From Pseudomonadota bacterium (lineage in GTDB: Bacteria > Pseudomonadota > Alphaproteobacteria > Micropepsales > Micropepsaceae): a DNA stretch of 64,000 bases. The stretch spans positions 1 to 64,000 of the forward strand of contig JACQDN010000026.1 of NCBI GenBank assembly GCA_016201105.1, given 5' to 3'. Shown here one piece after another: positions 1-64,000 of this stretch. Positions within the stretch are counted from its first letter, which is position 1, and each line of letters opens with the position of its first letter. The translations under genes were made by a program, and so were the position numbers. The notes under the pieces were generated by a model. That model was given only the letters and a program-made list of their open reading frames with translations, was not told where the DNA came from and did no database searches.

Positions 1-522
1 GCGCTTTACAGCCGTGGGCTCGTCCGTGCGTTCCACGGCGGCGACTTCGCGCGCCATGCGGGCGAGAGCGGCTTCATAGAGCTGACGCTCGGAATAGGAC
101 TGCTCCGGCTGACCGCTGGCGCGATAGAGATCGCGCACGACCTCCGCGATCGCGACGAGATCGCCCGAGTTGATCTTCGCCTCGTATTCCTGCGCGCGGC
201 GGGACCACATCGTGCGCTTGATGCGCGCGCGGCCCTTCAGCGTGTTGAGCGCTGTCGCCACGATGTCGGGCGAGGACAGCTTGCGCATGCCCACGGCCTT
301 GGCTTTCGCGGTGGGAACGCGCAGCGTCATCTTGTCCTTTTCGAAGGTGATGACGAAGAGTTCCATCCTGATGCCGGCCACTTCCTGCTCTTCCACGCGC
401 GTGATTCTGCCGACGCCATGGGTCGGGTAGACCACATGGTCGTTCGCCTTGAAGTCCAACTTCTTGTTGGAATTCGCCGGAACCGTCTTCTTCTTCGCCA
501 CAACAGCTGTCGTCGTCGTCAT
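1..522 (-). CDS. carD: CarD family transcriptional regulator (3' end beyond window)
   Basis: CarD-type regulator that binds RNA polymerase beta through an N-terminal Tudor-like domain and modulates rRNA and stress promoters. The minus-strand reading from ATG at 522 begins MTTTTAVVAKKK, followed by a KLDFKANDHVVYPTHGVGRI segment at about residues 21-40 that is characteristic of the CarD/TRCF RNAP-interaction domain. The C-terminal half is helical and basic (YEAKINSGDLVAIAEVVRDL). A good ribosome site (AGGGA) lies just before the ATG. 174 codons are visible with no stop, so the gene runs off the left edge. FdxA lies upstream on the same strand, an arrangement common in alphaproteobacteria. The family call is secure; the lysine-rich start is typical of alphaproteobacterial CarD. 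Confidence 0.93.
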   Translation of the reverse strand, partial: MTTTTAVVAKKKTVPANSNKKLDFKANDHVVYPTHGVGRITRVEEQEVAGIRMELFVITFEKDKMTLRVPTAKAKAVGMRKLSSPDIVATALNTLKGRARIKRTMWSRRAQEYEAKINSGDLVAIAEVVRDLYRASGQPEQSYSERQLYEAALARMAREVAAVERTDEPTAVKR

Positions 523-903
523 TTCCCTGTCCAGTCATCACCGCAAGACGCTGCCGGTCGAAAAGCGACCGGACGCGCTGCGGTGCAATATTTAAACCCC
601 GTGATCACAACTCGAGCACGCAACAAACTGACCTGGCTCGCTGGCAACGAAGATCGGGGGCGTATCTGATGCCTGGAGCTGGGGGCAGAAAGTTAATCGT
701 CGATTGCGAGCCTTTCGTGCCTTGTGCCGAGTGTTTGTTATGTAACACAAAATTCCGCAAAAAGGAAGGCCGATTCGGACAAGCCATTGAAATATCGGCG
801 TTTATTTAAAATTCTATGAGAAATTGTCATGTAAATCAGATACCTAGCGGGCGGCACGAAATCGCGCATACCAGCCCGCCACAAGCCTAATGGTCAGTCA
901 ATT
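523..903. other. Intergenic region between fdxA and carD
   Basis: About 380 bases with no convincing gene on either strand. It is AT-richer than its flanks, consistent with a promoter region for carD. A GC-rich stem (GCGGGC at 847-852 pairing with GCCCGC at 874-879) lies just past the fdxA stop and may slow transcription leaving fdxA, but no T-run follows it, so I do not call a terminator. Confidence 0.5.
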
Positions 904-1242
904 TTACGAACCTGAACCGGGTTTATCGCTGAAGTACTTTTCGAATTTGTTATCCACACCATCCCATTCCTTGGCATCGGTCGGGGGAACGCCCTTCTGG
1001 GTGATGTTGGGCCATTGCTTGGCATATTCGGCGTTGAGGGTCAGCCATTTCTCCAGGCCTGGCTCGGTGTCCGCCTTGATCGCCTCCGGTGGGCATTCCG
1101 GCTCGCAAACACCGCAGTCGATGCAGACGTCCGGGTCGATCACCAGCATGTTGTCGCCCTCGTAGAAGCAGTCTACGGGGCAGACCTCAATGCAATCCAT
1201 GTATTTGCATTTGATGCAGGCTTCGGTGACGACGTAGGTCAT
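904..1242 (-). CDS. fdxA: Seven-iron ferredoxin FdxA (3Fe-4S/4Fe-4S)
   Basis: Small soluble electron carrier of 112 residues. Cysteines at 9, 12, 17, 21 and 25 and the second set at 40, 43, 46 and 50 ([11 protein letters not shown]) give the layout of the 3Fe-4S plus 4Fe-4S ferredoxins called FdxA. The C-terminal extension after residue 55 ([19 protein letters not shown]) is also typical and matches the usual family length of 107-115. The start at 1242 opens directly with MTYVVTEAC, as in homologues. It lies between the S4/helicase pair and carD on the same strand, a conserved alphaproteobacterial gene order. The redox partner is not evident here. Confidence 0.97.
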
Positions 1243-1366
1243 AAGGCTCTCGAACAGCAGAACTGGGCTGTCACTTAAGGCCCTCTCGCGAAGGGATCAA
1301 GCAGGTTGCGGCGATGAGGCTCTTTGGGCTGTTGCGCATTCGATTCAACACCAAAAAAGGATTAGT

Positions 1367-1536
1367 TCACGCGGAGGCGCGGAGCCGCGGAGTCGAGCTG
1401 TTTTTTGTGAATACCCGGTTCATGCGATGGAGGACCTTTCGCATAATTCTATTCGTGTCGCGATTGTGGGTGGCCTCCTTGAGGGCGGCCCTGACGAATG
1501 TTTGATACTCCTCCGCGGCTCCGCACCTCCGCGTGA
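1367..1536. repeat. Inverted-repeat-bounded intergenic element (26-bp arms)
   Basis: Positions 1367-1392 and 1511-1536 are reverse complements of each other with a single mismatch over 26 bases (arm starts TCACGCGGAGG). They enclose about 118 bases that hold no convincing gene. The element sits between fdxA and the S4-domain gene, which are otherwise cotranscribed in direction. It looks like a REP/MITE-type intergenic repeat; the RNA could fold into one long hairpin. Copy number elsewhere in the genome is unknown from this window. Confidence 0.75.
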
Positions 1537-1558
1537 GCCCCTTACTTCTTCCCGTTTT

Positions 1559-1840
1559 TCAGTTTTGCGGATTGAGAATTTCATACAGCGCCTGTGCTTC
1601 CTTCGCGGGGCCGCGGCGGAGGCCGCAGGATTGGATGCGGACGACGAGCACGTCGCGGCCGCGCGGCACAGTGAGCACGTCGCCTGGCTTTACGCTCACA
1701 CCGGCTTTTTCGACCCGCGCATCGTTCAAGCGAAGGACGCCCGAGAGTGCGGCGCTCTGGGCCAAGGCGCGCGTCTTGTAGAAGCGCGCATGCCACAGCC
1801 ACTTGTCGATGCGGATACGCTCGCTGGTTGGTTCCGGCAC
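1559..1840 (-). CDS. S4-domain RNA-binding protein (Hsp15-like)
   Basis: The reading ends at 1559 and carries RIRIDKWLWHARFYKTRALA near its N-terminus, the signature of small S4 RNA-binding proteins related to Hsp15, which binds stalled 50S subunits. A basic loop and a RVEKAGVSVKPGDVLTV-type S4 strand region follow. No ATG precedes the domain, so I place the start at the GTG at 1840 (VPEPTSER...), giving 93 residues, 8 bases after the helicase stop. A start further upstream, overlapping the helicase, is possible. Translational coupling to the helicase is likely. Helicase / S4 / fdxA / carD is a recurrent alphaproteobacterial cluster. Confidence 0.85.
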   Translation of the reverse strand: MPEPTSERIRIDKWLWHARFYKTRALAQSAALSGVLRLNDARVEKAGVSVKPGDVLTVPRGRDVLVVRIQSCGLRRGPAKEAQALYEILNPQN

Positions 1841-1848
1841 GGCGGCGC

Positions 1849-4431
1849 TCAGCGTTTGCGGACCAAGGTGGCGAGGCTTGCAAACGGCGAGTCCGGGCGC
1901 ACCGTAACTGTCGCGTGTTTCTTTTTCTTCTTGTGCGCATGCTGGCGGCGCGGCTGCGTGCGCGTGCCGGTGTTGCGCCACACGCTGGTCGATTCGTTGG
2001 TGTTGGCGACTTCGACACGGCTCCAGCCAAGAGCGGCGAGAATCTTCTCCAGCGTGTCGCGATCGCAGCCGAGCAGCGAGACCAGTTTGGGGATGGCGGC
2101 GTCGGCTGTTTGCCCTTTCGCCGCCGCCGCTTCGAGCTCTTCTTCGAGGCGATCGAGCATGTCGAGACGCACGGCGCGCGGTCCCGCCAAGCGGAACCCC
2201 GCGGCGGCCAAAAATCCGTGCGGTATGTCGTGATCGAATTCGAAGGAGGTGAGACCTGCTGGCGGGGCAGGCGGGATCTTTTCCAGCCGATGCTTCACAC
2301 CCCACAGCAACGCCAGCAAAGACGCCGCCTCGGGCCGCAGCAGTTTGGGCATGTAGATCGAGCGCCTCGCGAACCGCACGCCGAACGGTCGCAGTGCGCG
2401 CATCGCGGCGCGCTCGTCGGGGGGAAGCGTCGCATTATGGCGATCGAGCGAACCCAAAGATTCACAAAGCTGATGGGCAAGGCCTCGCGCCTCGGCCGGC
2501 AGCGCCGTTTGCGTTCCGGCTTTCGCATCGGCCGCCTTGCGCAGCGCCATCAACGGTTCAAGCCGCAGCTCGGTGCGTGTCGCAATCCACGCATCCAACC
2601 GCTTCTGTATCCGTTCGCGAAGATCGCTGCGGAGATGATCGTCCGCCAATATCGCGATGACAGGCAACAGCGCGCTCGTTCCCGCCGTCAGGCGCGCCAC
2701 GATGGCGCCGTCCCACCACAGCCGGCCGTGTTCGCTCAGCGTGATGTCGGTGTCGGCTGCGTTGGCCAGCCGCATCGAGCGGGCATAGAACTCGCCGTCG
2801 AGGCCTTTTAGCGCCGCCGTGCGCAAGGTCTTGCCGTGAATACCCTCGGCGCGAGGATCGGCTTCGAAGTGGAAACCCTCGAGCTTGCCGATGGTCTCGC
2901 CACCAATCGACACGCTGCCGGAATCATCCAGCGCCAGATCCAGCACATCGTCGTCGCGCAAACGGCGCATCAGCACCGCCGTGCGCCGGTCGATGAAGCG
3001 CTGCGTGAGCCGCTCGTGAAGCGCGTCCGAAAGACGATCTTCCACGGCACGCGCCTGCCCCTGCCAATGCGCGGAGTCTTTCACCCAGCCGGGACGGTGG
3101 GCGGCATAAGTCCAGGTGCGGATTTGCGCGAGACGCCCCGACAGCGTCGCCACATCGCCTTCAATGACATCGAGGCGCGCGATCTGACGCGCCAGCCAAT
3201 CTTCGGGCAGCACGCCGTCGTCGCTCATCAGATGGCGATAAATCTGCTCGACCAGTTTCACATGCTCGTCGGGCGAGAGCTTGCGAAAATCGGGAAGCTG
3301 GCAGGCGTCCCACAATCTCTTCACTGCCGCCGGCGCGCGGGCCATGTCGCGAATTTCGTCGTGACCGCCCAGGAGACGCAGGCTGGTGAAATCCATCGCC
3401 GGCCGCGCCTTTACAAGGCCTCGCGCCGGAGGCGGTTCGTCGAGTGCTTCCAGCAGGGCGTCCAGGGAATGAAACGCCAGTGCCGAATTTCGATACTGCA
3501 GCAGCCGCACCGGCTCATAGCGATGGCCTTCGACGCGAGAGACGGTCTCTTCGTCAAGGGATTCGGCTTCGGCCGTCATGCCGAACGTGCCGTCGTTCAT
3601 ATGCCGCCCGGCGCGCCCGGCGATTTGTCCGATTTCTTCCGGCTTCAGCGGCCGAATGCCGATCCCGTCGAATTTTTCCATGGCGGCGAACGCGACGTGA
3701 TCGACGTCCATGTTGATGCCCATGCCGATTGCGTCGGTGGCGACGAGAAAGTCCACGTCACCGGATTGATAGAGCGCGACCTGCGCATTGCGGGTGCGCG
3801 GCGAAAGCGCACCCAGCACTACGGCTGCGCCGCCGCGCTGGCGGCGAACCAGTTCGGCGATGCCGTAAACGTCTTCCGCCGAGAAGGCGACGATGGCCGA
3901 GCGGCGGGGCAGGCGGGTGAGTTTCTTGTGGCCGGTATAGGCGAGATCGGAAAAGCGCGGGCGGGTGATGAAATGCGCGCGGGGAACGAAACGCTGGATG
4001 GCACCGCGCATCGTTTCCGCGCCCAGGAAAAGCGTTTCTTCCTCGCCGCGCGCGTTCAGCAGCCTGTCGGTGAAGACATGGCCGCGCTCGGGATCGGCGC
4101 AAAGCTGGATTTCATCGACGGCGAGAAAAGCGACGCGCAGATCGAGCGGCATCGCTTCGACTGTGCATACAAAATAGCGTGCATCGGGCGGGACGATCTT
4201 TTCTTCGCCGGTGATCAGGGCTGCGTATTGGGCGCCTTTGAGACGGGCGACTTTGTCGTAGACCTCGCGCGCCAGCAGACGCAGCGGCAGCCCGATCATC
4301 CCGGAGCGGTGCGCCAGCATGCGCTCGATGGCGAAATGCGTCTTGCCGGTGTTGGTGGGGCCGAGCACCGCCGCGATCCGGCCCTCATCGAAATCTTTGG
4401 GGCGGCTGGGGCGAATTCGTCGTGCGCTCAT
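1849..4431 (-). CDS. Suv3-like superfamily 2 RNA helicase
   Basis: About 860 residues from the ATG at 4431 (MSARRIRPSRPK). The N-terminal half holds an SF2 helicase core: Walker A as GPTNTGKTH, a DEIQ-type motif II (FLAVDEIQL), an SAT-like segment, and a helicase C-terminal region with GMGINM and QIAGRAGRH. The order and wording match the SUV3/mitochondrial-degradosome-type helicases found as single genes in alphaproteobacteria. The roughly 400-residue C-terminal half is unassigned. The role is probably RNA unwinding in decay or ribosome maturation; this is inferred from family. An in-frame ATG at 4497 would add 22 residues but fits homologues less well. Confidence 0.9.
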   Translation of the reverse strand: MSARRIRPSRPKDFDEGRIAAVLGPTNTGKTHFAIERMLAHRSGMIGLPLRLLAREVYDKVARLKGAQYAALITGEEKIVPPDARYFVCTVEAMPLDLRVAFLAVDEIQLCADPERGHVFTDRLLNARGEEETLFLGAETMRGAIQRFVPRAHFITRPRFSDLAYTGHKKLTRLPRRSAIVAFSAEDVYGIAELVRRQRGGAAVVLGALSPRTRNAQVALYQSGDVDFLVATDAIGMGINMDVDHVAFAAMEKFDGIGIRPLKPEEIGQIAGRAGRHMNDGTFGMTAEAESLDEETVSRVEGHRYEPVRLLQYRNSALAFHSLDALLEALDEPPPARGLVKARPAMDFTSLRLLGGHDEIRDMARAPAAVKRLWDACQLPDFRKLSPDEHVKLVEQIYRHLMSDDGVLPEDWLARQIARLDVIEGDVATLSGRLAQIRTWTYAAHRPGWVKDSAHWQGQARAVEDRLSDALHERLTQRFIDRRTAVLMRRLRDDDVLDLALDDSGSVSIGGETIGKLEGFHFEADPRAEGIHGKTLRTAALKGLDGEFYARSMRLANAADTDITLSEHGRLWWDGAIVARLTAGTSALLPVIAILADDHLRSDLRERIQKRLDAWIATRTELRLEPLMALRKAADAKAGTQTALPAEARGLAHQLCESLGSLDRHNATLPPDERAAMRALRPFGVRFARRSIYMPKLLRPEAASLLALLWGVKHRLEKIPPAPPAGLTSFEFDHDIPHGFLAAAGFRLAGPRAVRLDMLDRLEEELEAAAAKGQTADAAIPKLVSLLGCDRDTLEKILAALGWSRVEVANTNESTSVWRNTGTRTQPRRQHAHKKKKKHATVTVRPDSPFASLATLVRKR

Positions 4432-4612
4432 GGGGATCGCAACATTGGAGCTTTCCGCACCTCTCGCAAGGCACGGACTGCAACGGTCAACCTGCATATG
4501 GATGGGAAGTTAACGACCGTGAACAGTCCCAGCACGAATCAGGGACGAATCACTAACCGACTCAATATCATCATTTGTTCTCACACAATGGCTCGAAAGT
4601 CAATACCATTCC

Positions 4613-4630
4613 CCCACAAAATCTTGTGGG
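4613..4630. promoter_or_regulatory. Perfect inverted repeat between helicase and scpA, possible operator
   Basis: CCCACAA, a 4-base spacer, then TTGTGGG, at 4613-4619 and 4624-4630. Two further half-site-like copies follow: TTGTGG at 4640-4645 and CCCACA at 4660-4665. They all lie in the 374-base gap between the divergent helicase and scpA genes, which otherwise holds no gene. Repeated half-sites in a divergent promoter region suggest a regulator-binding site, perhaps controlling scpA. The regulator is not identifiable. Confidence 0.45.
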
Positions 4631-4805
4631 TAGGCCAATTTGTGGAGTCTTTGAGGTTACCCACAGGAATACTCCGTAGACTGACAAACCTTCCCGCCTC
4701 CAAAAGGCGCGCGTGTTGGGCCGATCCCTGCCTTGAGGCAGCCTTGGAGACCCAGGCTTTGCGCGGCATTTCGCACCTGCGATACTGCCGAAGCGGAGGA
4801 GACGC

Positions 4806-6962
4806 ATGACGGATAAGAATTCGGGCAAGACCCCCGAGGCTTGGGCCAAGCTCGCGAGCAAGGAACTCAAGGACAAACCGCTTTCGAGCCTCTCGTGGTA
4901 CACGCCGGAGGGCTTCGACGTGAAGCCGCTCTACACCGCTGCTGATCTGGAGGGGCTTGAGGCCAACACGCTGCCGGGCCTGGCGCCGTTCACGCGCGGT
5001 GTGCGGGCCACCATGTATGCAGGACGCCCCTGGACGGTGCGCCAGTACGCCGGCTTCTCCACCGCCGAAGAATCCAACGCCTTCTATCGCAAGAATTTAG
5101 CCGCCGGGCAGATGGGACTTTCGGTGGCTTTCGATCTTGCCACGCATCGCGGTTACGACAGCGATCACCCCCGCGTCGCGGGCGACGTCGGCAAGGCAGG
5201 CGTCGCCATTGATTCCGTCGAGGACATGAAAATCCTGTTCTCCGGAATTCCGCTCGACAAGATGAGTGTGTCGATGACGATGAACGGTGCCGTCATTCCC
5301 ACCATGGCGAACTTCATCGTGGCGGCGGAAGAGCAGGGCGTCGCGAGCGAGAAACTCTCCGGCACCATTCAGAACGATATCCTCAAGGAATTCATGGTGC
5401 GCAATACCTACATCTATCCGCCCACACCCTCGATGCGCATCGTCGCCGACATCATCGAGTACACAGCAAAAAAAATGCCGAAGTTCAATTCAATTTCGAT
5501 CAGCGGCTATCACATGCACGAGGCCGGCGCGACCGCGGTGCAGGAACTCGCTTATACGCTGGCTGACGGCATCGACTATGTGCGCGCGGCTCTGGCAAAG
5601 GGGTTGGTCGTCGATCAGTTCGCGCCGCGCCTTTCGTTCTTCTTCGGCATCGGCATGAACTTCTTCATGGAAGCGGCGAAGCTGCGGGCCGCACGTCTGG
5701 TGTGGTCGCGCATCATGGCAGAGTTCGGCGCCAAGAATCCCGAAAGCCTGATGCTGCGCACGCACTGTCAAACGTCCGGCGTGTCGCTCACCGAACAGGA
5801 TCCCTACAACAACATCGTGCGCACGACGATCGAGGCCCTAGCGTCCGTGCTCGGCGGCACCCAGTCGCTCCACACCAACTCCTTCGACGAAGCGATCGCT
5901 CTGCCGACAGAGTTTTCAGCCCGCATTGCGCGCAACACGCAACTTATTCTTCAGCACGAGAGCCAGGTGACGAAGGTCGCCGATCCGCTGGGAGGCTCCT
6001 ACTACGTCGAAGCGCTGACGCATGCGCTTGCCACGCATGCGCAAGCCATCATCGACGATGTCGAGGCGATGGGCGGCATGACCAAGGCGGTGGAGGCCGG
6101 CATTCCGAAACTGCGCATCGAAGAATCCGCAGCGCGCCGCCAAGCCCGCGTCGACAAAGGTGAAGACGTGATCGTCGGTGTCAACAGGTTCGAGCCGGAG
6201 CACGAATCGCCCATGGACGTGCGCGATATCGACAATGCCGCGGTGCGGACGCAGCAGATCGCGCGGCTGAACGACGTCAAAGCCAGGCGCGATTCCAAGA
6301 AGCTCGAAGCGGCGCTGCAGGCGCTGATCGAAGGGGCGAGAGGCAACGGCAACCTGCTGGCGCTCGCCGTCGAGGCGGCGCGCGCGCGTGCCACGGTGGG
6401 AGAGATCTCCGAAGCCATGGAAAAAGTTTTCGGCCGTCACCGCGCGGAAATCCGCTCGATCTCGGGCGTCTATGGCGGCGCCTATGAAGGCGACAACGAA
6501 TTCGCCTCCATCCGCGGCGATGTCGAAGACTTTGCGAAGGAAGAAGGCCGCCGACCGCGCATGCTGGTGGCCAAGATGGGACAGGACGGCCACGATCGCG
6601 GCGCGAAAGTCATCGCCACCGCTTTCGCCGATCTCGGCTTCGATGTCGATATCGGGCCGCTATTCCAGACGCCGGAAGAAGTTGCCAAAGACGCCATCGA
6701 AGCCGACGTGCACGTCATCGGCGTGTCGAGCCAAGCGGCCGGCCACAAGACACTGGTGCCGTTGCTGCTCGACGCACTGAAGAAACAGAAGGCCGACGAC
6801 ATTCTTGTCGTCGTGGGCGGTGTTATCCCCGCGCAGGACTATGCGTTCCTGCAGAAGACCGGCGTGGCGGCGATCTTCGGACCGGGGACAAACATTCCCG
6901 AAGCGGCGAAAAAGGTGCTCAATCTTATCCGCGCGCGGCGCCTCGATCACGCGGCGGAATAA
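4806..6962 (+). CDS. scpA: Methylmalonyl-CoA mutase (single-chain, B12-dependent)
   Basis: 718 residues, the length of the catalytic (alpha-type) mutase chain. It interconverts (R)-methylmalonyl-CoA and succinyl-CoA using adenosylcobalamin. The N-terminal TIM-barrel part contains the [16 protein letters not shown] and [12 protein letters not shown] segments. The C-terminal B12 domain has the base-off ligand motif DGHDRG at residues 594-599, with His596 as cobalt ligand, and the later VVGGVIP motif. A strong GGAGGAG ribosome site precedes the ATG. No beta-type small subunit gene is in the window, so a homodimer or a partner elsewhere is possible. MeaB, its GTPase chaperone, lies 3 kb downstream, and CobST genes for B12 assembly follow. 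Confidence 0.97.
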
Positions 6963-6970
6963 ACGTGTCT

Positions 6971-7166
6971 CCACCCTCCCTTGGGAGGGTCGAAAAATCC
7001 GAAGGATTTTTGGGGAGGATATGAAACGGAGTTCTCCCTTTGCGCATCCTCCCCGATCCGCCTTCGCCGAGGCTCCGGCGGACGTTGTGACTTACACGAC
7101 CCGCCGAAGCTTTTAGCGTAGGCGGGAATTTTCTTCGCGAATCTCGACCCTCTCGAGGGAGGGTGG
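6971..7166. repeat. Inverted-repeat-bounded intergenic element (23-bp arms)
   Basis: 6971-6993 and 7144-7166 are reverse complements with two mismatches over 23 bases (arm begins CCACCCTCCC). Inside lies a second perfect hairpin, AAAAATCC-GAA-GGATTTTT at 6993-7011, which may terminate scpA transcription, and a GC-rich segment TCCGCCTTCGCCGAGG of the kind seen in alphaproteobacterial intergenic repeats. It fills almost all of the scpA to panE-like gap. No gene is credible within it. Confidence 0.75.
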
Positions 7167-7197
7167 ATTTCGTTCGTAGGTGAAAGGTTGGCCAGCA

Positions 7198-8088
7198 ATG
7201 ACTCGCATCCACCTCATCGGGCCAGGCGCCATCGGCGGAACAGTCGCCGCAGGAATCGCAGAAAGTGGTCGGCACGATTTCACGATTTGCGGTAATCAGG
7301 CGTTCGACGCTCTGACCGTGACGCGCTCTGACACCAAAGAGTTCAGATCCTTGCCCGTGCGCGTAGTGACCAAGCCGTCCGAAGTCTCACGCGCCGATTG
7401 GGTGCTGCTCGCGGTCAAATCGCATCAGACGCCGTCGACTGCAGAATGGTTGAAAGCTGCGGTCGGTCCCAGCACCAAGCTTGCGATCCTGCAGAACGGT
7501 GTCGAGCACAAGGAGCGCGTGCGCGGTCTTGTCCCCGCGAGCGCGCCGCTACTGCCCATCGTCGTACAACTTCCCGCCGAACGCACGGCGCCGGGTAAGA
7601 TCACCACTTATGGTCCGGCCCTGCTGATCGCCGCCGACAACGACATTGGCCGCGAATTTGCCGGGCTGTTCGAGAACACCTCGGTCCGCGTGCAGCTCAG
7701 CGACGATTTCATGACGCGCCAATGGGAGAAGCTTTGCCTCAACGCGGCCAGCGGCTCGCTCACCACCTTGACCATGGACCCCGACGCCATCGCGCGCGTG
7801 CCGGGCCTGCGCGATCTCGCCAAGCGCATCGCGGATGAATGCGTGGCCGTCGGGCGGGCGGAAGGCGCCAAGTTCGCCGACGATTTTGCCGCCAATCTTG
7901 CCAACATGCTGGCCGCGCGCCGCGGCAATCGCGGCAACTCGATGTACTACGACCGCCGCGACGGCAAGGAATTGGAATACGACGCGCGCAACGCGGTGAT
8001 CGCGCGGCTCGGCGCCAAGCACGGCATTGCCACGCCGCTCAGCTCCGCGCTGGTTCCTCTGTTACGAGCCCTTGGTCCGCAGGGGTAG
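7198..8088 (+). CDS. Ketopantoate reductase family protein (PanE-like)
   Basis: 296 residues from the ATG at 7198. The N-terminus holds a Rossmann NADP-binding motif GPGAIGG at residues 7-13, and the second half has QWEKLCLNAASGSLTTLT, which carries the catalytic Lys and Asn region of 2-dehydropantoate 2-reductases. Such enzymes reduce ketopantoate to pantoate for CoA synthesis, but the family includes many paralogs with other 2-oxoacid substrates, so I leave the symbol blank. The last 50 bases overlap tail-to-tail with the convergent PAP2 gene. The start further upstream at 7180 would fall in the ribosome-site region. Confidence 0.85.
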   Translation: MTRIHLIGPGAIGGTVAAGIAESGRHDFTICGNQAFDALTVTRSDTKEFRSLPVRVVTKPSEVSRADWVLLAVKSHQTPSTAEWLKAAVGPSTKLAILQNGVEHKERVRGLVPASAPLLPIVVQLPAERTAPGKITTYGPALLIAADNDIGREFAGLFENTSVRVQLSDDFMTRQWEKLCLNAASGSLTTLTMDPDAIARVPGLRDLAKRIADECVAVGRAEGAKFADDFAANLANMLAARRGNRGNSMYYDRRDGKELEYDARNAVIARLGAKHGIATPLSSALVPLLRALGPQG

Positions 8089-8980
8089 ATTTCGGCTCGC
8101 GGCCGACGCCGACCAGGCGGAACAGGAACGGCGCGATACAGGTGACGTAGAAGCCGATCACGAAGCTTTGGACGGCGCTCGCGGCATCCGGCTCGATATG
8201 AAGCGCCACGCCGGCGCGCCCCAGCGCCTCGCGCAGAACGAACAGGCCGACGACGCCCAGCACGCCCAGCAAGATCATCGCCCACCAAGCCGGACGCTTG
8301 GGTTGGCCAGCGACAGCGCGGTGATCGAGCACTGTTCCGCCATAGGCCCCGACGAAGAAGAGCAGGGTATTCTCCGCACCTTGCGGATATTTGGCGATCG
8401 GCCACGACCACCAGACGAGGGCGAAGAGCAAGGCGAAGGCCGCCAAGTGAACGATGTTGGGCAGGCGCCGCCAGAAATCGAAAGCGGGGCTGAGCGCAAT
8501 GCCGAGTATCAAAAGCCCCGCGACGCCCAGCGCGAATCCAGTTGCCACGTCGTCGATGTCGTGCACGCCGAGGTAGAGCCGGCTTAAACCGACACCGAGC
8601 GCGATGAAGACCGCTGCGACCCACGCCCAGCCACGGCGAATTTCATAAGCGAGCCACAGCCACATGGCGGCGGCGACTTGCGCATGTCCGCTGGGGCGCC
8701 CGTAAGAGTCCTCCACGCGTTCGCCGGCGAGCTGGAACATCGCGTCCGGCCGCGGATCCTGCCAGTAATCCTTGAGCCAGCCGTTCACGATGCCGGTCAC
8801 GACGATGACGAGCGCGAGCCGCATGAACAGCGTGCGATCCCAAAACCAATAGAGCGGCGGCATCAAGATGAGGAAGAACGGGGTGTAGCCGAGAAAGGTA
8901 AAGCCGTCGGCGATCGGCGTCGCCCAGGCGTGCCTTAGCGGCAGCACCCAATGCATGTCGTGCAGAAACGAATAGCCCAT
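8039..8980 (-). CDS. PAP2-family membrane phosphatase
   Basis: Integral membrane protein of 313 residues from the ATG at 8980, preceded by GAGGGGCGAC as ribosome site. All three PAP2 acid-phosphatase motifs are present: KDYWQDPRP, then GRPSGH, then SRLYLGVHDIDD, whose His and Asp complete the active site. The rest is hydrophobic, with about eight membrane segments, and a charged C-terminal tail. Likely substrates are lipid phosphates such as undecaprenyl diphosphate or phosphatidate; the exact one cannot be read from sequence. The 3' end overlaps the convergent reductase gene. Confidence 0.88.
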   Translation of the reverse strand: MGYSFLHDMHWVLPLRHAWATPIADGFTFLGYTPFFLILMPPLYWFWDRTLFMRLALVIVVTGIVNGWLKDYWQDPRPDAMFQLAGERVEDSYGRPSGHAQVAAAMWLWLAYEIRRGWAWVAAVFIALGVGLSRLYLGVHDIDDVATGFALGVAGLLILGIALSPAFDFWRRLPNIVHLAAFALLFALVWWSWPIAKYPQGAENTLLFFVGAYGGTVLDHRAVAGQPKRPAWWAMILLGVLGVVGLFVLREALGRAGVALHIEPDAASAVQSFVIGFYVTCIAPFLFRLVGVGREPKSTPADQGLVTEEPARS

Positions 8981-9034
8981 GTCGCCCCTCGCGTGGGCGG
9001 CATTTCTAGGCAAGTTCTAGGAACGCGTCGAGCG

Positions 9035-9922
9035 TCAGCCCTGCTTGCCGGATTTGTCGACGTCCATCTTCGTGATCGTCGCGTCGGCGGTGCCCCAACC
9101 ATTGCTGGCCCAAGCCTTGATGAGCACGAGGTATTTGCCGGTGGGCGCCGCCGAGCTCGGTACGTCGACGAACCAGCCGTAAACCGGCGGCAAGGATTTG
9201 CCTTCCTGCACGACTTTTGGCTTGAAGCCGGCGATCTGGTTGTAGTGCATCTCGCAAAGATGCGCCTTGCCCTTGTAGACGCCGGGCACGTTGGCCGGTT
9301 CATCCTTGAGGTATTTGAATTCGATGTTGTAGCGACGGCGGCCGTCGAACACCGGTGCAACCGTCCCGCAAGGATTTTTTGCATCCGCCTTGATGCCGGT
9401 CATTACCAGCGCGACTGCACTCATCGGATCGAGTGCTTCCTTTTTCTGCTGGCTGGAGACGGGATATTTGGTGAGGCTGTAGGGTGGATCGGCGAACACG
9501 GTGGGATCGGCATCCGTGAACGTCACTTTCACGCGCTGCTTCTTGTCGGCGCGGCGCTGATCGTAAGAATCGTAAACCGCCGGCTCCAGATTGTCGGAGG
9601 CAATAGTGCCGGTCGACGAGGCCTGGATATCCGACTTCCAGAAGAGACTTACGATACCGCTAGTTTGGAAAACCGAACTGGTTTTGTAGCTGTCTTTCGC
9701 CAGCTTGATGTTCACGTCGCTATGGCCGAAAGGTATGCCCCAGAAAGCGATGGTGTAGGCAACGCCCAGCGAGCCTTCGCCCGCCGGAGGAATCGCGGCA
9801 ATATTGGTGCGGTTCGCTTTGGACGCGTCGCCCGCGTACACCGCGGTTGCGGCAATGCCGGCGGTAGAAAGAGCAATCGCTGTCGCCATCGACAGGGAAC
9901 GGTGTGCACCAAGGGATTTCAT
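9035..9922 (-). CDS. DUF3108 domain-containing periplasmic protein
   Basis: 295 residues beginning with a signal peptide (MKSLGAHRSLSMATAIALSTAGIAATAVYAG). The body has the DUF3108 pattern: GVAYTIAFWGIPFGHSDVN near the start of the mature region, a middle segment of beta-strand character, and DGRRRYNIEF late in the chain. The family is common in alphaproteobacteria, beta-rich and exported; its function is not established. A GGAGT ribosome site precedes the ATG. It is divergent from meaB with an 88-base gap. Confidence 0.85.
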   Translation of the reverse strand: MKSLGAHRSLSMATAIALSTAGIAATAVYAGDASKANRTNIAAIPPAGEGSLGVAYTIAFWGIPFGHSDVNIKLAKDSYKTSSVFQTSGIVSLFWKSDIQASSTGTIASDNLEPAVYDSYDQRRADKKQRVKVTFTDADPTVFADPPYSLTKYPVSSQQKKEALDPMSAVALVMTGIKADAKNPCGTVAPVFDGRRRYNIEFKYLKDEPANVPGVYKGKAHLCEMHYNQIAGFKPKVVQEGKSLPPVYGWFVDVPSSAAPTGKYLVLIKAWASNGWGTADATITKMDVDKSGKQG

Positions 9923-10010
9923 GAACTACTCCTGTAACGCCGAATTTTCGTTTCCCCGCGTCGTCCCGAAACTAAGCCATGATAAAAGTCTTTGAAAAGA
10001 TGGTCCAATT

Positions 10011-11003
10011 ATGACCGGCCGCAAGGTAAAGACCGGAACCGGCGAATTGGCGCAAGCGCTCATGGCCGGGGATCGCCGCGCCTTGGCGCAAGCGATTACA
10101 TTAGTGGAATCCGCGAAAGCCAGCGATCGCGAACGGGCTGAAGCGCTGCTTTCCGCGCTTTTGCCGCGCACCGGCAAAGCCAAGCGCGTCGGAATTTCCG
10201 GTGCGCCGGGTGCGGGCAAATCGACGTTCATCGAAGCCTTCGGCCGTCACTTAACGTCACAGAAATTGAAGATCGCGGTACTGGCCGTTGATCCCTCCTC
10301 GCGCCGTTCCGGCGGCTCGATCTTGGGCGACAAGACGCGCATGGAAACGCTGGCGCGCGATCCCCTTGCGTTCATCCGCCCGTCGCCTGCGGGCGCCACG
10401 CTTGGCGGTGTTGCGCGGCGAACTCGCGAAGCGATGCTTCTGGCGGAGGCCTTCGGGTTCGATGTGGTGATCGTGGAAACCGTCGGCGTCGGGCAATCTG
10501 AAACTGCGGTCGCCGACATGGTCGATCTTTTCGTGCTGCTCGTCAGTCCCGGTGGCGGCGACGATCTGCAAGGCATCAAACGCGGCGTGATGGAACTGGC
10601 CGATCTTCTGATCGTGACGAAAGCGGACGGCGATCTTGCCAAAGCGGCCAATCGCGCCGCTTCGGACTATCACGGCGCGATGCATTTGATGCGGCCGAAA
10701 TATAAATCGCTCTATGCGGAGGTGCTCAAGGTCTCCGCGGTCGAAGGCAAGGGTATCGCCGAAGCCTGGATTGCGATGAAGGACTTCCACGCCGCGCTTT
10801 CCAAGGCAGGTCAATTGGCGGATCTGCGCCGCGAACAATCGCGCCGCTGGTTCTGGAGCGAAGTGCAGGCGGTGCTGACGGACGAAATCACAAACGATCC
10901 CAAAGCCGCCGCCGAAGCCGAACGGATCGAGGCCGACGTCATCAAGGGCAAAGCGTTGCCCTACGCCGCGGCGCGGGAACTGATCTGGCAGTTTCGGTCG
11001 TAA
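10011..11003 (+). CDS. meaB: Methylmalonyl-CoA mutase-associated GTPase MeaB
   Basis: 330 residues, a P-loop GTPase of the MeaB/ArgK type that protects and reloads adenosylcobalamin on methylmalonyl-CoA mutase. Walker A is GAPGAGKST at residues 64-72. VDPSSRRSGGSILGDKTRM, a diagnostic MeaB switch segment, follows at about residue 90, then ETVGVGQSE and the base-recognition motif TKAD. The position 3 kb after scpA supports a joint role. The ribosome site is weak. In many genomes the two genes are adjacent; here three genes lie between them. Confidence 0.96.
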   Translation: MTGRKVKTGTGELAQALMAGDRRALAQAITLVESAKASDRERAEALLSALLPRTGKAKRVGISGAPGAGKSTFIEAFGRHLTSQKLKIAVLAVDPSSRRSGGSILGDKTRMETLARDPLAFIRPSPAGATLGGVARRTREAMLLAEAFGFDVVIVETVGVGQSETAVADMVDLFVLLVSPGGGDDLQGIKRGVMELADLLIVTKADGDLAKAANRAASDYHGAMHLMRPKYKSLYAEVLKVSAVEGKGIAEAWIAMKDFHAALSKAGQLADLRREQSRRWFWSEVQAVLTDEITNDPKAAAEAERIEADVIKGKALPYAAARELIWQFRS

Positions 11004-11067
11004 CGGCTGCCGGACGCCCGGGGGCCGGTTGCAGGGGGGCAGATTCTCGACTGTCCGGGCCGGGCCG

Positions 11068-11087
11068 GGACAGGACAGGACAGGACA
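11068..11087. repeat. Four tandem GGACA units upstream of rpmB
   Basis: Four perfect copies of the pentamer GGACA occupy 11068-11087 in the gap between meaB and rpmB. The preceding stretch CTGTCCGGGCC can pair with GGCCGGGACAG, forming a GC-rich hairpin that overlaps the first repeat and may end meaB transcription. Unit number could vary by slippage. Confidence 0.6.
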
Positions 11088-11187
11088 GTATTCCTGACAG
11101 TCTCCCGAAACCTTGACGCTTCAAGGCCTCGCCACTAAGAGAGCGCCTCTTTCGAACCGAGCCCCAAGAGTCCTTAGAGAGAATCTC

Positions 11188-11478
11188 ATGTCGCGCCGCT
11201 GTGAACTGACGGGCAAAGCCGTGATGGTTGGCCACAATGTGAGCCACGCCAACAACAAGACGAAGCGGGTCTTCCGCCCCAATCTACAGCCGGTATCCCT
11301 GGCCAGCGACGCCCTTGGTCAGTCGGTGCGTCTGCGCATCTCGATGAACGCGCTGCGCACGGTGGACCGCATCGGCGGGCTCGACGCCTTCCTGTTGAAG
11401 GCCAAGGACGACACCCTTTCCGTCAAAGCGCTGCGCCTGAAGCGCCAGATCGCCAAGAAAATGGCTAAAGCGGCGTAA
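11188..11478 (+). CDS. rpmB: 50S ribosomal protein L28
   Basis: 96 residues, the size of alphaproteobacterial L28. It opens [24 protein letters not shown] and contains TKRVFRPNL, the standard L28 signature, followed by a basic C-terminus ([12 protein letters not shown]). It is a structural protein of the large ribosomal subunit near the L1 stalk and E site. The start at 11188 is preceded by AGAGAGAA. It appears to be a single-gene transcript with its own upstream region of about 185 bases. Confidence 0.98.
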
Positions 11479-11648
11479 ACCATACCAACGTCGCAAAACC
11501 GGCATAGCTTCTGCACCGTAATCCCTGTAATGTTTCAAAATGTGCCAGGCCGCATTGAGATGACGGTCGGCACGGGTGGGGTGCTGTGGGGTTCGAAGCG
11601 GGAGTGCGCGCCAATCCGCGGATTGGCGGGGGTCAGATAACAATCGGA

Positions 11649-12350
11649 ATGGTTGACGTGAGCGACGGGCGGTTGAGGCCGCTCGACATGATCGGTCGCG
11701 CGCATATCGCAAGGCCGTCGGGCTCCGGTTTCGGCGAAGCCGTCGTGGGCTTCCTGGCGGCGACGCTGCGTCTGGTGGTGCCGGTATTGCTGCTGCTCTC
11801 GCTTGGCGCAGCGATCTTCGTCTACGGCGATGTCCAGGCTCCGATGCTTTCCGCGATGAGCGAGGGTCATTGGCTGACGCTTGGCCTCGTGCTGCTGCCG
11901 CTGACGTTGTTTGCCGTGCAGCTCACCAATCGCCGCTACGGCGCCGGCTATGCCTTCGGGCAGGTGGTGCTGGCCTGGGGCGTCGCGCTGGCGACACTTC
12001 CGTTCACGCAAGGCGATCTTGCGACCCTGCGCGAAAACGTGACACCGGCGATGCGCGACGTGGCGGCCTTCGGCGGCGCGCTGTTCCTCGCTCAAATCGT
12101 CTCGATCGTATTCTTTGACCGCCTGCGGGGTCCGCGCTGGTGGAAGGCGCCGTTGTTCTCGACGCTCTTCGGCGGATTGGTGCTTTCGCTGGTCGCATTC
12201 CCGGCGGCGTTTGCCGGAACGCCGGTGGCGTGGAGCAGCCACATGGCCTTCTACCTGGGCTTCATGGTGGCCGCCGCGATCGCACTTTTGATCCCGTATT
12301 GGATCCTGCGGCCGGTCGTTCCACCGCTGTCGGGCTTCGGCGGCTACTGA
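11649..12350 (+). CDS. VUT-family membrane protein, putative queuosine-precursor transporter type
   Basis: About 233 residues, strongly hydrophobic with six or so membrane segments. Two stretches resemble VUT/YhhQ transporters: LTNRRYGAGYAFGQVVLAW in the first half, and QIVSIVFFDRLRGPRWWKAP with a following PLFSTLFGG, the conserved small-loop pattern of that family. YhhQ members import preQ0/preQ1; substrate here is not proven. The start is uncertain: I use the ATG at 11649 (MVDVSDG), and an in-frame ATG at 11586 is possible. The 3' end overlaps the convergent phytase-like gene by 7 bases. Confidence 0.6.
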   Translation: MVDVSDGRLRPLDMIGRAHIARPSGSGFGEAVVGFLAATLRLVVPVLLLLSLGAAIFVYGDVQAPMLSAMSEGHWLTLGLVLLPLTLFAVQLTNRRYGAGYAFGQVVLAWGVALATLPFTQGDLATLRENVTPAMRDVAAFGGALFLAQIVSIVFFDRLRGPRWWKAPLFSTLFGGLVLSLVAFPAAFAGTPVAWSSHMAFYLGFMVAAAIALLIPYWILRPVVPPLSGFGGY

Positions 12351-13369
12351 GCCAATTCAAACATCAAGAGCAGCGTGCGCTCGATCGACGAATAGTTGTC
12401 GTCCGAGACGATGTAGACGAGCGTCTTGCCTTGCGCGTCGCGGCGTAGCGCGATGCCCTCCATATTGTCGATGTTCTCGCGCATGGTGAAGGACGCGATC
12501 TCGCGGCCATCGAGAACCGCGCCGGGCTTTACATCTTTACCGTCGATTTCGCGCACGGCGATCACGACGCCCTGGAGCGGACCGAAATAGTGGCGCTCCA
12601 GCAGATAGAGATTGCCGTCCGGTCCGAAGGCGCCATCCGAGATTTCGTAGGGCGCATGGTCTTTCACTGAAAGGGTCTGGAAATCCACCGCATCACGTCC
12701 GCCCAACAGCCATGCACGGTGGTCGTTCGTGGTGGGATCGGCAGTTTCGGCGACGGTGAGCAGCGGTCCTTGCGGCATCGGCGTCAGGCTTTCCAGCCCG
12801 GAATTGAAGGGCAGGGTTTTGATGTCGGGCGGCGTAGGAAAGACCGATGGTCGGGCATCGAGACCGTCGCTCAAATCGTAGGTCCACACCCGGTGATTGC
12901 GTTCGAAGCTGATCGCGACCTTGCCGTCCGGTCCGCGCGGAGACAGGGCCGCAATCCCCTCGGCATCGCCTTCCTTGCCGCTCATCGCGCTGCCGGAAAG
13001 ATTGAGCATGTCGGCCAGTTCGCCGTGCTCCACAGCGATGAGATTGCCGCCGGCGTCGTAGACCAGGTTGGCGCGGAACCAATGGGCCTCGTCGGATTGC
13101 GCCAGCATGCGCTTGCCGTCGGCGCTGACGATCAAGCCCGATAGCCCGCCGAAGCGCTGGTCGTCCGAGGTGATCTGGATTCCGCCACGATAGATAAGCC
13201 GGCCAACGTGCCGTTCCTTGAGATTGGCCGGCGAAAGCGCAACGGACAGCGACGAGAGGCCGATGGCGTGCGGCAGGCCGTTCACGGCGGGTGCTTCGCT
13301 GGCGCAGGCGGACAACACCGCGCCGAGCGCGATCGCGCCGGCGCTCAGGAAGGAAAGCGTCCGCCTCAC
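12344..13369 (-). CDS. Phytase-like esterase-fold lipoprotein
   Basis: 341 residues with a lipoprotein signal peptide: LSAC is the lipobox, acylated Cys near residue 22. The mature part fits the 'esterase-like activity of phytase' family: [34 protein letters not shown], and [11 protein letters not shown] are the repeated acidic and glycine motifs of a beta-propeller. Substrate is not known. The ATG overlaps the cobT stop (ATGA at 13366-13369), so it is translationally coupled to cobT, although no functional link to cobalt insertion is known. Confidence 0.8.
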
Positions 13370-15246
13370 GCAGCGACGGGGTGGCGGGCGTGGCGCACGC
13401 GCGAGGCGCGCGCCGCCTGGCCGGGGCGGCCGTGATCGCGTTCCTCCGCGAACAGCGAGATCAATTGCTCGGTCATCGCGCCGCCGAGTTGTTCGGCGTC
13501 CACGATGGTCACGGCCTTACGATAGTAGCGCGTCACGTCATGGCCGATGCCGATCGCGGTCAGTTCGACAGATGAACGCTCTTCGATCTCCTCGATCACT
13601 TTGCGCAGATGTTTCTCGAGATAATTGCCGGCATTGACCGAAAGCGTGGAGTCGTCCACCGGCGCGCCGTCGGAGATCACCATCAGAATTTTACGCTGCT
13701 CGGAGCGGGCGATGGTGCGGTTGTGCGCCCACATCAAGGCTTCACCGTCGATGTTTTCCTTGAGCAGGCCCTCGCGCATCATCAGGCCCAGATTGCGCCT
13801 GGCGCGCCGCCACGGCTCGTCGGCGGCCTTATAGACGATGTGGCGCAAATCGTTGAGGCGTCCGGGGTGAGGCGGCTTGCCGTCGGCGATCCATTTCTCG
13901 CGCGACTGTCCGCCTTTCCAGGCCCGCGTGGTGAAGCCGAGGATTTCGGTCTTCACCGCGCAGCGTTCCAGCGTGCGGGCTAGAATATCGGCGCACATCG
14001 CCGCCACCATGATGGGACGGCCGCGCATCGAGCCGGAATTGTCGAGCAGCAGGGTCACCATCGTGTCGCGGAAGGTCATGTCCTTCTCGCGCTTGAACGA
14101 GAGCGAGTGCATGGGGTCGATGATGATGCGCGGCAGGCGCGCCGTATCGAGCAAGCCTTCTTCGAGATCGAATTCCCAGGTTCGGTTTTGCTGCGCCATG
14201 AGCAGGCGCTGCAGCTTGTTGGCAAGCCGCGAGACCACGCCCTGCATGGATGAGAGCTGCTGATCGAGGAAACTGCGCAGCCGCGCCAGCTCCTCGGCGT
14301 CGCAAAGATCGGGAGCCGTCACCTCTTCGTCAAACTGGGTGGTGTGGATTTTGTAGCCCCAGTCGTCGGCATGGGAGAACGGCTGCTCCGGCCGCCAGGG
14401 CTTCATGCCCTCTTCGGCTTCCTGGGCGTCCGAGGGATCGGCGGTCTGTTCAGCCTGCATTTCGGCGGCCGTCTCTTCGCCTTCCTCGCCTTCGGCCTCG
14501 CTCATCTCCGCTTCGCTGATTTCGGAATCGGGATTGGCTTCGCTGGTGTCGCCGCCTTCCTCGGGTTGCGCGTCCGGGTCGCCGGATTCTTCGCTGTCGC
14601 CGTCGGCCTCGTCGGCGAGATCCTCGCCGAATTCCAGATCGCGCAGAATCGTACGGGTCAGTTTCGCGAACGCCTTCTGATCGCGCATGGTGTTTTCGAG
14701 CTTGGCGAGATCCTTGCCGGCGCGTTCCTCGATCCAAGGCCGCCACAGTTCGACCGCCTTGCGCGCGCTTTCCGGCGGGGCTTCGCCCGTCAGCTTTTCG
14801 CGCACGATCAAGCCTAGCGCGTCGGCGAGCGGCGCTTCAGAACGATCCTTGGCTTTGGCCATGCCGCGCGCGTTGCAGCGCGCTTCGATGCTGGCGGCGA
14901 GATTGCCCGCCACGCCCTTCATGGCGATGGCGCCGATGGATTCCACGCGCGCGGTTTCGGCCGCTTCGAAGATGGCGGCCGCGTCCGCCGATTGCGGCCG
15001 GAATTGGTCGTGCACTTTGTCTTCGTGGTAGGCGAGCCTCAGCGCATAGGCATCGCCCTGTCCGCGCACGATGGCGATTTCGTTGGGCGGCAGATTGCGC
15101 GAGGGCAGAGGCAGGCGTGCCTTCAAACCCTTCAGCGTCGGCTGTTCGGCGCTGAAATTGACTTCCAGCTCCGGCTCGCCCGCCATCGCGCGCACCGCGG
15201 TACCGACGGCGCGCTTGAAGGGCTCGGCCGGATTCTCCGGCTTCAT
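13366..15246 (-). CDS. cobT: Cobaltochelatase subunit CobT
   Basis: 626 residues from the ATG at 15246. CobT with CobS forms the AAA+ motor complex that works with CobN to insert cobalt into hydrogenobyrinate a,c-diamide in aerobic B12 synthesis. The N-terminal CobT domain spans roughly residues 1-280 and ends in a highly acidic linker (about 206-280). The C-terminal VWA domain has the MIDAS motif LLLDNSGSM at about residues 400-407. Overlaps of four bases join it to cobS upstream and to the phytase-like gene downstream, so the three probably share a transcript. CobN is not in the window. Some bacteria use CobST-like pairs for other chelations. Confidence 0.96.
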
Positions 15247-16238
15247 GCCACCAGCACTTTGGCGGCGCTCTCGGGCAATTCGTCGCCGAAGGCACGCTGG
15301 TAGAACTCGGCGACGCTGGCGCGCTCGAGTTCGTCGCACTTGTTCAAGAAAGTAAGCCGGAAAGCGAAGCCGATATCCTTGAAGATTTCGGCATTTTCGG
15401 CCCAGGTGATGACCGTACGCGGGCTCATGACGGTCGACAGATCGCCATTGATGAAGGCATTGCGGGTCATGTCGGCGACCCGCACCATGGCCGAGATCGT
15501 CTTCTTGCCTTCGGCCGTCACCGCATAGCTTGGCGTCTTGGAGAGCACGATGTTCACTTCGGCGTCGTGCGGCAGGTAGTTGAGCGTGGCGACGATGCTC
15601 CAGCGGTCCATCTGGCCCTGATTGATCTGCTGCGTGCCGTGATAGAGGCCGGTGGTATCGCCAAGACCGATAGTGTTCGTCGTCGAGAACAGACGGAAGG
15701 CCGGATGCGGCTTGATCACCTTGTTCTGGTCCAGCAGGGTCAACCGGCCCTGGACTTCGAGCACGCGCTGAATGACGAACATCACATCGGGACGGCCGGC
15801 GTCATACTCGTCGAATACCAGCGCCACGGGATGCTGAAGCGCCCACGGCAACAGACCTTCGCGGAATTCGGTGATCTGCTGACCGTCCTTGAGAACGATC
15901 GCGTCTTTGCCGATGAGATCGATACGGCTGATGTGGCTGTCGAGGTTGATGCGGATGCACGGCCAGTTAAGGCGCGAGGCGACCTGTTCGATATGGGTGG
16001 ATTTTCCCGTGCCGTGATAGCCCTGGATCATCACGCGGCGGTTGAAGGCAAAGCCGGACAGGATCGCGAGCGTCGTCTCGCGGTCGAAGCGATAGGCCGG
16101 ATCGCGCTCGGGCACGTATTCATTGCTCTTGGAAAACGCAGGCACCTTCATGGCGGTGTCGAAGCCGAAAAGGGCTTTCACATCCACCGTCGTGTCGGGC
16201 GTCAGGACGGCATCAAGCCCCTGTGGAACAGCATTCAT
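15243..16238 (-). CDS. cobS: Cobaltochelatase subunit CobS (AAA+ ATPase)
   Basis: 331 residues, a MoxR-like AAA+ ATPase. Walker A is GYHGTGKST at residues 73-81, Walker B is [13 protein letters not shown], and [16 protein letters not shown] is a conserved CobS pore-loop segment. The N-terminal part ([13 protein letters not shown]) also matches CobS. It assembles with CobT as a hexameric chaperone for cobalt insertion. cobS and cobT overlap by ATGA. The DnaJ-like gene lies 80 bases upstream on the same strand, an order repeated in other alphaproteobacteria. Confidence 0.97.
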
Positions 16239-16318
16239 TGTGTGGGTCCGGCTCTCTTAAATCTCTGGGCGGGGGTTACCGCCGCTTGAGGGATGGGCGC
16301 AAGGAAGCGTTGCGCCTC

Positions 16319-16915
16319 TTAGGTCATGCCAGACGCGCGCAGCACGCCATAGGCTTTGATAACCTGTTTCAGCCGCTCCTCGGCGCCCCGATCGCCGCCG
16401 TTTGCGTCGGGATGAAACCGCTTTACGAGTTCCTTATACCTCGCCTTGATCTCTAGCAAGGTGGCGCTTGGTTCCAGGTTTAGTGCTTCCAAAGCAACAA
16501 GTTGCGGCCGTGTGAGACGGCGTTCCGGCGGCCTGACATGCGGCTTTTCCGTAACGTCACCCATCAAACCGAAATGATCGTAATAGCGATATGCGTCCTC
16601 ACCATTGCGGACGCGCGCGGCGCGCTTGCCGAGCGGCCAGGTCGGACGGTGCCCGGTGATGGCGTCATTGCGGAACGATTCGATGTCTTTCTCGCTCATG
16701 CCCTTGAAGTAATCCCACTGCTCGTTATGGGCGCGGGCGTGCTCCAGGCAAAACCACAGGTGCTCGTTAAGCCTGTTGGGACCTCTCGGCAGACGATGCG
16801 TCGCGCTTTCCGCGCAATTGGGGCTCGCGCAGGGTCGAGGCGCTTTCGGCTCCGGCTTCGCATCCGGTTTGATCCGGATGTCTTTCTTGAAGCGCGAGGA
16901 ATGCAGTCTGGCCAT
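16319..16915 (-). CDS. DnaJ-domain protein
   Basis: 198 residues from the ATG at 16915. The C-terminal 60 residues are a J domain: ALNLEPSATLLEIKARYKEL then the hallmark HPD in RFHPDANG, then a helix ending YGVLRASG. The N-terminal part is basic with two cysteine pairs in CASPNCAESATHR and is shared by alphaproteobacterial homologues encoded next to cobS. It probably stimulates DnaK on an unknown client. The bolA relic lies immediately upstream in the opposite direction. Confidence 0.88.
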   Translation of the reverse strand: MARLHSSRFKKDIRIKPDAKPEPKAPRPCASPNCAESATHRLPRGPNRLNEHLWFCLEHARAHNEQWDYFKGMSEKDIESFRNDAITGHRPTWPLGKRAARVRNGEDAYRYYDHFGLMGDVTEKPHVRPPERRLTRPQLVALEALNLEPSATLLEIKARYKELVKRFHPDANGGDRGAEERLKQVIKAYGVLRASGMT

Positions 16916-17012
16916 GTGGAAATTATGGGCTCGGTTGGAAAAAAAACAAGAAAACGAATTGCTTGACAGAAGCGTTATACCTGTTGGATCACATTGGGGT
17001 GCTTGTCGCCGA

Positions 17013-17144
17013 CATGATCCGTTTGGTGGCATGACGCGCGTTGCCCGCCAACGCCGCGTCTATGACGTTCTTGCCGAGGAGATGAAAACACGCGTTCATG
17101 CGCTCGCGCTGGAAACCCTCACTCCGGACGAGGCCCGAAAATAA
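17013..17144 (+). pseudogene. bolA: bolA relic, N-terminal half missing
   Basis: The plus-strand reading HDPFGGMTRVARQRRVYDVL continues to ALETLTPDEARK and stops at 17144. This equals the C-terminal half of BolA: the recognition helix region with RVARQR and the ending HALALETLTPDE. The first 50 or so residues, with the HxGH region used with glutaredoxin, are absent: the DNA upstream back to the divergent DnaJ-like gene has no BolA similarity I can see. A 37-residue product from ATG 17031 could be made but would lack the fold. In relatives a full bolA sits here, divergent from the dnaJ-like gene. Confidence 0.7.
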
Positions 17145-18440
17145 TCAAGCGTTCGCACTTGCCGTCGTCGCCATTTCCGATTTAGCCGGCGGCGTCACGC
17201 GAAGGGCTGTGATCTGATTGCGCTGGCGGCGCAGGACCTCGAACTTGAAACCGTAAAACGCGAAACGTTGCCCCACTTCGGGGATCGTCCGCGCCTCGTG
17301 AATGACCAGTCCCGCCAGCGTTGTCGCTTCGTCTTCCGGCAGATTCCACTCCAGCGCGCGGTTGATGTCGCGCACGGGGATCGCGCCGTCGATGTTGAAC
17401 GAGCCGTCCGGCTGCGGACGAATGCCGGCGCGGGCAGCGACGGCGTGCTCATCGGGGATATCGCCCAGGATTTCCTGCAGGATGTCTTCGAGCGTGATGA
17501 GGCCCTGCAGCGTGCCGTATTCGTCGACCACCAGCGCGAAATGCGAGCGGCGTTCCTTAAAGGAGCGCAGCTGTTCTTCCAGCGTGGTGGTGTCGGGCGC
17601 GAACCAGGGCTCGGCCAGCAGCGAGAGAATGTCGAAGCCCTTCAGCGAGCCGCCGCGACGGGCATATTCGCGCATGACTTCGCGGGTATGCAGCAGACCA
17701 ATGATGTTGTCCGGCGTTTCGCGCCACACCGGAACGCGCGAGTGGTTGGCCGCGAGCAGCGCATCGAACAGAGCGCTTGGCTCCTGATCGGCGTCGATCG
17801 CAACCATGTTCTTGCGGTGAATCATCACGTCGGCGATCTTGAGGTCGACCAGGTCCAGCACGCCGCCGATCATGTCGCGGTGTTCGCGCTCCACGGTACC
17901 TTCAATGTGATGCAGATCGACGGTGCCTCGGATCTCTTCATGCGCCGGCATCAGCGGTTCGCCGCTTTCTTCCCTCACGCCGAAAAGGCCGAGAACCCGC
18001 CAGACAAACCATTGCACGGCGCGCACGATCGGGCCCAGCACGCTGACGATGGGACGCAAGGGCCGCGCGATATTGAGCGCCAGCATGTCGGTGCGAACGA
18101 TCGCTAGCGTCTTTGGCAACACTTCCACGAAGACCAGAATGACGAGCGTCATCACACCGGTTGCGATCGCGATACCGCGCTCGCCGAATAGGGTGGTGAA
18201 CACCACCGTCGCCAGCGCCGAGACGAAGATGTTGAGAAAGGTGTTGCCGAGCAGGATGGCGCCGATCAGGCTCTCGCGGTCGCTTACCAGGATGTTCACG
18301 CTGCGCGCGCGCGAGGAGCCTTCCTTCTCCAGCTGGTGCATGCGTCCGCGCGAGACGGCGGTAAGCGCTGTTTCGGCGGCCGCGAAGATCCCCGACAGGA
18401 TGAGCAGCACGACCATGAGGATGAGAACTGAGGTTGTCAT
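17145..18440 (-). CDS. CNNM/CBS/CorC_HlyC-domain membrane protein
   Basis: 431 residues. An N-terminal CNNM (DUF21) domain of about 190 residues has four membrane segments with the ILSGIFAAAETALTAVSR signature and FVEVLPKTLAI. A CBS pair follows (VMIHRKNMVAID and the FDILSLLAEPWFAP region), then FALVVDEYGTLQGLITLEDIL, a CBS-2 hallmark, and a C-terminal CorC_HlyC domain. Such proteins are linked to magnesium/cobalt export and are often misnamed hemolysins. The stop abuts that of the bolA relic. aroB and aroK are upstream on the same strand, 40 bases away. Confidence 0.93.
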   Translation of the reverse strand: MTTSVLILMVVLLILSGIFAAAETALTAVSRGRMHQLEKEGSSRARSVNILVSDRESLIGAILLGNTFLNIFVSALATVVFTTLFGERGIAIATGVMTLVILVFVEVLPKTLAIVRTDMLALNIARPLRPIVSVLGPIVRAVQWFVWRVLGLFGVREESGEPLMPAHEEIRGTVDLHHIEGTVEREHRDMIGGVLDLVDLKIADVMIHRKNMVAIDADQEPSALFDALLAANHSRVPVWRETPDNIIGLLHTREVMREYARRGGSLKGFDILSLLAEPWFAPDTTTLEEQLRSFKERRSHFALVVDEYGTLQGLITLEDILQEILGDIPDEHAVAARAGIRPQPDGSFNIDGAIPVRDINRALEWNLPEDEATTLAGLVIHEARTIPEVGQRFAFYGFKFEVLRRQRNQITALRVTPPAKSEMATTASANA

Positions 18441-18480
18441 GTCTATGTCCCTGCGGCCGAAGGGGCCGCGTACCGCAATA

Positions 18481-19575
18481 TCAGTCCGCGAGCACGGCTC
18501 TGACGTCGTCCATCGATACGTTACTCGTCACAAACGCCTGACCGATCGCGTGCACCAGCACGAAAACGAGTTTGCCATCTTTGGCCTTCTTGTCGTGCAT
18601 CATATGCGAAATCAGAGTGTCGGCATCAGGCCGATTGCCGGGGATGTCGGCGATTCTCGCGGGCAATCCCGCTTGTTTGAGATATCTTTCAATTCTGTCG
18701 GAGTCATTGGCGCTGCACAGGCCGAGCTTTGCGGATAGCCGAAAGGCGAGCACCATGCCGACGGCGACACCTTCGCCATGCAGCAAGCGCTGCGAGTAAC
18801 CGGTCGCCGCTTCCAGGGCGTGGCCGAAGGTGTGGCCCAGATTGAGCAGAGCGCGCTCGCCGCTCTCGCGCTCGTCGCGCGCGACGATATCCGCTTTCAT
18901 GCGGCAAGAATGGGCGACGGCATGCGTCAAGTCGGCCTTGTCGCCGCCAAGCGCTTTGGCGCCGTGAGCCTCCAGCCAGGTGAAGAAATTGCCATCGCCA
19001 AGGGCGCCGTATTTCACGACCTCGGCGTATCCGGCAAGGAGTTCGCGGCGGGGAAGGCTGGCGAGCGTATCGATATCGGCAATCACCAGCCGCGGCTGAT
19101 GGAACACACCGATGAGGTTCTTGCCTTCCGCGGTGTTGATGGCGGTCTTGCCGCCTACCGAAGAATCCACTTGCGCCAGCAATGTGGTGGGAATCTGCAC
19201 AAAATCGATTCCCCGCTTCAGGACCGCCGCCGCGAAACCGGTGATGTCGCCGACGACGCCACCGCCCAATGCGACGACAACACCGCCGCGATCGACGCCG
19301 GTTTTCAGCAAATCCGAGGTGAGACGTTCCAGGCCGGAAAAACTTTTGGTGCCTTCGCCGGGCGGCAAGACGATCGGCCGCGCGTCGATCTTCGCGTTGC
19401 GCAGAGAGAGAAGGAGAGGCTCCAGATGTTTGGCGGCCACATGCTCGTCGGTCACGACCGGAACGGGACCGCGCGCCATCGGGGCCAGCAACGCGCCCGC
19501 GCTTTTCAGCAATCCGCTGCCGACACGAATGTCATAGCTGCGCGCCCCCAGCGAGACGGTGATGGCCTCGCTCAT
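18481..19575 (-). CDS. aroB: 3-dehydroquinate synthase
   Basis: 364 residues, normal for AroB. It converts DAHP to 3-dehydroquinate, the second shikimate-pathway step, with NAD and a divalent metal. Visible landmarks are PPGEGTKSFSG, the dinucleotide loop ALGGGVVGDITGFAA, the PTTLLAQVDSSVGGKTAIN block and the metal-ligand histidines in LNLGHTFGHALE. The ATG overlaps the aroK stop by ATGA, so the kinase and synthase are cotranslated, the usual arrangement. Confidence 0.97.
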   Translation of the reverse strand: MSEAITVSLGARSYDIRVGSGLLKSAGALLAPMARGPVPVVTDEHVAAKHLEPLLLSLRNAKIDARPIVLPPGEGTKSFSGLERLTSDLLKTGVDRGGVVVALGGGVVGDITGFAAAVLKRGIDFVQIPTTLLAQVDSSVGGKTAINTAEGKNLIGVFHQPRLVIADIDTLASLPRRELLAGYAEVVKYGALGDGNFFTWLEAHGAKALGGDKADLTHAVAHSCRMKADIVARDERESGERALLNLGHTFGHALEAATGYSQRLLHGEGVAVGMVLAFRLSAKLGLCSANDSDRIERYLKQAGLPARIADIPGNRPDADTLISHMMHDKKAKDGKLVFVLVHAIGQAFVTSNVSMDDVRAVLAD

Positions 19576-20102
19576 TCCACAAAACCTTTCTTTTCCAGGA
19601 CCGCGACGATGCGGTCCACGGCGGCGGAATGCGGACCGTCTTCGCTGTCCACTTTCATGTCTGCCTCGGCGTAGATGGGCTCGCGCTCCATGAGCAAACG
19701 CTGGATGATCTCCGCCGGATCGCCGTTCTTCAGCAGCGGGCGCGTGTCACGCCGCGCCACCCGGCTGATCAACACTTCCGCCGGCACGCTGATCCAGATC
19801 GAGATCGCGTCCCTCTTGATCCGTTCGCGCGTGGCCTCGTCGATGAAGGCGCCGCCGCCGGTGGCCAAGACATGGGGGGGCTCCGACAGCAGCCGCGCAA
19901 TCACCTTGCGCTCGCCATCGCGGAAAGCCGGTTCCCCATAGCGCTCGAAGATATCGTTGATGGAGCAGCCCGCCGCTGCCTCGATTTCGGCATCGGCATC
20001 CTTGAAGGGCACCTCCAGCCGCGCGGCGATCCTGCGGCCTATCGAGCTTTTGCCCGCGCCCATCATTCCGACCAGTGCGATTGTACGCTTGAGGTGGCCC
20101 AT
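19572..20102 (-). CDS. aroK: Shikimate kinase
   Basis: 176 residues from the ATG at 20102 (MGHLKRTIALVG). It phosphorylates shikimate at O3. Walker A is GMMGAGKSS at residues 12-20, followed by the substrate-binding DADAEIE, the glycine-rich ATGGGAF and the lid arginine region RRDTRPLL. A longer reading from 20186 has no family support. It is the first gene of the leftward aroK-aroB-corC run; promoter sequences should lie within 20103-20243. Confidence 0.96.
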   Translation of the reverse strand: MGHLKRTIALVGMMGAGKSSIGRRIAARLEVPFKDADAEIEAAAGCSINDIFERYGEPAFRDGERKVIARLLSEPPHVLATGGGAFIDEATRERIKRDAISIWISVPAEVLISRVARRDTRPLLKNGDPAEIIQRLLMEREPIYAEADMKVDSEDGPHSAAVDRIVAVLEKKGFVE

Positions 20103-20243
20103 TTCCCTTCGCTTACACGCCCCGGTTCCCGCTGCCAACAGACTTTGGCCGACAGGCTTGCGAAGAAGCCCGGCTTGGCTTCCCATGGGCGGGGGCCATA
20201 GTCGGGGAGGGGGGACCGGTATCGTTTTGACGGGTGGAACTCC

Positions 20244-20387
20244 ATGGGTTGGGTAGCGCGGATCGTCTTAGGGTTACTGGGATTGACGGTCGTTGGCCTG
20301 CTGGTCGCCGGATATTATGGAAGCACGCTGGAGCCGCCGCACCGCAGCTATGAAGAGACCATCGCCAACGACCGCTTTCCGACTTAG
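20244..20387 (+). CDS. Small single-pass membrane protein (candidate)
   Basis: 47 residues beginning MGWVARIVLGLLGLTVVGLL and ending in a short charged tail (YEETIANDRFPT). One clear transmembrane helix with a Trp near its edge, then a polar tail. GGTGGAAC lies at ribosome-site distance. The 3' end overlaps the next gene by 38 bases in another frame, which suggests translational coupling. I do not recognise the family. It is short enough that chance is not excluded. Confidence 0.45.
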   Translation: MGWVARIVLGLLGLTVVGLLVAGYYGSTLEPPHRSYEETIANDRFPT

Positions 20388-22191
20388 CGCGCTCGCCGCC
20401 GGCTTGGCGACGCTGATGTGTCAGCCGCTTTGGGCGCAGGATTCCCCTTCCCCTCAACAGAGCCAAACACAACAGAACCCGGACAGTACCGCTCTTCCGG
20501 CGGACCAGACAGCGCCGGACTCACAACCACTCGACTATTCCAACGCGCCCACGTCCTTGCGCAAACCCGACGCGACCAGCGTCCAAGTCGGCGGCTTGGG
20601 CAATTCGGAAGGTCTGGCCGTTGGCACGCTCGACGACGGCCATGGCGGGTACAGCGCCGATCTTTGGAGCGGAACGCCGCGCTCGACGGTCGATATGCTC
20701 ATCGGTGATCTTCCCGCGACAACACTTCCTTCGTTGCGCGATATCGAGCGCCGCTTGCTTTTGGCCAAAGCTGACGCACCGACCGGCGATGCCGTGCACG
20801 CGTTTCAAACCGTGCGCTTGCGCAAGCTGATGGCATTGGGCTTCGTGAACGACGCCGCGACCATCGCCATGAACGCGAGCGTGCCCAACGATACGGAATT
20901 CGCGCGTGTCCAGGCCGATGCGCTCCTCTACGGCGGCAATCCGTCCGCCGTGTGCAGTGATGCCACTGCTACGCGCACGACGAGCGCGGAATCATTCTGG
21001 ATCGAGCTGCGCGCCTATTGCTATGTGCAGGCGGGCGACGCCGATGCGCTCGAACTCACCCAAAACGTGATGAGCGCACAAAGTCTGAGCGATCCGACGT
21101 TCGACACATTGTTCGCCGATATTCAAAACAAGGCCTCCGATCCACCGCCGTCGATCGACAAACCGACGGCGTTGCAAGCGTTCTTGGCCAAGCAACTGGG
21201 ATTGCCGGTCGACGAGAAACTCGGCCGCGACCTCGGCACGCCCGTCGATTTGATGGCATTTCACGACGAGCGGGGTTCGCTGGACAGCCGCCTGGATCTC
21301 GCTGAACGCCTCATTCAATCCGGCGCCTATTCGGCGTCCGATCTCCTGGCACTCGCTGACCAGGCGAAGTTCAAGCCGGACGACATCGCGAATGCGGACA
21401 CCGCAGTCCAGAAGCTTACCTTCTTCAGAGGTCAGGCGCTGTTGCGCCAGGCTGCGGCGCAAGCGCCGGACGACGCGTCACGCGCGCATCTTGTGGCGGC
21501 TGCGCTGCATCTGGGGACGCAATTCAACATGTTGCCACTGGTAGCGCAGTTGCAGGCCGAGGCCGCGGTTCGGATCAATCCGAACCCCGCTTTGAAGAAC
21601 AACACCGAGCAAATCGGTTTCGCGTTGATTTTGGCGGACAACGCTCCCGCCGCGTCGCGCTGGGCAGCGCTGCTGAACGAAGACGGTGACGCCCAGCTCC
21701 ATGCGCGGTTTCACACGCTGTTGAATCTGTTTCCCATCACGGCCGATCAACAGAAGATCGCGTTCAAATCGCTGCAATGGCTGGCCGGCGAAGCCAACTC
21801 CCGCGAGCCCGAAGGCGGCGAGACCACACGCGAAATCGCGGGCCTCGTTTTCGGACTCTACAATGTGCTGGGCGAAGCCATTCCGCCGGACATCGAGAAG
21901 GATTATGCAGACGTCAAGCAGCATCTGTCGGTAGGCCGTTCGATTCCGCCCAATCTCCTGCAAAGCATTCACGCGGCGCGTGGCAATTCCTCCCGCAGGG
22001 GTGAGGCCTTGGCGGCCATCGTCGAGGCGGTGGGGCCGCAGGGACCTTCCGATTTATCGCCGGATGCGATCGTCGAGCTCGTGCAGGCGATCAAGGACGA
22101 TGCCGGCGCATCCGCGGCGCACGATTTCGCGGCAGAAGCGCTGGCGCTCTATGTGCCGCAACTGCCTCCGCCACCGCCGGCGGCGCAATGA
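20350..22191 (+). CDS. Exported protein of unknown function, helical-repeat type
   Basis: 613 residues from the ATG at 20350. A signal peptide (MKRPSPTTAFRLSALAAGLA, then ending near PLWAQ) is followed by a low-complexity Pro/Gln/Ser stretch to about residue 70. The rest is alanine- and leucine-rich with alternating helices (for example RLRKLMALGFVNDAATIAMNA and PLVAQLQAEAAVRINPN), suggesting a TPR- or Sel1-like solenoid, though no textbook motif is clear. The stop overlaps xerD by ATGA. Homologues upstream of xerD in other alphaproteobacteria are uncharacterised. Confidence 0.8.
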   Translation: MKRPSPTTAFRLSALAAGLATLMCQPLWAQDSPSPQQSQTQQNPDSTALPADQTAPDSQPLDYSNAPTSLRKPDATSVQVGGLGNSEGLAVGTLDDGHGGYSADLWSGTPRSTVDMLIGDLPATTLPSLRDIERRLLLAKADAPTGDAVHAFQTVRLRKLMALGFVNDAATIAMNASVPNDTEFARVQADALLYGGNPSAVCSDATATRTTSAESFWIELRAYCYVQAGDADALELTQNVMSAQSLSDPTFDTLFADIQNKASDPPPSIDKPTALQAFLAKQLGLPVDEKLGRDLGTPVDLMAFHDERGSLDSRLDLAERLIQSGAYSASDLLALADQAKFKPDDIANADTAVQKLTFFRGQALLRQAAAQAPDDASRAHLVAAALHLGTQFNMLPLVAQLQAEAAVRINPNPALKNNTEQIGFALILADNAPAASRWAALLNEDGDAQLHARFHTLLNLFPITADQQKIAFKSLQWLAGEANSREPEGGETTREIAGLVFGLYNVLGEAIPPDIEKDYADVKQHLSVGRSIPPNLLQSIHAARGNSSRRGEALAAIVEAVGPQGPSDLSPDAIVELVQAIKDDAGASAAHDFAAEALALYVPQLPPPPPAAQ

Positions 22192-23162
22192 CCGCCCAGA
22201 AGAGAACCGTCGCGCCGGTCAACGCGACCGCGATCGAATCCTTTCTCGACATGATGAGCGCCGAACGCGGCGCCAGTTCCAACACGCTCGCCGCCTATCG
22301 CCGCGATCTTCTGGATTTCGTCGCGTCGCTGTCGCGCACCGATCGCAATGTGAAATCCGCCACCCGGGACGACATCAAGCGCTATCTCGCCGCGCTATCC
22401 ACGTCGGGCTCCGCCGCCTCTTCGCAAAGCCGTCATTTGTCGTCGCTGCGGCAGTTCTATGCGTTTCTTTATTCCGAAAGCCGGCGCGGTGACGATCCCA
22501 CCAACGCGATCGAGGCCCCGCGCCGCCAACGGCCATTGCCGAAGATCCTGTCGCAGGACGATGTGCTTCGCTTGATCGACGCAGCCCGACAGGGCGCGGA
22601 GAAATCTTCCGAAGGGTTGCGCCTTCTTTGCATCGTCGAGCTGCTCTATGCCAGCGGACTGCGGGTCTCCGAACTTGTGACATTGCCGCTTGGCTCCGCG
22701 CGCTCGCGTGAAGGCTTTATGCTGGTGCGCGGCAAAGGCCAAAAAGAGCGCATGGCGCCGCTCAACCCGGCGGCACGCGAGGCCATCACCGCCTATCTGA
22801 CGGTGCGCGATGAATTCATTCCGCCCGGCCAGCGCAAAAGCGGCAGCAAATATCTGTTTCCATCGCGCGGCGCCGAAGGATTCCTTACCCGCCGCCGTTG
22901 TCATCAGCTCTTAAAGGCGTTGGCGCTGAAGGCGGGATTGGATCCTGAGAAGCTCTCGCCGCATGTGCTGCGGCATGCATTCGCCACACATCTGGTGGAG
23001 GGCGGCGCCGATTTGCGCAGCGTGCAGACCATGCTCGGCCATGCCGATATCGCAACCACGCAGATTTACACCCATGTGGCGCGCAGCAAGCTGCAGTCCG
23101 TCATGGAAGCCGCGCATCCGCTGTCGCGCTCTCGCGCCAAGGGCGGCAAACCGCGCGGTTGA
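22188..23162 (+). CDS. xerD: Tyrosine recombinase XerD
   Basis: 324 residues. The N-terminal SAM-like core-binding domain starts FLDMMSAERGASSNTLAAYRRDL. The catalytic domain shows the full set: Arg in LYASGLRVSELV, Lys in RGKGQKERM, His-x-x-Arg in PHVLRHAFATHL, and His and nucleophile Tyr in LGHADIATTQIYTHV. With XerC it resolves chromosome dimers at dif during division. It is preceded by a housekeeping gene and has no att-like repeats, so there is no sign of an integrated element. Confidence 0.93.
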   Translation: MTAQKRTVAPVNATAIESFLDMMSAERGASSNTLAAYRRDLLDFVASLSRTDRNVKSATRDDIKRYLAALSTSGSAASSQSRHLSSLRQFYAFLYSESRRGDDPTNAIEAPRRQRPLPKILSQDDVLRLIDAARQGAEKSSEGLRLLCIVELLYASGLRVSELVTLPLGSARSREGFMLVRGKGQKERMAPLNPAAREAITAYLTVRDEFIPPGQRKSGSKYLFPSRGAEGFLTRRRCHQLLKALALKAGLDPEKLSPHVLRHAFATHLVEGGADLRSVQTMLGHADIATTQIYTHVARSKLQSVMEAAHPLSRSRAKGGKPRG

Positions 23163-23222
23163 CGCCACCCAGGCGCCGCGCCACGGTGGCCGCAATCTGA
23201 ACGCGCTTTTCAGGGGATCTCC

Positions 23223-24203
23223 GTGAGTTTTCAGCCCGTCGAACGCCGCACGCCGCCCAGACTCTATCGCTCCAAGCTCTTCGTGCCGGGTGCGCGGCCG
23301 CAACTGTTCGAGAAGGCCGCCGCCAGCGCCGCCGACGTGGTGTGTCTCGACCTTGAGGATGCCGTTGCGCCTGCGGACAAGGACAAAGCGCGCGACAACA
23401 TCGTGGCCGCGCTGAACGATGTGAACTGGGGCAACAAACTGGTTACCGTACGCATCAACGGGCTCGACACCAATTTCTGTTATCGCGATGTTCTGGCACT
23501 GGTGGAGAAGGGCGGAGAACGCCTCGACGCCATCATGGTGCCCAAGGTCGGCAACGGTTCCGATCTCTACGCCATCGACATGCTGATCACGCAGGCTTCC
23601 AGCTTCGCCGGACGCAAGAAACAAATCGGCCTTGAAGTGATCATCGAAACGACATCCGGTCTCACCAATATCGACGACATCTGCAAGGCCTCGCGCCGGT
23701 TGGAGACGCTGCATTTCGGCGCCGCCGACTACGCGGCGTCGCAAGGCATGCGCACCACCAATATCGGCGGCGGCAATGCCGACTATGTGATGTTGACCGA
23801 TGGTTCCGGCGAACGCGCGCGGCATTGGAACGATCTTTGGCACTATCCCCTGTTCCGCCTTGCGCAGGCCGCGCGCGCGCACGGCATCGTGCCGATCGAC
23901 GGACCGTTCGGGGATTATTCCGATCCGGATGGATTCCGCGTCCAGGCCAATCGCACGGCGATTTTGGGCTGCGAAGGCAAATGGGCCATCCATCCCAGCC
24001 AGGTCGCGCTGGCCAACGAGATCTATACGCCACCTCAGAAAGAGGTGGAACGCGCGGAGGCTATTCTCGCCGCGATGAAAGAGGCGCAGGAAAAAGGTCT
24101 AGGCGCTGTGGCACTGAACGGTGTCTTGATCGACGCGGCCTCGATCCGCCAGGCACACGTGATCGTTAAGCAGGTGGAGATGATCCAGGGGCGGGCGCTT
24201 TGA
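23223..24203 (+). CDS. Malyl-CoA lyase-type HpcH/CitE aldolase
   Basis: 326 residues with a GTG start at 23223 after AGGGGATCT. The fold is HpcH/HpaI/CitE: PRLYRSKLFVPGARP at the N-terminus, CLDLEDAVAP with the metal-binding acidic residues, and LHFGAADYAASQGMRT, matching L-malyl-CoA/beta-methylmalyl-CoA lyases (Mcl1). The late stretch GCEGKWAIHPSQV is a family hallmark. The enzyme could cleave methylmalyl-CoA to glyoxylate and propionyl-CoA, which would feed the mutase encoded earlier; this link is inferred. Citrate lyase beta is less likely. Confidence 0.8.
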   Translation: MSFQPVERRTPPRLYRSKLFVPGARPQLFEKAAASAADVVCLDLEDAVAPADKDKARDNIVAALNDVNWGNKLVTVRINGLDTNFCYRDVLALVEKGGERLDAIMVPKVGNGSDLYAIDMLITQASSFAGRKKQIGLEVIIETTSGLTNIDDICKASRRLETLHFGAADYAASQGMRTTNIGGGNADYVMLTDGSGERARHWNDLWHYPLFRLAQAARAHGIVPIDGPFGDYSDPDGFRVQANRTAILGCEGKWAIHPSQVALANEIYTPPQKEVERAEAILAAMKEAQEKGLGAVALNGVLIDAASIRQAHVIVKQVEMIQGRAL

Positions 24204-24265
24204 CAGGCATTAAAACTATCATCATTTGATGCTAATATTCGTGCCTTGAGCAAAAGGCATCTTCA

Positions 24266-24450
24266 ATGCGTACAACACTTGCCCTTGACGATGAGCTTGT
24301 CGACAAGGCTCAGGCATTTACCGGGCTCAAGGAAAAATCGAGCCTTGTGCGCGAAGCGCAGCTTTGATCGAGCGCGAGAGTGCGAGACGTCTCGTTCAGC
24401 TCGGGGGCAGCGAACCAAAGCTTAAACCTGGCCGCCGCCGCCGTCATTTA
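24266..24450 (+). pseudogene. Frameshifted VapB-type antitoxin relic
   Basis: ATG at 24266 reads MRTTLALDDELVDKAQAFTG then KEKSSLVREAQL and stops at 24367 after 33 residues. Shifting frame just after this point gives ALIERESARRLVQLGG and a basic tail. Together this is a DUF2191/VapB antitoxin: N-terminal ribbon-helix-helix-type DNA-binding segment and C-terminal toxin-binding tail. A net loss near 24358-24361 breaks it. No VapC PIN toxin gene follows; the sigma-factor gene starts on the other strand within the tail. Confidence 0.75.
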
Positions 24451-25343
24451 GCGAACGCTTCGCTCAACCGCTCGAGCTTGTCGGGATTGCGTACGGCATA
24501 AAGTGCGGTGATGCGATTGCCGTCAGTTTCGACGGTCATCACCGCGAAGATGTTGCCGTCGGCGCGCAGGATCAGCCCAGGTTGACCATTGATCTCTGTC
24601 AGCGTCGTGTCGAATTCTGCTTTCGTATAGAACTTTCGCTCCAGCCCGAGGATGAACCGCACGACTTTGTCGGCGCCGTAGATCGGATTGAGCGCCGCTG
24701 CCACGCGCCCGCCGCCGTCGGTATAGGCGATGACGTCCGGCGCCAGCAGTTCCGCCATCTTCGTGGCGTCCGAAGCAGCGCTGGCCTGGGCGAAGCGCAC
24801 AAGAAGCTCGCGGTGCTGATCGCCGGAAACCGCAAAGCGCGGACGATCCGTCTTCACCCGCTCCCGCGCGCGGCTCACCAGCTTGCGGCAGGCCGCTTCG
24901 GTCTTGTTCAGCGTTGCGGCGATCTCGTCATAGTCGCAATCGAACGCGTCGTGAAGAATGAAGGCTGCGCGTTCTTCGGGCGACAAACGCTCCAGAACGT
25001 GCAGCAGGGCGAGTGAAAGGTCGGACGCGAGTTCCGCTCTTGCCGCCGGCTCGTCGGCGGCAAGAGTCCGCATGTCGTCCGGCAGGATCGGCTCCGGCAG
25101 CCAGGGTCCGACATAGCTTTCGCGCCGCGCGCGCACGGCGCGCAGAGCGTCGAGCGAGAGGCGCACCGTCGCCGCCGATAACCAGGCGCGAGGATCGCGA
25201 ATTTCGCTCGTATCGACACGTTGCCAGCGCAACCATGCTTCCTGCGCTACATCTTCGGCAGCCGCCATTTCGCCCAGCATGCGATAGGCGATACCCATCA
25301 GATGGCCGCGATGCTTTTCTAAGAGGGCTGTATCGGCGGTCAT
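24444..25343 (-). CDS. ECF41-family sigma factor with SnoaL-like C-terminus
   Basis: 299 residues. Sigma region 2 (GIAYRMLGEMAAAEDVAQEA) and region 4 (LSPEERAAFILHDAFDCDYD then helix-turn-helix) are followed by a roughly 110-residue SnoaL-like domain that modulates activity in this family. Three ECF41 signatures are present: WLPEP at residues 81-85 in the linker, DGGG at 209-212 and NPDKL at 286-290. ECF41 factors control an adjacent COE-type gene (carboxymuconolactone decarboxylase, oxidoreductase or epimerase); such a gene is directly upstream here. It has no anti-sigma gene nearby, as expected for the family. Confidence 0.93.
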   Translation of the reverse strand: MTADTALLEKHRGHLMGIAYRMLGEMAAAEDVAQEAWLRWQRVDTSEIRDPRAWLSAATVRLSLDALRAVRARRESYVGPWLPEPILPDDMRTLAADEPAARAELASDLSLALLHVLERLSPEERAAFILHDAFDCDYDEIAATLNKTEAACRKLVSRARERVKTDRPRFAVSGDQHRELLVRFAQASAASDATKMAELLAPDVIAYTDGGGRVAAALNPIYGADKVVRFILGLERKFYTKAEFDTTLTEINGQPGLILRADGNIFAVMTVETDGNRITALYAVRNPDKLERLSEAFAK

Positions 25344-25346
25344 CGG

Positions 25347-25889
25347 TCAGGCGGCGTGTTTCACCGCGATGGTATCGTTGGCGACGACGATTTTCGAGCA
25401 AGCCGCGCCATGGCCAAGGCCGCGCTTCACCGCAGGATAGACGCGAGAGGCCGCAACGGTGAAGGCAAGCGAAACCTCGCCCCTTTTGCCATAGCGTTTT
25501 TCGGCTTCTTCGGCATAGCTCGCCGCATCAGGATGATTGGTAGCGACCGCGATGCCATAGCGAAACCCGAAGGCCGTATCGTCGTCGGCCTGTTCGATGT
25601 CGCCGCGAACGACAGCGGCGATGCTTGCCGCCGGCACGCGTGCCTTCAACGCCATGTTGACGACGAGTTGCGAGCACGGCCCGCAATCTTCGCTCATCGC
25701 TGCAGCGAGCTTGGCAGCGTACCAGGCGTTCTTGTGCACGCCCTCGCGGTGCGACGACATGGTTTGGAACAGCATGAACTTCACGAAAGCGCCAAGTGAA
25801 ACGTCCAGCACTTCGTGCATATACGTGCCGTCATAGCCGAATGCGGCTTCGAGTTTCGCGATCTGTCCATGCAGCATTGATTTCAGCAT
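25347..25889 (-). CDS. Carboxymuconolactone decarboxylase/AhpD-like protein
   Basis: 180 residues from the ATG at 25889, preceded by GGAGTGGTGTG. The core SEDCGPCSQLVV places a redox CxxC at Cys69 and Cys72 in the AhpD/CMD helical fold. It is the expected target gene of the neighbouring ECF41 sigma factor. The start overlaps the upstream membrane-protein stop by one base and its stop lies 3 bases from the sigma factor start, so all three form one operon. A peroxidase-like or thiol-disulfide role is plausible but not shown. Confidence 0.83.
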   Translation of the reverse strand: MLKSMLHGQIAKLEAAFGYDGTYMHEVLDVSLGAFVKFMLFQTMSSHREGVHKNAWYAAKLAAAMSEDCGPCSQLVVNMALKARVPAASIAAVVRGDIEQADDDTAFGFRYGIAVATNHPDAASYAEEAEKRYGKRGEVSLAFTVAASRVYPAVKRGLGHGAACSKIVVANDTIAVKHAA

Positions 25890-26284
25890 CACACCACTCC
25901 TTGTTTTTTGCGGGCCTGCAGCCAAGCCGCCGCCAAGCCGAGCGCGCTCACGCCAACAACGCCTACAATTTCCGAAACCACGATTTTTGTATCCATCGGA
26001 AAGCCGTGCTCGAACCAGCCCCAAATGTGGAAGAGCGCGTGCAGGGCGGGCCAGGTCGCGCCTGCCAACGCGAAGGCCGCGAGACCCTTGCGCGCGCCAA
26101 GCATCATGCCCGCACCGCTCGCGAGGAACGCAAGGCCGATGTCGGTGATAAAGTGAAGGTTGATGGGGCCGGTGAGGGTCACGCCGGGGACGCCCGCGTA
26201 CCAGTTTTCGGGGGCGGTTAACATCCAGAGCCCGTTTACCACCTGAAACAGGCCGACCAGCAGCAAAAGCACTCGAATAACCAT
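25889..26284 (-). CDS. Four-helix membrane protein of the ECF41 operon
   Basis: 131 residues from the ATG at 26284 (MVIRVLLLLVGLFQVVNGLW). Four hydrophobic segments alternate with short loops, ending in a basic tail (LQARKKQGVV). WYAGVPGVTLTGPINLHFITDIG is a conserved-looking loop. It resembles small DoxX/DUF-type membrane proteins but I do not assign a family. It is the first gene of the operon and sits behind a promoter matching ECF41 consensus, so it is probably induced with the CMD-like protein. Confidence 0.75.
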   Translation of the reverse strand: MVIRVLLLLVGLFQVVNGLWMLTAPENWYAGVPGVTLTGPINLHFITDIGLAFLASGAGMMLGARKGLAAFALAGATWPALHALFHIWGWFEHGFPMDTKIVVSEIVGVVGVSALGLAAAWLQARKKQGVV

Positions 26285-26312
26285 CGCTAAGCCTTTCCTC
26301 TCATGGGTTAAA

Positions 26313-26339
26313 GACGCGCCACCCTTCCCGATTGTGACT
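26313..26339 (-). promoter_or_regulatory. ECF41-type promoter
   Basis: Reading leftward: AGTCACA (complement of 26333-26339), then exactly 16 bases, then CGTC (complement of 26313-26316). The published ECF41 consensus is TGTCACA-N16-CGTC, so only one base differs. It lies 29 bases ahead of the first ATG of the membrane protein / CMD / sigma-factor operon, implying positive autoregulation. Confidence 0.7.
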
Positions 26340-26441
26340 GCCGTCACCATTTGACAGGGAAGGGGGCGGGTTGCCACTTTCGGCGATCGTTACACGTTTC
26401 CCAGCCGTCCGGTTGCGCCCCCTCGCCCCGGCTCAAGAGAG

Positions 26442-27404
26442 ATGATGCACGCTTACCTCGAATTCGAACGGCCTATCGCCGAATTGGAAGGAAAAATCGT
26501 GGAGCTGAGGCAGCTTGCTGCCAACGATCCCACGATGGACATCGAAGACGATGTCACCCGCCTGCAGGCCAAGGCGAATCAGTTGATCGACGAGACCTAT
26601 GCCAAGCTCTCGCCTTGGCAGAAAGCGCTCGTCGCGCGCCATCCCGCGCGCCCGCACTTTTCCGATTACTGCTCGCAACTGATCGATGAATTCACGCCGC
26701 TGGCGGGTGATCGCGTGTTCGGCGAAGACCGCGCCGTGGTGGCGGGCCTTGGGCGCTTCCGCGGACGCCCCGTTGCCATCGTCGGCCACGAGAAGGGCAA
26801 CGACACCAAAAGCCGCCTCAAGCACAATTTCGGCATGGCGATGCCCGAAGGTTATCGCAAGGCGCACCGCATCTTCGACATGGCGAACCAGTTCGAGTTG
26901 CCGGTGATCTCCTTCGCCGATACGCAAGGCGCCTATCCCGGCGTCGGCGCGGAAGAGCGCGGGCAGGCTGAAGCCATCGCACGCTCCACGCAAGCGAGCT
27001 TGAATCTCAAAGTTCCGTTTGTTTCGGTCATTATCGGCGAAGGCATGTCGGGGGGCGCGCTGGGCATTGCGGTGGCAAACCGCGTCTACATGCTCGAACA
27101 CTCGATCTACTCGGTAATCACGCCCGAGGGCTGCGCCTCGATTCTTTGGCGTAGCGCGGACAAGACACAGGACGCCGCTGCGGCACTGCGCATCACCGCG
27201 CAGGATCTGCGCGAATTGAAAGTGATCGACGACATCGTGCCGGAGCCTTCGGGCGGCGCGCACCGCAATCCCGAACAGACGATTATGTCGGTCGGCGACA
27301 TGATCGCGCGAGGGCTTTCGGAAATGAACCATCTCTCCGGCGAGGAACTGCGCCGCCAGCGCCGCGAGAAATATCTCGCCATGGGCCGCAATCTGGCGGC
27401 TTAA
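26442..27404 (+). CDS. accA: Acetyl-CoA carboxylase carboxyltransferase alpha subunit
   Basis: 320 residues, standard size. With AccD it transfers carboxyl from biotin to acetyl-CoA, making malonyl-CoA for fatty-acid synthesis. It starts MMHAYLEFERPIAELEGKI; conserved blocks include RPHFSDYC, GHEKGNDTK, MAMPEGYRKA, SFADTQGAYPGVGAEERGQ and GEGMSGGALGI, which forms the oxyanion-type backbone site. The ATG at 26442 is near the reciprocal ECF41 promoter region but transcribed away from it. The 3' end overlaps the convergent epoxide hydrolase gene by 4 bases. Confidence 0.98.
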   Translation: MMHAYLEFERPIAELEGKIVELRQLAANDPTMDIEDDVTRLQAKANQLIDETYAKLSPWQKALVARHPARPHFSDYCSQLIDEFTPLAGDRVFGEDRAVVAGLGRFRGRPVAIVGHEKGNDTKSRLKHNFGMAMPEGYRKAHRIFDMANQFELPVISFADTQGAYPGVGAEERGQAEAIARSTQASLNLKVPFVSVIIGEGMSGGALGIAVANRVYMLEHSIYSVITPEGCASILWRSADKTQDAAAALRITAQDLRELKVIDDIVPEPSGGAHRNPEQTIMSVGDMIARGLSEMNHLSGEELRRQRREKYLAMGRNLAA

Positions 27405-28546
27405 AGCGTCCGCGCGAACTTCTGGATATCGCCGACCAGATCGTCGCCGCGCTCCAGCGCCGCGAAGTGGCCGCCTTCCTGAAAATCCGTCCAATGCGTC
27501 ACGTTCACGTGGCGCTCAACCAGCGAGCGCGGTGGGAAGGGGATGAGATCAATGGGGAAGGCCGCTATGCCGACTGGTTTTTCGATCCGTACGCCGTTCG
27601 GGACCGGTGTGCCGCTCAAATCTTCCGCCAGCCCGCGATACATCCAGGTCGCCGTGTTGAAGCTCTTCGTCACCAGATAGATCATCACATTGGTGAGGAG
27701 CTGGTCCTTGGTATAGACCTTCTCGAAACCCTTGCGCGTGTCGGACCAGCCGTGGAATTTCTCCACGATCCAGGCGCAGGCACCGACCGGCGAATCCATC
27801 ATGGCGTAAGACAGCGTCTGTGGTTTGGTCGTGTGTTCGCGGAAATAGGCGCCTTCCATCTCGAACAACTGCGCTGCGCGCGTCGCGTAGTCTTTTTCGT
27901 CCTGAGTCTCAGGATGCACGCCCGGCGAACGCCAACCGAACATGTTGAGATGCACCGCGCGGCAGCCTTTGCCGTCGTAGCCCATCCAACCGGAAATCGC
28001 CGAGCCCCAGTCGCCACCCTGTGCGATATAGTTCGAGAGCCCGAGGGTTTCCGTCATCAGTCTATCGAAATAGCGCGCGGTGGTGCGCGGGCCGATCGGG
28101 CGCTTGGGCTTGCCGGAAAATCCGTAACCCGGCAGCGACGGCACGATCACTGTGAAGGCATCCTTCGCATCGCCGCCATGTTTTTCGGGGTGTGCCAGCT
28201 TGTCGATGATGTGCAGGAATTCGAACACCGATCCCGGCCAGCCATGGCTGAGGATCAAGGGTTTCGGCGAGAGACCGGATCCCCGTTCAAGGATGAAATG
28301 AAGCTCGAGGCCGTCGACATCGGCTTTGAACTGGGGAAAACGATTCAGGGCGGCTTCCCACTTGCGCCATTCGTAGCCGTCGGCCCAATAGGCACAGAGC
28401 GCCTTCATGAAATCGAGATTGGCGCCATAGGCCCAGCTGCCCTCAAGGCCGTCGCCGCGCGGCATCTCGTGCCATTCGTAGGCGCGCACCCTGGCGCGAA
28501 TGGAATCCAGCGTCGTTTGCGGAACGTCGATTCGGAACGGTTTCAT
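27401..28546 (-). CDS. Epoxide hydrolase (alpha/beta hydrolase with EHN domain)
   Basis: 381 residues from the ATG at 28546 (MKPFRIDVPQTTLDSIRARV). The N-terminal EHN domain carries the WRKWEAALNRFPQF motif. The hydrolase core has the oxyanion motif HGWPGS, and nucleophile Asp in QGGDWGSAISGWMG. Late TDFQEGGHFAALERG holds the catalytic His. The layout matches microsomal-type (EPHX1) bacterial epoxide hydrolases; real substrate unknown. The ATG overlaps the mliC-like stop by four bases. Confidence 0.9.
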   Translation of the reverse strand: MKPFRIDVPQTTLDSIRARVRAYEWHEMPRGDGLEGSWAYGANLDFMKALCAYWADGYEWRKWEAALNRFPQFKADVDGLELHFILERGSGLSPKPLILSHGWPGSVFEFLHIIDKLAHPEKHGGDAKDAFTVIVPSLPGYGFSGKPKRPIGPRTTARYFDRLMTETLGLSNYIAQGGDWGSAISGWMGYDGKGCRAVHLNMFGWRSPGVHPETQDEKDYATRAAQLFEMEGAYFREHTTKPQTLSYAMMDSPVGACAWIVEKFHGWSDTRKGFEKVYTKDQLLTNVMIYLVTKSFNTATWMYRGLAEDLSGTPVPNGVRIEKPVGIAAFPIDLIPFPPRSLVERHVNVTHWTDFQEGGHFAALERGDDLVGDIQKFARTL

Positions 28547-28839
28547 TGCGGTCCTACGAGTTTGCAATTGGAGAGCGATAGACCGGGTGTCTGGAACAAC
28601 GCTTCGCCTTGATGTTCCCAGAACAAAGTTTGTCCGTCGCTGTAGCGTTCGCCGGAGCCCGAGCGGTCCTGCGGCAAGACGAAAGAGCGGCCTTGCACTT
28701 GCACCGTCACTCTACCGCCGTCCGCGGAATAGCTTGCCCGCAGATCGACATTGAGTGCGCAGCGGAACGTGGCAGTGCTCGCCTGCGCCGGCAATGATGC
28801 CGCGAATATGAACAGCCCAGCGAGAGCGGCAAGCCGCAT
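28543..28839 (-). CDS. MliC-like C-type lysozyme inhibitor
   Basis: 98 residues with a signal peptide (MRLAALAGLFIFAASLPAQA). The mature domain shows MliC/PliC features: TFRC near its start with Cys27, paired Cys92 near the end, and SGSGERYSDGQTLFWEHQGEALF, corresponding to the conserved SGxxY and FWxKGxxA motifs used to plug lysozyme. There is no lipobox, so it is probably periplasmic. GAGGAA precedes the start at 28839. Coupled by ATGA to the epoxide hydrolase. Confidence 0.8.
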   Translation of the reverse strand: MRLAALAGLFIFAASLPAQASTATFRCALNVDLRASYSADGGRVTVQVQGRSFVLPQDRSGSGERYSDGQTLFWEHQGEALFQTPGLSLSNCKLVGPQ

Positions 28840-28905
28840 CGCAAATTCCTCGATATTCTCTCGCGCCGATCTTGCGGCATCGGGCCCAAAACAAAAAGAG
28901 CAAAC

Positions 28906-28935
28906 AAAAAGGGGACCCATGCGGGTCCCCTTTTT
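28906..28935 (-). terminator. Rho-independent terminator after the CsgG-like gene
   Basis: Perfect 8-bp stem GGGGACCC / GGGTCCCC (28911-28918 and 28923-28930) with a 4-base loop, flanked by AAAAA and TTTTT. It lies just beyond the CsgG-like stop at 28956 and would end that leftward transcript; being symmetric it could also work rightward. Confidence 0.9.
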
Positions 28936-28955
28936 CGATGCGGCACGAATGCTGG

Positions 28956-29909
28956 TTATTTTGCCATTTCGACGATCTGCGACGAAACCCAACAGGTATC
29001 GTTTTGCTCGGTTTTCACCTCGTACCAAACACCCTCCCTGTTTGCGGTAGGGTAAAGCAGTGTACCTGGCGACAGTGAGCGCAGCACTTTGCTCTTCGAT
29101 TTCGGGCCGGCATAGCAGTGGCCAGGCTTTGTCACATTGAGCGCTTGTGCCGGTGCCTCGGTGCTCGCATTGCCCAGACCGCCCATTTGCTCGACCAATT
29201 TGGTGTAAGCGTCGATGTAGGCAAGCGCCACGACTTGGCCGATGCCGGTATTCTGATAGCTGGTGACGCCGGCCCCGCCGCCGCCACTCCAGTTGGCCCA
29301 ACCGGCGCCAACGCCGAAGCCGATGTCGGTCTTCGAGCCATGGCCTTCGGTGATCGGTCCCATTTCGCCGGTGCGCACGTTGGCGATCGAGAGAACGACG
29401 TCGGCAGTCTTGCTGTTGATACTGATGTTGCTGACGATCGCACCGACGCCACCACCGATCAGGCCGCCCAGCACGCCACCGACATTGGTGCCGTTCGCAT
29501 TGTTGTTCTTCGAGGCAATGTCGGGAATGAGGATGTAGTCGGCGGCCTTGAGCTGGCCCTTGCCCATGTTCGATTGATTCTGCAATTGGCCCTCACCGGC
29601 CAGATCGCGTTCTTGCTGGATCATTTCGAAGCCCTTGCCCCGAACCACAAGGGTGAAGCAGCCCGATCTCTGCACGAACACTTTGAGGAGCGCTTCTGGC
29701 GATTCCAGGCCGAGGCCCTCCCACCATTTGTTCTCCGGTTCTCGCACTGCGATGGTGCCAAGATTTCGGGTGCAGGTGGGAATCTCCGCCACCTTGCGTG
29801 CCGTCTTGTCCTTGATCGATTCCGCTTGTGCCGGTGCTAGTGCCGGCAGGACGAACGCCATCGCCATCGCGCTTGCGGCGGCGGCGCGCAGGATTACCCC
29901 GATGCGCAT
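28956..29909 (-). CDS. CsgG/HfaB-type secreted protein with C-terminal SH3-like region
   Basis: 317 residues from the ATG at 29909, with AGAGAGGATCAC as ribosome site. A signal peptide (MRIGVILRAAAASAMAMA...) is followed by a CsgG-like domain: GKGFEMIQQERDLAGEGQ, then KAADYILIPDIA, then TADVVLSIANVRTGEM. CsgG relatives form outer-membrane secretion pores or anchors such as HfaB in holdfast. No lipobox Cys is seen. The C-terminal 70 residues (SKSKVLRSLSPGTLLYPTANREGVW) look like a bacterial SH3 domain. No curli or holdfast genes are nearby. Confidence 0.8.
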   Translation of the reverse strand: MRIGVILRAAAASAMAMAFVLPALAPAQAESIKDKTARKVAEIPTCTRNLGTIAVREPENKWWEGLGLESPEALLKVFVQRSGCFTLVVRGKGFEMIQQERDLAGEGQLQNQSNMGKGQLKAADYILIPDIASKNNNANGTNVGGVLGGLIGGGVGAIVSNISINSKTADVVLSIANVRTGEMGPITEGHGSKTDIGFGVGAGWANWSGGGGAGVTSYQNTGIGQVVALAYIDAYTKLVEQMGGLGNASTEAPAQALNVTKPGHCYAGPKSKSKVLRSLSPGTLLYPTANREGVWYEVKTEQNDTCWVSSQIVEMAK

Positions 29910-30076
29910 GTGATCCTCTCTGTTGAAGGCTAGAAAGCCTGGAAAACCTTGGTGTGCGGCCTTATCCATCACACCGGATAAGACTAGCGAATGCCGGGAA
30001 ATCCGCAACGGGCGGATTTCCTGGAGAACAGGCGCTTTTGCCGGATTTGTGCTAGAGTTTCGCTTCTGGCGTAACT

Positions 30077-30090
30077 GTCCGTATACGGAC
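30077..30090. promoter_or_regulatory. Perfect 14-bp palindrome before the first small membrane gene
   Basis: GTCCGTATACGGAC is an exact dyad with no spacer, ending 18 bases before the ATG at 30109. The position, over the expected transcription start or -10 region, is typical of a repressor operator. The regulator is not identifiable. Confidence 0.55.
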
Positions 30091-30108
30091 TAAGTGTTGG
30101 GGGTAATC

Positions 30109-30444
30109 ATGCATATGCTTTTTGGCGCGGTGCTTCATGTCACCGTGTTTGCAACTCTCGCGTTTTTTGTTCTGTTCGCGGCGAGCAAGTCCGATGGGTT
30201 CGTCGCCCTGCTGGGCCGCTTGCTCGGCTACTGGTTCCTGCTGCTGGCCGTTCTTGGCCTGGTCATGGCCGTCATGTTCCATCTGTCCGGCGGCAAGCCG
30301 TTCGGAATCGATATGATGAAAGATCATCCAGGCTGGATGCACCAGTGGGACCGTGAGGCGCCGCCGCCTCCGCCCAATACCACGCCTGCAACGCCTCCGG
30401 CCAAGGACGTCGCTCCACCGCCGGCGCCGAAGAAGAAAGGCTGA
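30109..30444 (+). CDS. Small membrane protein, first of a tandem paralog pair
   Basis: 111 residues from the ATG at 30109 after TTGGGGG. Two membrane helices: LHVTVFATLAFFVLFAASK, then GYWFLLLAVLGLVMAVMFHL. They are joined by KSDGFVALLGRLLG. A cytoplasmic or periplasmic tail of about 35 residues is rich in proline and alanine (PPPPPNTTP...) and ends in KKKG. It is clearly paralogous to the gene at 30562: the ASK(S/T)xGxVAL(L/I)GR(L/V)L motif is shared. Function is unknown. A GTG start at 30094 would add five residues. Confidence 0.75.
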   Translation: MHMLFGAVLHVTVFATLAFFVLFAASKSDGFVALLGRLLGYWFLLLAVLGLVMAVMFHLSGGKPFGIDMMKDHPGWMHQWDREAPPPPPNTTPATPPAKDVAPPPAPKKKG

Positions 30445-30469
30445 CGCAAGAACTTTACACATGAAATTG

Positions 30470-30506
30470 ATTCACGCGCGGCATTGCCAGGATGTCGCGC
30501 GTGAAT
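30470..30506. promoter_or_regulatory. 11-bp inverted repeat between the paralogous membrane genes
   Basis: ATTCACGCGCG at 30470-30480 pairs exactly with CGCGCGTGAAT at 30496-30506, loop 15 bases, followed by TTTT. It may end the first transcript. Right after it, TGCTATGAT at 30509-30517 is a good extended -10, so the second gene probably has its own promoter. The dyad could also be an operator. Confidence 0.5.
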
Positions 30507-30561
30507 TTTGCTATGATACCAGTGCCTGGTCTGGCGCTGGAACCCTTCGAGGTCCGTCAAA

Positions 30562-30861
30562 ATGCGTTTTGCGTTGAGTATCGCGATGCAAGCCACCGGC
30601 TTGGCGATTGTCGGTTTTATCTTGCTGTTCATGGCGAGCAAAACGCAGGGCGTTGTCGCGCTGATCGGAAGAGTTTTGGCGGTCTGGGTCTATTTTGTCG
30701 CCGCAGTGGTCGCAGCGGCGGGGATCATGGCCTTCATGCATATGGGACCATTCTACAATCCCATGGCGCCGCGCTATGTGCCGAACAGCTACTACCGCGT
30801 GCCGCAGAATCCGCCCATGCAGCGCCCGCTGCCCGTGAAGCCCCCGGGGCATGGGACATAG
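30562..30861 (+). CDS. Small membrane protein, second of a tandem paralog pair
   Basis: 99 residues. Two membrane helices (LSIAMQATGLAIVGFILLFM and VWVYFVAAVVAAAGIMAFM) flank ASKTQGVVALIGRVLA, the same motif as in the gene at 30109. The tail is rich in Pro and Tyr with MG-P and RVPQNPPMQRPLP segments, unlike the first copy's Ala/Pro tail, so the tails have diverged most. The product family is not one I recognise. The 3' end is 24 bases from the convergent secA stop. Confidence 0.75.
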   Translation: MRFALSIAMQATGLAIVGFILLFMASKTQGVVALIGRVLAVWVYFVAAVVAAAGIMAFMHMGPFYNPMAPRYVPNSYYRVPQNPPMQRPLPVKPPGHGT

Positions 30862-30884
30862 GACGGTCCTAGCCGAAATTCACG

Positions 30885-33608
<2,724 letters not shown>

Positions 33609-33810
33609 GAAAATCCTCTAGAAGCCGGAAGTACCGGGATGGCGTGACCATTCCGGCGGATACGCAAAATCACCCGGCGTAACGCTCGTCCGGACGCGCC
33701 GGGGAGAGATAAGAACGGGCTTCCCCCTTGTCAATTCAAGCGATTCCGCCCTATTCCGCCGCTCCCAGGGCGGCGGCCCTCGCAGCGTAGGCCTAAGAGG
33801 TCACAGGGCT

Positions 33811-35124
33811 ATGGCAAAAGGTTCCGGGACGGTGGCGAAGAAGCCCCGATCTTCATCTTCCGCGAAAGCCGCTTTGGCCAATGCCAAGCAGGTGCACGCT
33901 ATTTCACCTTTGGCGCCGAAAACATTCGTCGGCCTGCCACCTCTGGCTGGTGTGAGGCTCGCCACCGGAGAGGCGGGTGTCCGCTACAAGGACCGCACCG
34001 ACGTTCTCGTCGCAGTGTTCGCGCCGGGCACCCAGGTGGCCGGGGTCTTTACCAAGTCCAAAACTTCCTCCGCGCCGGTCGATTGGTGCCGCGCCCAGAT
34101 GAAGGCCGGCACCGCCCGCGGTCTGGTCGTGAACAGCGGCAATGCCAACGCGTTCACCGGCAAAGCCGGTTTCGAGGGCGCCCGCAGCGTCGCCGAATCC
34201 GCCGCCGGCGCCATTGGTTGTCGGGCGAGCGAAGTGATGCTCGCCTCCACCGGCGTCATCGGCGAACCGTTGCCCGCCGATCGCATCACAAAGATTCTGG
34301 CATCGCTGGTGGAAGCGGGATCTGCCAGCGGCTGGCGCGCTGCCGCCGAAGCCATCATGACGACGGACACCTATCCCAAGCTTGCAACTGCCGCGGCCGC
34401 CATCGACGGTCGCAAAGTCACCATTAACGGCATCGCCAAAGGCTCCGGCATGATTGCGCCCGATATGGCGACGATGCTTGCCTTCGTCTTTACGGACGCG
34501 AACCTGCCGTCGTCCGTGTTGCACGATCTGTTGGCGCAAGGTGTGAAGCCGTCCTTTAATTCCATCACGGTCGACAGCGATACATCCACCAGCGACACGC
34601 TGCTTCTTTTCGCGACCGGCAAGGGCGCGAGCCATGCCGCAATCACCAAAGCCAACGACAAGCGTCTTGGCGAGTTCAGGAAACAGCTCGACAAGGTTCT
34701 GCTCGATCTTGCCTTGCAAGTCGTCAAAGACGGCGAGGGCGCGCAGAAGCTGATCCAGATCGACGTCGGCGGAGCGCAGTCGGACGACTCCGCGCGCAAG
34801 ATTGCGCTGGCGATCGCGAATTCACCGCTTGTGAAAACTGCCATTGCGGGCGCGGATGCGAATTGGGGCCGCATTGTCATGGCGATCGGCAAAGCCGGAG
34901 AGCCTGCCGATCGGGACAAGCTGAAGATCTCGTTTGGCGGCAAAGTCGTCGCCGAAAAAGGCTTGCGCGCCTCAGGCTACGACGAAGCCGCGGCGACGAA
35001 AGCGGTGTCGGGCCGCGAGGTGCACATCGCAGTCGATCTCGGTCTCAACAAAGGCGCGGCGCGGGTCTGGACCTGCGATCTGACCCATGGATACATCGAT
35101 ATCAACGGCAGTTACCGCAGCTAA
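33811..35124 (+). CDS. argJ: Bifunctional ornithine acetyltransferase/N-acetylglutamate synthase
   Basis: 437 residues. ArgJ transfers acetyl from N-acetylornithine to glutamate in arginine synthesis, and in the bifunctional form can also use acetyl-CoA. The self-cleavage and nucleophile site is [13 protein letters not shown], with Thr in the MAT-M-L motif; the GAVKHAS-type N-terminal region reads [16 protein letters not shown] 30-residue basic and Ala/Ser-rich extension precedes the domain. Conserved [11 protein letters not shown] and [18 protein letters not shown] are present. The next gene is mutT, 87 bases on. Confidence 0.95.
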
Positions 35125-35211
35125 GCCGTTGATTTACCGCGCTTAGCTCGGATTGTGCGCGTTTTCTTAAGTCAACTTTAGGAAGCCCCTCCCATAGTGG
35201 AACATGCGGAC

Positions 35212-35610
35212 ATGAAGACGATTCTTGTTGCTGCTTGCGCATTGATCGATCCCGACGGGCGGGTGTTGATCGCGCAGCGACCGGCCGACAAGAGCATGGC
35301 GGGGTTATGGGAATTTCCGGGCGGCAAGGTCGAGACAGGAGAACGTCCCGAAGAGGCGCTTATCCGGGAACTTCGGGAAGAACTTTCCATCGCGGTGAAG
35401 GAAGCCTGTCTGGCGCCGTTCACTTTCGCTTCGCACAGCTACATGGACTTCCATCTGCTGATGCCGCTCTACGTATGCCGCAAATGGGATGGCATCGTGG
35501 TGGCGACGGAACATCAGGCGCTCAAATGGGTGAAGCCGCGCGATCTGCGTTCCTATCCGATGCCGCCGGCCGACCTGCCGCTCATAGCGATGCTCGTCGA
35601 TCTGCTTTGA
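35212..35610 (+). CDS. mutT: MutT-type Nudix hydrolase (8-oxo-dGTP diphosphatase)
   Basis: 132 residues. The Nudix box is GGKVETGERPEEALIRELRE followed by ELSI; the usual Gly after the EE motif is replaced by Ser. It would remove oxidised dGTP from the pool; the WEFPGGK stretch and RPADKSMAG are typical of MutT. I use the ATG at 35212; an in-frame GTG at 35197 adds five residues and has AGGAAG upstream. The stop overlaps the likely TTG start of the Flp pilin. Confidence 0.9.
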   Translation: MKTILVAACALIDPDGRVLIAQRPADKSMAGLWEFPGGKVETGERPEEALIRELREELSIAVKEACLAPFTFASHSYMDFHLLMPLYVCRKWDGIVVATEHQALKWVKPRDLRSYPMPPADLPLIAMLVDLL

Positions 35611-35756
35611 TTGCATTCATCGGCGACTGTTCCGGCGCCACCTCCATCGAATACGCCATGATTGCCGCGGGCATTTCCGTCGCCATCATCACGGCGCTCG
35701 GCGTGCTCAGCGTCAACGTCAAAGCGCTGTTCGATTCCATCGTTGCCGCGCTTTAG
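35607..35756 (+). CDS. Flp/Fap-type pilin
   Basis: 49 residues from a TTG at 35607 that overlaps the mutT stop. GDCSGATSIEYAMIAAG is the class III prepilin signature: cleavage after Gly10, Glu15 at +5, then Tyr and a single hydrophobic helix (ISVAIITALGVL). Flp pilins build Tad pili for surface attachment. No tad/cpa genes are near, so this is an orphan copy. Usual Flp prepilins start with MKxF, a little longer basic leader; the reading here gives MIAF, so the start is the least certain part. Confidence 0.65.
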   Translation: MIAFIGDCSGATSIEYAMIAAGISVAIITALGVLSVNVKALFDSIVAAL

Positions 35757-36601
35757 CGCGGCTTGGTTTGTTCTCCCGCCGCGTGTTCCTGCGTGCCGAG
35801 CGCGTCGGCGAGGCGCGTCTTGGCCGCGCCCGGGCGCAACGGCTTCTGCTGGCTTTCGTGCGGCACCCAACCGGTCAGATAGAGGATGTCGAAGGTGGCG
35901 GTGAACCTTCCATCTTCGCTGTGACGGGAAGCGTAGTGCGCCATCGCCCCCGCAAGCACATCGCGCCGCAACGGCGCGCGCAGGCGCTCCTCTAGAGCGT
36001 TGGTTTCGCCCAGCGCGCGCAGGTCTTTCACCAAGGTCGCAAAATCGCGATAGCGCACGACCGTGCGCTCGATATCGGCCACCGGCAGAGCAAAGCCGGC
36101 GCGTTGCAGCAGACCGCCCAGATCGCGCACATCGGCAAAAGGCGCGACGCGTGGACTGACGCCTCCCGTGATTTCGCTTTCTGCCATGGCCAGAGAGTCG
36201 CGCAATTCGCGCAACGTCTCGCCCCCGAAGAGTGCGGCGATGAAAAGCCCGTCTGGTTTTAGCGCACGGCGTATTTGGATCAGGGCGCCCGGCAAGTCGT
36301 TCACCGCATGAAGCGACAGAATGCTGATGGCGAGATCGTATCTTCCGGTGGGGAGGGAGAGGGTTTCATCATCGGACAGCGCAAGGCGCGACCAAGTTCG
36401 GGCGAAGGGCTTGATAAGCGCAAAGCTTTCGTCGCGCGAAGCCAAATCGAAGGCGTCGCCAAAGGTGCGGTTCACCGGCGCCAATCGTTCTGCGATGCCC
36501 TCCGCTGCTTCAACGGCCAGAAAGCTTCCCCCCAGTCGCGCCGCCCGTGCCCGATGAAGCCCATAGGCTTTTTTGTCGAAAATTGTCGGCGGACCGCTCA
36601 T
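35753..36601 (-). CDS. SAM-dependent methyltransferase-fold protein (NDUFAF5-like)
   Basis: 282 residues from the ATG at 36601. The start IFDKKAYGLHRARAA is shared by the NDUFAF5/C20orf7 family and BioC-like proteins of alphaproteobacteria. A Rossmann methyltransferase region follows (YDLAISILSLHAVNDLPGAL and IRRALKPDGLFIAALFGGETL). The usual glycine-rich SAM loop is weak, as in NDUFAF5, which hydroxylates an arginine of complex I in mitochondria. Role here inferred only. Its 3' end overlaps the convergent pilin gene by 4 bases, and it is divergent from comF. Confidence 0.82.
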   Translation of the reverse strand: MSGPPTIFDKKAYGLHRARAARLGGSFLAVEAAEGIAERLAPVNRTFGDAFDLASRDESFALIKPFARTWSRLALSDDETLSLPTGRYDLAISILSLHAVNDLPGALIQIRRALKPDGLFIAALFGGETLRELRDSLAMAESEITGGVSPRVAPFADVRDLGGLLQRAGFALPVADIERTVVRYRDFATLVKDLRALGETNALEERLRAPLRRDVLAGAMAHYASRHSEDGRFTATFDILYLTGWVPHESQQKPLRPGAAKTRLADALGTQEHAAGEQTKPR

Positions 36602-36642
36602 GCGACAAACATCTGAGACATTTCGGTGCTCAGAATACGCCG

Positions 36643-37440
36643 ATGTCCCTTCTTTCCGATAGCGCCGCACCCGGCTCCTCGATTGCGACACGCATGGCGC
36701 GCGCATTGCTCGATATCGTCTATCCGCCGCTCTGTTTCCTCTGCCGCGAGCCGTTAGCCGACCCGCATAGTCTTTGCGCCGCGTGCTGGAAGAAGATGGC
36801 CTTCATCGACGGTTGTTGCTGCACGCAATGCGGATTGCCTTTCGATCTGGATCCGGTCGGCTCCGATCCAGACAAAGAGACCCGCTGCGCCGGTTGCCTC
36901 GCCAAGCCGCCCGCCTATGACCGCGCGCGCTCGGCGGTGCGTTACGATGAGGCGAGCCGCGACGGCATTCTCGCGCTCAAGCGTGCCGATCGTTTGGAGA
37001 TGGTGCCCGCATTCACGCGCTGGCTGGAGCGTAGCGGCGGCGAACTGCTCGATGGCAGCGATCTCATCGTGCCGGTGCCGTTGCATCCCTGGCGGCTGTG
37101 GTGGCGACGCTACAATCAAGCCGCGGTGCTCGCCCAAGCGCTCGCGCGCGCCTCGGGCAAGCCGGTCGATCCGCTCGCTCTCGCGCGGATTAAACGGACG
37201 CCGAGCCAAGGCGAGATGCCGTCGGCCAAGGCGCGCCGCCGCAACATGAGGGGCGCCTTCAAGGTTCCGCCCTCTCACGGCGAGGTTGTGAAAGGGCGCG
37301 GCGTGCTCCTGGTAGACGACGTGATGACCACCGGCGCCACCCTGGACGCGTGCGCCCGGGCGCTGAAGCGGGCAGGCGCATCAAGGGTTTGCGTGCTGAC
37401 GCTGGCGCGCGTTGTACGACCACGCACCGACGCGATATAG
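36643..37440 (+). CDS. ComF family phosphoribosyltransferase-like protein
   Basis: 265 residues from the ATG at 36643. An N-terminal zinc-binding region has CFLC, CAAC, CTQC and CAGC pairs within residues 30-90. The C-terminal domain carries the PRPP-binding motif GVLLVDDVMTTGATLDAC near residues 220-240. ComF proteins aid DNA uptake in competent bacteria; in alphaproteobacteria the role is unclear. Followed by grxC after 50 bases in the same direction. Confidence 0.92.
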   Translation: MSLLSDSAAPGSSIATRMARALLDIVYPPLCFLCREPLADPHSLCAACWKKMAFIDGCCCTQCGLPFDLDPVGSDPDKETRCAGCLAKPPAYDRARSAVRYDEASRDGILALKRADRLEMVPAFTRWLERSGGELLDGSDLIVPVPLHPWRLWWRRYNQAAVLAQALARASGKPVDPLALARIKRTPSQGEMPSAKARRRNMRGAFKVPPSHGEVVKGRGVLLVDDVMTTGATLDACARALKRAGASRVCVLTLARVVRPRTDAI

Positions 37441-37490
37441 AATCGGATAAGGCTGCGTTCGCCAAGGGAGTTCACGTTGGGACTGGCGTT

Positions 37491-37748
37491 ATGCCGAAAG
37501 TGACGATTTACACCACGCCGATCTGCCCCTACTGCGTGCGTGCGAAAGCGTTGCTCAAGAAGAAGGGCGTGGATTTCGACGAAATCGACGTCTTCATGGA
37601 CTGCGACGGGCGCTCCGCCATGCAAGAGAAGGCCGGCGGTTGTCACTCGGTCCCGCAGATTTTCATCGGCGACAGGCACGTAGGCGGTTGCGACGATCTG
37701 TACGAGCTTGAGCGGGCAGGCGAACTCGATCCGCTTTTGGCGGGCTAG
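37491..37748 (+). CDS. grxC: Glutaredoxin 3
   Basis: 85 residues, standard for GrxC. The active site is CPYC at residues 12-15 (TTPICPYCVRAK), followed by cis-proline in SVPQIFIG and GGCDDLYELE. It reduces disulfides with glutathione. The stop is immediately followed by the ATG of the nitrilase-family gene (37748/37749), so both share a transcript, an order seen in many alphaproteobacteria. Confidence 0.97.
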   Translation: MPKVTIYTTPICPYCVRAKALLKKKGVDFDEIDVFMDCDGRSAMQEKAGGCHSVPQIFIGDRHVGGCDDLYELERAGELDPLLAG

Positions 37749-38573
37749 ATGACCGAAAAATTCCGCGCTGCCTGTGTTCAGCTTCGCTCGTCCGACGATG
37801 CGCAGGAGAATATCCGGGTCGCTTCGGATCTCATCCGGGAAGCCAAATCCAAAGGCGCGCAATTCATCGCCACGCCCGAGAACACCACACTGATGGCACC
37901 CGATGGCGGCGCAAAACTGGAAAAGAGTTTTGCGGAAGACCGCGATCCCGCCATCCCCGCCTTCTGTTCGCTGGCGGCCATGCTCGACATCTGGCTTTTG
38001 ATCGGTTCACTGCCCATCAAGGTGAGCGCCGAGAAGACGGCCAATCGTTCCTATCTCATCAATCCGCGCGGCCGCATCGTGGCACGCTATGACAAGATCC
38101 ATCTCTTCGACGTGAATTTGTCGTCGGGCGAGGGTTATCGCGAGTCGCGAACGGTCGAAGGCGGCCGCGAAGCCATGCTGGCCGACACGCCGATGGGTAA
38201 GATCGGTATGACGGTGTGCTACGACCTGCGCTTTCCCCAGCTCTACCGCAGCCTCGCCAAGGCGGGTGCATTCATGTTCACAGTGCCCTCGGCCTTCACA
38301 GAGACGACGGGCAAGGCGCATTGGCAGGTGCTTCTGCGCGCGCGGGCGGTCGAGAACGGCGCTTTCGTGATAGCCCCCGCGCAAGGCGGGACCCATGCCA
38401 ACGGCCGCCAGACCTACGGCCACAGCCTGATTGTCGCGCCCTGGGGCGAAATTCTCGCTGAGGCCGGGACCGATCCTTGCGTGATTACGGCGGATATCGA
38501 TCCCGCTGCTGTCACAAATGCGCGTGAGCGTGTGCCAAGCTTGCAGCATGACCGTACCTTCGAAGGCCCCTAA
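37749..38573 (+). CDS. Carbon-nitrogen hydrolase (Nit2/omega-amidase-like)
   Basis: 274 residues of the nitrilase superfamily. The triad is visible: Glu44 in ATPENTTL, Lys in RYDKIHLFD near residue 116, and Cys157 in MTVCYDLRFPQLYR. The wording matches Nit1/Nit2-type amidases, which hydrolyse deaminated glutathione or alpha-ketoglutaramate; the neighbour glutaredoxin suits a glutathione-repair role, by inference. The next gene starts within its last 26 bases. Confidence 0.9.
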   Translation: MTEKFRAACVQLRSSDDAQENIRVASDLIREAKSKGAQFIATPENTTLMAPDGGAKLEKSFAEDRDPAIPAFCSLAAMLDIWLLIGSLPIKVSAEKTANRSYLINPRGRIVARYDKIHLFDVNLSSGEGYRESRTVEGGREAMLADTPMGKIGMTVCYDLRFPQLYRSLAKAGAFMFTVPSAFTETTGKAHWQVLLRARAVENGAFVIAPAQGGTHANGRQTYGHSLIVAPWGEILAEAGTDPCVITADIDPAAVTNARERVPSLQHDRTFEGP

Positions 38574-39168
38574 GGCTGGTTGCGCCGCGCTCGGTGTGCG
38601 CGCGCACTCCGGCTGGGCGGCGGTGATTATTCTTGCCGGCTCCGCCCAAGAGCCGGAGATCATCGACAGGCGACGCATCGAACTGCGCAAGCCCGGCGAC
38701 GAGAACGCGAGATTTCCATTCCACCATGTCGAGTCTTGGAAGCTCGACCGTGCGATGGCGTTCATCCAAAGCTGCACGAAATCTTCGAACGGCTATGCGT
38801 TGACTGCGCTGTCCGACATTGCCGCCCATCTCAAGAAGCGCAGCTTGGTACTCTCAGGGTGCGGGCTGCTCACTGCGAGCGGTCGCACGCTTCCAGACCT
38901 TGCGAACATTCTCGCATCGCATTCGCTGATTCACGCCGCGGAGGGCGAATTCTTTCGCGATGCGATCGCCGATGCCTGTGCAAGGAAGAAGATCGCCGTC
39001 AGCCGGGTGAAGGAGCGCGAGGCATTGACTTGGGCAGCGGCGCGTTTGGGTCTTACCGACGTGCGGTTGAAACTCAAGATGGATGCGCTGGGCAAACCGC
39101 TCGGCCCGCCTTGGACCGCCGATCAGAAGTTGGCAACCGCCGCGGCTTTGCTGGTTTTAGCGGGTTGA
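38548..39168 (+). CDS. Uncharacterised protein
   Basis: 206 residues from an ATG that overlaps the amidase gene by 26 bases. Landmarks are GVRAHSGWAAVI at the start, NILASHSLIHAAEGEFFRDA in the middle and LGPPWTADQKLATAAALLVL at the end. These alternating strands and helices look like a small RNase-H-like or Rossmann fold but I cannot place a family. I recall similar proteins with an ASHxLIHxAEGEFFR block in unrelated phyla. Transfer is possible but not shown. Confidence 0.75.
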   Translation: MTVPSKAPKAGCAALGVRAHSGWAAVIILAGSAQEPEIIDRRRIELRKPGDENARFPFHHVESWKLDRAMAFIQSCTKSSNGYALTALSDIAAHLKKRSLVLSGCGLLTASGRTLPDLANILASHSLIHAAEGEFFRDAIADACARKKIAVSRVKEREALTWAAARLGLTDVRLKLKMDALGKPLGPPWTADQKLATAAALLVLAG

Positions 39169-39232
39169 TGCTTGCGAAACGCACGATTTACCGCCATCTG
39201 TTAGACTGTATGCGTATCCAAGAGTTGCCAGC

Positions 39233-39649
39233 GTGATCGTTTACAATCTCAGTTGCACCAAGGGCCACGCCTTCGAGGGCTGGTTTTCCGGCAGCGCCGC
39301 TTATGACGAGCAGCATGCCGCGGGCAAGCTCGTCTGTCCGGTGTGCGACTCGCGCAAGATCGAAAAGGCCCCAATGGCGCCGGCGCTGGGCACATCGGTG
39401 GGCGAGAAGCGCTCGGCCGGCGAAGAGATGCGCAAGATGCGTCAGTTCGTGACGGGCCTGCGCAAACACATCGAAGAGAACGCCGACTATGTCGGCCCGA
39501 AGTTTCCGGAAGAGGCGCGCAAGATCCACTACGGCGAAACCGAAGAGCGTCACATCTACGGCGAAGCGACTCTGAAGGAGGCGCAAGAACTGGTCGAAGA
39601 GGGAGTTGACGTTGCGCCCCTGCCGCCGGATCTTAGCGAAGCCAACTGA
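39233..39649 (+). CDS. DUF1178 family protein
   Basis: 138 residues with a GTG start at 39233. It opens MIVYNLSCTKGHAFEGWFSG and has two zinc-type cysteines in CPVCDSRKIEKAPMAP, the hallmark of DUF1178. A helical middle and acidic C-terminus follow. Function is unknown; the family is widespread in proteobacteria. Its stop is 4 bases from the convergent ubiG stop. Confidence 0.9.
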   Translation: MIVYNLSCTKGHAFEGWFSGSAAYDEQHAAGKLVCPVCDSRKIEKAPMAPALGTSVGEKRSAGEEMRKMRQFVTGLRKHIEENADYVGPKFPEEARKIHYGETEERHIYGEATLKEAQELVEEGVDVAPLPPDLSEAN

Positions 39650-39653
39650 CCCC

Positions 39654-40418
39654 CTATTTTTCCGCCACCACCATGTAGTTCACGTCCGTATCGTTCGACA
39701 GCCGCCAATCCCATGACAGCGGATCGAATGTAACGCCTTGCGTTTTCAAGATCGTGAGGCCGTTTTCTTCCAAGAGAGCGTGGAGCCGTTCCGGTTCGAC
39801 GAACTTGTTCCAGTCATGCGTGCCGATCGGCAGCCAGCGCAGGACGAATTCGGCGCCGATCTTGGCCAGCGCCAGCGACTTCAAAGTTTTGTTGAGCGTG
39901 GCGATGACCGTCAGTCCACCGGGCTTCAACAGTTTGGCGCACGCCTCCAGATAGGCGCGCAAGTCGGCGACGTGTTCGACGACTTCCATATTGAGCACGA
40001 CGTCGAAGGTGAGACCGTCTTGCACCAGCGCTTCGGCTGAGGCTTGGCGATAGTCGATATCGAGACCGGCCTCGCTCGCATGGGTCGAAGCGATCTTCAC
40101 GCTCTTGTCGGACGGATCGACTCCAGTCACCGCGAAACCAAGCCGTGCCGTGGGCTCGCTCAGCAAACCGCCGCCGCAGCCTATATCGAGCAGCGTGAGG
40201 CCTTCGAACGGGCGCAGGCTCTTCGCCTCCCGCTTGAAATGCGGAGCCGCCGTTTCGCGAATGAATTTGAGCCTAACCGGATTGAATTTGTGCAGCGGTG
40301 CGAACTTGCCCGTGGGGTCCCACCACTCGGCGGCCATGGCGGTGAACTTGGCCACCTCACCAGCGTCGATCGAGGTATGTTGCGGCACCTGGTGCGTCGC
40401 CGTCACGGTTTCGGCCAT
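39654..40418 (-). CDS. ubiG: Ubiquinone biosynthesis O-methyltransferase UbiG
   Basis: 254 residues from the ATG at 40418 ([13 protein letters not shown]). UbiG makes both O-methylations in ubiquinone synthesis. The N-terminal [20 protein letters not shown] block, SAM loop [14 protein letters not shown], and [11 protein letters not shown] are typical. The GTG four codons later, at 40406, may be the authentic start. The first codons overlap the surviving start of lysC on the other strand, leaving no room for a normal promoter or ribosome site (see lysC). Confidence 0.95.
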
Positions 40419-41514
40419 GGCCGGTGAGACGAACAAGCTCGTGGCCTGGACGCGCGAACTCTCTCCACTGCACGACGCGCGCGAATACGACGTTGTTGTG
40501 TCGGCGGGCGAGCAGATCACCGCTGGGCTGACGGCCATCGCGCTGCAGGCCATCGGGGTGAGTGCCCGGTCCTGGATGGGCTGGCAAATCCCTGTGCACA
40601 CCTCGGCGATGCACGGCTCGGCGCGAATCGAGAACATCGATCCCACGGCCCTGGACGAGCGTCTGGAACAGGGCATGACGGCAGTCGTCGCCGGCTTCCA
40701 GGGAATCGCGCCGGACAACCGCATCACGACGATCGGCCGCGGAGGCGGCGACACCAGCGCGGTGGCGGTCGCCGCAGCGATCAAAGCGGACCGTTGCGAC
40801 ATCTACACCGATGTAGACGGTGTCTACACCACAGACCCCCGCATTGTTCCCAAGGCGAGGCGATTGGAGAAGGTCGCCTACGAGGAAATGCTCGAAATGG
40901 CTTCGCTGGGCGCCAAAGTGTTGCAGACCCGCTCGGTTGAAATCGCCATGCTTCATCGCGTGCCCGTCCGCGTGCTTTCGACGTTCAAACCCGAAGCGGG
41001 CGGCACGCTTCTTTGCGACGAGGAAGACATCGTGGAAAAGAAACCCGTCACCGGCATCGCCTATTCGCGCGACGAAGCGAAGATCACGCTTTTGCGCATT
41101 CCCGACCGGCCCGGTATCGCCGCGGCGATCTTCGATCCGCTCGCCGATGCCGGCGTCAATGTCGATATGATCGTGCAGAACGTGTCCGAAGACGGCCGCA
41201 AGACCGACCTCACATTCACGGTCACGCGCGGCGAACTCGCCCGGGCGCTGGACGCCATCGAGAAAGCCTCCGGCGCCATCGGGTATCGCGAACTCAAGTC
41301 GGACGCCAACGTCGCCAAGGTTTCCGTTATCGGCATCGGCATGCGCACTCACGCCGGCGTGGCGCAGACCATGTTCCGGACCTTGGCCGAGAAGGGCATC
41401 AATATTCAGGTGATCTCGACTTCGGAGATTAAAGTCAGCGTGCTGATCGCCGAGGAATATGTCGAACTGGCCGTGCGCGCTCTGCACTCGGCCTATGAGC
41501 TGGATGCGGCATGA
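40417..41514 (+). CDS. lysC: Aspartate kinase, 5'-truncated (KFGGTSV segment missing)
   Basis: The plus strand from about 40396 reads [18 protein letters not shown] and continues as a normal Lys[38 protein letters not shown], two C-terminal ACT domains ([22 protein letters not shown] and [13 protein letters not shown]). But the first 35 or so residues of every aspartate kinase, including the ATP-binding KFGGTSV motif, are absent: upstream DNA encodes ubiG on the opposite strand. The first usable ATG is 40417, giving 365 residues instead of about 405-415. Probably inactive as a kinase, or an assembly or deletion artefact. Confidence 0.85.
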
Positions 41515-41533
41515 TGAAGTCGCCACAGTTATC

Positions 41534-41647
41534 TTCCTCCCCCGCTTGCGGGGGAGGGGGACCGCGCAGCGGTAGAGGGGGAGCAGCGCAATACTCACCC
41601 CTTCCGCCTCACTGCGTTCGGCACCTCCCCCGTGAACGGGGGAGGAA
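41534..41647. repeat. Inverted-repeat-bounded intergenic element (24-bp arms)
   Basis: Arms 41534-41557 (TTCCTCCCCCGCTTGCGGGG...) and 41624-41647 are reverse complements apart from a few central bases, and each arm is itself a small hairpin. The enclosed DNA has no gene. The right arm ends GGAGGAAAGG and supplies the ribosome-binding site for ptsP, whose ATG is at 41660. Similar CCTCCCCCGC elements are common in alphaproteobacterial intergenic DNA. Confidence 0.75.
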
Positions 41648-41659
41648 AGGATCAAAATA

Positions 41660-43921
41660 ATGCCGCCGGTCGTCGCAGGCGGTCCTCGCGTCCTGTTGCG
41701 CCGTTTGCGCGAGATCATGGCGGAACGGTCGAGTGCGCAGGCGCGCCTCGACAAGCTTGTCGGTGTCATCGCCGCCAACATGGTGGCGGAAGTCTGCTCG
41801 ATCTATTTGCGCCGGGCCGGAAAAGCGCTTGAACTTTTCGCGACCGAAGGTTTGAACCGCACCGCGGTTCACCGCACCCGCCTGAAGGAAGGCGAGGGCC
41901 TTGTCGGCCTTGTCGCGGAGACCGCCGATCCGGTGAACCTGAGCGACGCGCCGGCCGATCCGCACTTCGCCTATCGGCCGGAAACCGGCGAAGACCCCTA
42001 TCGCTCGTTTCTCGGCGTGCCGATCCTGCGCGGTGGCCAGGTCTATGGCGTGCTCACGGTGCAGAACCGCGCGCAGCGGCAATACGACGAAGAAGAAGTC
42101 GAAGCCCTGCAAACCGTCGCCATGGTGCTGGCGGAAGTGGTCGCGCAGGGCGGCCTCTACGATGTCGCCGAACTCGACGAGCCGGAACTGCGTGCCGACC
42201 GTCCTCGCTCTTTCTCCGGCGAGGGACTGTCGGAAGGTGTCGTGGTAGGCCGCGTCGTGCTGCACGAGCCCCGGGTCAAGGTCGAGCGGATGATCGCCGA
42301 CGACCCGCAAATCGAGATGGCGCGCATGAACGGCGCCCTGAACGAACTAGGCGCCGCCGTCGACGAAATGCTGGATTCCAGCGAGCTCGATCTCTCGGGC
42401 GAGAGCCGCGAAGTGATCGAGGCTTACCGGCTGTTCGCGCTGGATCGCGGCTGGCGGGAGAAATTGCGCGATGCTGTTACGGCCGGACTCACTGCCGAGG
42501 CCGCGGTGGAGCGCGTGCAGGACGAGATGCGCTCTCGCGTCATGCGCACCGGCGATCATCTGCTGCGCGAGCGCCTGCACGATTTCGAAGATCTTGCACG
42601 GCGCTTGCAACGACACTTGGGCGGCGTAGATCCGCTCAGTGATTTGCCGAAAGATTCCGCGCTCGTGGCCCGCGCCATGGGGCCGGCAGAATTGCTGGAC
42701 TATGGACGCGACCGCTTGACGGCTTTGGTGCTGGAAGATGTCGCCACCACCTCTCATGTCGCCATCGTGGCGCGCGCCATGGGTTTGCCGCTGGTCGGCA
42801 ATGTGGAAGGCATCGTCGATTCGGCCCGCGCCGGTGACTTGATTGTGGTCGACGGCGAGACCGGCGAAGCGCATTTGCGGCCGCCGCCGGAAATCGTCAC
42901 GGTCTTTCATGCACGGCGCGCACTACGCGCTCAGCGCGTGGCGCAGATCGCCGAGGTGCGTGATCTGCCGGCGGTGACCAAGGATGGGGTGGTTATCCGG
43001 TTGATGATGAACGCCGGACTCCTGATCGACATGCCGCATCTGAGGGAATCTGGCGCGGACGGCATCGGGCTCTTCCGCACCGAGTTGCAGTTCATGGTCG
43101 GCGAATCCATGCCGCGGCTTCCCGACCAGATCGCGTTCTATCGCAAGATTATCGAAGCCGCCGGCGACAAGCCCGTCGTGTTCCGCACGCTCGATCTCGG
43201 CGGGGACAAAATTCTTCCCTATGGCCGCTGGGAGCGTGAGGAAAATCCGGCGCTTGGCTGGCGCGCCATCCGCATCGCGCTCGATCGTCCTGCGTTGCTG
43301 CGCTATCAGATCCGCGCGCTGTTGGCGGCGGCGGACGACCGGGTGCTGCGCATCCTGCTTCCCATGATCACCCATGTGGGCGAGTTCAACGACGCGCGCG
43401 CACTGGTGGATCGCGAGCTGGAACGCGCGCGGCTGCTCGCGCTGCCGCAGCCGCGCCAGACGCTTGTGGGCGCGATGCTCGAAGTTCCCGCGCTGATGTT
43501 CATGCTGCCGCAGATCTTGCGCAGCGCCGACTTCGTATCGATCGGTTCCAACGATCTTTTCCAGTTCGTATTTGCGGTCGATCGCACCAATCCGCGCGTG
43601 GCCAAGCGCTACGACACGCTCAATCCCGCGGCACTGACGCTGATCCGGCAGATCGTCCACAGTGCGGGTGAATCCGGCGGCGAGGTCTCTCTATGCGGCG
43701 AGATGGCAGGAAAGCCGCTGGAAGCGATGGCGTTGATCGGGCTCGGCCTACGGACGCTGTCGATGCAACCCGCCAATATCGGTCCGATCAAGATGATGAT
43801 TCGCAGCGTCGACAGCCGCGAGGTGGGTGAATTCGTAAACAAGCTCTGCAACCGCACAGATCACAGCGTGCGAACGCGCCTGGCAGCTTTCGCTGCTGAA
43901 CGGGGAATCGTCCTCAAGTGA
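41660..43921 (+). CDS. ptsP: Phosphoenolpyruvate-protein phosphotransferase PtsP (EI-Ntr)
   Basis: 753 residues. An N-terminal GAF domain occupies about residues 15-165. The enzyme I part follows: phospho-His366 in ATTSHVAIVARAMGLPLVG, PEP-binding barrel with FRTLDLGGDK and GWRAIRIAL, SIGSNDLFQF, and active-site Cys679 in VSLCGEMAG. PtsP starts the nitrogen-PTS relay, passing phosphate to NPr and EIIA-Ntr. lysC immediately upstream is a common neighbour in alphaproteobacteria. Confidence 0.97.
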   Translation: MPPVVAGGPRVLLRRLREIMAERSSAQARLDKLVGVIAANMVAEVCSIYLRRAGKALELFATEGLNRTAVHRTRLKEGEGLVGLVAETADPVNLSDAPADPHFAYRPETGEDPYRSFLGVPILRGGQVYGVLTVQNRAQRQYDEEEVEALQTVAMVLAEVVAQGGLYDVAELDEPELRADRPRSFSGEGLSEGVVVGRVVLHEPRVKVERMIADDPQIEMARMNGALNELGAAVDEMLDSSELDLSGESREVIEAYRLFALDRGWREKLRDAVTAGLTAEAAVERVQDEMRSRVMRTGDHLLRERLHDFEDLARRLQRHLGGVDPLSDLPKDSALVARAMGPAELLDYGRDRLTALVLEDVATTSHVAIVARAMGLPLVGNVEGIVDSARAGDLIVVDGETGEAHLRPPPEIVTVFHARRALRAQRVAQIAEVRDLPAVTKDGVVIRLMMNAGLLIDMPHLRESGADGIGLFRTELQFMVGESMPRLPDQIAFYRKIIEAAGDKPVVFRTLDLGGDKILPYGRWEREENPALGWRAIRIALDRPALLRYQIRALLAAADDRVLRILLPMITHVGEFNDARALVDRELERARLLALPQPRQTLVGAMLEVPALMFMLPQILRSADFVSIGSNDLFQFVFAVDRTNPRVAKRYDTLNPAALTLIRQIVHSAGESGGEVSLCGEMAGKPLEAMALIGLGLRTLSMQPANIGPIKMMIRSVDSREVGEFVNKLCNRTDHSVRTRLAAFAAERGIVLK

Positions 43922-44101
43922 GCGGCGGTCATCGAAGGGTCCCGCTCAGTTTGTTTGTTAATTTCTTCTCACAACGCCGTGAATATGCGGCAAATTCGCC
44001 AATTTTGAGCCAAATAGTGAGTCACTTATTCTCGGTCTACTTGCCTTGGCAAAACTCCGTCAGCAAAGTGGTGACTGGTTCCACAATCGAAGGGGTCTAA
44101 A

Positions 44102-44374
44102 GTGCGCCTTTCAACTCTTATGCTTGCCGGTGCGGTCGCGTTCACGATGTCGGCTCTTCCTGCGTTCGCAGATCCTGCTACCAGCGCAACAAATCCGCCG
44201 GAAGATCTGGATAGAATAGTTTGCAAGAATATGGACCCGCCGACCGGCACGCATTTGCCCGGTCCTCGGCAGTGCCATAGCCAGCGCGAGTGGAATGACA
44301 TCAGGCGCCAAAGCCAGGAGCAACTCAACAGCTCCCAGCTGAAGGGACTTGAGGGCGCCGCCCCGGGCGGTTGA
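44102..44374 (+). CDS. Small exported protein of unknown function
   Basis: 90 residues with a GTG start at 44102. Signal peptide MRLSTLMLAGAVAFTMSALP then AFA cleavage. The mature part has two cysteines (IVCKNMDPPTGTHLPGPRQC) that may form a disulfide, and a charged helix QREWNDIRRQSQEQL. Small proteins with this C...GTxLxxxxxC...REWxxxR pattern occur in several alphaproteobacteria and remain unnamed. Followed by a strong terminator, so it is a single-gene unit. Confidence 0.8.
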   Translation: MRLSTLMLAGAVAFTMSALPAFADPATSATNPPEDLDRIVCKNMDPPTGTHLPGPRQCHSQREWNDIRRQSQEQLNSSQLKGLEGAAPGG

Positions 44375-44458
44375 AATCGTCGCCTCCAAATTCGAGGCGA
44401 CGTGCGCGCGAGCTGACTGGAATTCGGTTGGCTGTCTCAAATGCTTTCAGATAGATTG

Positions 44459-44496
44459 AAAACCAAGTCAGCCTGCTAACAGGCTGACTTGGTTTT
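44459..44496 (+). terminator. Strong rho-independent terminator
   Basis: A perfect 17-bp stem (AAAACCAAGTCAGCCTG at 44459-44475 with its complement at 44480-44496) and CTAA loop, ending in TTTT. It follows the small exported gene and ends two bases before the ATG at 44499, so it also lies directly in front of rodZ. Confidence 0.9.
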
Positions 44497-44498
44497 GC

Positions 44499-45602
44499 AT
44501 GTTTGGACCGATGGCCAAAGTCACCCAACTAACCCTGGACGAAAACGGCGAATTGAGCCGCAAGCGCATCCACTTGAGGGAAATCTCGGGCGATGCCGAC
44601 GCGCCGCTGGAGACTGTCGGTCAGGACCTCAGGGCCGCCCGGCTCCGCCGCGGCGACGACTTGGCGTCGGTCTCCAAGGCCTTGAAAATCCGTAAAGATC
44701 ATCTGGAAGCGGTCGAGGAAGATCGCATCGATGCTCTGCCGGGGCGGACCTATGCCGTCGGTTTTGTGCGCTCCTACGCCGATTATCTGGGTCTGGATTC
44801 GGTCCAGTACGTGGAGCGGTTCAAGAACCAGATCGCGGGACGTGAAGAAGCGGCGCCCAAGCCGCAGGCCTTCGCGGACGACCATGAAGAGCGCCGCCTG
44901 CCTCACGGATGGGTCATTATCGCGGTGGTCGTGCTGCTCTTGATCGTTTACGGCGCCTATCACCTGGCAATGTCGGCCGACACGTTGTTGCGCCCAGTCG
45001 AGCCGGTGCCGACCCGGATGGCGGCCAAACCCCCGGTCCCCCCGCCGCACACCGTCCCGCCGTCCATGGCGTTGGCACCACAACCGCAAATAACGCAACC
45101 CGTGATCGGCGATAGCCGGACGATGGGCTCCCAAAGCACGCCTGACAGTAGCCGCTCGCCTTCCAGCACCACCAACCCGCAAGCGAACCTGGCGCCCGCT
45201 AACAAGACACAAGTCGGAAAAACACAGACTTTGCCGCAGCCGATCGATGCCGCGGCCCCGGATCAATCGCAGGCCGAGGCCCTAGTCGTTCCGAAAGGCT
45301 TCGTCTACGGCCAGCAGAACGCGAACGCACGTGTGACAATCCGCGTGATGCAGCCGACGAAAATCCTTATCCAAGCGGCCGACGGAACCGTGTTCATCAA
45401 CCGCATGCTGAAAGCAGGCGACAGTTATCAGGTCCCGGACCGGGTCGGCTTGACGCTTTCCACTCCGAACGGCGCTGCCGTGGAACTCGTGCTCGACGGC
45501 CAGGCGATGGGGCACGCCTCCAAGCGTCCCCAGGTGACCGAGGCACTTTCACTCGACCCGCAAGCGATCGTGGACCGCTATAATCGCGGACAGTCCGGCT
45601 GA
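44499..45602 (+). CDS. rodZ: RodZ-like cytoskeletal helix-turn-helix protein
   Basis: 367 residues. An N-terminal HTH (VGQDLRAARLRRGDDLASVS and IRKDHLEAVEEDRIDALPG) meets MreB in RodZ. A single membrane helix (GWVIIAVVVLLLIVYGAYHL) lies near residue 150, then a long Pro/Ser/Thr-rich linker, and a C-terminal DUF4115 domain with ARVTIRVMQPTKILIQAADG. It helps set rod shape. Starts at 44499 or 44511 are both possible; the first abuts the terminator hairpin. The next gene is ispG after 41 bases. Confidence 0.88.
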   Translation: MFGPMAKVTQLTLDENGELSRKRIHLREISGDADAPLETVGQDLRAARLRRGDDLASVSKALKIRKDHLEAVEEDRIDALPGRTYAVGFVRSYADYLGLDSVQYVERFKNQIAGREEAAPKPQAFADDHEERRLPHGWVIIAVVVLLLIVYGAYHLAMSADTLLRPVEPVPTRMAAKPPVPPPHTVPPSMALAPQPQITQPVIGDSRTMGSQSTPDSSRSPSSTTNPQANLAPANKTQVGKTQTLPQPIDAAAPDQSQAEALVVPKGFVYGQQNANARVTIRVMQPTKILIQAADGTVFINRMLKAGDSYQVPDRVGLTLSTPNGAAVELVLDGQAMGHASKRPQVTEALSLDPQAIVDRYNRGQSG

Positions 45603-45643
45603 ATGGCCGCCCAAGACCAGTTGAAACGCCCAGTTGATACGCC

Positions 45644-46774
45644 ATGAGCCTTAGAGCCTATCGTGACATCGCGCGACGCAAGTCGCGCAAGATTCGCGTC
45701 GGTGCTGTGGAAGTCGGCGGCGACGCGCCCATCACCGTGCAGAGCATGACCAATACGGTCACGGCCGACGCGCGCGCGACAATCGATCAGGTGCGCGCGC
45801 TGGAAGAGGCGGGCGCCGATATCGTGCGGGTGTCATGTCCTGATGAAGAATCCACCAAGGCGCTCACGGCCATCGTGAAGGCCGCCAAGGTTCCGATCGT
45901 TGCCGATATTCATTTCCATTACCGCCGCGCGATCGAAGCGGCCGAAGCGGGGGCTGCGTGCTTGCGCATCAATCCCGGCAATATCGGCTCGGCGCAGCGC
46001 GTGCGTGACGTTGTGCAGGCCGCGAAGGACCACGGCTGTTCCATGCGCATCGGCGTCAACGCCGGATCGCTAGAAAAAGAATTGCTCGAGCGTTATGGCG
46101 AGCCGTGCCCGGAAGCGATGGTCGAGAGCGCTCTCAACCACGCAAAGATTCTGGAAGACAACGATTTCACCGAATTCAAGATCAGCGTGAAAGCCTCCGA
46201 CGTTTTCCTCGCTGTCGCTGCCTATCAGGGTTTGGCGCAGGCCTGCGACTACCCGTTGCATCTGGGGATCACCGAGGCCGGCGGGTTGATGTCCGGCACG
46301 GTCAAATCGTCTATCGGCATGGGCATGCTGCTGTGGTCGGGCATCGGCGACACGATTCGCGTCTCGCTCTCTGCCGACCCGGTGGAAGAAATTCGCGCCG
46401 GCTTCGACATCCTGAAATCGCTCAACCTGCGTCATCGCGGCGTGAACATCGTGTCGTGCCCCTCCTGTGCGCGGCAGGGGTTCAACGTCATCGAAACCGT
46501 GCGCGTTCTCGAAGAGCGCCTGAAGCACATCTCCACGCCCATGACGCTGTCGATCATCGGCTGTGTGGTGAACGGACCCGGCGAAGCGCGCGAGACCGAT
46601 ATGGGCTTTACCGGCGGTGGTGCCGGGGGCAGCGCCGGCATGATCTATTTGAACGGCAAACCGGCCTATAAGCTGGAAAATACCAAGCTGGTCGACCATG
46701 TCGTCGAGCTTTGCGAGAAGAAGGCCGAAGAAATCGAAGCCGGCCGCGTCAAGAAACTCGAACCGGCGCTCTAG
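45644..46774 (+). CDS. ispG: 4-hydroxy-3-methylbut-2-enyl diphosphate synthase
   Basis: 376 residues. IspG (GcpE) reduces MEcPP to HMBPP in the MEP isoprenoid pathway using a 4Fe-4S cluster. TVQSMTNT and DIHFHYRRA are in the barrel; cluster cysteines lie in [10 protein letters not shown] and near [10 protein letters not shown]. All motifs are intact. rodZ-ispG adjacency is seen in other proteobacteria. The 3' gap to prfA is filled by a repeat element. Confidence 0.97.
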
Positions 46775-46792
46775 CGATGCACAATCAAAACC

Positions 46793-46918
46793 TGTCATGG
46801 CCCGTCAACGCGGGCCACCCAGGTGACATTTGCGCCGTACTGAAAATCCGGTGTGTCGCCTGCCTTGAACTACGGCACCCCGCTCCAACCCGGTGGCCCG
46901 CATTCACGGGCCATGACA
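46793..46918. repeat. Inverted-repeat-bounded intergenic element (27-bp arms)
   Basis: 46793-46819 (TGTCATGGCCCGTCAACGCG...) and 46892-46918 are reverse complements with two mismatches over 27 bases. They enclose about 72 bases and take up most of the ispG-prfA gap. There is no gene inside. The pattern resembles intergenic palindromes common in alphaproteobacteria. Confidence 0.75.
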
Positions 46919-46931
46919 ATTTGGATTTGTC

Positions 46932-48014
46932 ATGATTCCCGAGAACAAGCTCGTCCGTCTCAGCGACCGCTTCCACGCCATCGAGGCCGAACTTGCCTCG
47001 GGCACAGCGGGCACGTCCTTCGTGAAGCTCTCCAAGGAGCGCGCGGAACTTGCACCCGTGGTGGCCGTTATCGAGGCCTATCGCTCGGCGGTGCGCGAGC
47101 TGGAAGGCGCCGAAGCGATTGTCAACGACTCGGCCGTTGACGCCGAGATGCGCAAGCTGGCGGAAGAAGAGCGCGCCACGCTCAAGGAACGCTTTGCAAC
47201 CCTCGAACGCGGGTTGCAGCTGCAGCTGCTGCCCAAAGATGCGGCCGATTCATCGTCGGCCATCGTCGAAATCCGCGCCGGCACCGGCGGCGATGAAGCA
47301 GCGCTGTTCGCCGACGATCTGCTCAGGATGTACCAGCGCTATGCCCAGCTTCAGGGCTGGAAGACGGAGTTGATGTCGATCAGTCAGAGCGATCTGGGAG
47401 GTATCAAGGACGCGGTGCTGGAGGTCGAAGGACGCGGCGCCTATGCCAAGCTCAAATTCGAAAGCGGCGTACATCGGGTCCAGCGCGTGCCGGTCACCGA
47501 AGCAAGCGGACGCATCCATACTTCGGCGGCGACGGTGGCGGTGCTACCGGAAGCCGAGGATGTTGACATCGAGGTCAACGAGAAGGACTTGCGCATCGAC
47601 GTCTACCGCGCGCAGGGCGCGGGAGGGCAGCACGTCAACAAGACGGAAAGCGCGGTGCGCATCACCCATCTGCCGACCGGTATCGCGGTGGCCCAGCAGA
47701 CCGAAAAGTCGCAGCACAAGAACAAAGCCCAAGCGATGAAATTGCTGAAGGCGAAACTCTACGAGATCGAGCGCGAACGCCTCGACAGCGCGCGCGCCAG
47801 CGAGCGCAAGAGCATGGTCGGCTCGGGCGATCGCTCGGAACGCATCCGTACCTACAATTTTCCGCAAGGCCGGGTTACCGACCACCGCATCAATCTCACG
47901 CTCTACAAGCTCGATCGCATTCTGGCCGGCGATGACCTTGGCGAGGTGATCGATGCGCTGATCACCGAAGACCAGGCGAGCCGCCTTGCGGCGCTGGAAG
48001 CCGACAACGCGTGA
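46932..48014 (+). CDS. prfA: Peptide chain release factor 1
   Basis: 360 residues. RF1 ends translation at UAA and UAG. The catalytic GGQ is at residues 231-233 ([17 protein letters not shown]), where the Gln is the target of PrmC encoded just downstream. The central codon-recognition loop lies in the 180-200 region. The stop overlaps the prmC GTG start by four bases (GTGA), the classic prfA-prmC pair. Confidence 0.98.
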
Positions 48015-48853
48015 TCGCGACTCGCGAAATCCTCCAGCAAGCCAGCGAACGTTTGCTGAAGGCTCAAATCGAGTCTCCGCGTCTGGAAGCGCGCCTGCTG
48101 CTGGCGCATGCCTTGGGGACCAGCAGTGTCCTCGACAGCCGGCAACGGATTTCCGAGAGCGAACGAGCGCGTTTTCAAATCCTGCTGGAGCGACGCCTGG
48201 CGCGAGAGCCGTTGGCATACATCACGGGCATCAAGGAATTCTGGAGCCTGGAGTTCGAGGTTGGTCCGGGCGTATTGGTGCCGCGCCCGGAGACCGAGTT
48301 AATGCTCGAGGAAGTGGAACGACGGTATCCGGACCGCGACGCGCCGCTTGCAGCGCTGGACCTCGGCACCGGCAGCGGAGCGATCCTGATCTCATTCCTC
48401 AAGAGCTACCCGAGGGCGTTGGGTCTCGGTGTCGACATCTCCGTAACGGCGCTGAATTGGGCCCGGCGCAATGCCGCCAAACATGGTGTCGCCGCGCGCA
48501 GCCGGTTTAACACCGGCGATTGGGCTCAAGGCGTCCAGGAAACGTTCGATCTCGTTTTCGCCAACCCGCCCTATGTGGACGACGGCGACATGGCCGTTCT
48601 GGCGCCCGAGGTCGGCCGGCACGAGCCGCATGTTGCCCTGAAAGGCGGTCGCGACGGCTTGGATGCCTACCAGGCCCTGGGGCCGCAGATTGCCCGCTGC
48701 CTCAAGGCCGGGGGGCAAGCGCTGATTGAACTGGGCCAGGGACAGGCGAAGGCTGTCCAGGCGATTCTGGAGGCCGCAAAGCTCAGAGTGGACAAGGTTT
48801 TGCCGGACTTGGCCGGTATCCCGCGCTGCCTTGTAGCGGCGCTGGACGCCTGA
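48011..48853 (+). CDS. prmC: Release factor glutamine methyltransferase PrmC
   Basis: 280 residues with a GTG start in the prfA stop. It methylates the GGQ glutamine of release factors. The helical N-terminal domain is followed by the SAM-binding [16 protein letters not shown] and the catalytic NPPY at residues 185-188 ([12 protein letters not shown]). [20 protein letters not shown] is the ribose-binding loop. All motifs intact. Confidence 0.97.
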
Positions 48854-48884
48854 ACTCCTTAAAAGGCCCGAACTCCTTAAAAGG
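48852..48884. repeat. Short tandem repeat at the end of prmC
   Basis: GAACTCCTTAAAAGG occurs twice, at 48852-48866 and 48870-48884, 18 bases apart; the first copy overlaps the prmC stop. The rest of 48885-49186 shows no gene that I can support; it precedes the DUF4167 gene and presumably holds its promoter. Confidence 0.6.
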
Positions 48885-49186
48885 ATTGACCAAAAAACTG
48901 TTGGAAGTGCGGTGGCGAATCTGTAATTTGCTTGTCCGAGGGGACGCAAGGACCCCTGCCGGGACGCCGAACAGGCGAGGGTGTCCGGAACGGCCGCGGG
49001 GGCGGCGATGGCGCGAAGACGGTGCCATCCTTGCGATTTGGCCTTGCAAGAAGCGAAAGACGAGCACTTCGAACGATGCTGCAAAAATTCGGACGCGCCT
49101 TTTGGTGCGACGGAAAGTTTTCCTGAATTTTGGCGGCGTTCGCAGTCAACCCATGACAACAAACCAAACTCTATGAAGGGGTTTCA

Positions 49187-49645
49187 GTGAAACGCTCACG
49201 CGGACGCGGCCGCAGGCCGCAACACAATGGTGGCGGTGGTGGTGGTGGCGGCGGTGGTGGTGGTGGCCACAACCCGAACCGTACGTTCGATTCCAACGGG
49301 CCGGAAATCAAAATCCGCGGCTCTGCGGCGCATGTTTATGAGAAGTATTTGCAGCTGGCGCGGGATGCCAATTCGTCGGGCGACCGGGTGATGGCGGAGA
49401 ATTATCTGCAGCACGCCGAGCACTACTATCGCATCTTGGCAGCGGCACAGGCCCAGCAACAGCTCCAGTACCAGCAGCAAGCGCAGTACAACAACAACGG
49501 CAGTGGCCAGCAGCAGCAGCGTCCCTATCAACCGGGCGTGGGCGAGCAGCCTCCCGTCGCCGCCAGCGGACCGGCCTTCTCGCTTGCCGAATCCAGCGTC
49601 GACGAGGGTGATGACGAGGGTGGAGAGGCCGACGCCGCAGAATAA
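49187..49645 (+). CDS. DUF4167 domain-containing protein
   Basis: 152 residues, GTG start at 49187 after GAAGGGGTTTCA. The conserved core is IRGSAAHVYEKYLQLARDA followed by DRVMAENYLQHAEHYYRIL, which defines DUF4167. Before it lie a basic Arg/Gly start and a run of 13 glycines (residues 15-27); after it a Gln/Asn-rich stretch and an acidic tail. The Arg/Gly-rich end suggests RNA or nucleic-acid contact but function is unknown. prfA-prmC-DUF4167 is a conserved alphaproteobacterial order. Confidence 0.9.
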   Translation: MKRSRGRGRRPQHNGGGGGGGGGGGGGHNPNRTFDSNGPEIKIRGSAAHVYEKYLQLARDANSSGDRVMAENYLQHAEHYYRILAAAQAQQQLQYQQQAQYNNNGSGQQQQRPYQPGVGEQPPVAASGPAFSLAESSVDEGDDEGGEADAAE

Positions 49646-49774
49646 TCGGCCCTTGTCCCGGGAAAATCCGATCACACATATAGACAAGGAACGGTGCTCA
49701 GCTGAGGCCGTATCCTAGTTCATGAGACTCACGTGGCCTGCTTTCGGGGTCGAGTGTGGGCTTGAGAGGTCTAT

Positions 49775-52408
49775 ATGGATGTCGAGAAATTCACCGAGCG
49801 CGCGCGCGGGTTCATTCAATCCGCGCAAGGGTTGGCGCTCCGCTCCAACCACCAGTACTTCACGCCCGAGCATCTCCTCAAGGTTCTGATCGATGACGAG
49901 GAAGGCCTTGCAGCGCGATTGATCGCAGCCGCCGGCGCCCGGCCGGAAGAAGTGCGCGCCGATGTCGAAGCCGCACTTGCCAAACTCCCGCGGGTTGAAG
50001 GCTCCAGTGCAGGACAGGTTTATCTTGCGCCGGACTCCGCGCGTCTGTTCGACAGCGCGCAGGAGATGGCGAAGAAAGCCGGCGACAGTTTTGTCACCGC
50101 GGAATATCTGCTGCTCGCGCTGGCGACGGCACAAAACACCGACGCCGGAAAATTCCTGAAGAACGCCGGGGTCACCCCGCAAGGCTTGAACAAAGCGATC
50201 AAGGATGTGCGCCAGGGTCGCACAGCGGATAGCGCGACCGCCGAGAACAGCTATGACGCGCTCAAGAAGTATGCGCGCGATCTCACCGAAGCTGCCCGCG
50301 CCGGCAAGCTCGATCCCGTCATCGGCCGCGACGAGGAAATCCGCCGCACCATCCAGGTGCTGTCGCGCCGGACCAAGAACAATCCGGTTCTGATCGGTGA
50401 ACCCGGCGTCGGCAAGACGGCGATCGCTGAAGGATTGGCCTCGCGCATCGTCAATGGCGACGTGCCGGAAAGCCTGCGCGACAAGCGGTTGATGGCGCTC
50501 GATCTGGGGGCGTTGATCGCAGGCGCCAAGTTTCGCGGCGAATTCGAAGAGCGGCTGAAGGCCGTTCTGAACGAGATCACGGCCGCAGCCGGCAAGATCA
50601 TTCTTTTTATCGATGAGATGCACACGCTCGTTGGCGCCGGCAAAGCCGACGGCGCGATGGATGCGTCCAATCTGTTGAAACCGGCCCTCGCGCGCGGTGA
50701 ATTGCACTGCATCGGCGCAACCACGCTGGATGAATATCGCAAGCACGTCGAGAAAGACGCCGCGCTGGCGCGCCGGTTCCAGCCGGTGTTCGTGAGCGAA
50801 CCAACGGTCGCGGATACGATCTCGATCCTGCGCGGTCTCAAGGAGAAATACGAAGTTCATCACGGCGTGCGCATCACCGATTCCGCGATCGTTGCCGCCG
50901 CCCAGCTTTCGCATCGCTATATTTCGGACCGGTTTCTTCCCGACAAGGCGATCGACCTGATGGATGAAGCGGCGAGCCGGCTTCGCATGCAGGTGGATTC
51001 CAAGCCGGAAGAATTGGACGAACTCGACCGGCGCATCATCCAGCTCAAGATCGAACGCGAGGCGTTGCGCAAAGAAAGCGACAAAGCATCGAAGGATCGT
51101 CTTGTGACGCTGGAGCACGAGCTTTCCGAATTGGAAGAACAAGCCAGCGTCCTCACCGCCAAGTGGCAGGAAGAGAAGAAATCGGTTCAGGACGTGCAGG
51201 GCCTGAAAGAGAAGCTCGATCAGGCGCGCATGGAGGTCGACAGGGCGCAGCGGCGCGGCGATTTCGCGCGTGCAGGCGAATTGACCTATGGCGTCATTCC
51301 CGAGCTGGAAAAAAAGCTCAAGGCCGTTGAGGCGAAACAGGATACCGCGCTCGTCAAGGAGGCCGTAACGCCCGAGCACATTGCTCAGATCGTTTCACGC
51401 TGGACCGGCATTCCGGTCGACAAGATGCTCGAAGGCGAGCGCGAGAAGCTGCTGAAGATGGAGGCTGCGCTCGAAGAGCGCGTCGTGGGCCAGAGAGAGG
51501 CCGTGCGCGCCGTTTCCAATGCGGTGCGCCGCGCCCGCGCTGGACTGCAGGATCCCAACCGGCCGATCGGCTCGTTCCTGTTCCTCGGACCTACCGGTGT
51601 CGGCAAAACCGAACTCACCAAGGCGCTCGCATCGTTCCTGTTCGACGACGATAGTGCCATGGTGCGCATCGACATGAGCGAATTCATGGAGAAACATTCC
51701 GTCGCCCGTTTGATCGGCGCGCCGCCCGGCTATGTCGGTTATGAAGAAGGCGGCGTGCTCACCGAAGCGGTGCGCCGGCGTCCCTATCAGGTAATCCTGT
51801 TTGACGAAGTCGAAAAGGCGCACCACGACGTCTTCAACGTGCTGCTGCAGGTTTTGGACGATGGGCGGCTGACCGACGGGCAGGGGCGCACGGTGGATTT
51901 CCGCAATACGGTGATCATCCTGACGTCAAATCTGGGCACGGAATTCCTGTCGACCGGCGAAGGTGCCCAGACGGCGCAGGAGCGCGCACGGGTCATGGAA
52001 GCCGTGCGCGGTCATTTCCGGCCCGAATTCCTCAACCGTCTGGACGAGATCATCCTGTTCCACCGGCTTTCACGCGCCGACATGGACAAGATCGTCGAGA
52101 TTCAGATCGAACGCCTGACGCGGCTGTTGGCCGATCGCAAGATCGAGATCAAGCTCGACAGCAAGGCAACGGAATGGCTGGCGCAGGCCGGCTACGATCC
52201 GGTCTACGGCGCGCGGCCCTTGAAGCGCGCGATCCAGAGACGGCTTCAGGATCCGCTGGCGCAGCTCATCCTCGAAGGCAAGATTGGCGATGGCGCCAAA
52301 GTGAAAGTCAGCGCCACGAAGACGGGCTTAACCATCAACGGTCAGCAATTTGCGGTCAGCGACGACGAATTCGTCGCAGACTCGGCCCCGAGTCACGCTG
52401 TTCACTGA
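49775..52408 (+). CDS. clpB: ATP-dependent disaggregase ClpB
   Basis: 877 residues. ClpB works with DnaK to solubilise aggregates after heat stress. The order is an N-terminal Clp repeat domain, AAA-1 with Walker A GEPGVGKT at residues 208-215, the coiled-coil M-domain (about 400-525, [20 protein letters not shown]), and AAA-2 with GPTGVGKTE near 605-613, plus GYVGYEEGG pore loop. GAGAGGTCTAT precedes the start. It has no close upstream operon partner. Confidence 0.98.
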
Positions 52409-52423
52409 GGGGAGCGAATAAAC

Positions 52424-54031
52424 TCAGTCCTTCGCGGCGCGCAGTTCGCTGGTACCTTCAGCGAGTTTGGTTTCAAGCGGCATGGCGGCGATTTTTGTAT
52501 CGACATGCGTGCGCTGCTGGAGGAAATCGCGCAGATCCTTGCCGCCAAGCTTGCGCCCCGTGGCGACCTTCACCTTCAACGGGTTGACCTGCTCGTTGTT
52601 GACCAGAATCTCGTAGTGCAGGTGCGGACCGGTCGAGAGGCCGGTATTGCCGCTATAGGCAATGATCTGGCCCTGGTGAACATGCGAGCCTTTGTGAATG
52701 CCCGGCGCGTACCGCGAGAGATGGCCATAGGCGGTCTGATAGCCGTTGCCCATGTTGATGCGGACGTAATTGCCATAGCCATTGGAAAGGCCTGCCATCA
52801 CGACCGTCCCGGTTCCGGCGGCCATCACGGGTGTGCCGACAGGTACGGCGAAGTCGATGCCCTTGTGCATGCGGCTGTAGCCGAGCACCGGGTGGAAGCG
52901 CATGCCGAAGCCGGATGAGATGCGCGCGCCGTCCACCGGCGTCTTCATCAGCATGCTCTTGGCGCTCTGACCCTTCGCGTTGAAGAAGTCGGCCGGCTCG
53001 TTCGGATTGGGTTGATAGCGATAGAGCGCAACGGTGCGCCCGGCCAGCTTCATCACGGCGTAGGAGATCTCGCCTTGTTTCGCGGGCTGCCCGTCGGGCG
53101 TGTAGTAGTAGTCGTAGAGGACTTCGAAAGAATCTCCCGGACGGATGTCGCGCTGGAAGTCGACCTCGTACGAGAACATGTGAATCATGTCGACGACGAC
53201 ATCGGCGGGAATTCCGGCCTGCATCGCGGCGAGATAGAGGCTCGAGTCGATCGTCGCGCCGGCGTGATGGTAATGCGCTTCGAGTTTCTTTTGAGCATCC
53301 TGCGCGACGAACGAACCGTCTGTGGTGCGCGCGATCGACACGTCGTGATCGACCGTCGGCGAGAAACTGATCGAAAGAAGTTGGCCGACGGGTTCTGGTG
53401 CGGATCCGTCGGAATCATTGGCGGCCGATGCGCTATGCGGCGGCGTGTAGGTGATCTGTACCGCAGGGCCTTCGGCAGGCTTGAATGTCACTTCGAAGGA
53501 TTGGCCGGCGCGCAATGAGCGCGTGTTGTAAACCTTCGCCAGCGCGACGACGGCGGCGCTGGCGTCCTCGGCGGAAACGCCTGATTGGGTCAGTGCGCCC
53601 ACGAGCGTGTCGCCGGAATCCATCGTGACGGTGCGAGAGTCGATGCTTGGGCGGTTGTCGGTGCCGGCGCGTTCGTCAGCGAGCGAATTGTCGAGCGCGT
53701 TGGGATCGTAGGCGGCGTCGGCCGGACTGCCGGTAATCGAACCAGAGGGACCGATGCTGGCATAATTCGCTTTTCCGTGAGCGGCCAGACGCAGAAAGAG
53801 CTGATAGGGCAGGAGCGATTGTTCGCGGCTGGCTTCATAGCGCGAGGTGGACGGCGGGATCGTTCCCGCGGCAAGCCAGGCGATAGCGCCGGCAAGAACG
53901 GCCGTCAGCGACGTCGAGACGAGGGCCCAGCGCCCATCGGTGGTGGAAAGAGCGTTCGCAGCGGCGCGGGCAGAGACACGCCATTCCACGAGAAAATTGT
54001 CGAAACTCGATGCGTCTCGGCGACGTCCCAC
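52424..54031 (-). CDS. M23-family peptidoglycan metallopeptidase
   Basis: 535 residues with a GTG start at 54031 and AGGAG upstream. A signal-anchor helix (LVSTSLTAVLAGAIAWLAAG) at about 40-58 is followed by a long periplasmic region with LysM/OapA-like strands (MDSGDTLVGALTQSGVSAEDA). The C-terminal LytM domain has the zinc residues: His and Asp in RMHKGIDFAVPVGTPV and HLHYEIL. Such proteins cut cross-links or activate amidases at division. Convergent with clpB at 15 bases. Confidence 0.92.
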   Translation of the reverse strand: MGRRRDASSFDNFLVEWRVSARAAANALSTTDGRWALVSTSLTAVLAGAIAWLAAGTIPPSTSRYEASREQSLLPYQLFLRLAAHGKANYASIGPSGSITGSPADAAYDPNALDNSLADERAGTDNRPSIDSRTVTMDSGDTLVGALTQSGVSAEDASAAVVALAKVYNTRSLRAGQSFEVTFKPAEGPAVQITYTPPHSASAANDSDGSAPEPVGQLLSISFSPTVDHDVSIARTTDGSFVAQDAQKKLEAHYHHAGATIDSSLYLAAMQAGIPADVVVDMIHMFSYEVDFQRDIRPGDSFEVLYDYYYTPDGQPAKQGEISYAVMKLAGRTVALYRYQPNPNEPADFFNAKGQSAKSMLMKTPVDGARISSGFGMRFHPVLGYSRMHKGIDFAVPVGTPVMAAGTGTVVMAGLSNGYGNYVRINMGNGYQTAYGHLSRYAPGIHKGSHVHQGQIIAYSGNTGLSTGPHLHYEILVNNEQVNPLKVKVATGRKLGGKDLRDFLQQRTHVDTKIAAMPLETKLAEGTSELRAAKD

Positions 54032-54274
54032 AGCGGCTCCTGTTTACCAGGCGGAGGACGTCAGCCCCGGCCCCTCGTTTGCGCCCGCACGAAGCAAAGC
54101 GGACCCATATAGCCTAATATATATTAGCTTCGTCAACCATTAAGACGCCGTTAACGAAGCCAATAGCGTCCCAATTCCGCATTGGTTGAGTCGGACGGCG
54201 CAAACGCCGTGCCATGCGGTCTGGTCTGGTTTCGTTCAGCGCCCAAAGCCTGCGGCATTCAGAAAGATGAACAG

Positions 54275-54294
54275 CCGCGGAATTTTTTCCGCGG
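54275..54294 (-). terminator. Hairpin after the broken sensor-domain gene
   Basis: CCGCGGAA, TTTT loop, TTCCGCGG: a perfect 8-bp stem 7 bases beyond the stop at 54301. No T-run follows on the minus strand, so it is a terminator only by shape. It sits in a 269-base gap between the M23 gene and the padR operon that otherwise holds no gene. Confidence 0.5.
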
Positions 54295-54300
54295 TCGATG

Positions 54301-55019
54301 TCAGCGAATGATGAGGGCTGAGGCGAGCAGTTGTTGCAACCTACCGATCCCCCGCGCCAGGTGAAGCATGACGATGAACAGAAGGACGCCGCACAACGTC
54401 GTCAATATCAGTCCCGGTGCGGTATGGAACATCCAGCCAAGAAACGGCGAACGATCGACGTGAATTGATCCGGGATCGTTGGTTACGAGGACCCATAGCG
54501 CCGACGTTACAATGCCGAACGGGACGAGAATTCCGGCGAGGGCAACGCCAAAATAGAAGGCGCTCAGCGGAATCATCACAACCATGTAGACAAGGAGGTC
54601 CACGTATGCGCGTCCGAGAAAACCGACCGGAAATAACCGAAAAATCCATTTGACGGCGGTCGCTGCGCGGTGCGGACGATATCTCTTCCAAGCAGCGAAC
54701 GGATGAGCACACGGTCAAGCCATGCGACCGGGCGCAGCAGTGCGAAGACCAAGAGAGTGATGAACGCGATCCCAACAACGAAACCGATGGCGGATGCCAC
54801 GCCGTGCACTCCAGGTTCGACAATTCCCAGCACGACTCGTTTGACGAATTTGAGATCGAGGAGCAGGAGGAAGATCAAACAAAAGTACACGAAACCAAGA
54901 ATGGCGCTGACCATCATGTACAACAGGGAGAGATAAGCCCTGTTGGCGAACACGACGCCGAATACTCCCGGTCTGCTCTCGGCTAGTTCCGGCGATCGAC
55001 CGGATACTGCGTCTTCCAT
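54301..55019 (-). pseudogene. Frameshifted membrane sensor-domain gene
   Basis: The reading from ATG 55019 (MEDAVSGRSPELAESRPGVF) runs 147 codons to HTWTSLSTWL and stops at 54576. Another frame, starting within that overlap, continues LLVYMVVMIPLSAFYFG to the stop at 54301. Together they align with the C-terminal 200 residues of the next gene (RTWSSVLYLFLLFPW..., WVLVTNDAGYIHVSDSPFL..., FHTAPGLVLT). A single lost base near 54590 would explain the break. The N-terminal cytoplasmic domain of its paralog is absent. A sequencing error is possible. Confidence 0.78.
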
Positions 55020-55094
55020 ACTGTCCGCTCCATGCTGCCGCGTGACGAGGTTAGCATTTGGCGGATGAATTCGCAGTATCCGGTCCCCGATTGT

Positions 55095-56000
55095 TTAAAG
55101 GCGAACCAGTAACAACTCGGCAATCCGCCCGTGGAGCCATCCGATACCGCGGATGACGTGCAGGAACAGAAAGAAGACAACAAATCCGATGATCATCGTC
55201 AGCACCAAACCGGGAGCGGTGTGGAAGGCCCAGTTGAGGAACGGCGAGTCGCTGACGTGTATGTAGCCCGCGTCGTTGGTGACGAGCACCCAAAATGCCA
55301 CAACGGAGATCGTCAACGGCACCAACGTTCCCGTGAAGGCAAGGACAAAAGAAATGATCCGCCACGGAAATAGCAAGAAGAGATAGAGAACGGACGACCA
55401 TGTACGAATGTCGGCCAGAGCCGCCTTGATGCGCGCTATGATCGTTTCATCCGCCGCGCTTTCTGCTGGCAATCGGCGAGGCATGCGAATGCCGAGAAGC
55501 CCTTCAACAATGCGCCCCTCAATCAACGAGAGCACGCGAATTGAACCGATCAAAAGCAACGCAATCGGAATGAGCGGGAAGAGAACGAGCGATAGGATGC
55601 TCACAATGATTGTCAGCAGCGTCCAGGCGAAATAGAACGTGCCGGTGACGATCGAAAGTAGGGTATATAGCAGCGATCCGTAGGTGCGCGGATCGCCGAT
55701 GACGCCGAAGAATCCGTAACGGCGTTCGGGCGCCGGCTCGGTCTTCGGGAACGGTCCCGAAATGGAGGCTTCCATGGATCTGTACTCCTCTGCGATTTCT
55801 TCTGGGGTTCCATAGGTTTCGACGACCGACGCGAGAATTTGCACTTCGGGCGTCTCAGGCTGCTGCGCCATTTCGTTGTTGAGATGCTCTTCACAATCCG
55901 CCAACGCGTCGCTGATCAGGCCTGGCGAACAGCCTTTCAGCGCGCGTTGAAGCGCGGACAAATATGCTTTGACGGTGTCAGGCGGTGGGCTGATATTCAT
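55095..56000 (-). CDS. HAAS/sensor-domain membrane protein of a PadR operon
   Basis: 301 residues. The N-terminal 75 residues (VKAYLSALQRALKGCSPGLI and TYGTPEEIAEEYRSME) form the HAAS (DUF1700-like) helical domain normally found with PadR regulators. The rest holds four to six membrane segments with the sensor-domain core FHTAPGLVLTMIIGFVVFFL and GLLGIRMPRRLP. Proteins of this kind are thought to modulate the PadR repressor or an envelope response. The start overlaps the padR stop region by 23 bases. A related broken copy follows. Confidence 0.85.
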   Translation of the reverse strand: MNISPPPDTVKAYLSALQRALKGCSPGLISDALADCEEHLNNEMAQQPETPEVQILASVVETYGTPEEIAEEYRSMEASISGPFPKTEPAPERRYGFFGVIGDPRTYGSLLYTLLSIVTGTFYFAWTLLTIIVSILSLVLFPLIPIALLLIGSIRVLSLIEGRIVEGLLGIRMPRRLPAESAADETIIARIKAALADIRTWSSVLYLFLLFPWRIISFVLAFTGTLVPLTISVVAFWVLVTNDAGYIHVSDSPFLNWAFHTAPGLVLTMIIGFVVFFLFLHVIRGIGWLHGRIAELLLVRL

Positions 56001-56364
56001 AGGTGGCCCCTGCCTTCAATGCGTCGTCCACAAACTCGCGCATGTCTTTCCACGCGCCTTGCCAGTCGTTCAGCGCCTGCCGGCCATCGTCGGTGATGCT
56101 GTAGTAGCGACGGGGCGGTCCGAAGGCGGATGCCTCGACCCTGCTGTTCAGCAGGCCCAACTGGTTGAGGGACCGCAGGACCGGATAGATGGCGCCCTGC
56201 TTGAAGATGAGCCCGCCTTCGCCTTCAGCCTTCACGGCTTTTGCGATCTCGTATCCATACATCTCCCGGCCCGCGCGGGCGAGCACGGCCAGGAGGACGA
56301 GCGATGATAGCCCGGCCATCAGTTCCTTACGGAATTTGCGCGTAAAGGGGGATTCCTCAGCCAC
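55978..56364 (-). CDS. PadR-family transcriptional regulator
   Basis: 128 residues with a GTG start at 56364. A winged helix shows LMAGLSSLVLLAVLARAGREMYGYEI, the recognition region GAIYPVLRSLNQLGLL and wing YYSITDDGRQAL, all PadR hallmarks. The C-terminal helix for dimerisation is short. It heads an operon with the sensor-domain genes and very probably represses it; an inverted repeat spans the promoter upstream. Ligand unknown. Confidence 0.93.
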   Translation of the reverse strand: MAEESPFTRKFRKELMAGLSSLVLLAVLARAGREMYGYEIAKAVKAEGEGGLIFKQGAIYPVLRSLNQLGLLNSRVEASAFGPPRRYYSITDDGRQALNDWQGAWKDMREFVDDALKAGATYEYQPTA

Positions 56365-56387
56365 GCAAGCTACTTCCGCCTCCCTAC

Positions 56388-56423
56388 TATTACGAAGTCC
56401 TATATAGCATGAAGTTCGTAATA
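56388..56423 (-). promoter_or_regulatory. padR promoter with inverted-repeat operator
   Basis: TATTACGAA (56388-56396) and TTCGTAATA (56415-56423) form a perfect 9-bp inverted repeat. Reading leftward, TTGCAT (complement of 56423-56428), 16 bases, then TATATA (complement of 56401-56406) make a plausible promoter, with the -10 box between the arms. This is the expected layout for autorepression. Confidence 0.65.
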
Positions 56424-56489
56424 TGCAAGAGTACCCTACAGCTAAGTTCCAAATATTTCGATTCGGGCGGACTGGCCAGTGCTGCGCTC

Positions 56490-58100
56490 CTACGCGGCAG
56501 GCGAGGAGGCCGCCAGTTCGGCGCTTTCGGCCACCATTTTCTGGACTTTACCGTAATCCGTCTTTCCGGTGCCCAGGACAGGCACCGCGTCGGCGAACAG
56601 GATACGGCGCGGCACCGAGATTTCGGGAACGCCGTGATTATGAGCCCAGCCGACCAGATCATGGCGCGTTGCGCTCCTCTGGGTGGTGACGAGAATGATC
56701 TGCTCGCCTTTGCGGCCGTCGGGAATGGCGACGGCGGCATGTGCCTGGTCGGGCCAGAGCGCCGAAGCAATGCTTTCCACGACCGCGAGTGAAACGGTTT
56801 CGCCGCCGATCTTCGCAAAGCGCTTCAGGCGTCCCTTGATGGCAATGAAACCGTCTTCGTCGATGGCGACGACGTCGCCCGTGTCATGCCAGCCGTCGTG
56901 CGGCGGAACGATCACGCCGGGATTGTCGGCCTTGATGTAGCCCAGCATGACATTGGGGCCCTTCACGAAAAGGCGTCCTGCGTTGGGAATGCCTTCAACC
57001 GGTTCCAGACGCGACGTCATGCCTTGCACCAGTCGGCCGACCGTGCCCGAGCGGTTCGCATTCGGCTGGTTGGCGGCGATCACAGGGGCCGCTTCCGTGA
57101 CACCGTAGCCTTCCAAAAGTTCGATCGCGTATTTCTTGCGCAGCAGCTGCCGTGTCTCGTCGCGCAGCCGCTCGGCACCGCAAACTGCCAGACGCAAAGA
57201 ATTGAGATCGCCCTGTTCGCCGGCGCGCGCATACTGGGAAATGAAGGTGTCCGTTGACAGCAGGATCGTCGATCCCGTCGCCTTGATGCGGCGCACGATC
57301 TCGTGCGGCTGCAGGGGTGTGGGATGGAACACTGCTTTAATGCCCAAAAATAAGGGCATCAGCGCACCCACCGTCAACCCGAAACAATGAAAGGTGGGCA
57401 GCGGGTTGAACAGAATATCGGTTGGAAAGAGTTCGATATGCGAGCGCACCTGCTGCACGTTGGCGAGCAGGTTGGTGTGCGAGAGCGCCACGCCCTTGGG
57501 CTCGCCTTCGGTGCCTGACGTGAAGAGGACGACGGCGGGTGTCTGATGCAGAGGCCGTGCGGTCACCACCCATGGCGCGTATTGGCCAACAGCCGCAGCC
57601 AGCTTGTTCATCAGCGAGAGCTTCTCGCGAACGTCTTCGAGATAGACGATCTCCGCCGAAGCTTTGAGTTCTGCGATAATGTGCTCGAATTTGCCCAGCT
57701 CGATGAAGCGTTTCGCCGTGACGACGCGCTTGATCTGCGCCGTGCGCATCGCCGATTTGAGGCCCATCGCACCCGAGGTGAAATTCAGCATCGCCGGCAC
57801 GCGGCCATAGGCCGAGATGCCAAAGAACGCGATCACCGCCGCAGCACCGGACGGCAACATGACGCCGACGGTTTCACCCGGCTTCGTACCTTTCTTCAGC
57901 GCGTGGCCAAGCGCGAGCGAAGCGCGCACGATTTCGTCGTAGCTGAGAACGCGTTCGTCGCCGTCAACGATGGCGGCCCGGTTTCCGCCGAATGTTGCGC
58001 GGGCTTCCATAAGAGCGCTGAAGACCGGTTTGTGGGCGCGCGTGACGTCGAAGGGCACGATTTCTTCGCCGGAGGCCGCGGCGACTGTCGCAAGAGACAA
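56490..58100 (-). CDS. AMP-dependent acyl-CoA/acyl-ACP synthetase
   Basis: 536 residues of the ANL superfamily. The P-loop is VVLFTSGTEGEPKGVALSH; the A5 motif is YGVTEAAP; A7 is HDTGDVVAIDEDGF with the catalytic hinge GRLKRFAKIGGETVS; a Lys-containing end GTGKTDYGKVQ follows. It resembles the synthetase half of Aas, which activates fatty acids for acyl carrier protein or lysophospholipid repair, but lacks an acyltransferase domain here. Real substrate unknown. Confidence 0.9.
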   Translation of the reverse strand: MSLATVAAASGEEIVPFDVTRAHKPVFSALMEARATFGGNRAAIVDGDERVLSYDEIVRASLALGHALKKGTKPGETVGVMLPSGAAAVIAFFGISAYGRVPAMLNFTSGAMGLKSAMRTAQIKRVVTAKRFIELGKFEHIIAELKASAEIVYLEDVREKLSLMNKLAAAVGQYAPWVVTARPLHQTPAVVLFTSGTEGEPKGVALSHTNLLANVQQVRSHIELFPTDILFNPLPTFHCFGLTVGALMPLFLGIKAVFHPTPLQPHEIVRRIKATGSTILLSTDTFISQYARAGEQGDLNSLRLAVCGAERLRDETRQLLRKKYAIELLEGYGVTEAAPVIAANQPNANRSGTVGRLVQGMTSRLEPVEGIPNAGRLFVKGPNVMLGYIKADNPGVIVPPHDGWHDTGDVVAIDEDGFIAIKGRLKRFAKIGGETVSLAVVESIASALWPDQAHAAVAIPDGRKGEQIILVTTQRSATRHDLVGWAHNHGVPEISVPRRILFADAVPVLGTGKTDYGKVQKMVAESAELAASSPAA

Positions 58101-58203
58101 AGCGTATGCTCCCGATCAGGCCTTTCTCGGCGAGCGCCGGCGGCCTTTGGTTACGGACTCAAAGGCTAGCGTTTGCTGGCGGGGGTCGCAAATTTGGCGG
58201 AAA

Positions 58204-58584
58204 CTAAGCCCTTAGCGCCGCCGTGGCGGCTAAATCCAGATACTCATCGAGGCGAACGATCCGCCCGTCCTTCACGCGGCAGACGATGCAGGCGGGCATA
58301 CGAAATTTTTCACCGTTCTTGAGCGTGCCGGTGAGGATGTGCTGCTGAACAAAGCCGCCGTCATACGTGTGACGGGCCACGATCTCGTAGTGGCGGTTGG
58401 TGAGCCGTTTGGAGAGCCAGCCGAGTGTTGCCAGGTTCTGTTCCAGCGTCTGCTCGATTTCGTCGAAATTGTGCCAGATGCGCGCATCGGGCGCATAGCA
58501 GGCCTGGATAGTTTCCACATCGCCGCGCGCAATGGCTCCGACGAAACGCTCTGCCAATGCGAGTGTTTCGGCATTGTTTGTCAT
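58204..58584 (-). CDS. NTF2-like (SnoaL) family protein
   Basis: 126 residues from the ATG at 58584. AERFVGAIARGDVETIQACYAPDARIWHN is the opening helix-and-strand of the SnoaL/NTF2 fold; the latter half is beta-rich (FRMPACIVCRVKDGRIVRLDEYLD). Such cones bind small ligands or act as isomerases; nothing here narrows that. Divergent from lipA. Confidence 0.85.
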   Translation of the reverse strand: MTNNAETLALAERFVGAIARGDVETIQACYAPDARIWHNFDEIEQTLEQNLATLGWLSKRLTNRHYEIVARHTYDGGFVQQHILTGTLKNGEKFRMPACIVCRVKDGRIVRLDEYLDLAATAALRA

Positions 58585-58707
58585 GGCGAAAGCCTTTCGT
58601 TCGATATTTTGTTTTCCGTCCGACGCATGCTCCGCAAGAGATGAATAACGGTCAAGCGCAAATCGTTGCTGGTGGTCTGAAGGCCCGAAGCGGCCTATAT
58701 CTGTGCC

Positions 58708-59667
58708 ATGGCCATCGTCATCGACCAGACGGAAAAGGACCGGCGCGCCGCGGCGCGGCATCCGGAAAAAGCGCATCGTCCCGACAGCGTCATGTTGCGC
58801 AAGCCGGAATGGATCCGCGTGAAGGCGCCCGTCAGCCGCGAATATGCGCAAACGAAGTCCATCGTGCGCGAACACAATCTGCACACCGTGTGCGAGGAGG
58901 CGGGCTGTCCCAACATCGGGGAATGCTGGACCCACCGCCACGCCACCATGATGATCATGGGCGACACCTGCACGCGCGCCTGCGCCTTCTGCAATGTGAA
59001 GACGGGCTTGCCCGGCGCGCTCGACGCCGACGAGCCGGACAACGTCGGCCGCGCGGTGGCGAAGCTGGGCTTGAAGCATGTTGTCGTCACGTCGGTGGAC
59101 CGCGACGATCTCGCCGACGGCGGCGCCGAGCATTTCGCAAGAACCATTCGCGCGATCCGAGCGCACAGTCCGGGCACCACGGTGGAAGTGCTGACGCCGG
59201 ATTTCCTGCGCAAACCGGGTGCGGTCGAAGTCGTGATGGACGCGCGGCCCGACGTGTTCAACCACAATCTGGAGACCGTGCCGCGGCTCTATCTCACGGT
59301 GCGTCCGGGTGCGCGCTATTTTGCCAGCCTGCGGCTGCTCGATCGCGCCAAGGAATTGGTGCCGTCCGGTTTCACGAAATCCGGATTGATGGTCGGCCTG
59401 GGCGAGAGCCGTGAAGAGATCATGCAGGTCATGGACGATCTGCGCGCTGCCGGCGTCGACTTCCTCACAATCGGCCAATATCTGCAGCCGACGAAGAAGC
59501 ACGCCGCGATCGACCGCTTCTGGGCGCCGGACGAATTCAAGGGCCTGGAAGCGATCGCGCGGGCCAAGGGATTTGTGATGGTGTCTGCGAGCCCGCTGAC
59601 CCGCTCGTCCTACCACGCGGATGCCGATTTCGCGCAGATGAAAGCCAATCGCGCGGCCGGCCGCTGA
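58708..59667 (+). CDS. lipA: Lipoyl synthase
   Basis: 319 residues. LipA inserts two sulfurs into octanoyl-protein. The radical-SAM cluster is CTRACAFC (Cys88, 92, 95) and the auxiliary cluster uses Cys62, 67 and 73 ([14 protein letters not shown]), with the essential C-terminal RSSY (TRSSYHAD). Complete. A 3' pirin gene and the COQ10/cinA genes follow. Confidence 0.98.
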
Positions 59668-59751
59668 ACCCAGCGGTGACACCTATGTGCCTTTAAGGCG
59701 TTATCTGCGCTTCACATATGAGGGCGGCGATATCCCGTCCCGGAGCACACC

Positions 59752-60609
59752 ATGTCCAGTACAACCGTAAGACCTGCCACCACATACCGCACCGTCGTGC
59801 GCCGCGTGCTCGGCCTGCCGACGCAAGATGGCGCCGGTGTGAAACTCACGCGCCTCGTCGGCAGCCCACAGCTTCCCGATCTCGATCCAATTCTGATGCT
59901 GGATACGTTCCGATCCGATGATCCCAAGAACTACAGCGCAGGATTCCCCGAACATCCCCATCGCGGCTTCGAGACCGTGAGCTACATGATCAAGGGCAGT
60001 ATTGCCCATCTCGACAATCATGGCGGACGCGGCATCGTCACCGACGGCTGTGTGCAATGGATGACGGCGGGTTCGGGCGTTGCCCACTCCGAAATGCCGG
60101 CGCAGACCGATGGTCAGATGTTCGGTTTCCAGCTCTGGATCAATCTTCCCGCTGCCGAGAAGATGCGCAAACCCTGGTATCGCGATATTCCCGCCAGCGA
60201 GATTCCGTCGTTCGATGTTGGCAGCGGCGCGAAAGCGAAGCTGATCGCGGGCGAATGGAACGGCGTCAAAGGTCCAGGACCCGAGCGCAGCACGCAGCCT
60301 CTCCTGGTGGATGTTGCACTCGACGGCAAGGCGAGCGTGGAGGTTCCCGTGCCGCAAGGCCATGCCGGATTTGTCTATGTATTCGAAGGCTCGCTTCGCG
60401 TCGGAGCCGAGACCGTAACCGAGAACGAGATCGGCGTGCTGTCAGGCGGCGCCTCGCTCAAGGTGGCGGCCGACGGTGAAGGCGCGCGCTTTCTGGTCGT
60501 CGCCGGAAAGCCGATCCGCGAGCCGATCGTGAAATACGGCCCCTTCGTGATGAACACGCCGGATGAAATTCGCCGCGCGATCCAGGATTATCAGTCGGGG
60601 CGGTTTTGA
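59752..60609 (+). CDS. Pirin family protein
   Basis: 285 residues of the bicupin Pirin family. The N-terminal cupin carries HPHRGFETVSYMIKGSIAHLD with the metal-binding histidines and a later Glu (HSEMPAQTDG). Bacterial pirins show quercetinase or regulatory activity; the role here is not known. GGAG precedes the ATG at 59752. The gene stands alone, flanked by intergenic regions. Confidence 0.93.
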   Translation: MSSTTVRPATTYRTVVRRVLGLPTQDGAGVKLTRLVGSPQLPDLDPILMLDTFRSDDPKNYSAGFPEHPHRGFETVSYMIKGSIAHLDNHGGRGIVTDGCVQWMTAGSGVAHSEMPAQTDGQMFGFQLWINLPAAEKMRKPWYRDIPASEIPSFDVGSGAKAKLIAGEWNGVKGPGPERSTQPLLVDVALDGKASVEVPVPQGHAGFVYVFEGSLRVGAETVTENEIGVLSGGASLKVAADGEGARFLVVAGKPIREPIVKYGPFVMNTPDEIRRAIQDYQSGRF

Positions 60610-60642
60610 GGGGGCACTAGCTTCTCAACTACACCATCCCGT

Positions 60643-60722
60643 CGTCATCCCGGCCAAGCTCGCGCAGCGAGCGTATGGGTCCCGGCACGCGCGTTGCTTC
60701 GCAACGCTTGGCCGGGATGACG
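60643..60722. repeat. Inverted-repeat element of the GTCATCCCGG type
   Basis: CGTCATCCCGGCCAAGC at 60643-60659 is exactly complementary to 60706-60722. Between the arms lies a second small hairpin (GTTGCTTCGCAAC). This palindrome class is widespread in alphaproteobacterial intergenic DNA. It lies between pirin and the COQ10-like gene. Confidence 0.75.
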
Positions 60723-60752
60723 GATTGGGGGAAAATCTGCTCTAACGATTCC

Positions 60753-61208
60753 ATGCCATCTCATTCCGAAACGCGCGTGGTACCCTACACCGCTGACCTG
60801 ATGTATCGGGTCGTGGCCGACGCGGAACGCTATCCGGACTTCTTGCCCTGGGTCGTTTCGCTGCGCGTGCTGAGCCGCGCGAAGGAGGGCGAGAAGGACG
60901 TTCTCAGTGCTGAGATGCTTGTAGGTTTTAGCGCGCTACGCGAACGCTACACCAGCCGCGTGGTCTGCGATCCGGTGGCCCGCACGATCAACGTGACACA
61001 GGTAGAAGGCGTTTTCCGCAAATTGGACAATCATTGGCGATTTACTCCAGAGGGAAATGGCTGCCGGATCGATTTCTCGCTCGATTTCGAATTCAAGAGC
61101 CGTCTATTGACCGCCGTCGCCGGAACCATGTTCGCGCACGCCGCCACGCAGATGAGCCATGCCTTTGAGGCTCGCGCGAAGAAACTCTCAGAACAACCGC
61201 ATCAATAG
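60753..61208 (+). CDS. COQ10/RatA-like START-domain protein
   Basis: 151 residues from the ATG at 60753 (MPSHSETRVVPYTADLMYRV). The polyketide-cyclase/START fold shows DAERYPDFLPWVVSLRVLSR and the C-terminal helix AHAATQMSHAFEARAKKL. In alphaproteobacteria this family is the ubiquinone-binding COQ10 type and regularly follows lipA. The E. coli relative RatA has been called a toxin, which does not apply without a partner. Its end overlaps the convergent cinA gene by 21 bases. Confidence 0.88.
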   Translation: MPSHSETRVVPYTADLMYRVVADAERYPDFLPWVVSLRVLSRAKEGEKDVLSAEMLVGFSALRERYTSRVVCDPVARTINVTQVEGVFRKLDNHWRFTPEGNGCRIDFSLDFEFKSRLLTAVAGTMFAHAATQMSHAFEARAKKLSEQPHQ

Positions 61209-61676
61209 CTGCAGCGCGGCCTCGACGGCCTTCAAGCGGATTTCCGTGCGGCCGAGATCGCCGAAGCGATGCGCTTCGTGAATGATGGAGCGGCGCTCGC
61301 GGCAGGCGGCGATGTGTACGAGCCCGACCGGTTTGAGCGGCGTGCCGCCGCCCGGGCCGGCGACGCCCGTGACCGCGACCGCCATGTGGGCGTTGGAGTT
61401 TTCGACCGCGCCTTCCGCCATTGCGCGTGCGACGGCTTCGGACACCGCTCCCGCATCGGCGATCAGATCGCCCGGGACGTTCAGCATGTCCTGCTTGGCG
61501 CGGTTGGAATAGACGACAAAGCCGCGATCCAGAACGTCCGACGATCCGGGAATTTCGGTGAGCAATCCTGCGATCAATCCGCCGGTGCAGCTTTCAGCGG
61601 TGGCGATGCGCAGTTTCTGCGCGCGCGCATCGGCGAGCACGACTTCGGCCAAGCGGAGCAGGGGAGAGGAGAACAT
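61188..61676 (-). CDS. CinA C-terminal-domain amidohydrolase (PncC type)
   Basis: 162 residues from the ATG at 61676. The core is LRIATAESCTGGLIAGLLTEIPGSS and the later GVAGPGGGTPLKPVGLVHIA, typical of the CinA/PncC domain that deamidates NMN. The N-terminal MoCF-like part of full CinA is absent, so it is the single-domain form. pgpA ends 5 bases before its start on the same strand. Confidence 0.93.
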   Translation of the reverse strand: MFSSPLLRLAEVVLADARAQKLRIATAESCTGGLIAGLLTEIPGSSDVLDRGFVVYSNRAKQDMLNVPGDLIADAGAVSEAVARAMAEGAVENSNAHMAVAVTGVAGPGGGTPLKPVGLVHIAACRERRSIIHEAHRFGDLGRTEIRLKAVEAALQLLMRLF

Positions 61677-61680
61677 CGCG

Positions 61681-62184
61681 TCACAATATTCCGGTGTGAA
61701 CCAGAACTGCAATCACAGCACCCGCCATCACGCCCGCGACGATGTCGTCGAGCATGATGCCGAGCCCGCCGGACAAGCGTTCGGCCAAGTTTACCGGCCA
61801 CAGTTTGGTGATGTCGAATGCGCGAAACAGAAAAAACGCAATCGCGAATCCCAGCAGCGACACAGGCGCGAAGGCGCAAGCCACCCACTGGCCGGCGATT
61901 TCATCGATGACGCATTCCGAAGGATCGGTACGACTCTCTGCGCGCGCGTAAAGTTCGCTCGCCCAGGCACCGACGGCAAAGACGATGAGGCCGGCGAGGA
62001 GAAGGTAGCCGCGACCCTGCCATGGCGCGGTCCCGAGATGAACGATGAGCCAAGCAATGGGAAGCGCCACAGCGCTCGCAGCCGTGCCGGGCGCGGGAAA
62101 GACGCTGCCCAACCCAAACACGGTCGCGATCTGCTTGGCGATTTTGGAATGTCTCGTGTTGTCATTCCCGATGTCGGACGTCAT
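61681..62184 (-). CDS. pgpA: Phosphatidylglycerophosphatase A
   Basis: 167 residues from the ATG at 62184. PgpA removes phosphate from PGP to make phosphatidylglycerol. FGLGSVFPAPGTAASAVALP near the start and VIDEIAGQW are the two hallmark blocks; later FDITKLWPVNLAERLSGGLG and MLDDIVAGVMAG complete the site. Four or five membrane segments. The ATG overlaps the ispDF stop by four bases. Confidence 0.94.
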   Translation of the reverse strand: MTSDIGNDNTRHSKIAKQIATVFGLGSVFPAPGTAASAVALPIAWLIVHLGTAPWQGRGYLLLAGLIVFAVGAWASELYARAESRTDPSECVIDEIAGQWVACAFAPVSLLGFAIAFFLFRAFDITKLWPVNLAERLSGGLGIMLDDIVAGVMAGAVIAVLVHTGIL

Positions 62185-63335
62185 GTGCGCGGCAAGGCGA
62201 CGGTCGCCACCGCCTGCGCCACCAGGCCTTCGCGGCGGCCGGTGAACCCCATTCCTTCGGTGGTTGTCGCTTTCACGCTGACGCGGGAAACGTCGATCTT
62301 GAGGATTTCCGCGATGCGGGCGCGCATGGCTTCGCGGTGCGGGGCAATCTTGGGAGATTCGCAGATCAAGGTGATGTCGCAATGCACGACATGACCGTTT
62401 CGTTCCGCGATGAGCTTGGCGGCGTGTTCGACGAAGATGGACGACGATGCGTCGCGCCAGCGCTCGTCGGCCGGCGGAAAATGTTGGCCGAGATCGCCTT
62501 CGCCGATGGTGCCAAGCAGAGCGTCGGTGAGCGCATGCAGGCCGGCATCGGCATCGGAATGGCCTTCCAGGCCTTCGCGGTGCGCGATCTTCACGCCACA
62601 AAGCCAGACAAACTTGCCGGGCGCGAAGCGATGGGAGTCGAAACCGAAGGCAGTGCGTGTTTCGAAGCCGCCCAGAAGACTTTGCGCGGTTTCGAGATCG
62701 GAAGGCGAGGTGATCTTCATGTTGGTCTCTTCGCCGTCCACCGGCGTGATGGTCAAACCTGCAAGTTCTGCCAGCGCCATATCGTCGGTCACAACCCTGC
62801 CGTTGTATTCGCGATGCGCCTGCCAGATCGCGTTGAATCGGAAGCCTTGCGGCGTCTGGGCGCGCCACGTGTTTTCACGTGAGATCGTTTCCCAACGTCC
62901 CAAACTCGCGTTGCGCTTGAGCGTGTCGGAAACCGGCAGCAGCGGAATTGCCGCGTCCGCGCCGGATTCCAGCGCGGCGACAACACGGTCGACCAGGGAC
63001 TGCGACGTGAGCGGTCGCGCGGCGTCGTGGATGAGCACAAAGTCCGGCTTGTGCGCGGAAAGCGCTTCCAATCCGTGCATCACCGAATGCTGGCGCGTAC
63101 CGCCACCGCCCAGCGCAGGTAATACCTTCAGGCCCTTGACCGCCTCGGCATAGAGTTCGCGATCGCTGGAAGCGATGACGACTTGCGAGACCGCGATGTC
63201 GCTCCTGCTCGTGAAAACTTCCACGGCGCGGCGCAACACGGATTTGCCCATCAGTTCGCGATACTGTTTGGGAACAGAACCGCCCATGCGTTCGCCGCGG
63301 CCGGCAGCAACGATCAGGGCGGCAATCCTCGACAT
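62181..63335 (-). CDS. ispDF: Bifunctional IspD/IspF MEP-pathway enzyme
   Basis: 384 residues. The N-terminal IspD half (about 1-225) has the CTP-binding VAAGRGERMGGSVPKQYREL and forms CDP-ME. The C-terminal IspF half (from FGFDSHRFAPGKFVWLCGV, about 233) cyclises CDP-MEP; metal ligands are in the DSHRF motif and HSDADAGLHALTDALLG. Fusion of these enzymes is common in alphaproteobacteria. With ispG, three steps of the pathway are in this window. Confidence 0.97.
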   Translation of the reverse strand: MSRIAALIVAAGRGERMGGSVPKQYRELMGKSVLRRAVEVFTSRSDIAVSQVVIASSDRELYAEAVKGLKVLPALGGGGTRQHSVMHGLEALSAHKPDFVLIHDAARPLTSQSLVDRVVAALESGADAAIPLLPVSDTLKRNASLGRWETISRENTWRAQTPQGFRFNAIWQAHREYNGRVVTDDMALAELAGLTITPVDGEETNMKITSPSDLETAQSLLGGFETRTAFGFDSHRFAPGKFVWLCGVKIAHREGLEGHSDADAGLHALTDALLGTIGEGDLGQHFPPADERWRDASSSIFVEHAAKLIAERNGHVVHCDITLICESPKIAPHREAMRARIAEILKIDVSRVSVKATTTEGMGFTGRREGLVAQAVATVALPRT

Positions 63336-63412
63336 GGAAAGACCCTAAACTCCACACACGGCTGAACCAACCATCGAAACAGGCTCTGGTCGTGAGCAAG
63401 ATCGATCGGCGA

Positions 63413-64000
63413 TCAATCGCACTCCACCGTGCATGGCGGCGGTCCCCAGCCCGGCGGCGGGACTTCCGGTGGCGGATTGTTCGGCGGAGGCGGTGGAGGC
63501 GGCAGGACAAAAGGCGGGAAATTCGGTACGCCCGGCGGATTATTGTTTCCACCCGGTGGGAACGACGGTGGCCCGCTGGGACCTTGGTCGTTGCCATGCG
63601 GAACAGGGCCTGTCGGTGGTGGCGGTGGAGGCGGCGGGGGAAGGTTGTTGCAGGCCGTGACCGCCACGACGTTCACCGGTTGCGTGCAGGGCGATTTGAC
63701 ACCGACACCCGGAAACAACTCGTCAACCGGATCGGTCCACACGTCCGCGTCTCGATGCTTGTCGATCAGATCTTCGTTGTTGTCGTCGAAGTAGATGTTG
63801 ACGCCGATCCAAAAGCCGGTCTGATCCTTCGAACCGAGGCGGCCCTCGGCAAACGGCGCCAATTGCGCGAATTCGAACGGCAGCAAATATTCACCGCCGA
63901 AGGCGAATGCATCTTTGCCGCGCGTGCGGCGATGGCCGATAAAGGTGCGGATATCCGGATCGGGATAGTAAGCGGCGTTCACGATATCGAAGAAGTTCGA
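63413..64000 (-). CDS. Proline-rich surface-type protein (5' end beyond window)
   Basis: The last 195 residues of a longer protein. The visible part begins SNFFDIVNAAYYPDP; GEYLLPFEFAQLAPFAEGRLGSK resembles the final strands of an outer-membrane barrel or autotransporter-like inverse-autotransporter start, then WTDPVDELFPGVG, then a long proline-rich tail with several P-runs and a Pro-Gly-Asn segment ending CTVECD. I do not recognise the family. It begins outside the window on the right. Confidence 0.7.
   Translation of the reverse strand, partial: SNFFDIVNAAYYPDPDIRTFIGHRRTRGKDAFAFGGEYLLPFEFAQLAPFAEGRLGSKDQTGFWIGVNIYFDDNNEDLIDKHRDADVWTDPVDELFPGVGVKSPCTQPVNVVAVTACNNLPPPPPPPPPTGPVPHGNDQGPSGPPSFPPGGNNNPPGVPNFPPFVLPPPPPPPNNPPPEVPPPGWGPPPCTVECD

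Follow-up and report, generated by a model that had tools for sequence, protein, structure and literature searches.

What are the two small membrane proteins encoded in tandem at this locus, and does the perfect palindrome ahead of the first one act as its operator? The region lies in a window of 64,000 nucleotides, by which we mean the whole stretch of DNA that was analysed. Open reading frame (ORF) translations confirmed both small genes at 30109 and 30562. The features on which the argument turns are the following.

28956-29912, minus strand: CsgG-like gene, divergent neighbour (CsgG, E 1.8e-12)
29994-30024, strand not applicable: inverted repeat with 13-nt arms and a 5-nt loop, between the CsgG-like gene and P0001
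30050-30058, plus strand: extended -10-like box TGCTAGAGT of P0001, recognised by eye
30077-30090, strand not applicable: exact dyad GTCCGTATACGGAC, within what is presumed to be the 5' leader of P0001
30109-30444, plus strand: P0001, a two-helix membrane protein of 111 aa with a Pro/Lys-rich C-terminal tail containing few His and Met
30470-30506, plus strand: hairpin with 15-nt arms followed by TTTT, candidate terminator of P0001
30509-30517, plus strand: extended -10-like box TGcTATGAT of P0002, recognised by eye and overlapping the end of the T-run
30519-30540, plus strand: P0002 leader hairpin of 8 pairs with a 6-nt loop (z -2.8)
30562-30861, plus strand: P0002, a divergent paralogue of 99 aa with a Tyr/Pro-rich tail and Gln at the position of the family's His10
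30885-33608, minus strand: secA, convergent neighbour, assigned by family search

The C-terminus of the CsgG-like protein shows a weak SH3-like match that remains below the cut-off (SH3_3, 22.4 bits against 27), and argJ follows beyond secA at 33811. Elsewhere the window carries a phage-integrase-family gene (22188-23162), a gene for a sigma-70-family factor (24444-25343) and an ORF ending in a Flp-type pilin domain (35235-35756).

An earlier note made from the sequence of this DNA had described the two proteins as sharing two helices joined by ASK-x-x-G-x-VAL-x-GR and differing only in their tails. The shared motif is indeed there (ASKSDGFVALLGR in P0001, ASKTQGVVALIGR in P0002; 41% identity by BLASTP over residues 1-39), and sequence comparison agrees that the genes are a paralogous pair. 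The second half of the description proved wrong, as the identity over the alignment is only 28%. For comparison, P0001 shares 41-52% identity with 14 relatives from the genus and 27% with the distant relative G164. In a tree of the family the end branch of P0002 is 1.45 long, the median being 0.29; the placement of P0002 is unsure, and the two paralogues do not fall together. The pair is also not conserved: the tandem arrangement was seen in one of the 14 family-bearing genomes of the genus, namely the source genome, and the two copies of G054 are on separate contigs. Across 15 loci of relatives (in G062 a contig end cuts off the sequence upstream of the gene) P0001 and P0002 each match at most one place per locus. 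We therefore take the tandem pair, seen in one genome, to be a duplication that is either old or has diverged fast.

The proteins had been called undescribed, and this held. Neither P0001, P0002 nor their relatives match a Pfam or NCBIfam family above its curated cut-off. Weak sub-threshold hits to Sdh_cyt (PF01127), DUF2768, TrbC and others are scattered over the members (best E 0.0094), and the helices of these families are likewise hydrophobic and of comparable length. A PDB sequence search returned a single hit with E 0.99, and none of the five matches from a fold search with the AlphaFold model had E <= 0.001. Four PHROGs families were hit; the strongest of them, which has no known function, was hit by 4 of the 17 members (lowest E 1.8e-4), and a holin-named family matched one member (E 0.0028). 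PADLOC gave one hit (E 0.052), neither the P0001 nor the G164 protein matched in a plasmid search, and a limited literature search found nothing on such small membrane proteins.

Within the genus, 14 of 69 genomes, the source genome included, have a P0001-type gene, the 13 others being matched by P0001 alone with E from about 1e-13 to 1e-27. A search with profile A2, which already contains most of the genus genes it recovers, returned the identical 14 genomes. Beyond the genus, distant relatives were accepted in G164, G645, G641, G720, G721 and G722. In draws from the class, G164 was accepted among 190 genomes, and G164, G645 and G641 among 289; in the family of G645 all four genomes carry a relative, and in that of G641 two of five do. 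Two profile searches of 398 genomes across the phylum gave no further accepted relative, while two close peptide patterns led to eight loci, all from metagenome-assembled genomes labelled 'Alphaproteobacteria bacterium'. These counts leave aside P0001 hits with E > 1e-6 (within the genus and outside it), P0002 hits with E > 1e-3, profile hits with E > 1e-4 (nine rows of one search and one of another) and seven profile rows falling in long ORFs of 633-1415 aa (E 9e-5 to 9e-4). A hit in G119 was discarded because it sits within a transporter-like ORF. In the three closest family pairs dN/dS is about 0.1 (0.06/0.62, 0.08/0.63 and 0.08/0.75), which shows purifying selection on the frame in those pairs. 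Tails evolve fast, with tail dN at 1.21 and dS at 1.19 in the distant pair G022/G062. For the most part, then, the find amounts to an uncatalogued but ordinary family of orphan membrane proteins, narrow and patchy in distribution.

The AlphaFold model of P0001, the one member for which a structure was modelled, places helices at residues 2-27 and 31-59, and contains no other helix longer than three residues (pLDDT 75, pTM 0.42). P0001 and P0002 share the family's K/R-x-x-G turn, G30 and G36, present in all 17 aligned rows. Ala25 occurs in 16 of them, and His10 in helix 1 in 15, including P0001; the exceptions are P0002 (Gln) and G164 (Leu). The mean net charge is 0.0 at the N-terminus, +1.29 in the turn and 0.0 over the first 20 tail residues, a balance that favours an N-out/C-out orientation. 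The turn is thus probably cytoplasmic and the disordered C-terminal tail probably periplasmic.

Tails of Pro/Gly/Met/His-rich composition are known from metal-binding and envelope-spanning proteins. Across the family the tails are enriched in Gly as well as in Pro, Met and His; pooled over the 17 rows, they contain 7.4% His, 9.0% Met and 20.9% Pro, against 3.6, 4.3 and 1.8% in the core, and cysteine is at 0.3%. Binding of metal ions or contact with the envelope of the cell is a possible task of the tail. A fuller version of the metal idea holds that the His10 helix and a His/Met/Trp tail capture metal in the periplasm, that one lineage has the module fused to a chelatase-like domain, and that the second copy of this genome has diverged to a different set of ligands while a palindromic operator sets the expression of the first. 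A candidate for such a fusion exists in another family, where the two-helix module of G641 (L133:1279-2547) and G722 (L203:487-1770) is joined to a part weakly matching the sirohydrochlorin nickelochelatase CfbA (NF033198, E 5.4e-5 and 1.2e-5). These matches, at 23 and 25 bits, lie far below the cut-off of 120, and a Pfam scan of the G641 fusion protein gave no match. The likeness to CfbA is confined to the fused C-terminal part, whereas P0001 and P0002 have no such part and carry a tail only. Further, in G055 a CusA/CzcA-like heavy-metal efflux gene (L077:8499-11597; 672 bits, just under the cut-off of 701) lies about 2 kb from the hairpin gene. These hints are thin, and the tail of P0001 itself has two His and three Met in 52 residues, that of G060 one His and three Met in 43, so metal handling is a possibility only and its fuller version is improbable. 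By eye, a gene resembling cysteine synthase adjoins the fusions in both G641 and G722.

Neighbouring genes offer little further guidance. The earlier note had asked what lies next to such genes; no constant neighbour was seen around the family in the relatives compared. Products of secA, argJ, accA, the CsgG-like gene and two further genes of the window had no matches in the 15 loci (4.5-12 kb). A glyA-type gene adjoins the family gene in G062, G022 and G048 (by family search in G022, by eye in the others). There is also an association with rquA, the gene of the rhodoquinone methyltransferase: in all five genus genomes where both genes were detected (G021, G069, G068, G067 and G054), the hairpin gene lies directly downstream of rquA. 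Together with the weak Sdh_cyt hit of P0001 (E 0.073), this arrangement would suit a role as partner in the metabolism of rhodoquinone or quinone. However, rquA occurs in 14 of the 69 genus genomes (three with two copies), as does the hairpin gene, and the five shared genomes compare with 2.8 expected by independence (P 0.11). Nine of the 14 genomes with a hairpin gene, the source genome among them, have no rquA match, and the hairpin gene is missing from nine of the 14 that have rquA, some genomes being incomplete. The Sdh_cyt scores, 13.6 bits for P0001 and 10.7 for P0002, fall well short of the cut-off of 25.8. Further, at 8 of the 12 rquA places that lack the hairpin gene (L205, L208-L212, L214 and L216), rquA stands beside a gene that by eye is SMP-30-like, one such gene, that of L083, having been tested as well; in G068 and G054, and in G067 judging by the start of that gene, the hairpin gene lies between rquA and the SMP-30-like gene. 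The hairpin gene therefore looks inserted, and a role in quinone metabolism is very unlikely. In our reading the hairpin gene is independent and moves between genomic sites. Another RND-type gene was noticed beyond rquA in G068 and G067, the latter by eye.

How the two genes are transcribed can be approached from the signals around them. A scan for two-hexamer sigma-70 promoters over 29880-30900 found none (0.3 expected); both -10-like boxes are assignments by eye. The second gene had been placed behind an 11-bp inverted repeat and an extended -10; both elements are present, but the arms measure 15 nt (30470-30484 and 30492-30506, 93% complementary) rather than 11. This intergenic hairpin folds at -27.9 kcal/mol (z -5.6), and a terminator scan that required five T left out the stretch 30470-30512, whose stem is strong and followed by four T. 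Because a very stable fold is followed by TTTT, the hairpin resembles a terminator, and it is more plausibly the end of P0001 than an operator of P0002. The inverted repeat at 29994-30024 also folds well (z -5.4 on the plus strand, -3.7 on the minus strand) and has no other copy with up to three mismatches in the window. Neither intergenic stretch has repeats beyond itself in the DNA compared.

The dyad is the most striking of these elements. It is exact over 14 bp, as had been claimed, and is the sole exact copy in the window. It begins 18 bp past the -10-like box of P0001, which places it in the presumed leader. With up to three mismatches the window holds five matches against 1.6 expected, a number reached by 4 of 100 shuffles. 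The leader of the G048 orthologue carries GTCCGTACACGGAC, which retains 13 of the 14 dyad bases at a similar position, between TAGAGT, the hexamer that recurs from the -10-like box of P0001, and GGGGG. In mononucleotide shuffles of the G048 leader, 1 of 200,000 reached 13 of 14, which corresponds to about 1e-4 after correction for the 17 leaders. The two genes are separated by a dS of about 1.7, at which synonymous sites are saturated, and the spacer toward the -10-like box is little alike. As the dyad persisted nonetheless, selection on it is likely in the P0001/G048 pair, whether as a DNA operator or as a leader hairpin, and the P0001 leader probably carries a genuine element here. The single difference in G048 falls within the two central bases and is compatible with both roles. 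As only two of the 17 family leaders examined have it, the dyad is not a feature of the family. Three papers that contain the dyad core look unrelated, judged by their titles and the opening lines of their abstracts.

Other copies had been proposed as a check on the dyad, with random scatter in coding DNA counting against it. The pattern GTCCGTNNACGGAC occurs at 32 places in 14 genomes against 4 for the reversed control, and is thus eight times commoner. Apart from the window, the second exact copy of the source genome and the G048 leader, 29 sites were fetched, and 27 of them lie within ORFs called by a simple in-house script (two of these ORFs, at L162 and L182, being short and doubtful). 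The two intergenic sites, L163 and L181, are as many as coverage predicts, 12.5% of places lying outside ORFs. At 14 of the 29 sites the sequence encodes Pro-Tyr-Thr-Asp. Seven of these are in thiC-type genes (L158, L166, L171, L176, L179, L183 and L185; L171 by family search, the others by the peptide DTSGPYTD), where the coding palindrome is GTCCGTRYACGGAC (Gly-Pro-Tyr-Thr-Asp), and three in Do-type proteases (L164 by family search). Coding for this peptide explains much of the excess. The scatter in coding DNA was therefore largely found, although the copy in the G048 leader is not random; no clear multi-gene operator emerged, and a large regulon, for which the 32 places against 4 had spoken, was rejected as unlikely.

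Within the source genome the picture is somewhat different. There are two exact copies, of which the second is inside an ORF (G000:C14), and 15 places with up to two mismatches, where the reversed control gives 5. Of the two copies with one mismatch, one is in an ORF with a ThiC-like start and the other starts on the final base of an ORF. Among 13 loose copies, that is, the 15 places less the window's own and one left out, 5 lie outside or straddle called ORFs (3 wholly outside, 2 across an ORF end) against about 1.4 expected from the 11% of places outside ORFs, a difference with a binomial P of about 0.01 that was computed after looking. This counts against an operator serving strictly one gene. 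Those outside called ORFs include two copies with two mismatches, one between divergent ORFs (L191:2008) and one 142 bp before an ORF that by eye is MotA-like (L197:2015).

Four accounts of the dyad have to be weighed. Palindromic operators of repressors with a single target are a general kind of control element, and the dyad resembles them in being a perfect 14-bp inverted repeat near the presumed transcription start, its regulator being putative. We favour an operator of this kind just inside the P0001 leader. The strongest competitor, possible though clearly less probable, is a hairpin in the leader RNA (GUCCG-UAUA-CGGAC) that would make the mRNA more stable or adjust the access of ribosomes, the symmetry of the DNA being incidental. 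Its location, past the -10-like box and ahead of the Shine-Dalgarno sequence, would suit such a hairpin, as would the change in G048, which alters the loop from UAUA to UACA, and the fold of the P0002 leader. Perfect stems of at least 6 bp occur in 6 of the 17 family leaders, four of them unrelated in sequence and the others being those of P0001 and G048, and the summed best stem of 81 exceeds the expected 70.8 with a combined p of 0.03. This value was, however, obtained after looking and some of the leaders are related; folding of whole leaders reveals no obvious excess of structure (mean z of -0.23 for the 17), and the P0001 leader alone reaches a z of -0.68.

That the palindrome arose by chance and has no function, its match in G048 reflecting shared ancestry alone, is unlikely, and a shade less credible than the RNA hairpin. 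The Pro-Tyr-Thr-Asp codons that dominate its recurrence in the genus and the position of the second exact copy inside an ORF speak for chance, while the retention of 13 of 14 bases beside a diverged spacer, between genes with a dS of about 1.7, speaks against it. Still harder to credit is a small regulon with degenerate sites of which the dyad would be one. The threefold count over the reversed control, the share of loose copies outside ORFs and, in relatives, the sites L163 and L181 upstream of ORFs and L162 in a doubtful one would accord with such a regulon. Against it, the intergenic share in relatives does not exceed coverage, the loose copies have one or two mismatches except for one exact copy, five of the eight loose copies within ORFs spell Pro-Tyr-Thr, and no common theme is visible among the genes at the sites.

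Collectively, the reading we prefer, with a probability of roughly 0.4, combines three parts: an inner-membrane hairpin family, a dyad that is an operator-like leader element, and separate transcription of P0002. P0001 would be an inner-membrane helical hairpin, its two helices joined by a short K/R-x-x-G turn and followed by a C-terminal tail that is disordered, and its gene would be self-contained, with a promoter-like box of its own. The dyad would most likely bind a dimeric regulator of P0001, or else form a small hairpin in the leader. P0002, strongly diverged, would have a transcript of its own beyond the terminator-like hairpin of P0001.

For the genus as a whole, the dyad holds a warning: a 14-bp palindrome may recur in genome after genome largely through the Pro-Tyr-Thr-Asp of conserved proteins and not through a shared operator. 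Should the metal-capture idea be true, the module would act at the inner membrane on copper or some other metal. Regardless, the locus introduces a family of small inner-membrane proteins not yet catalogued, which is under purifying selection in its close pairs and occupies varied genomic sites with no constant partner.
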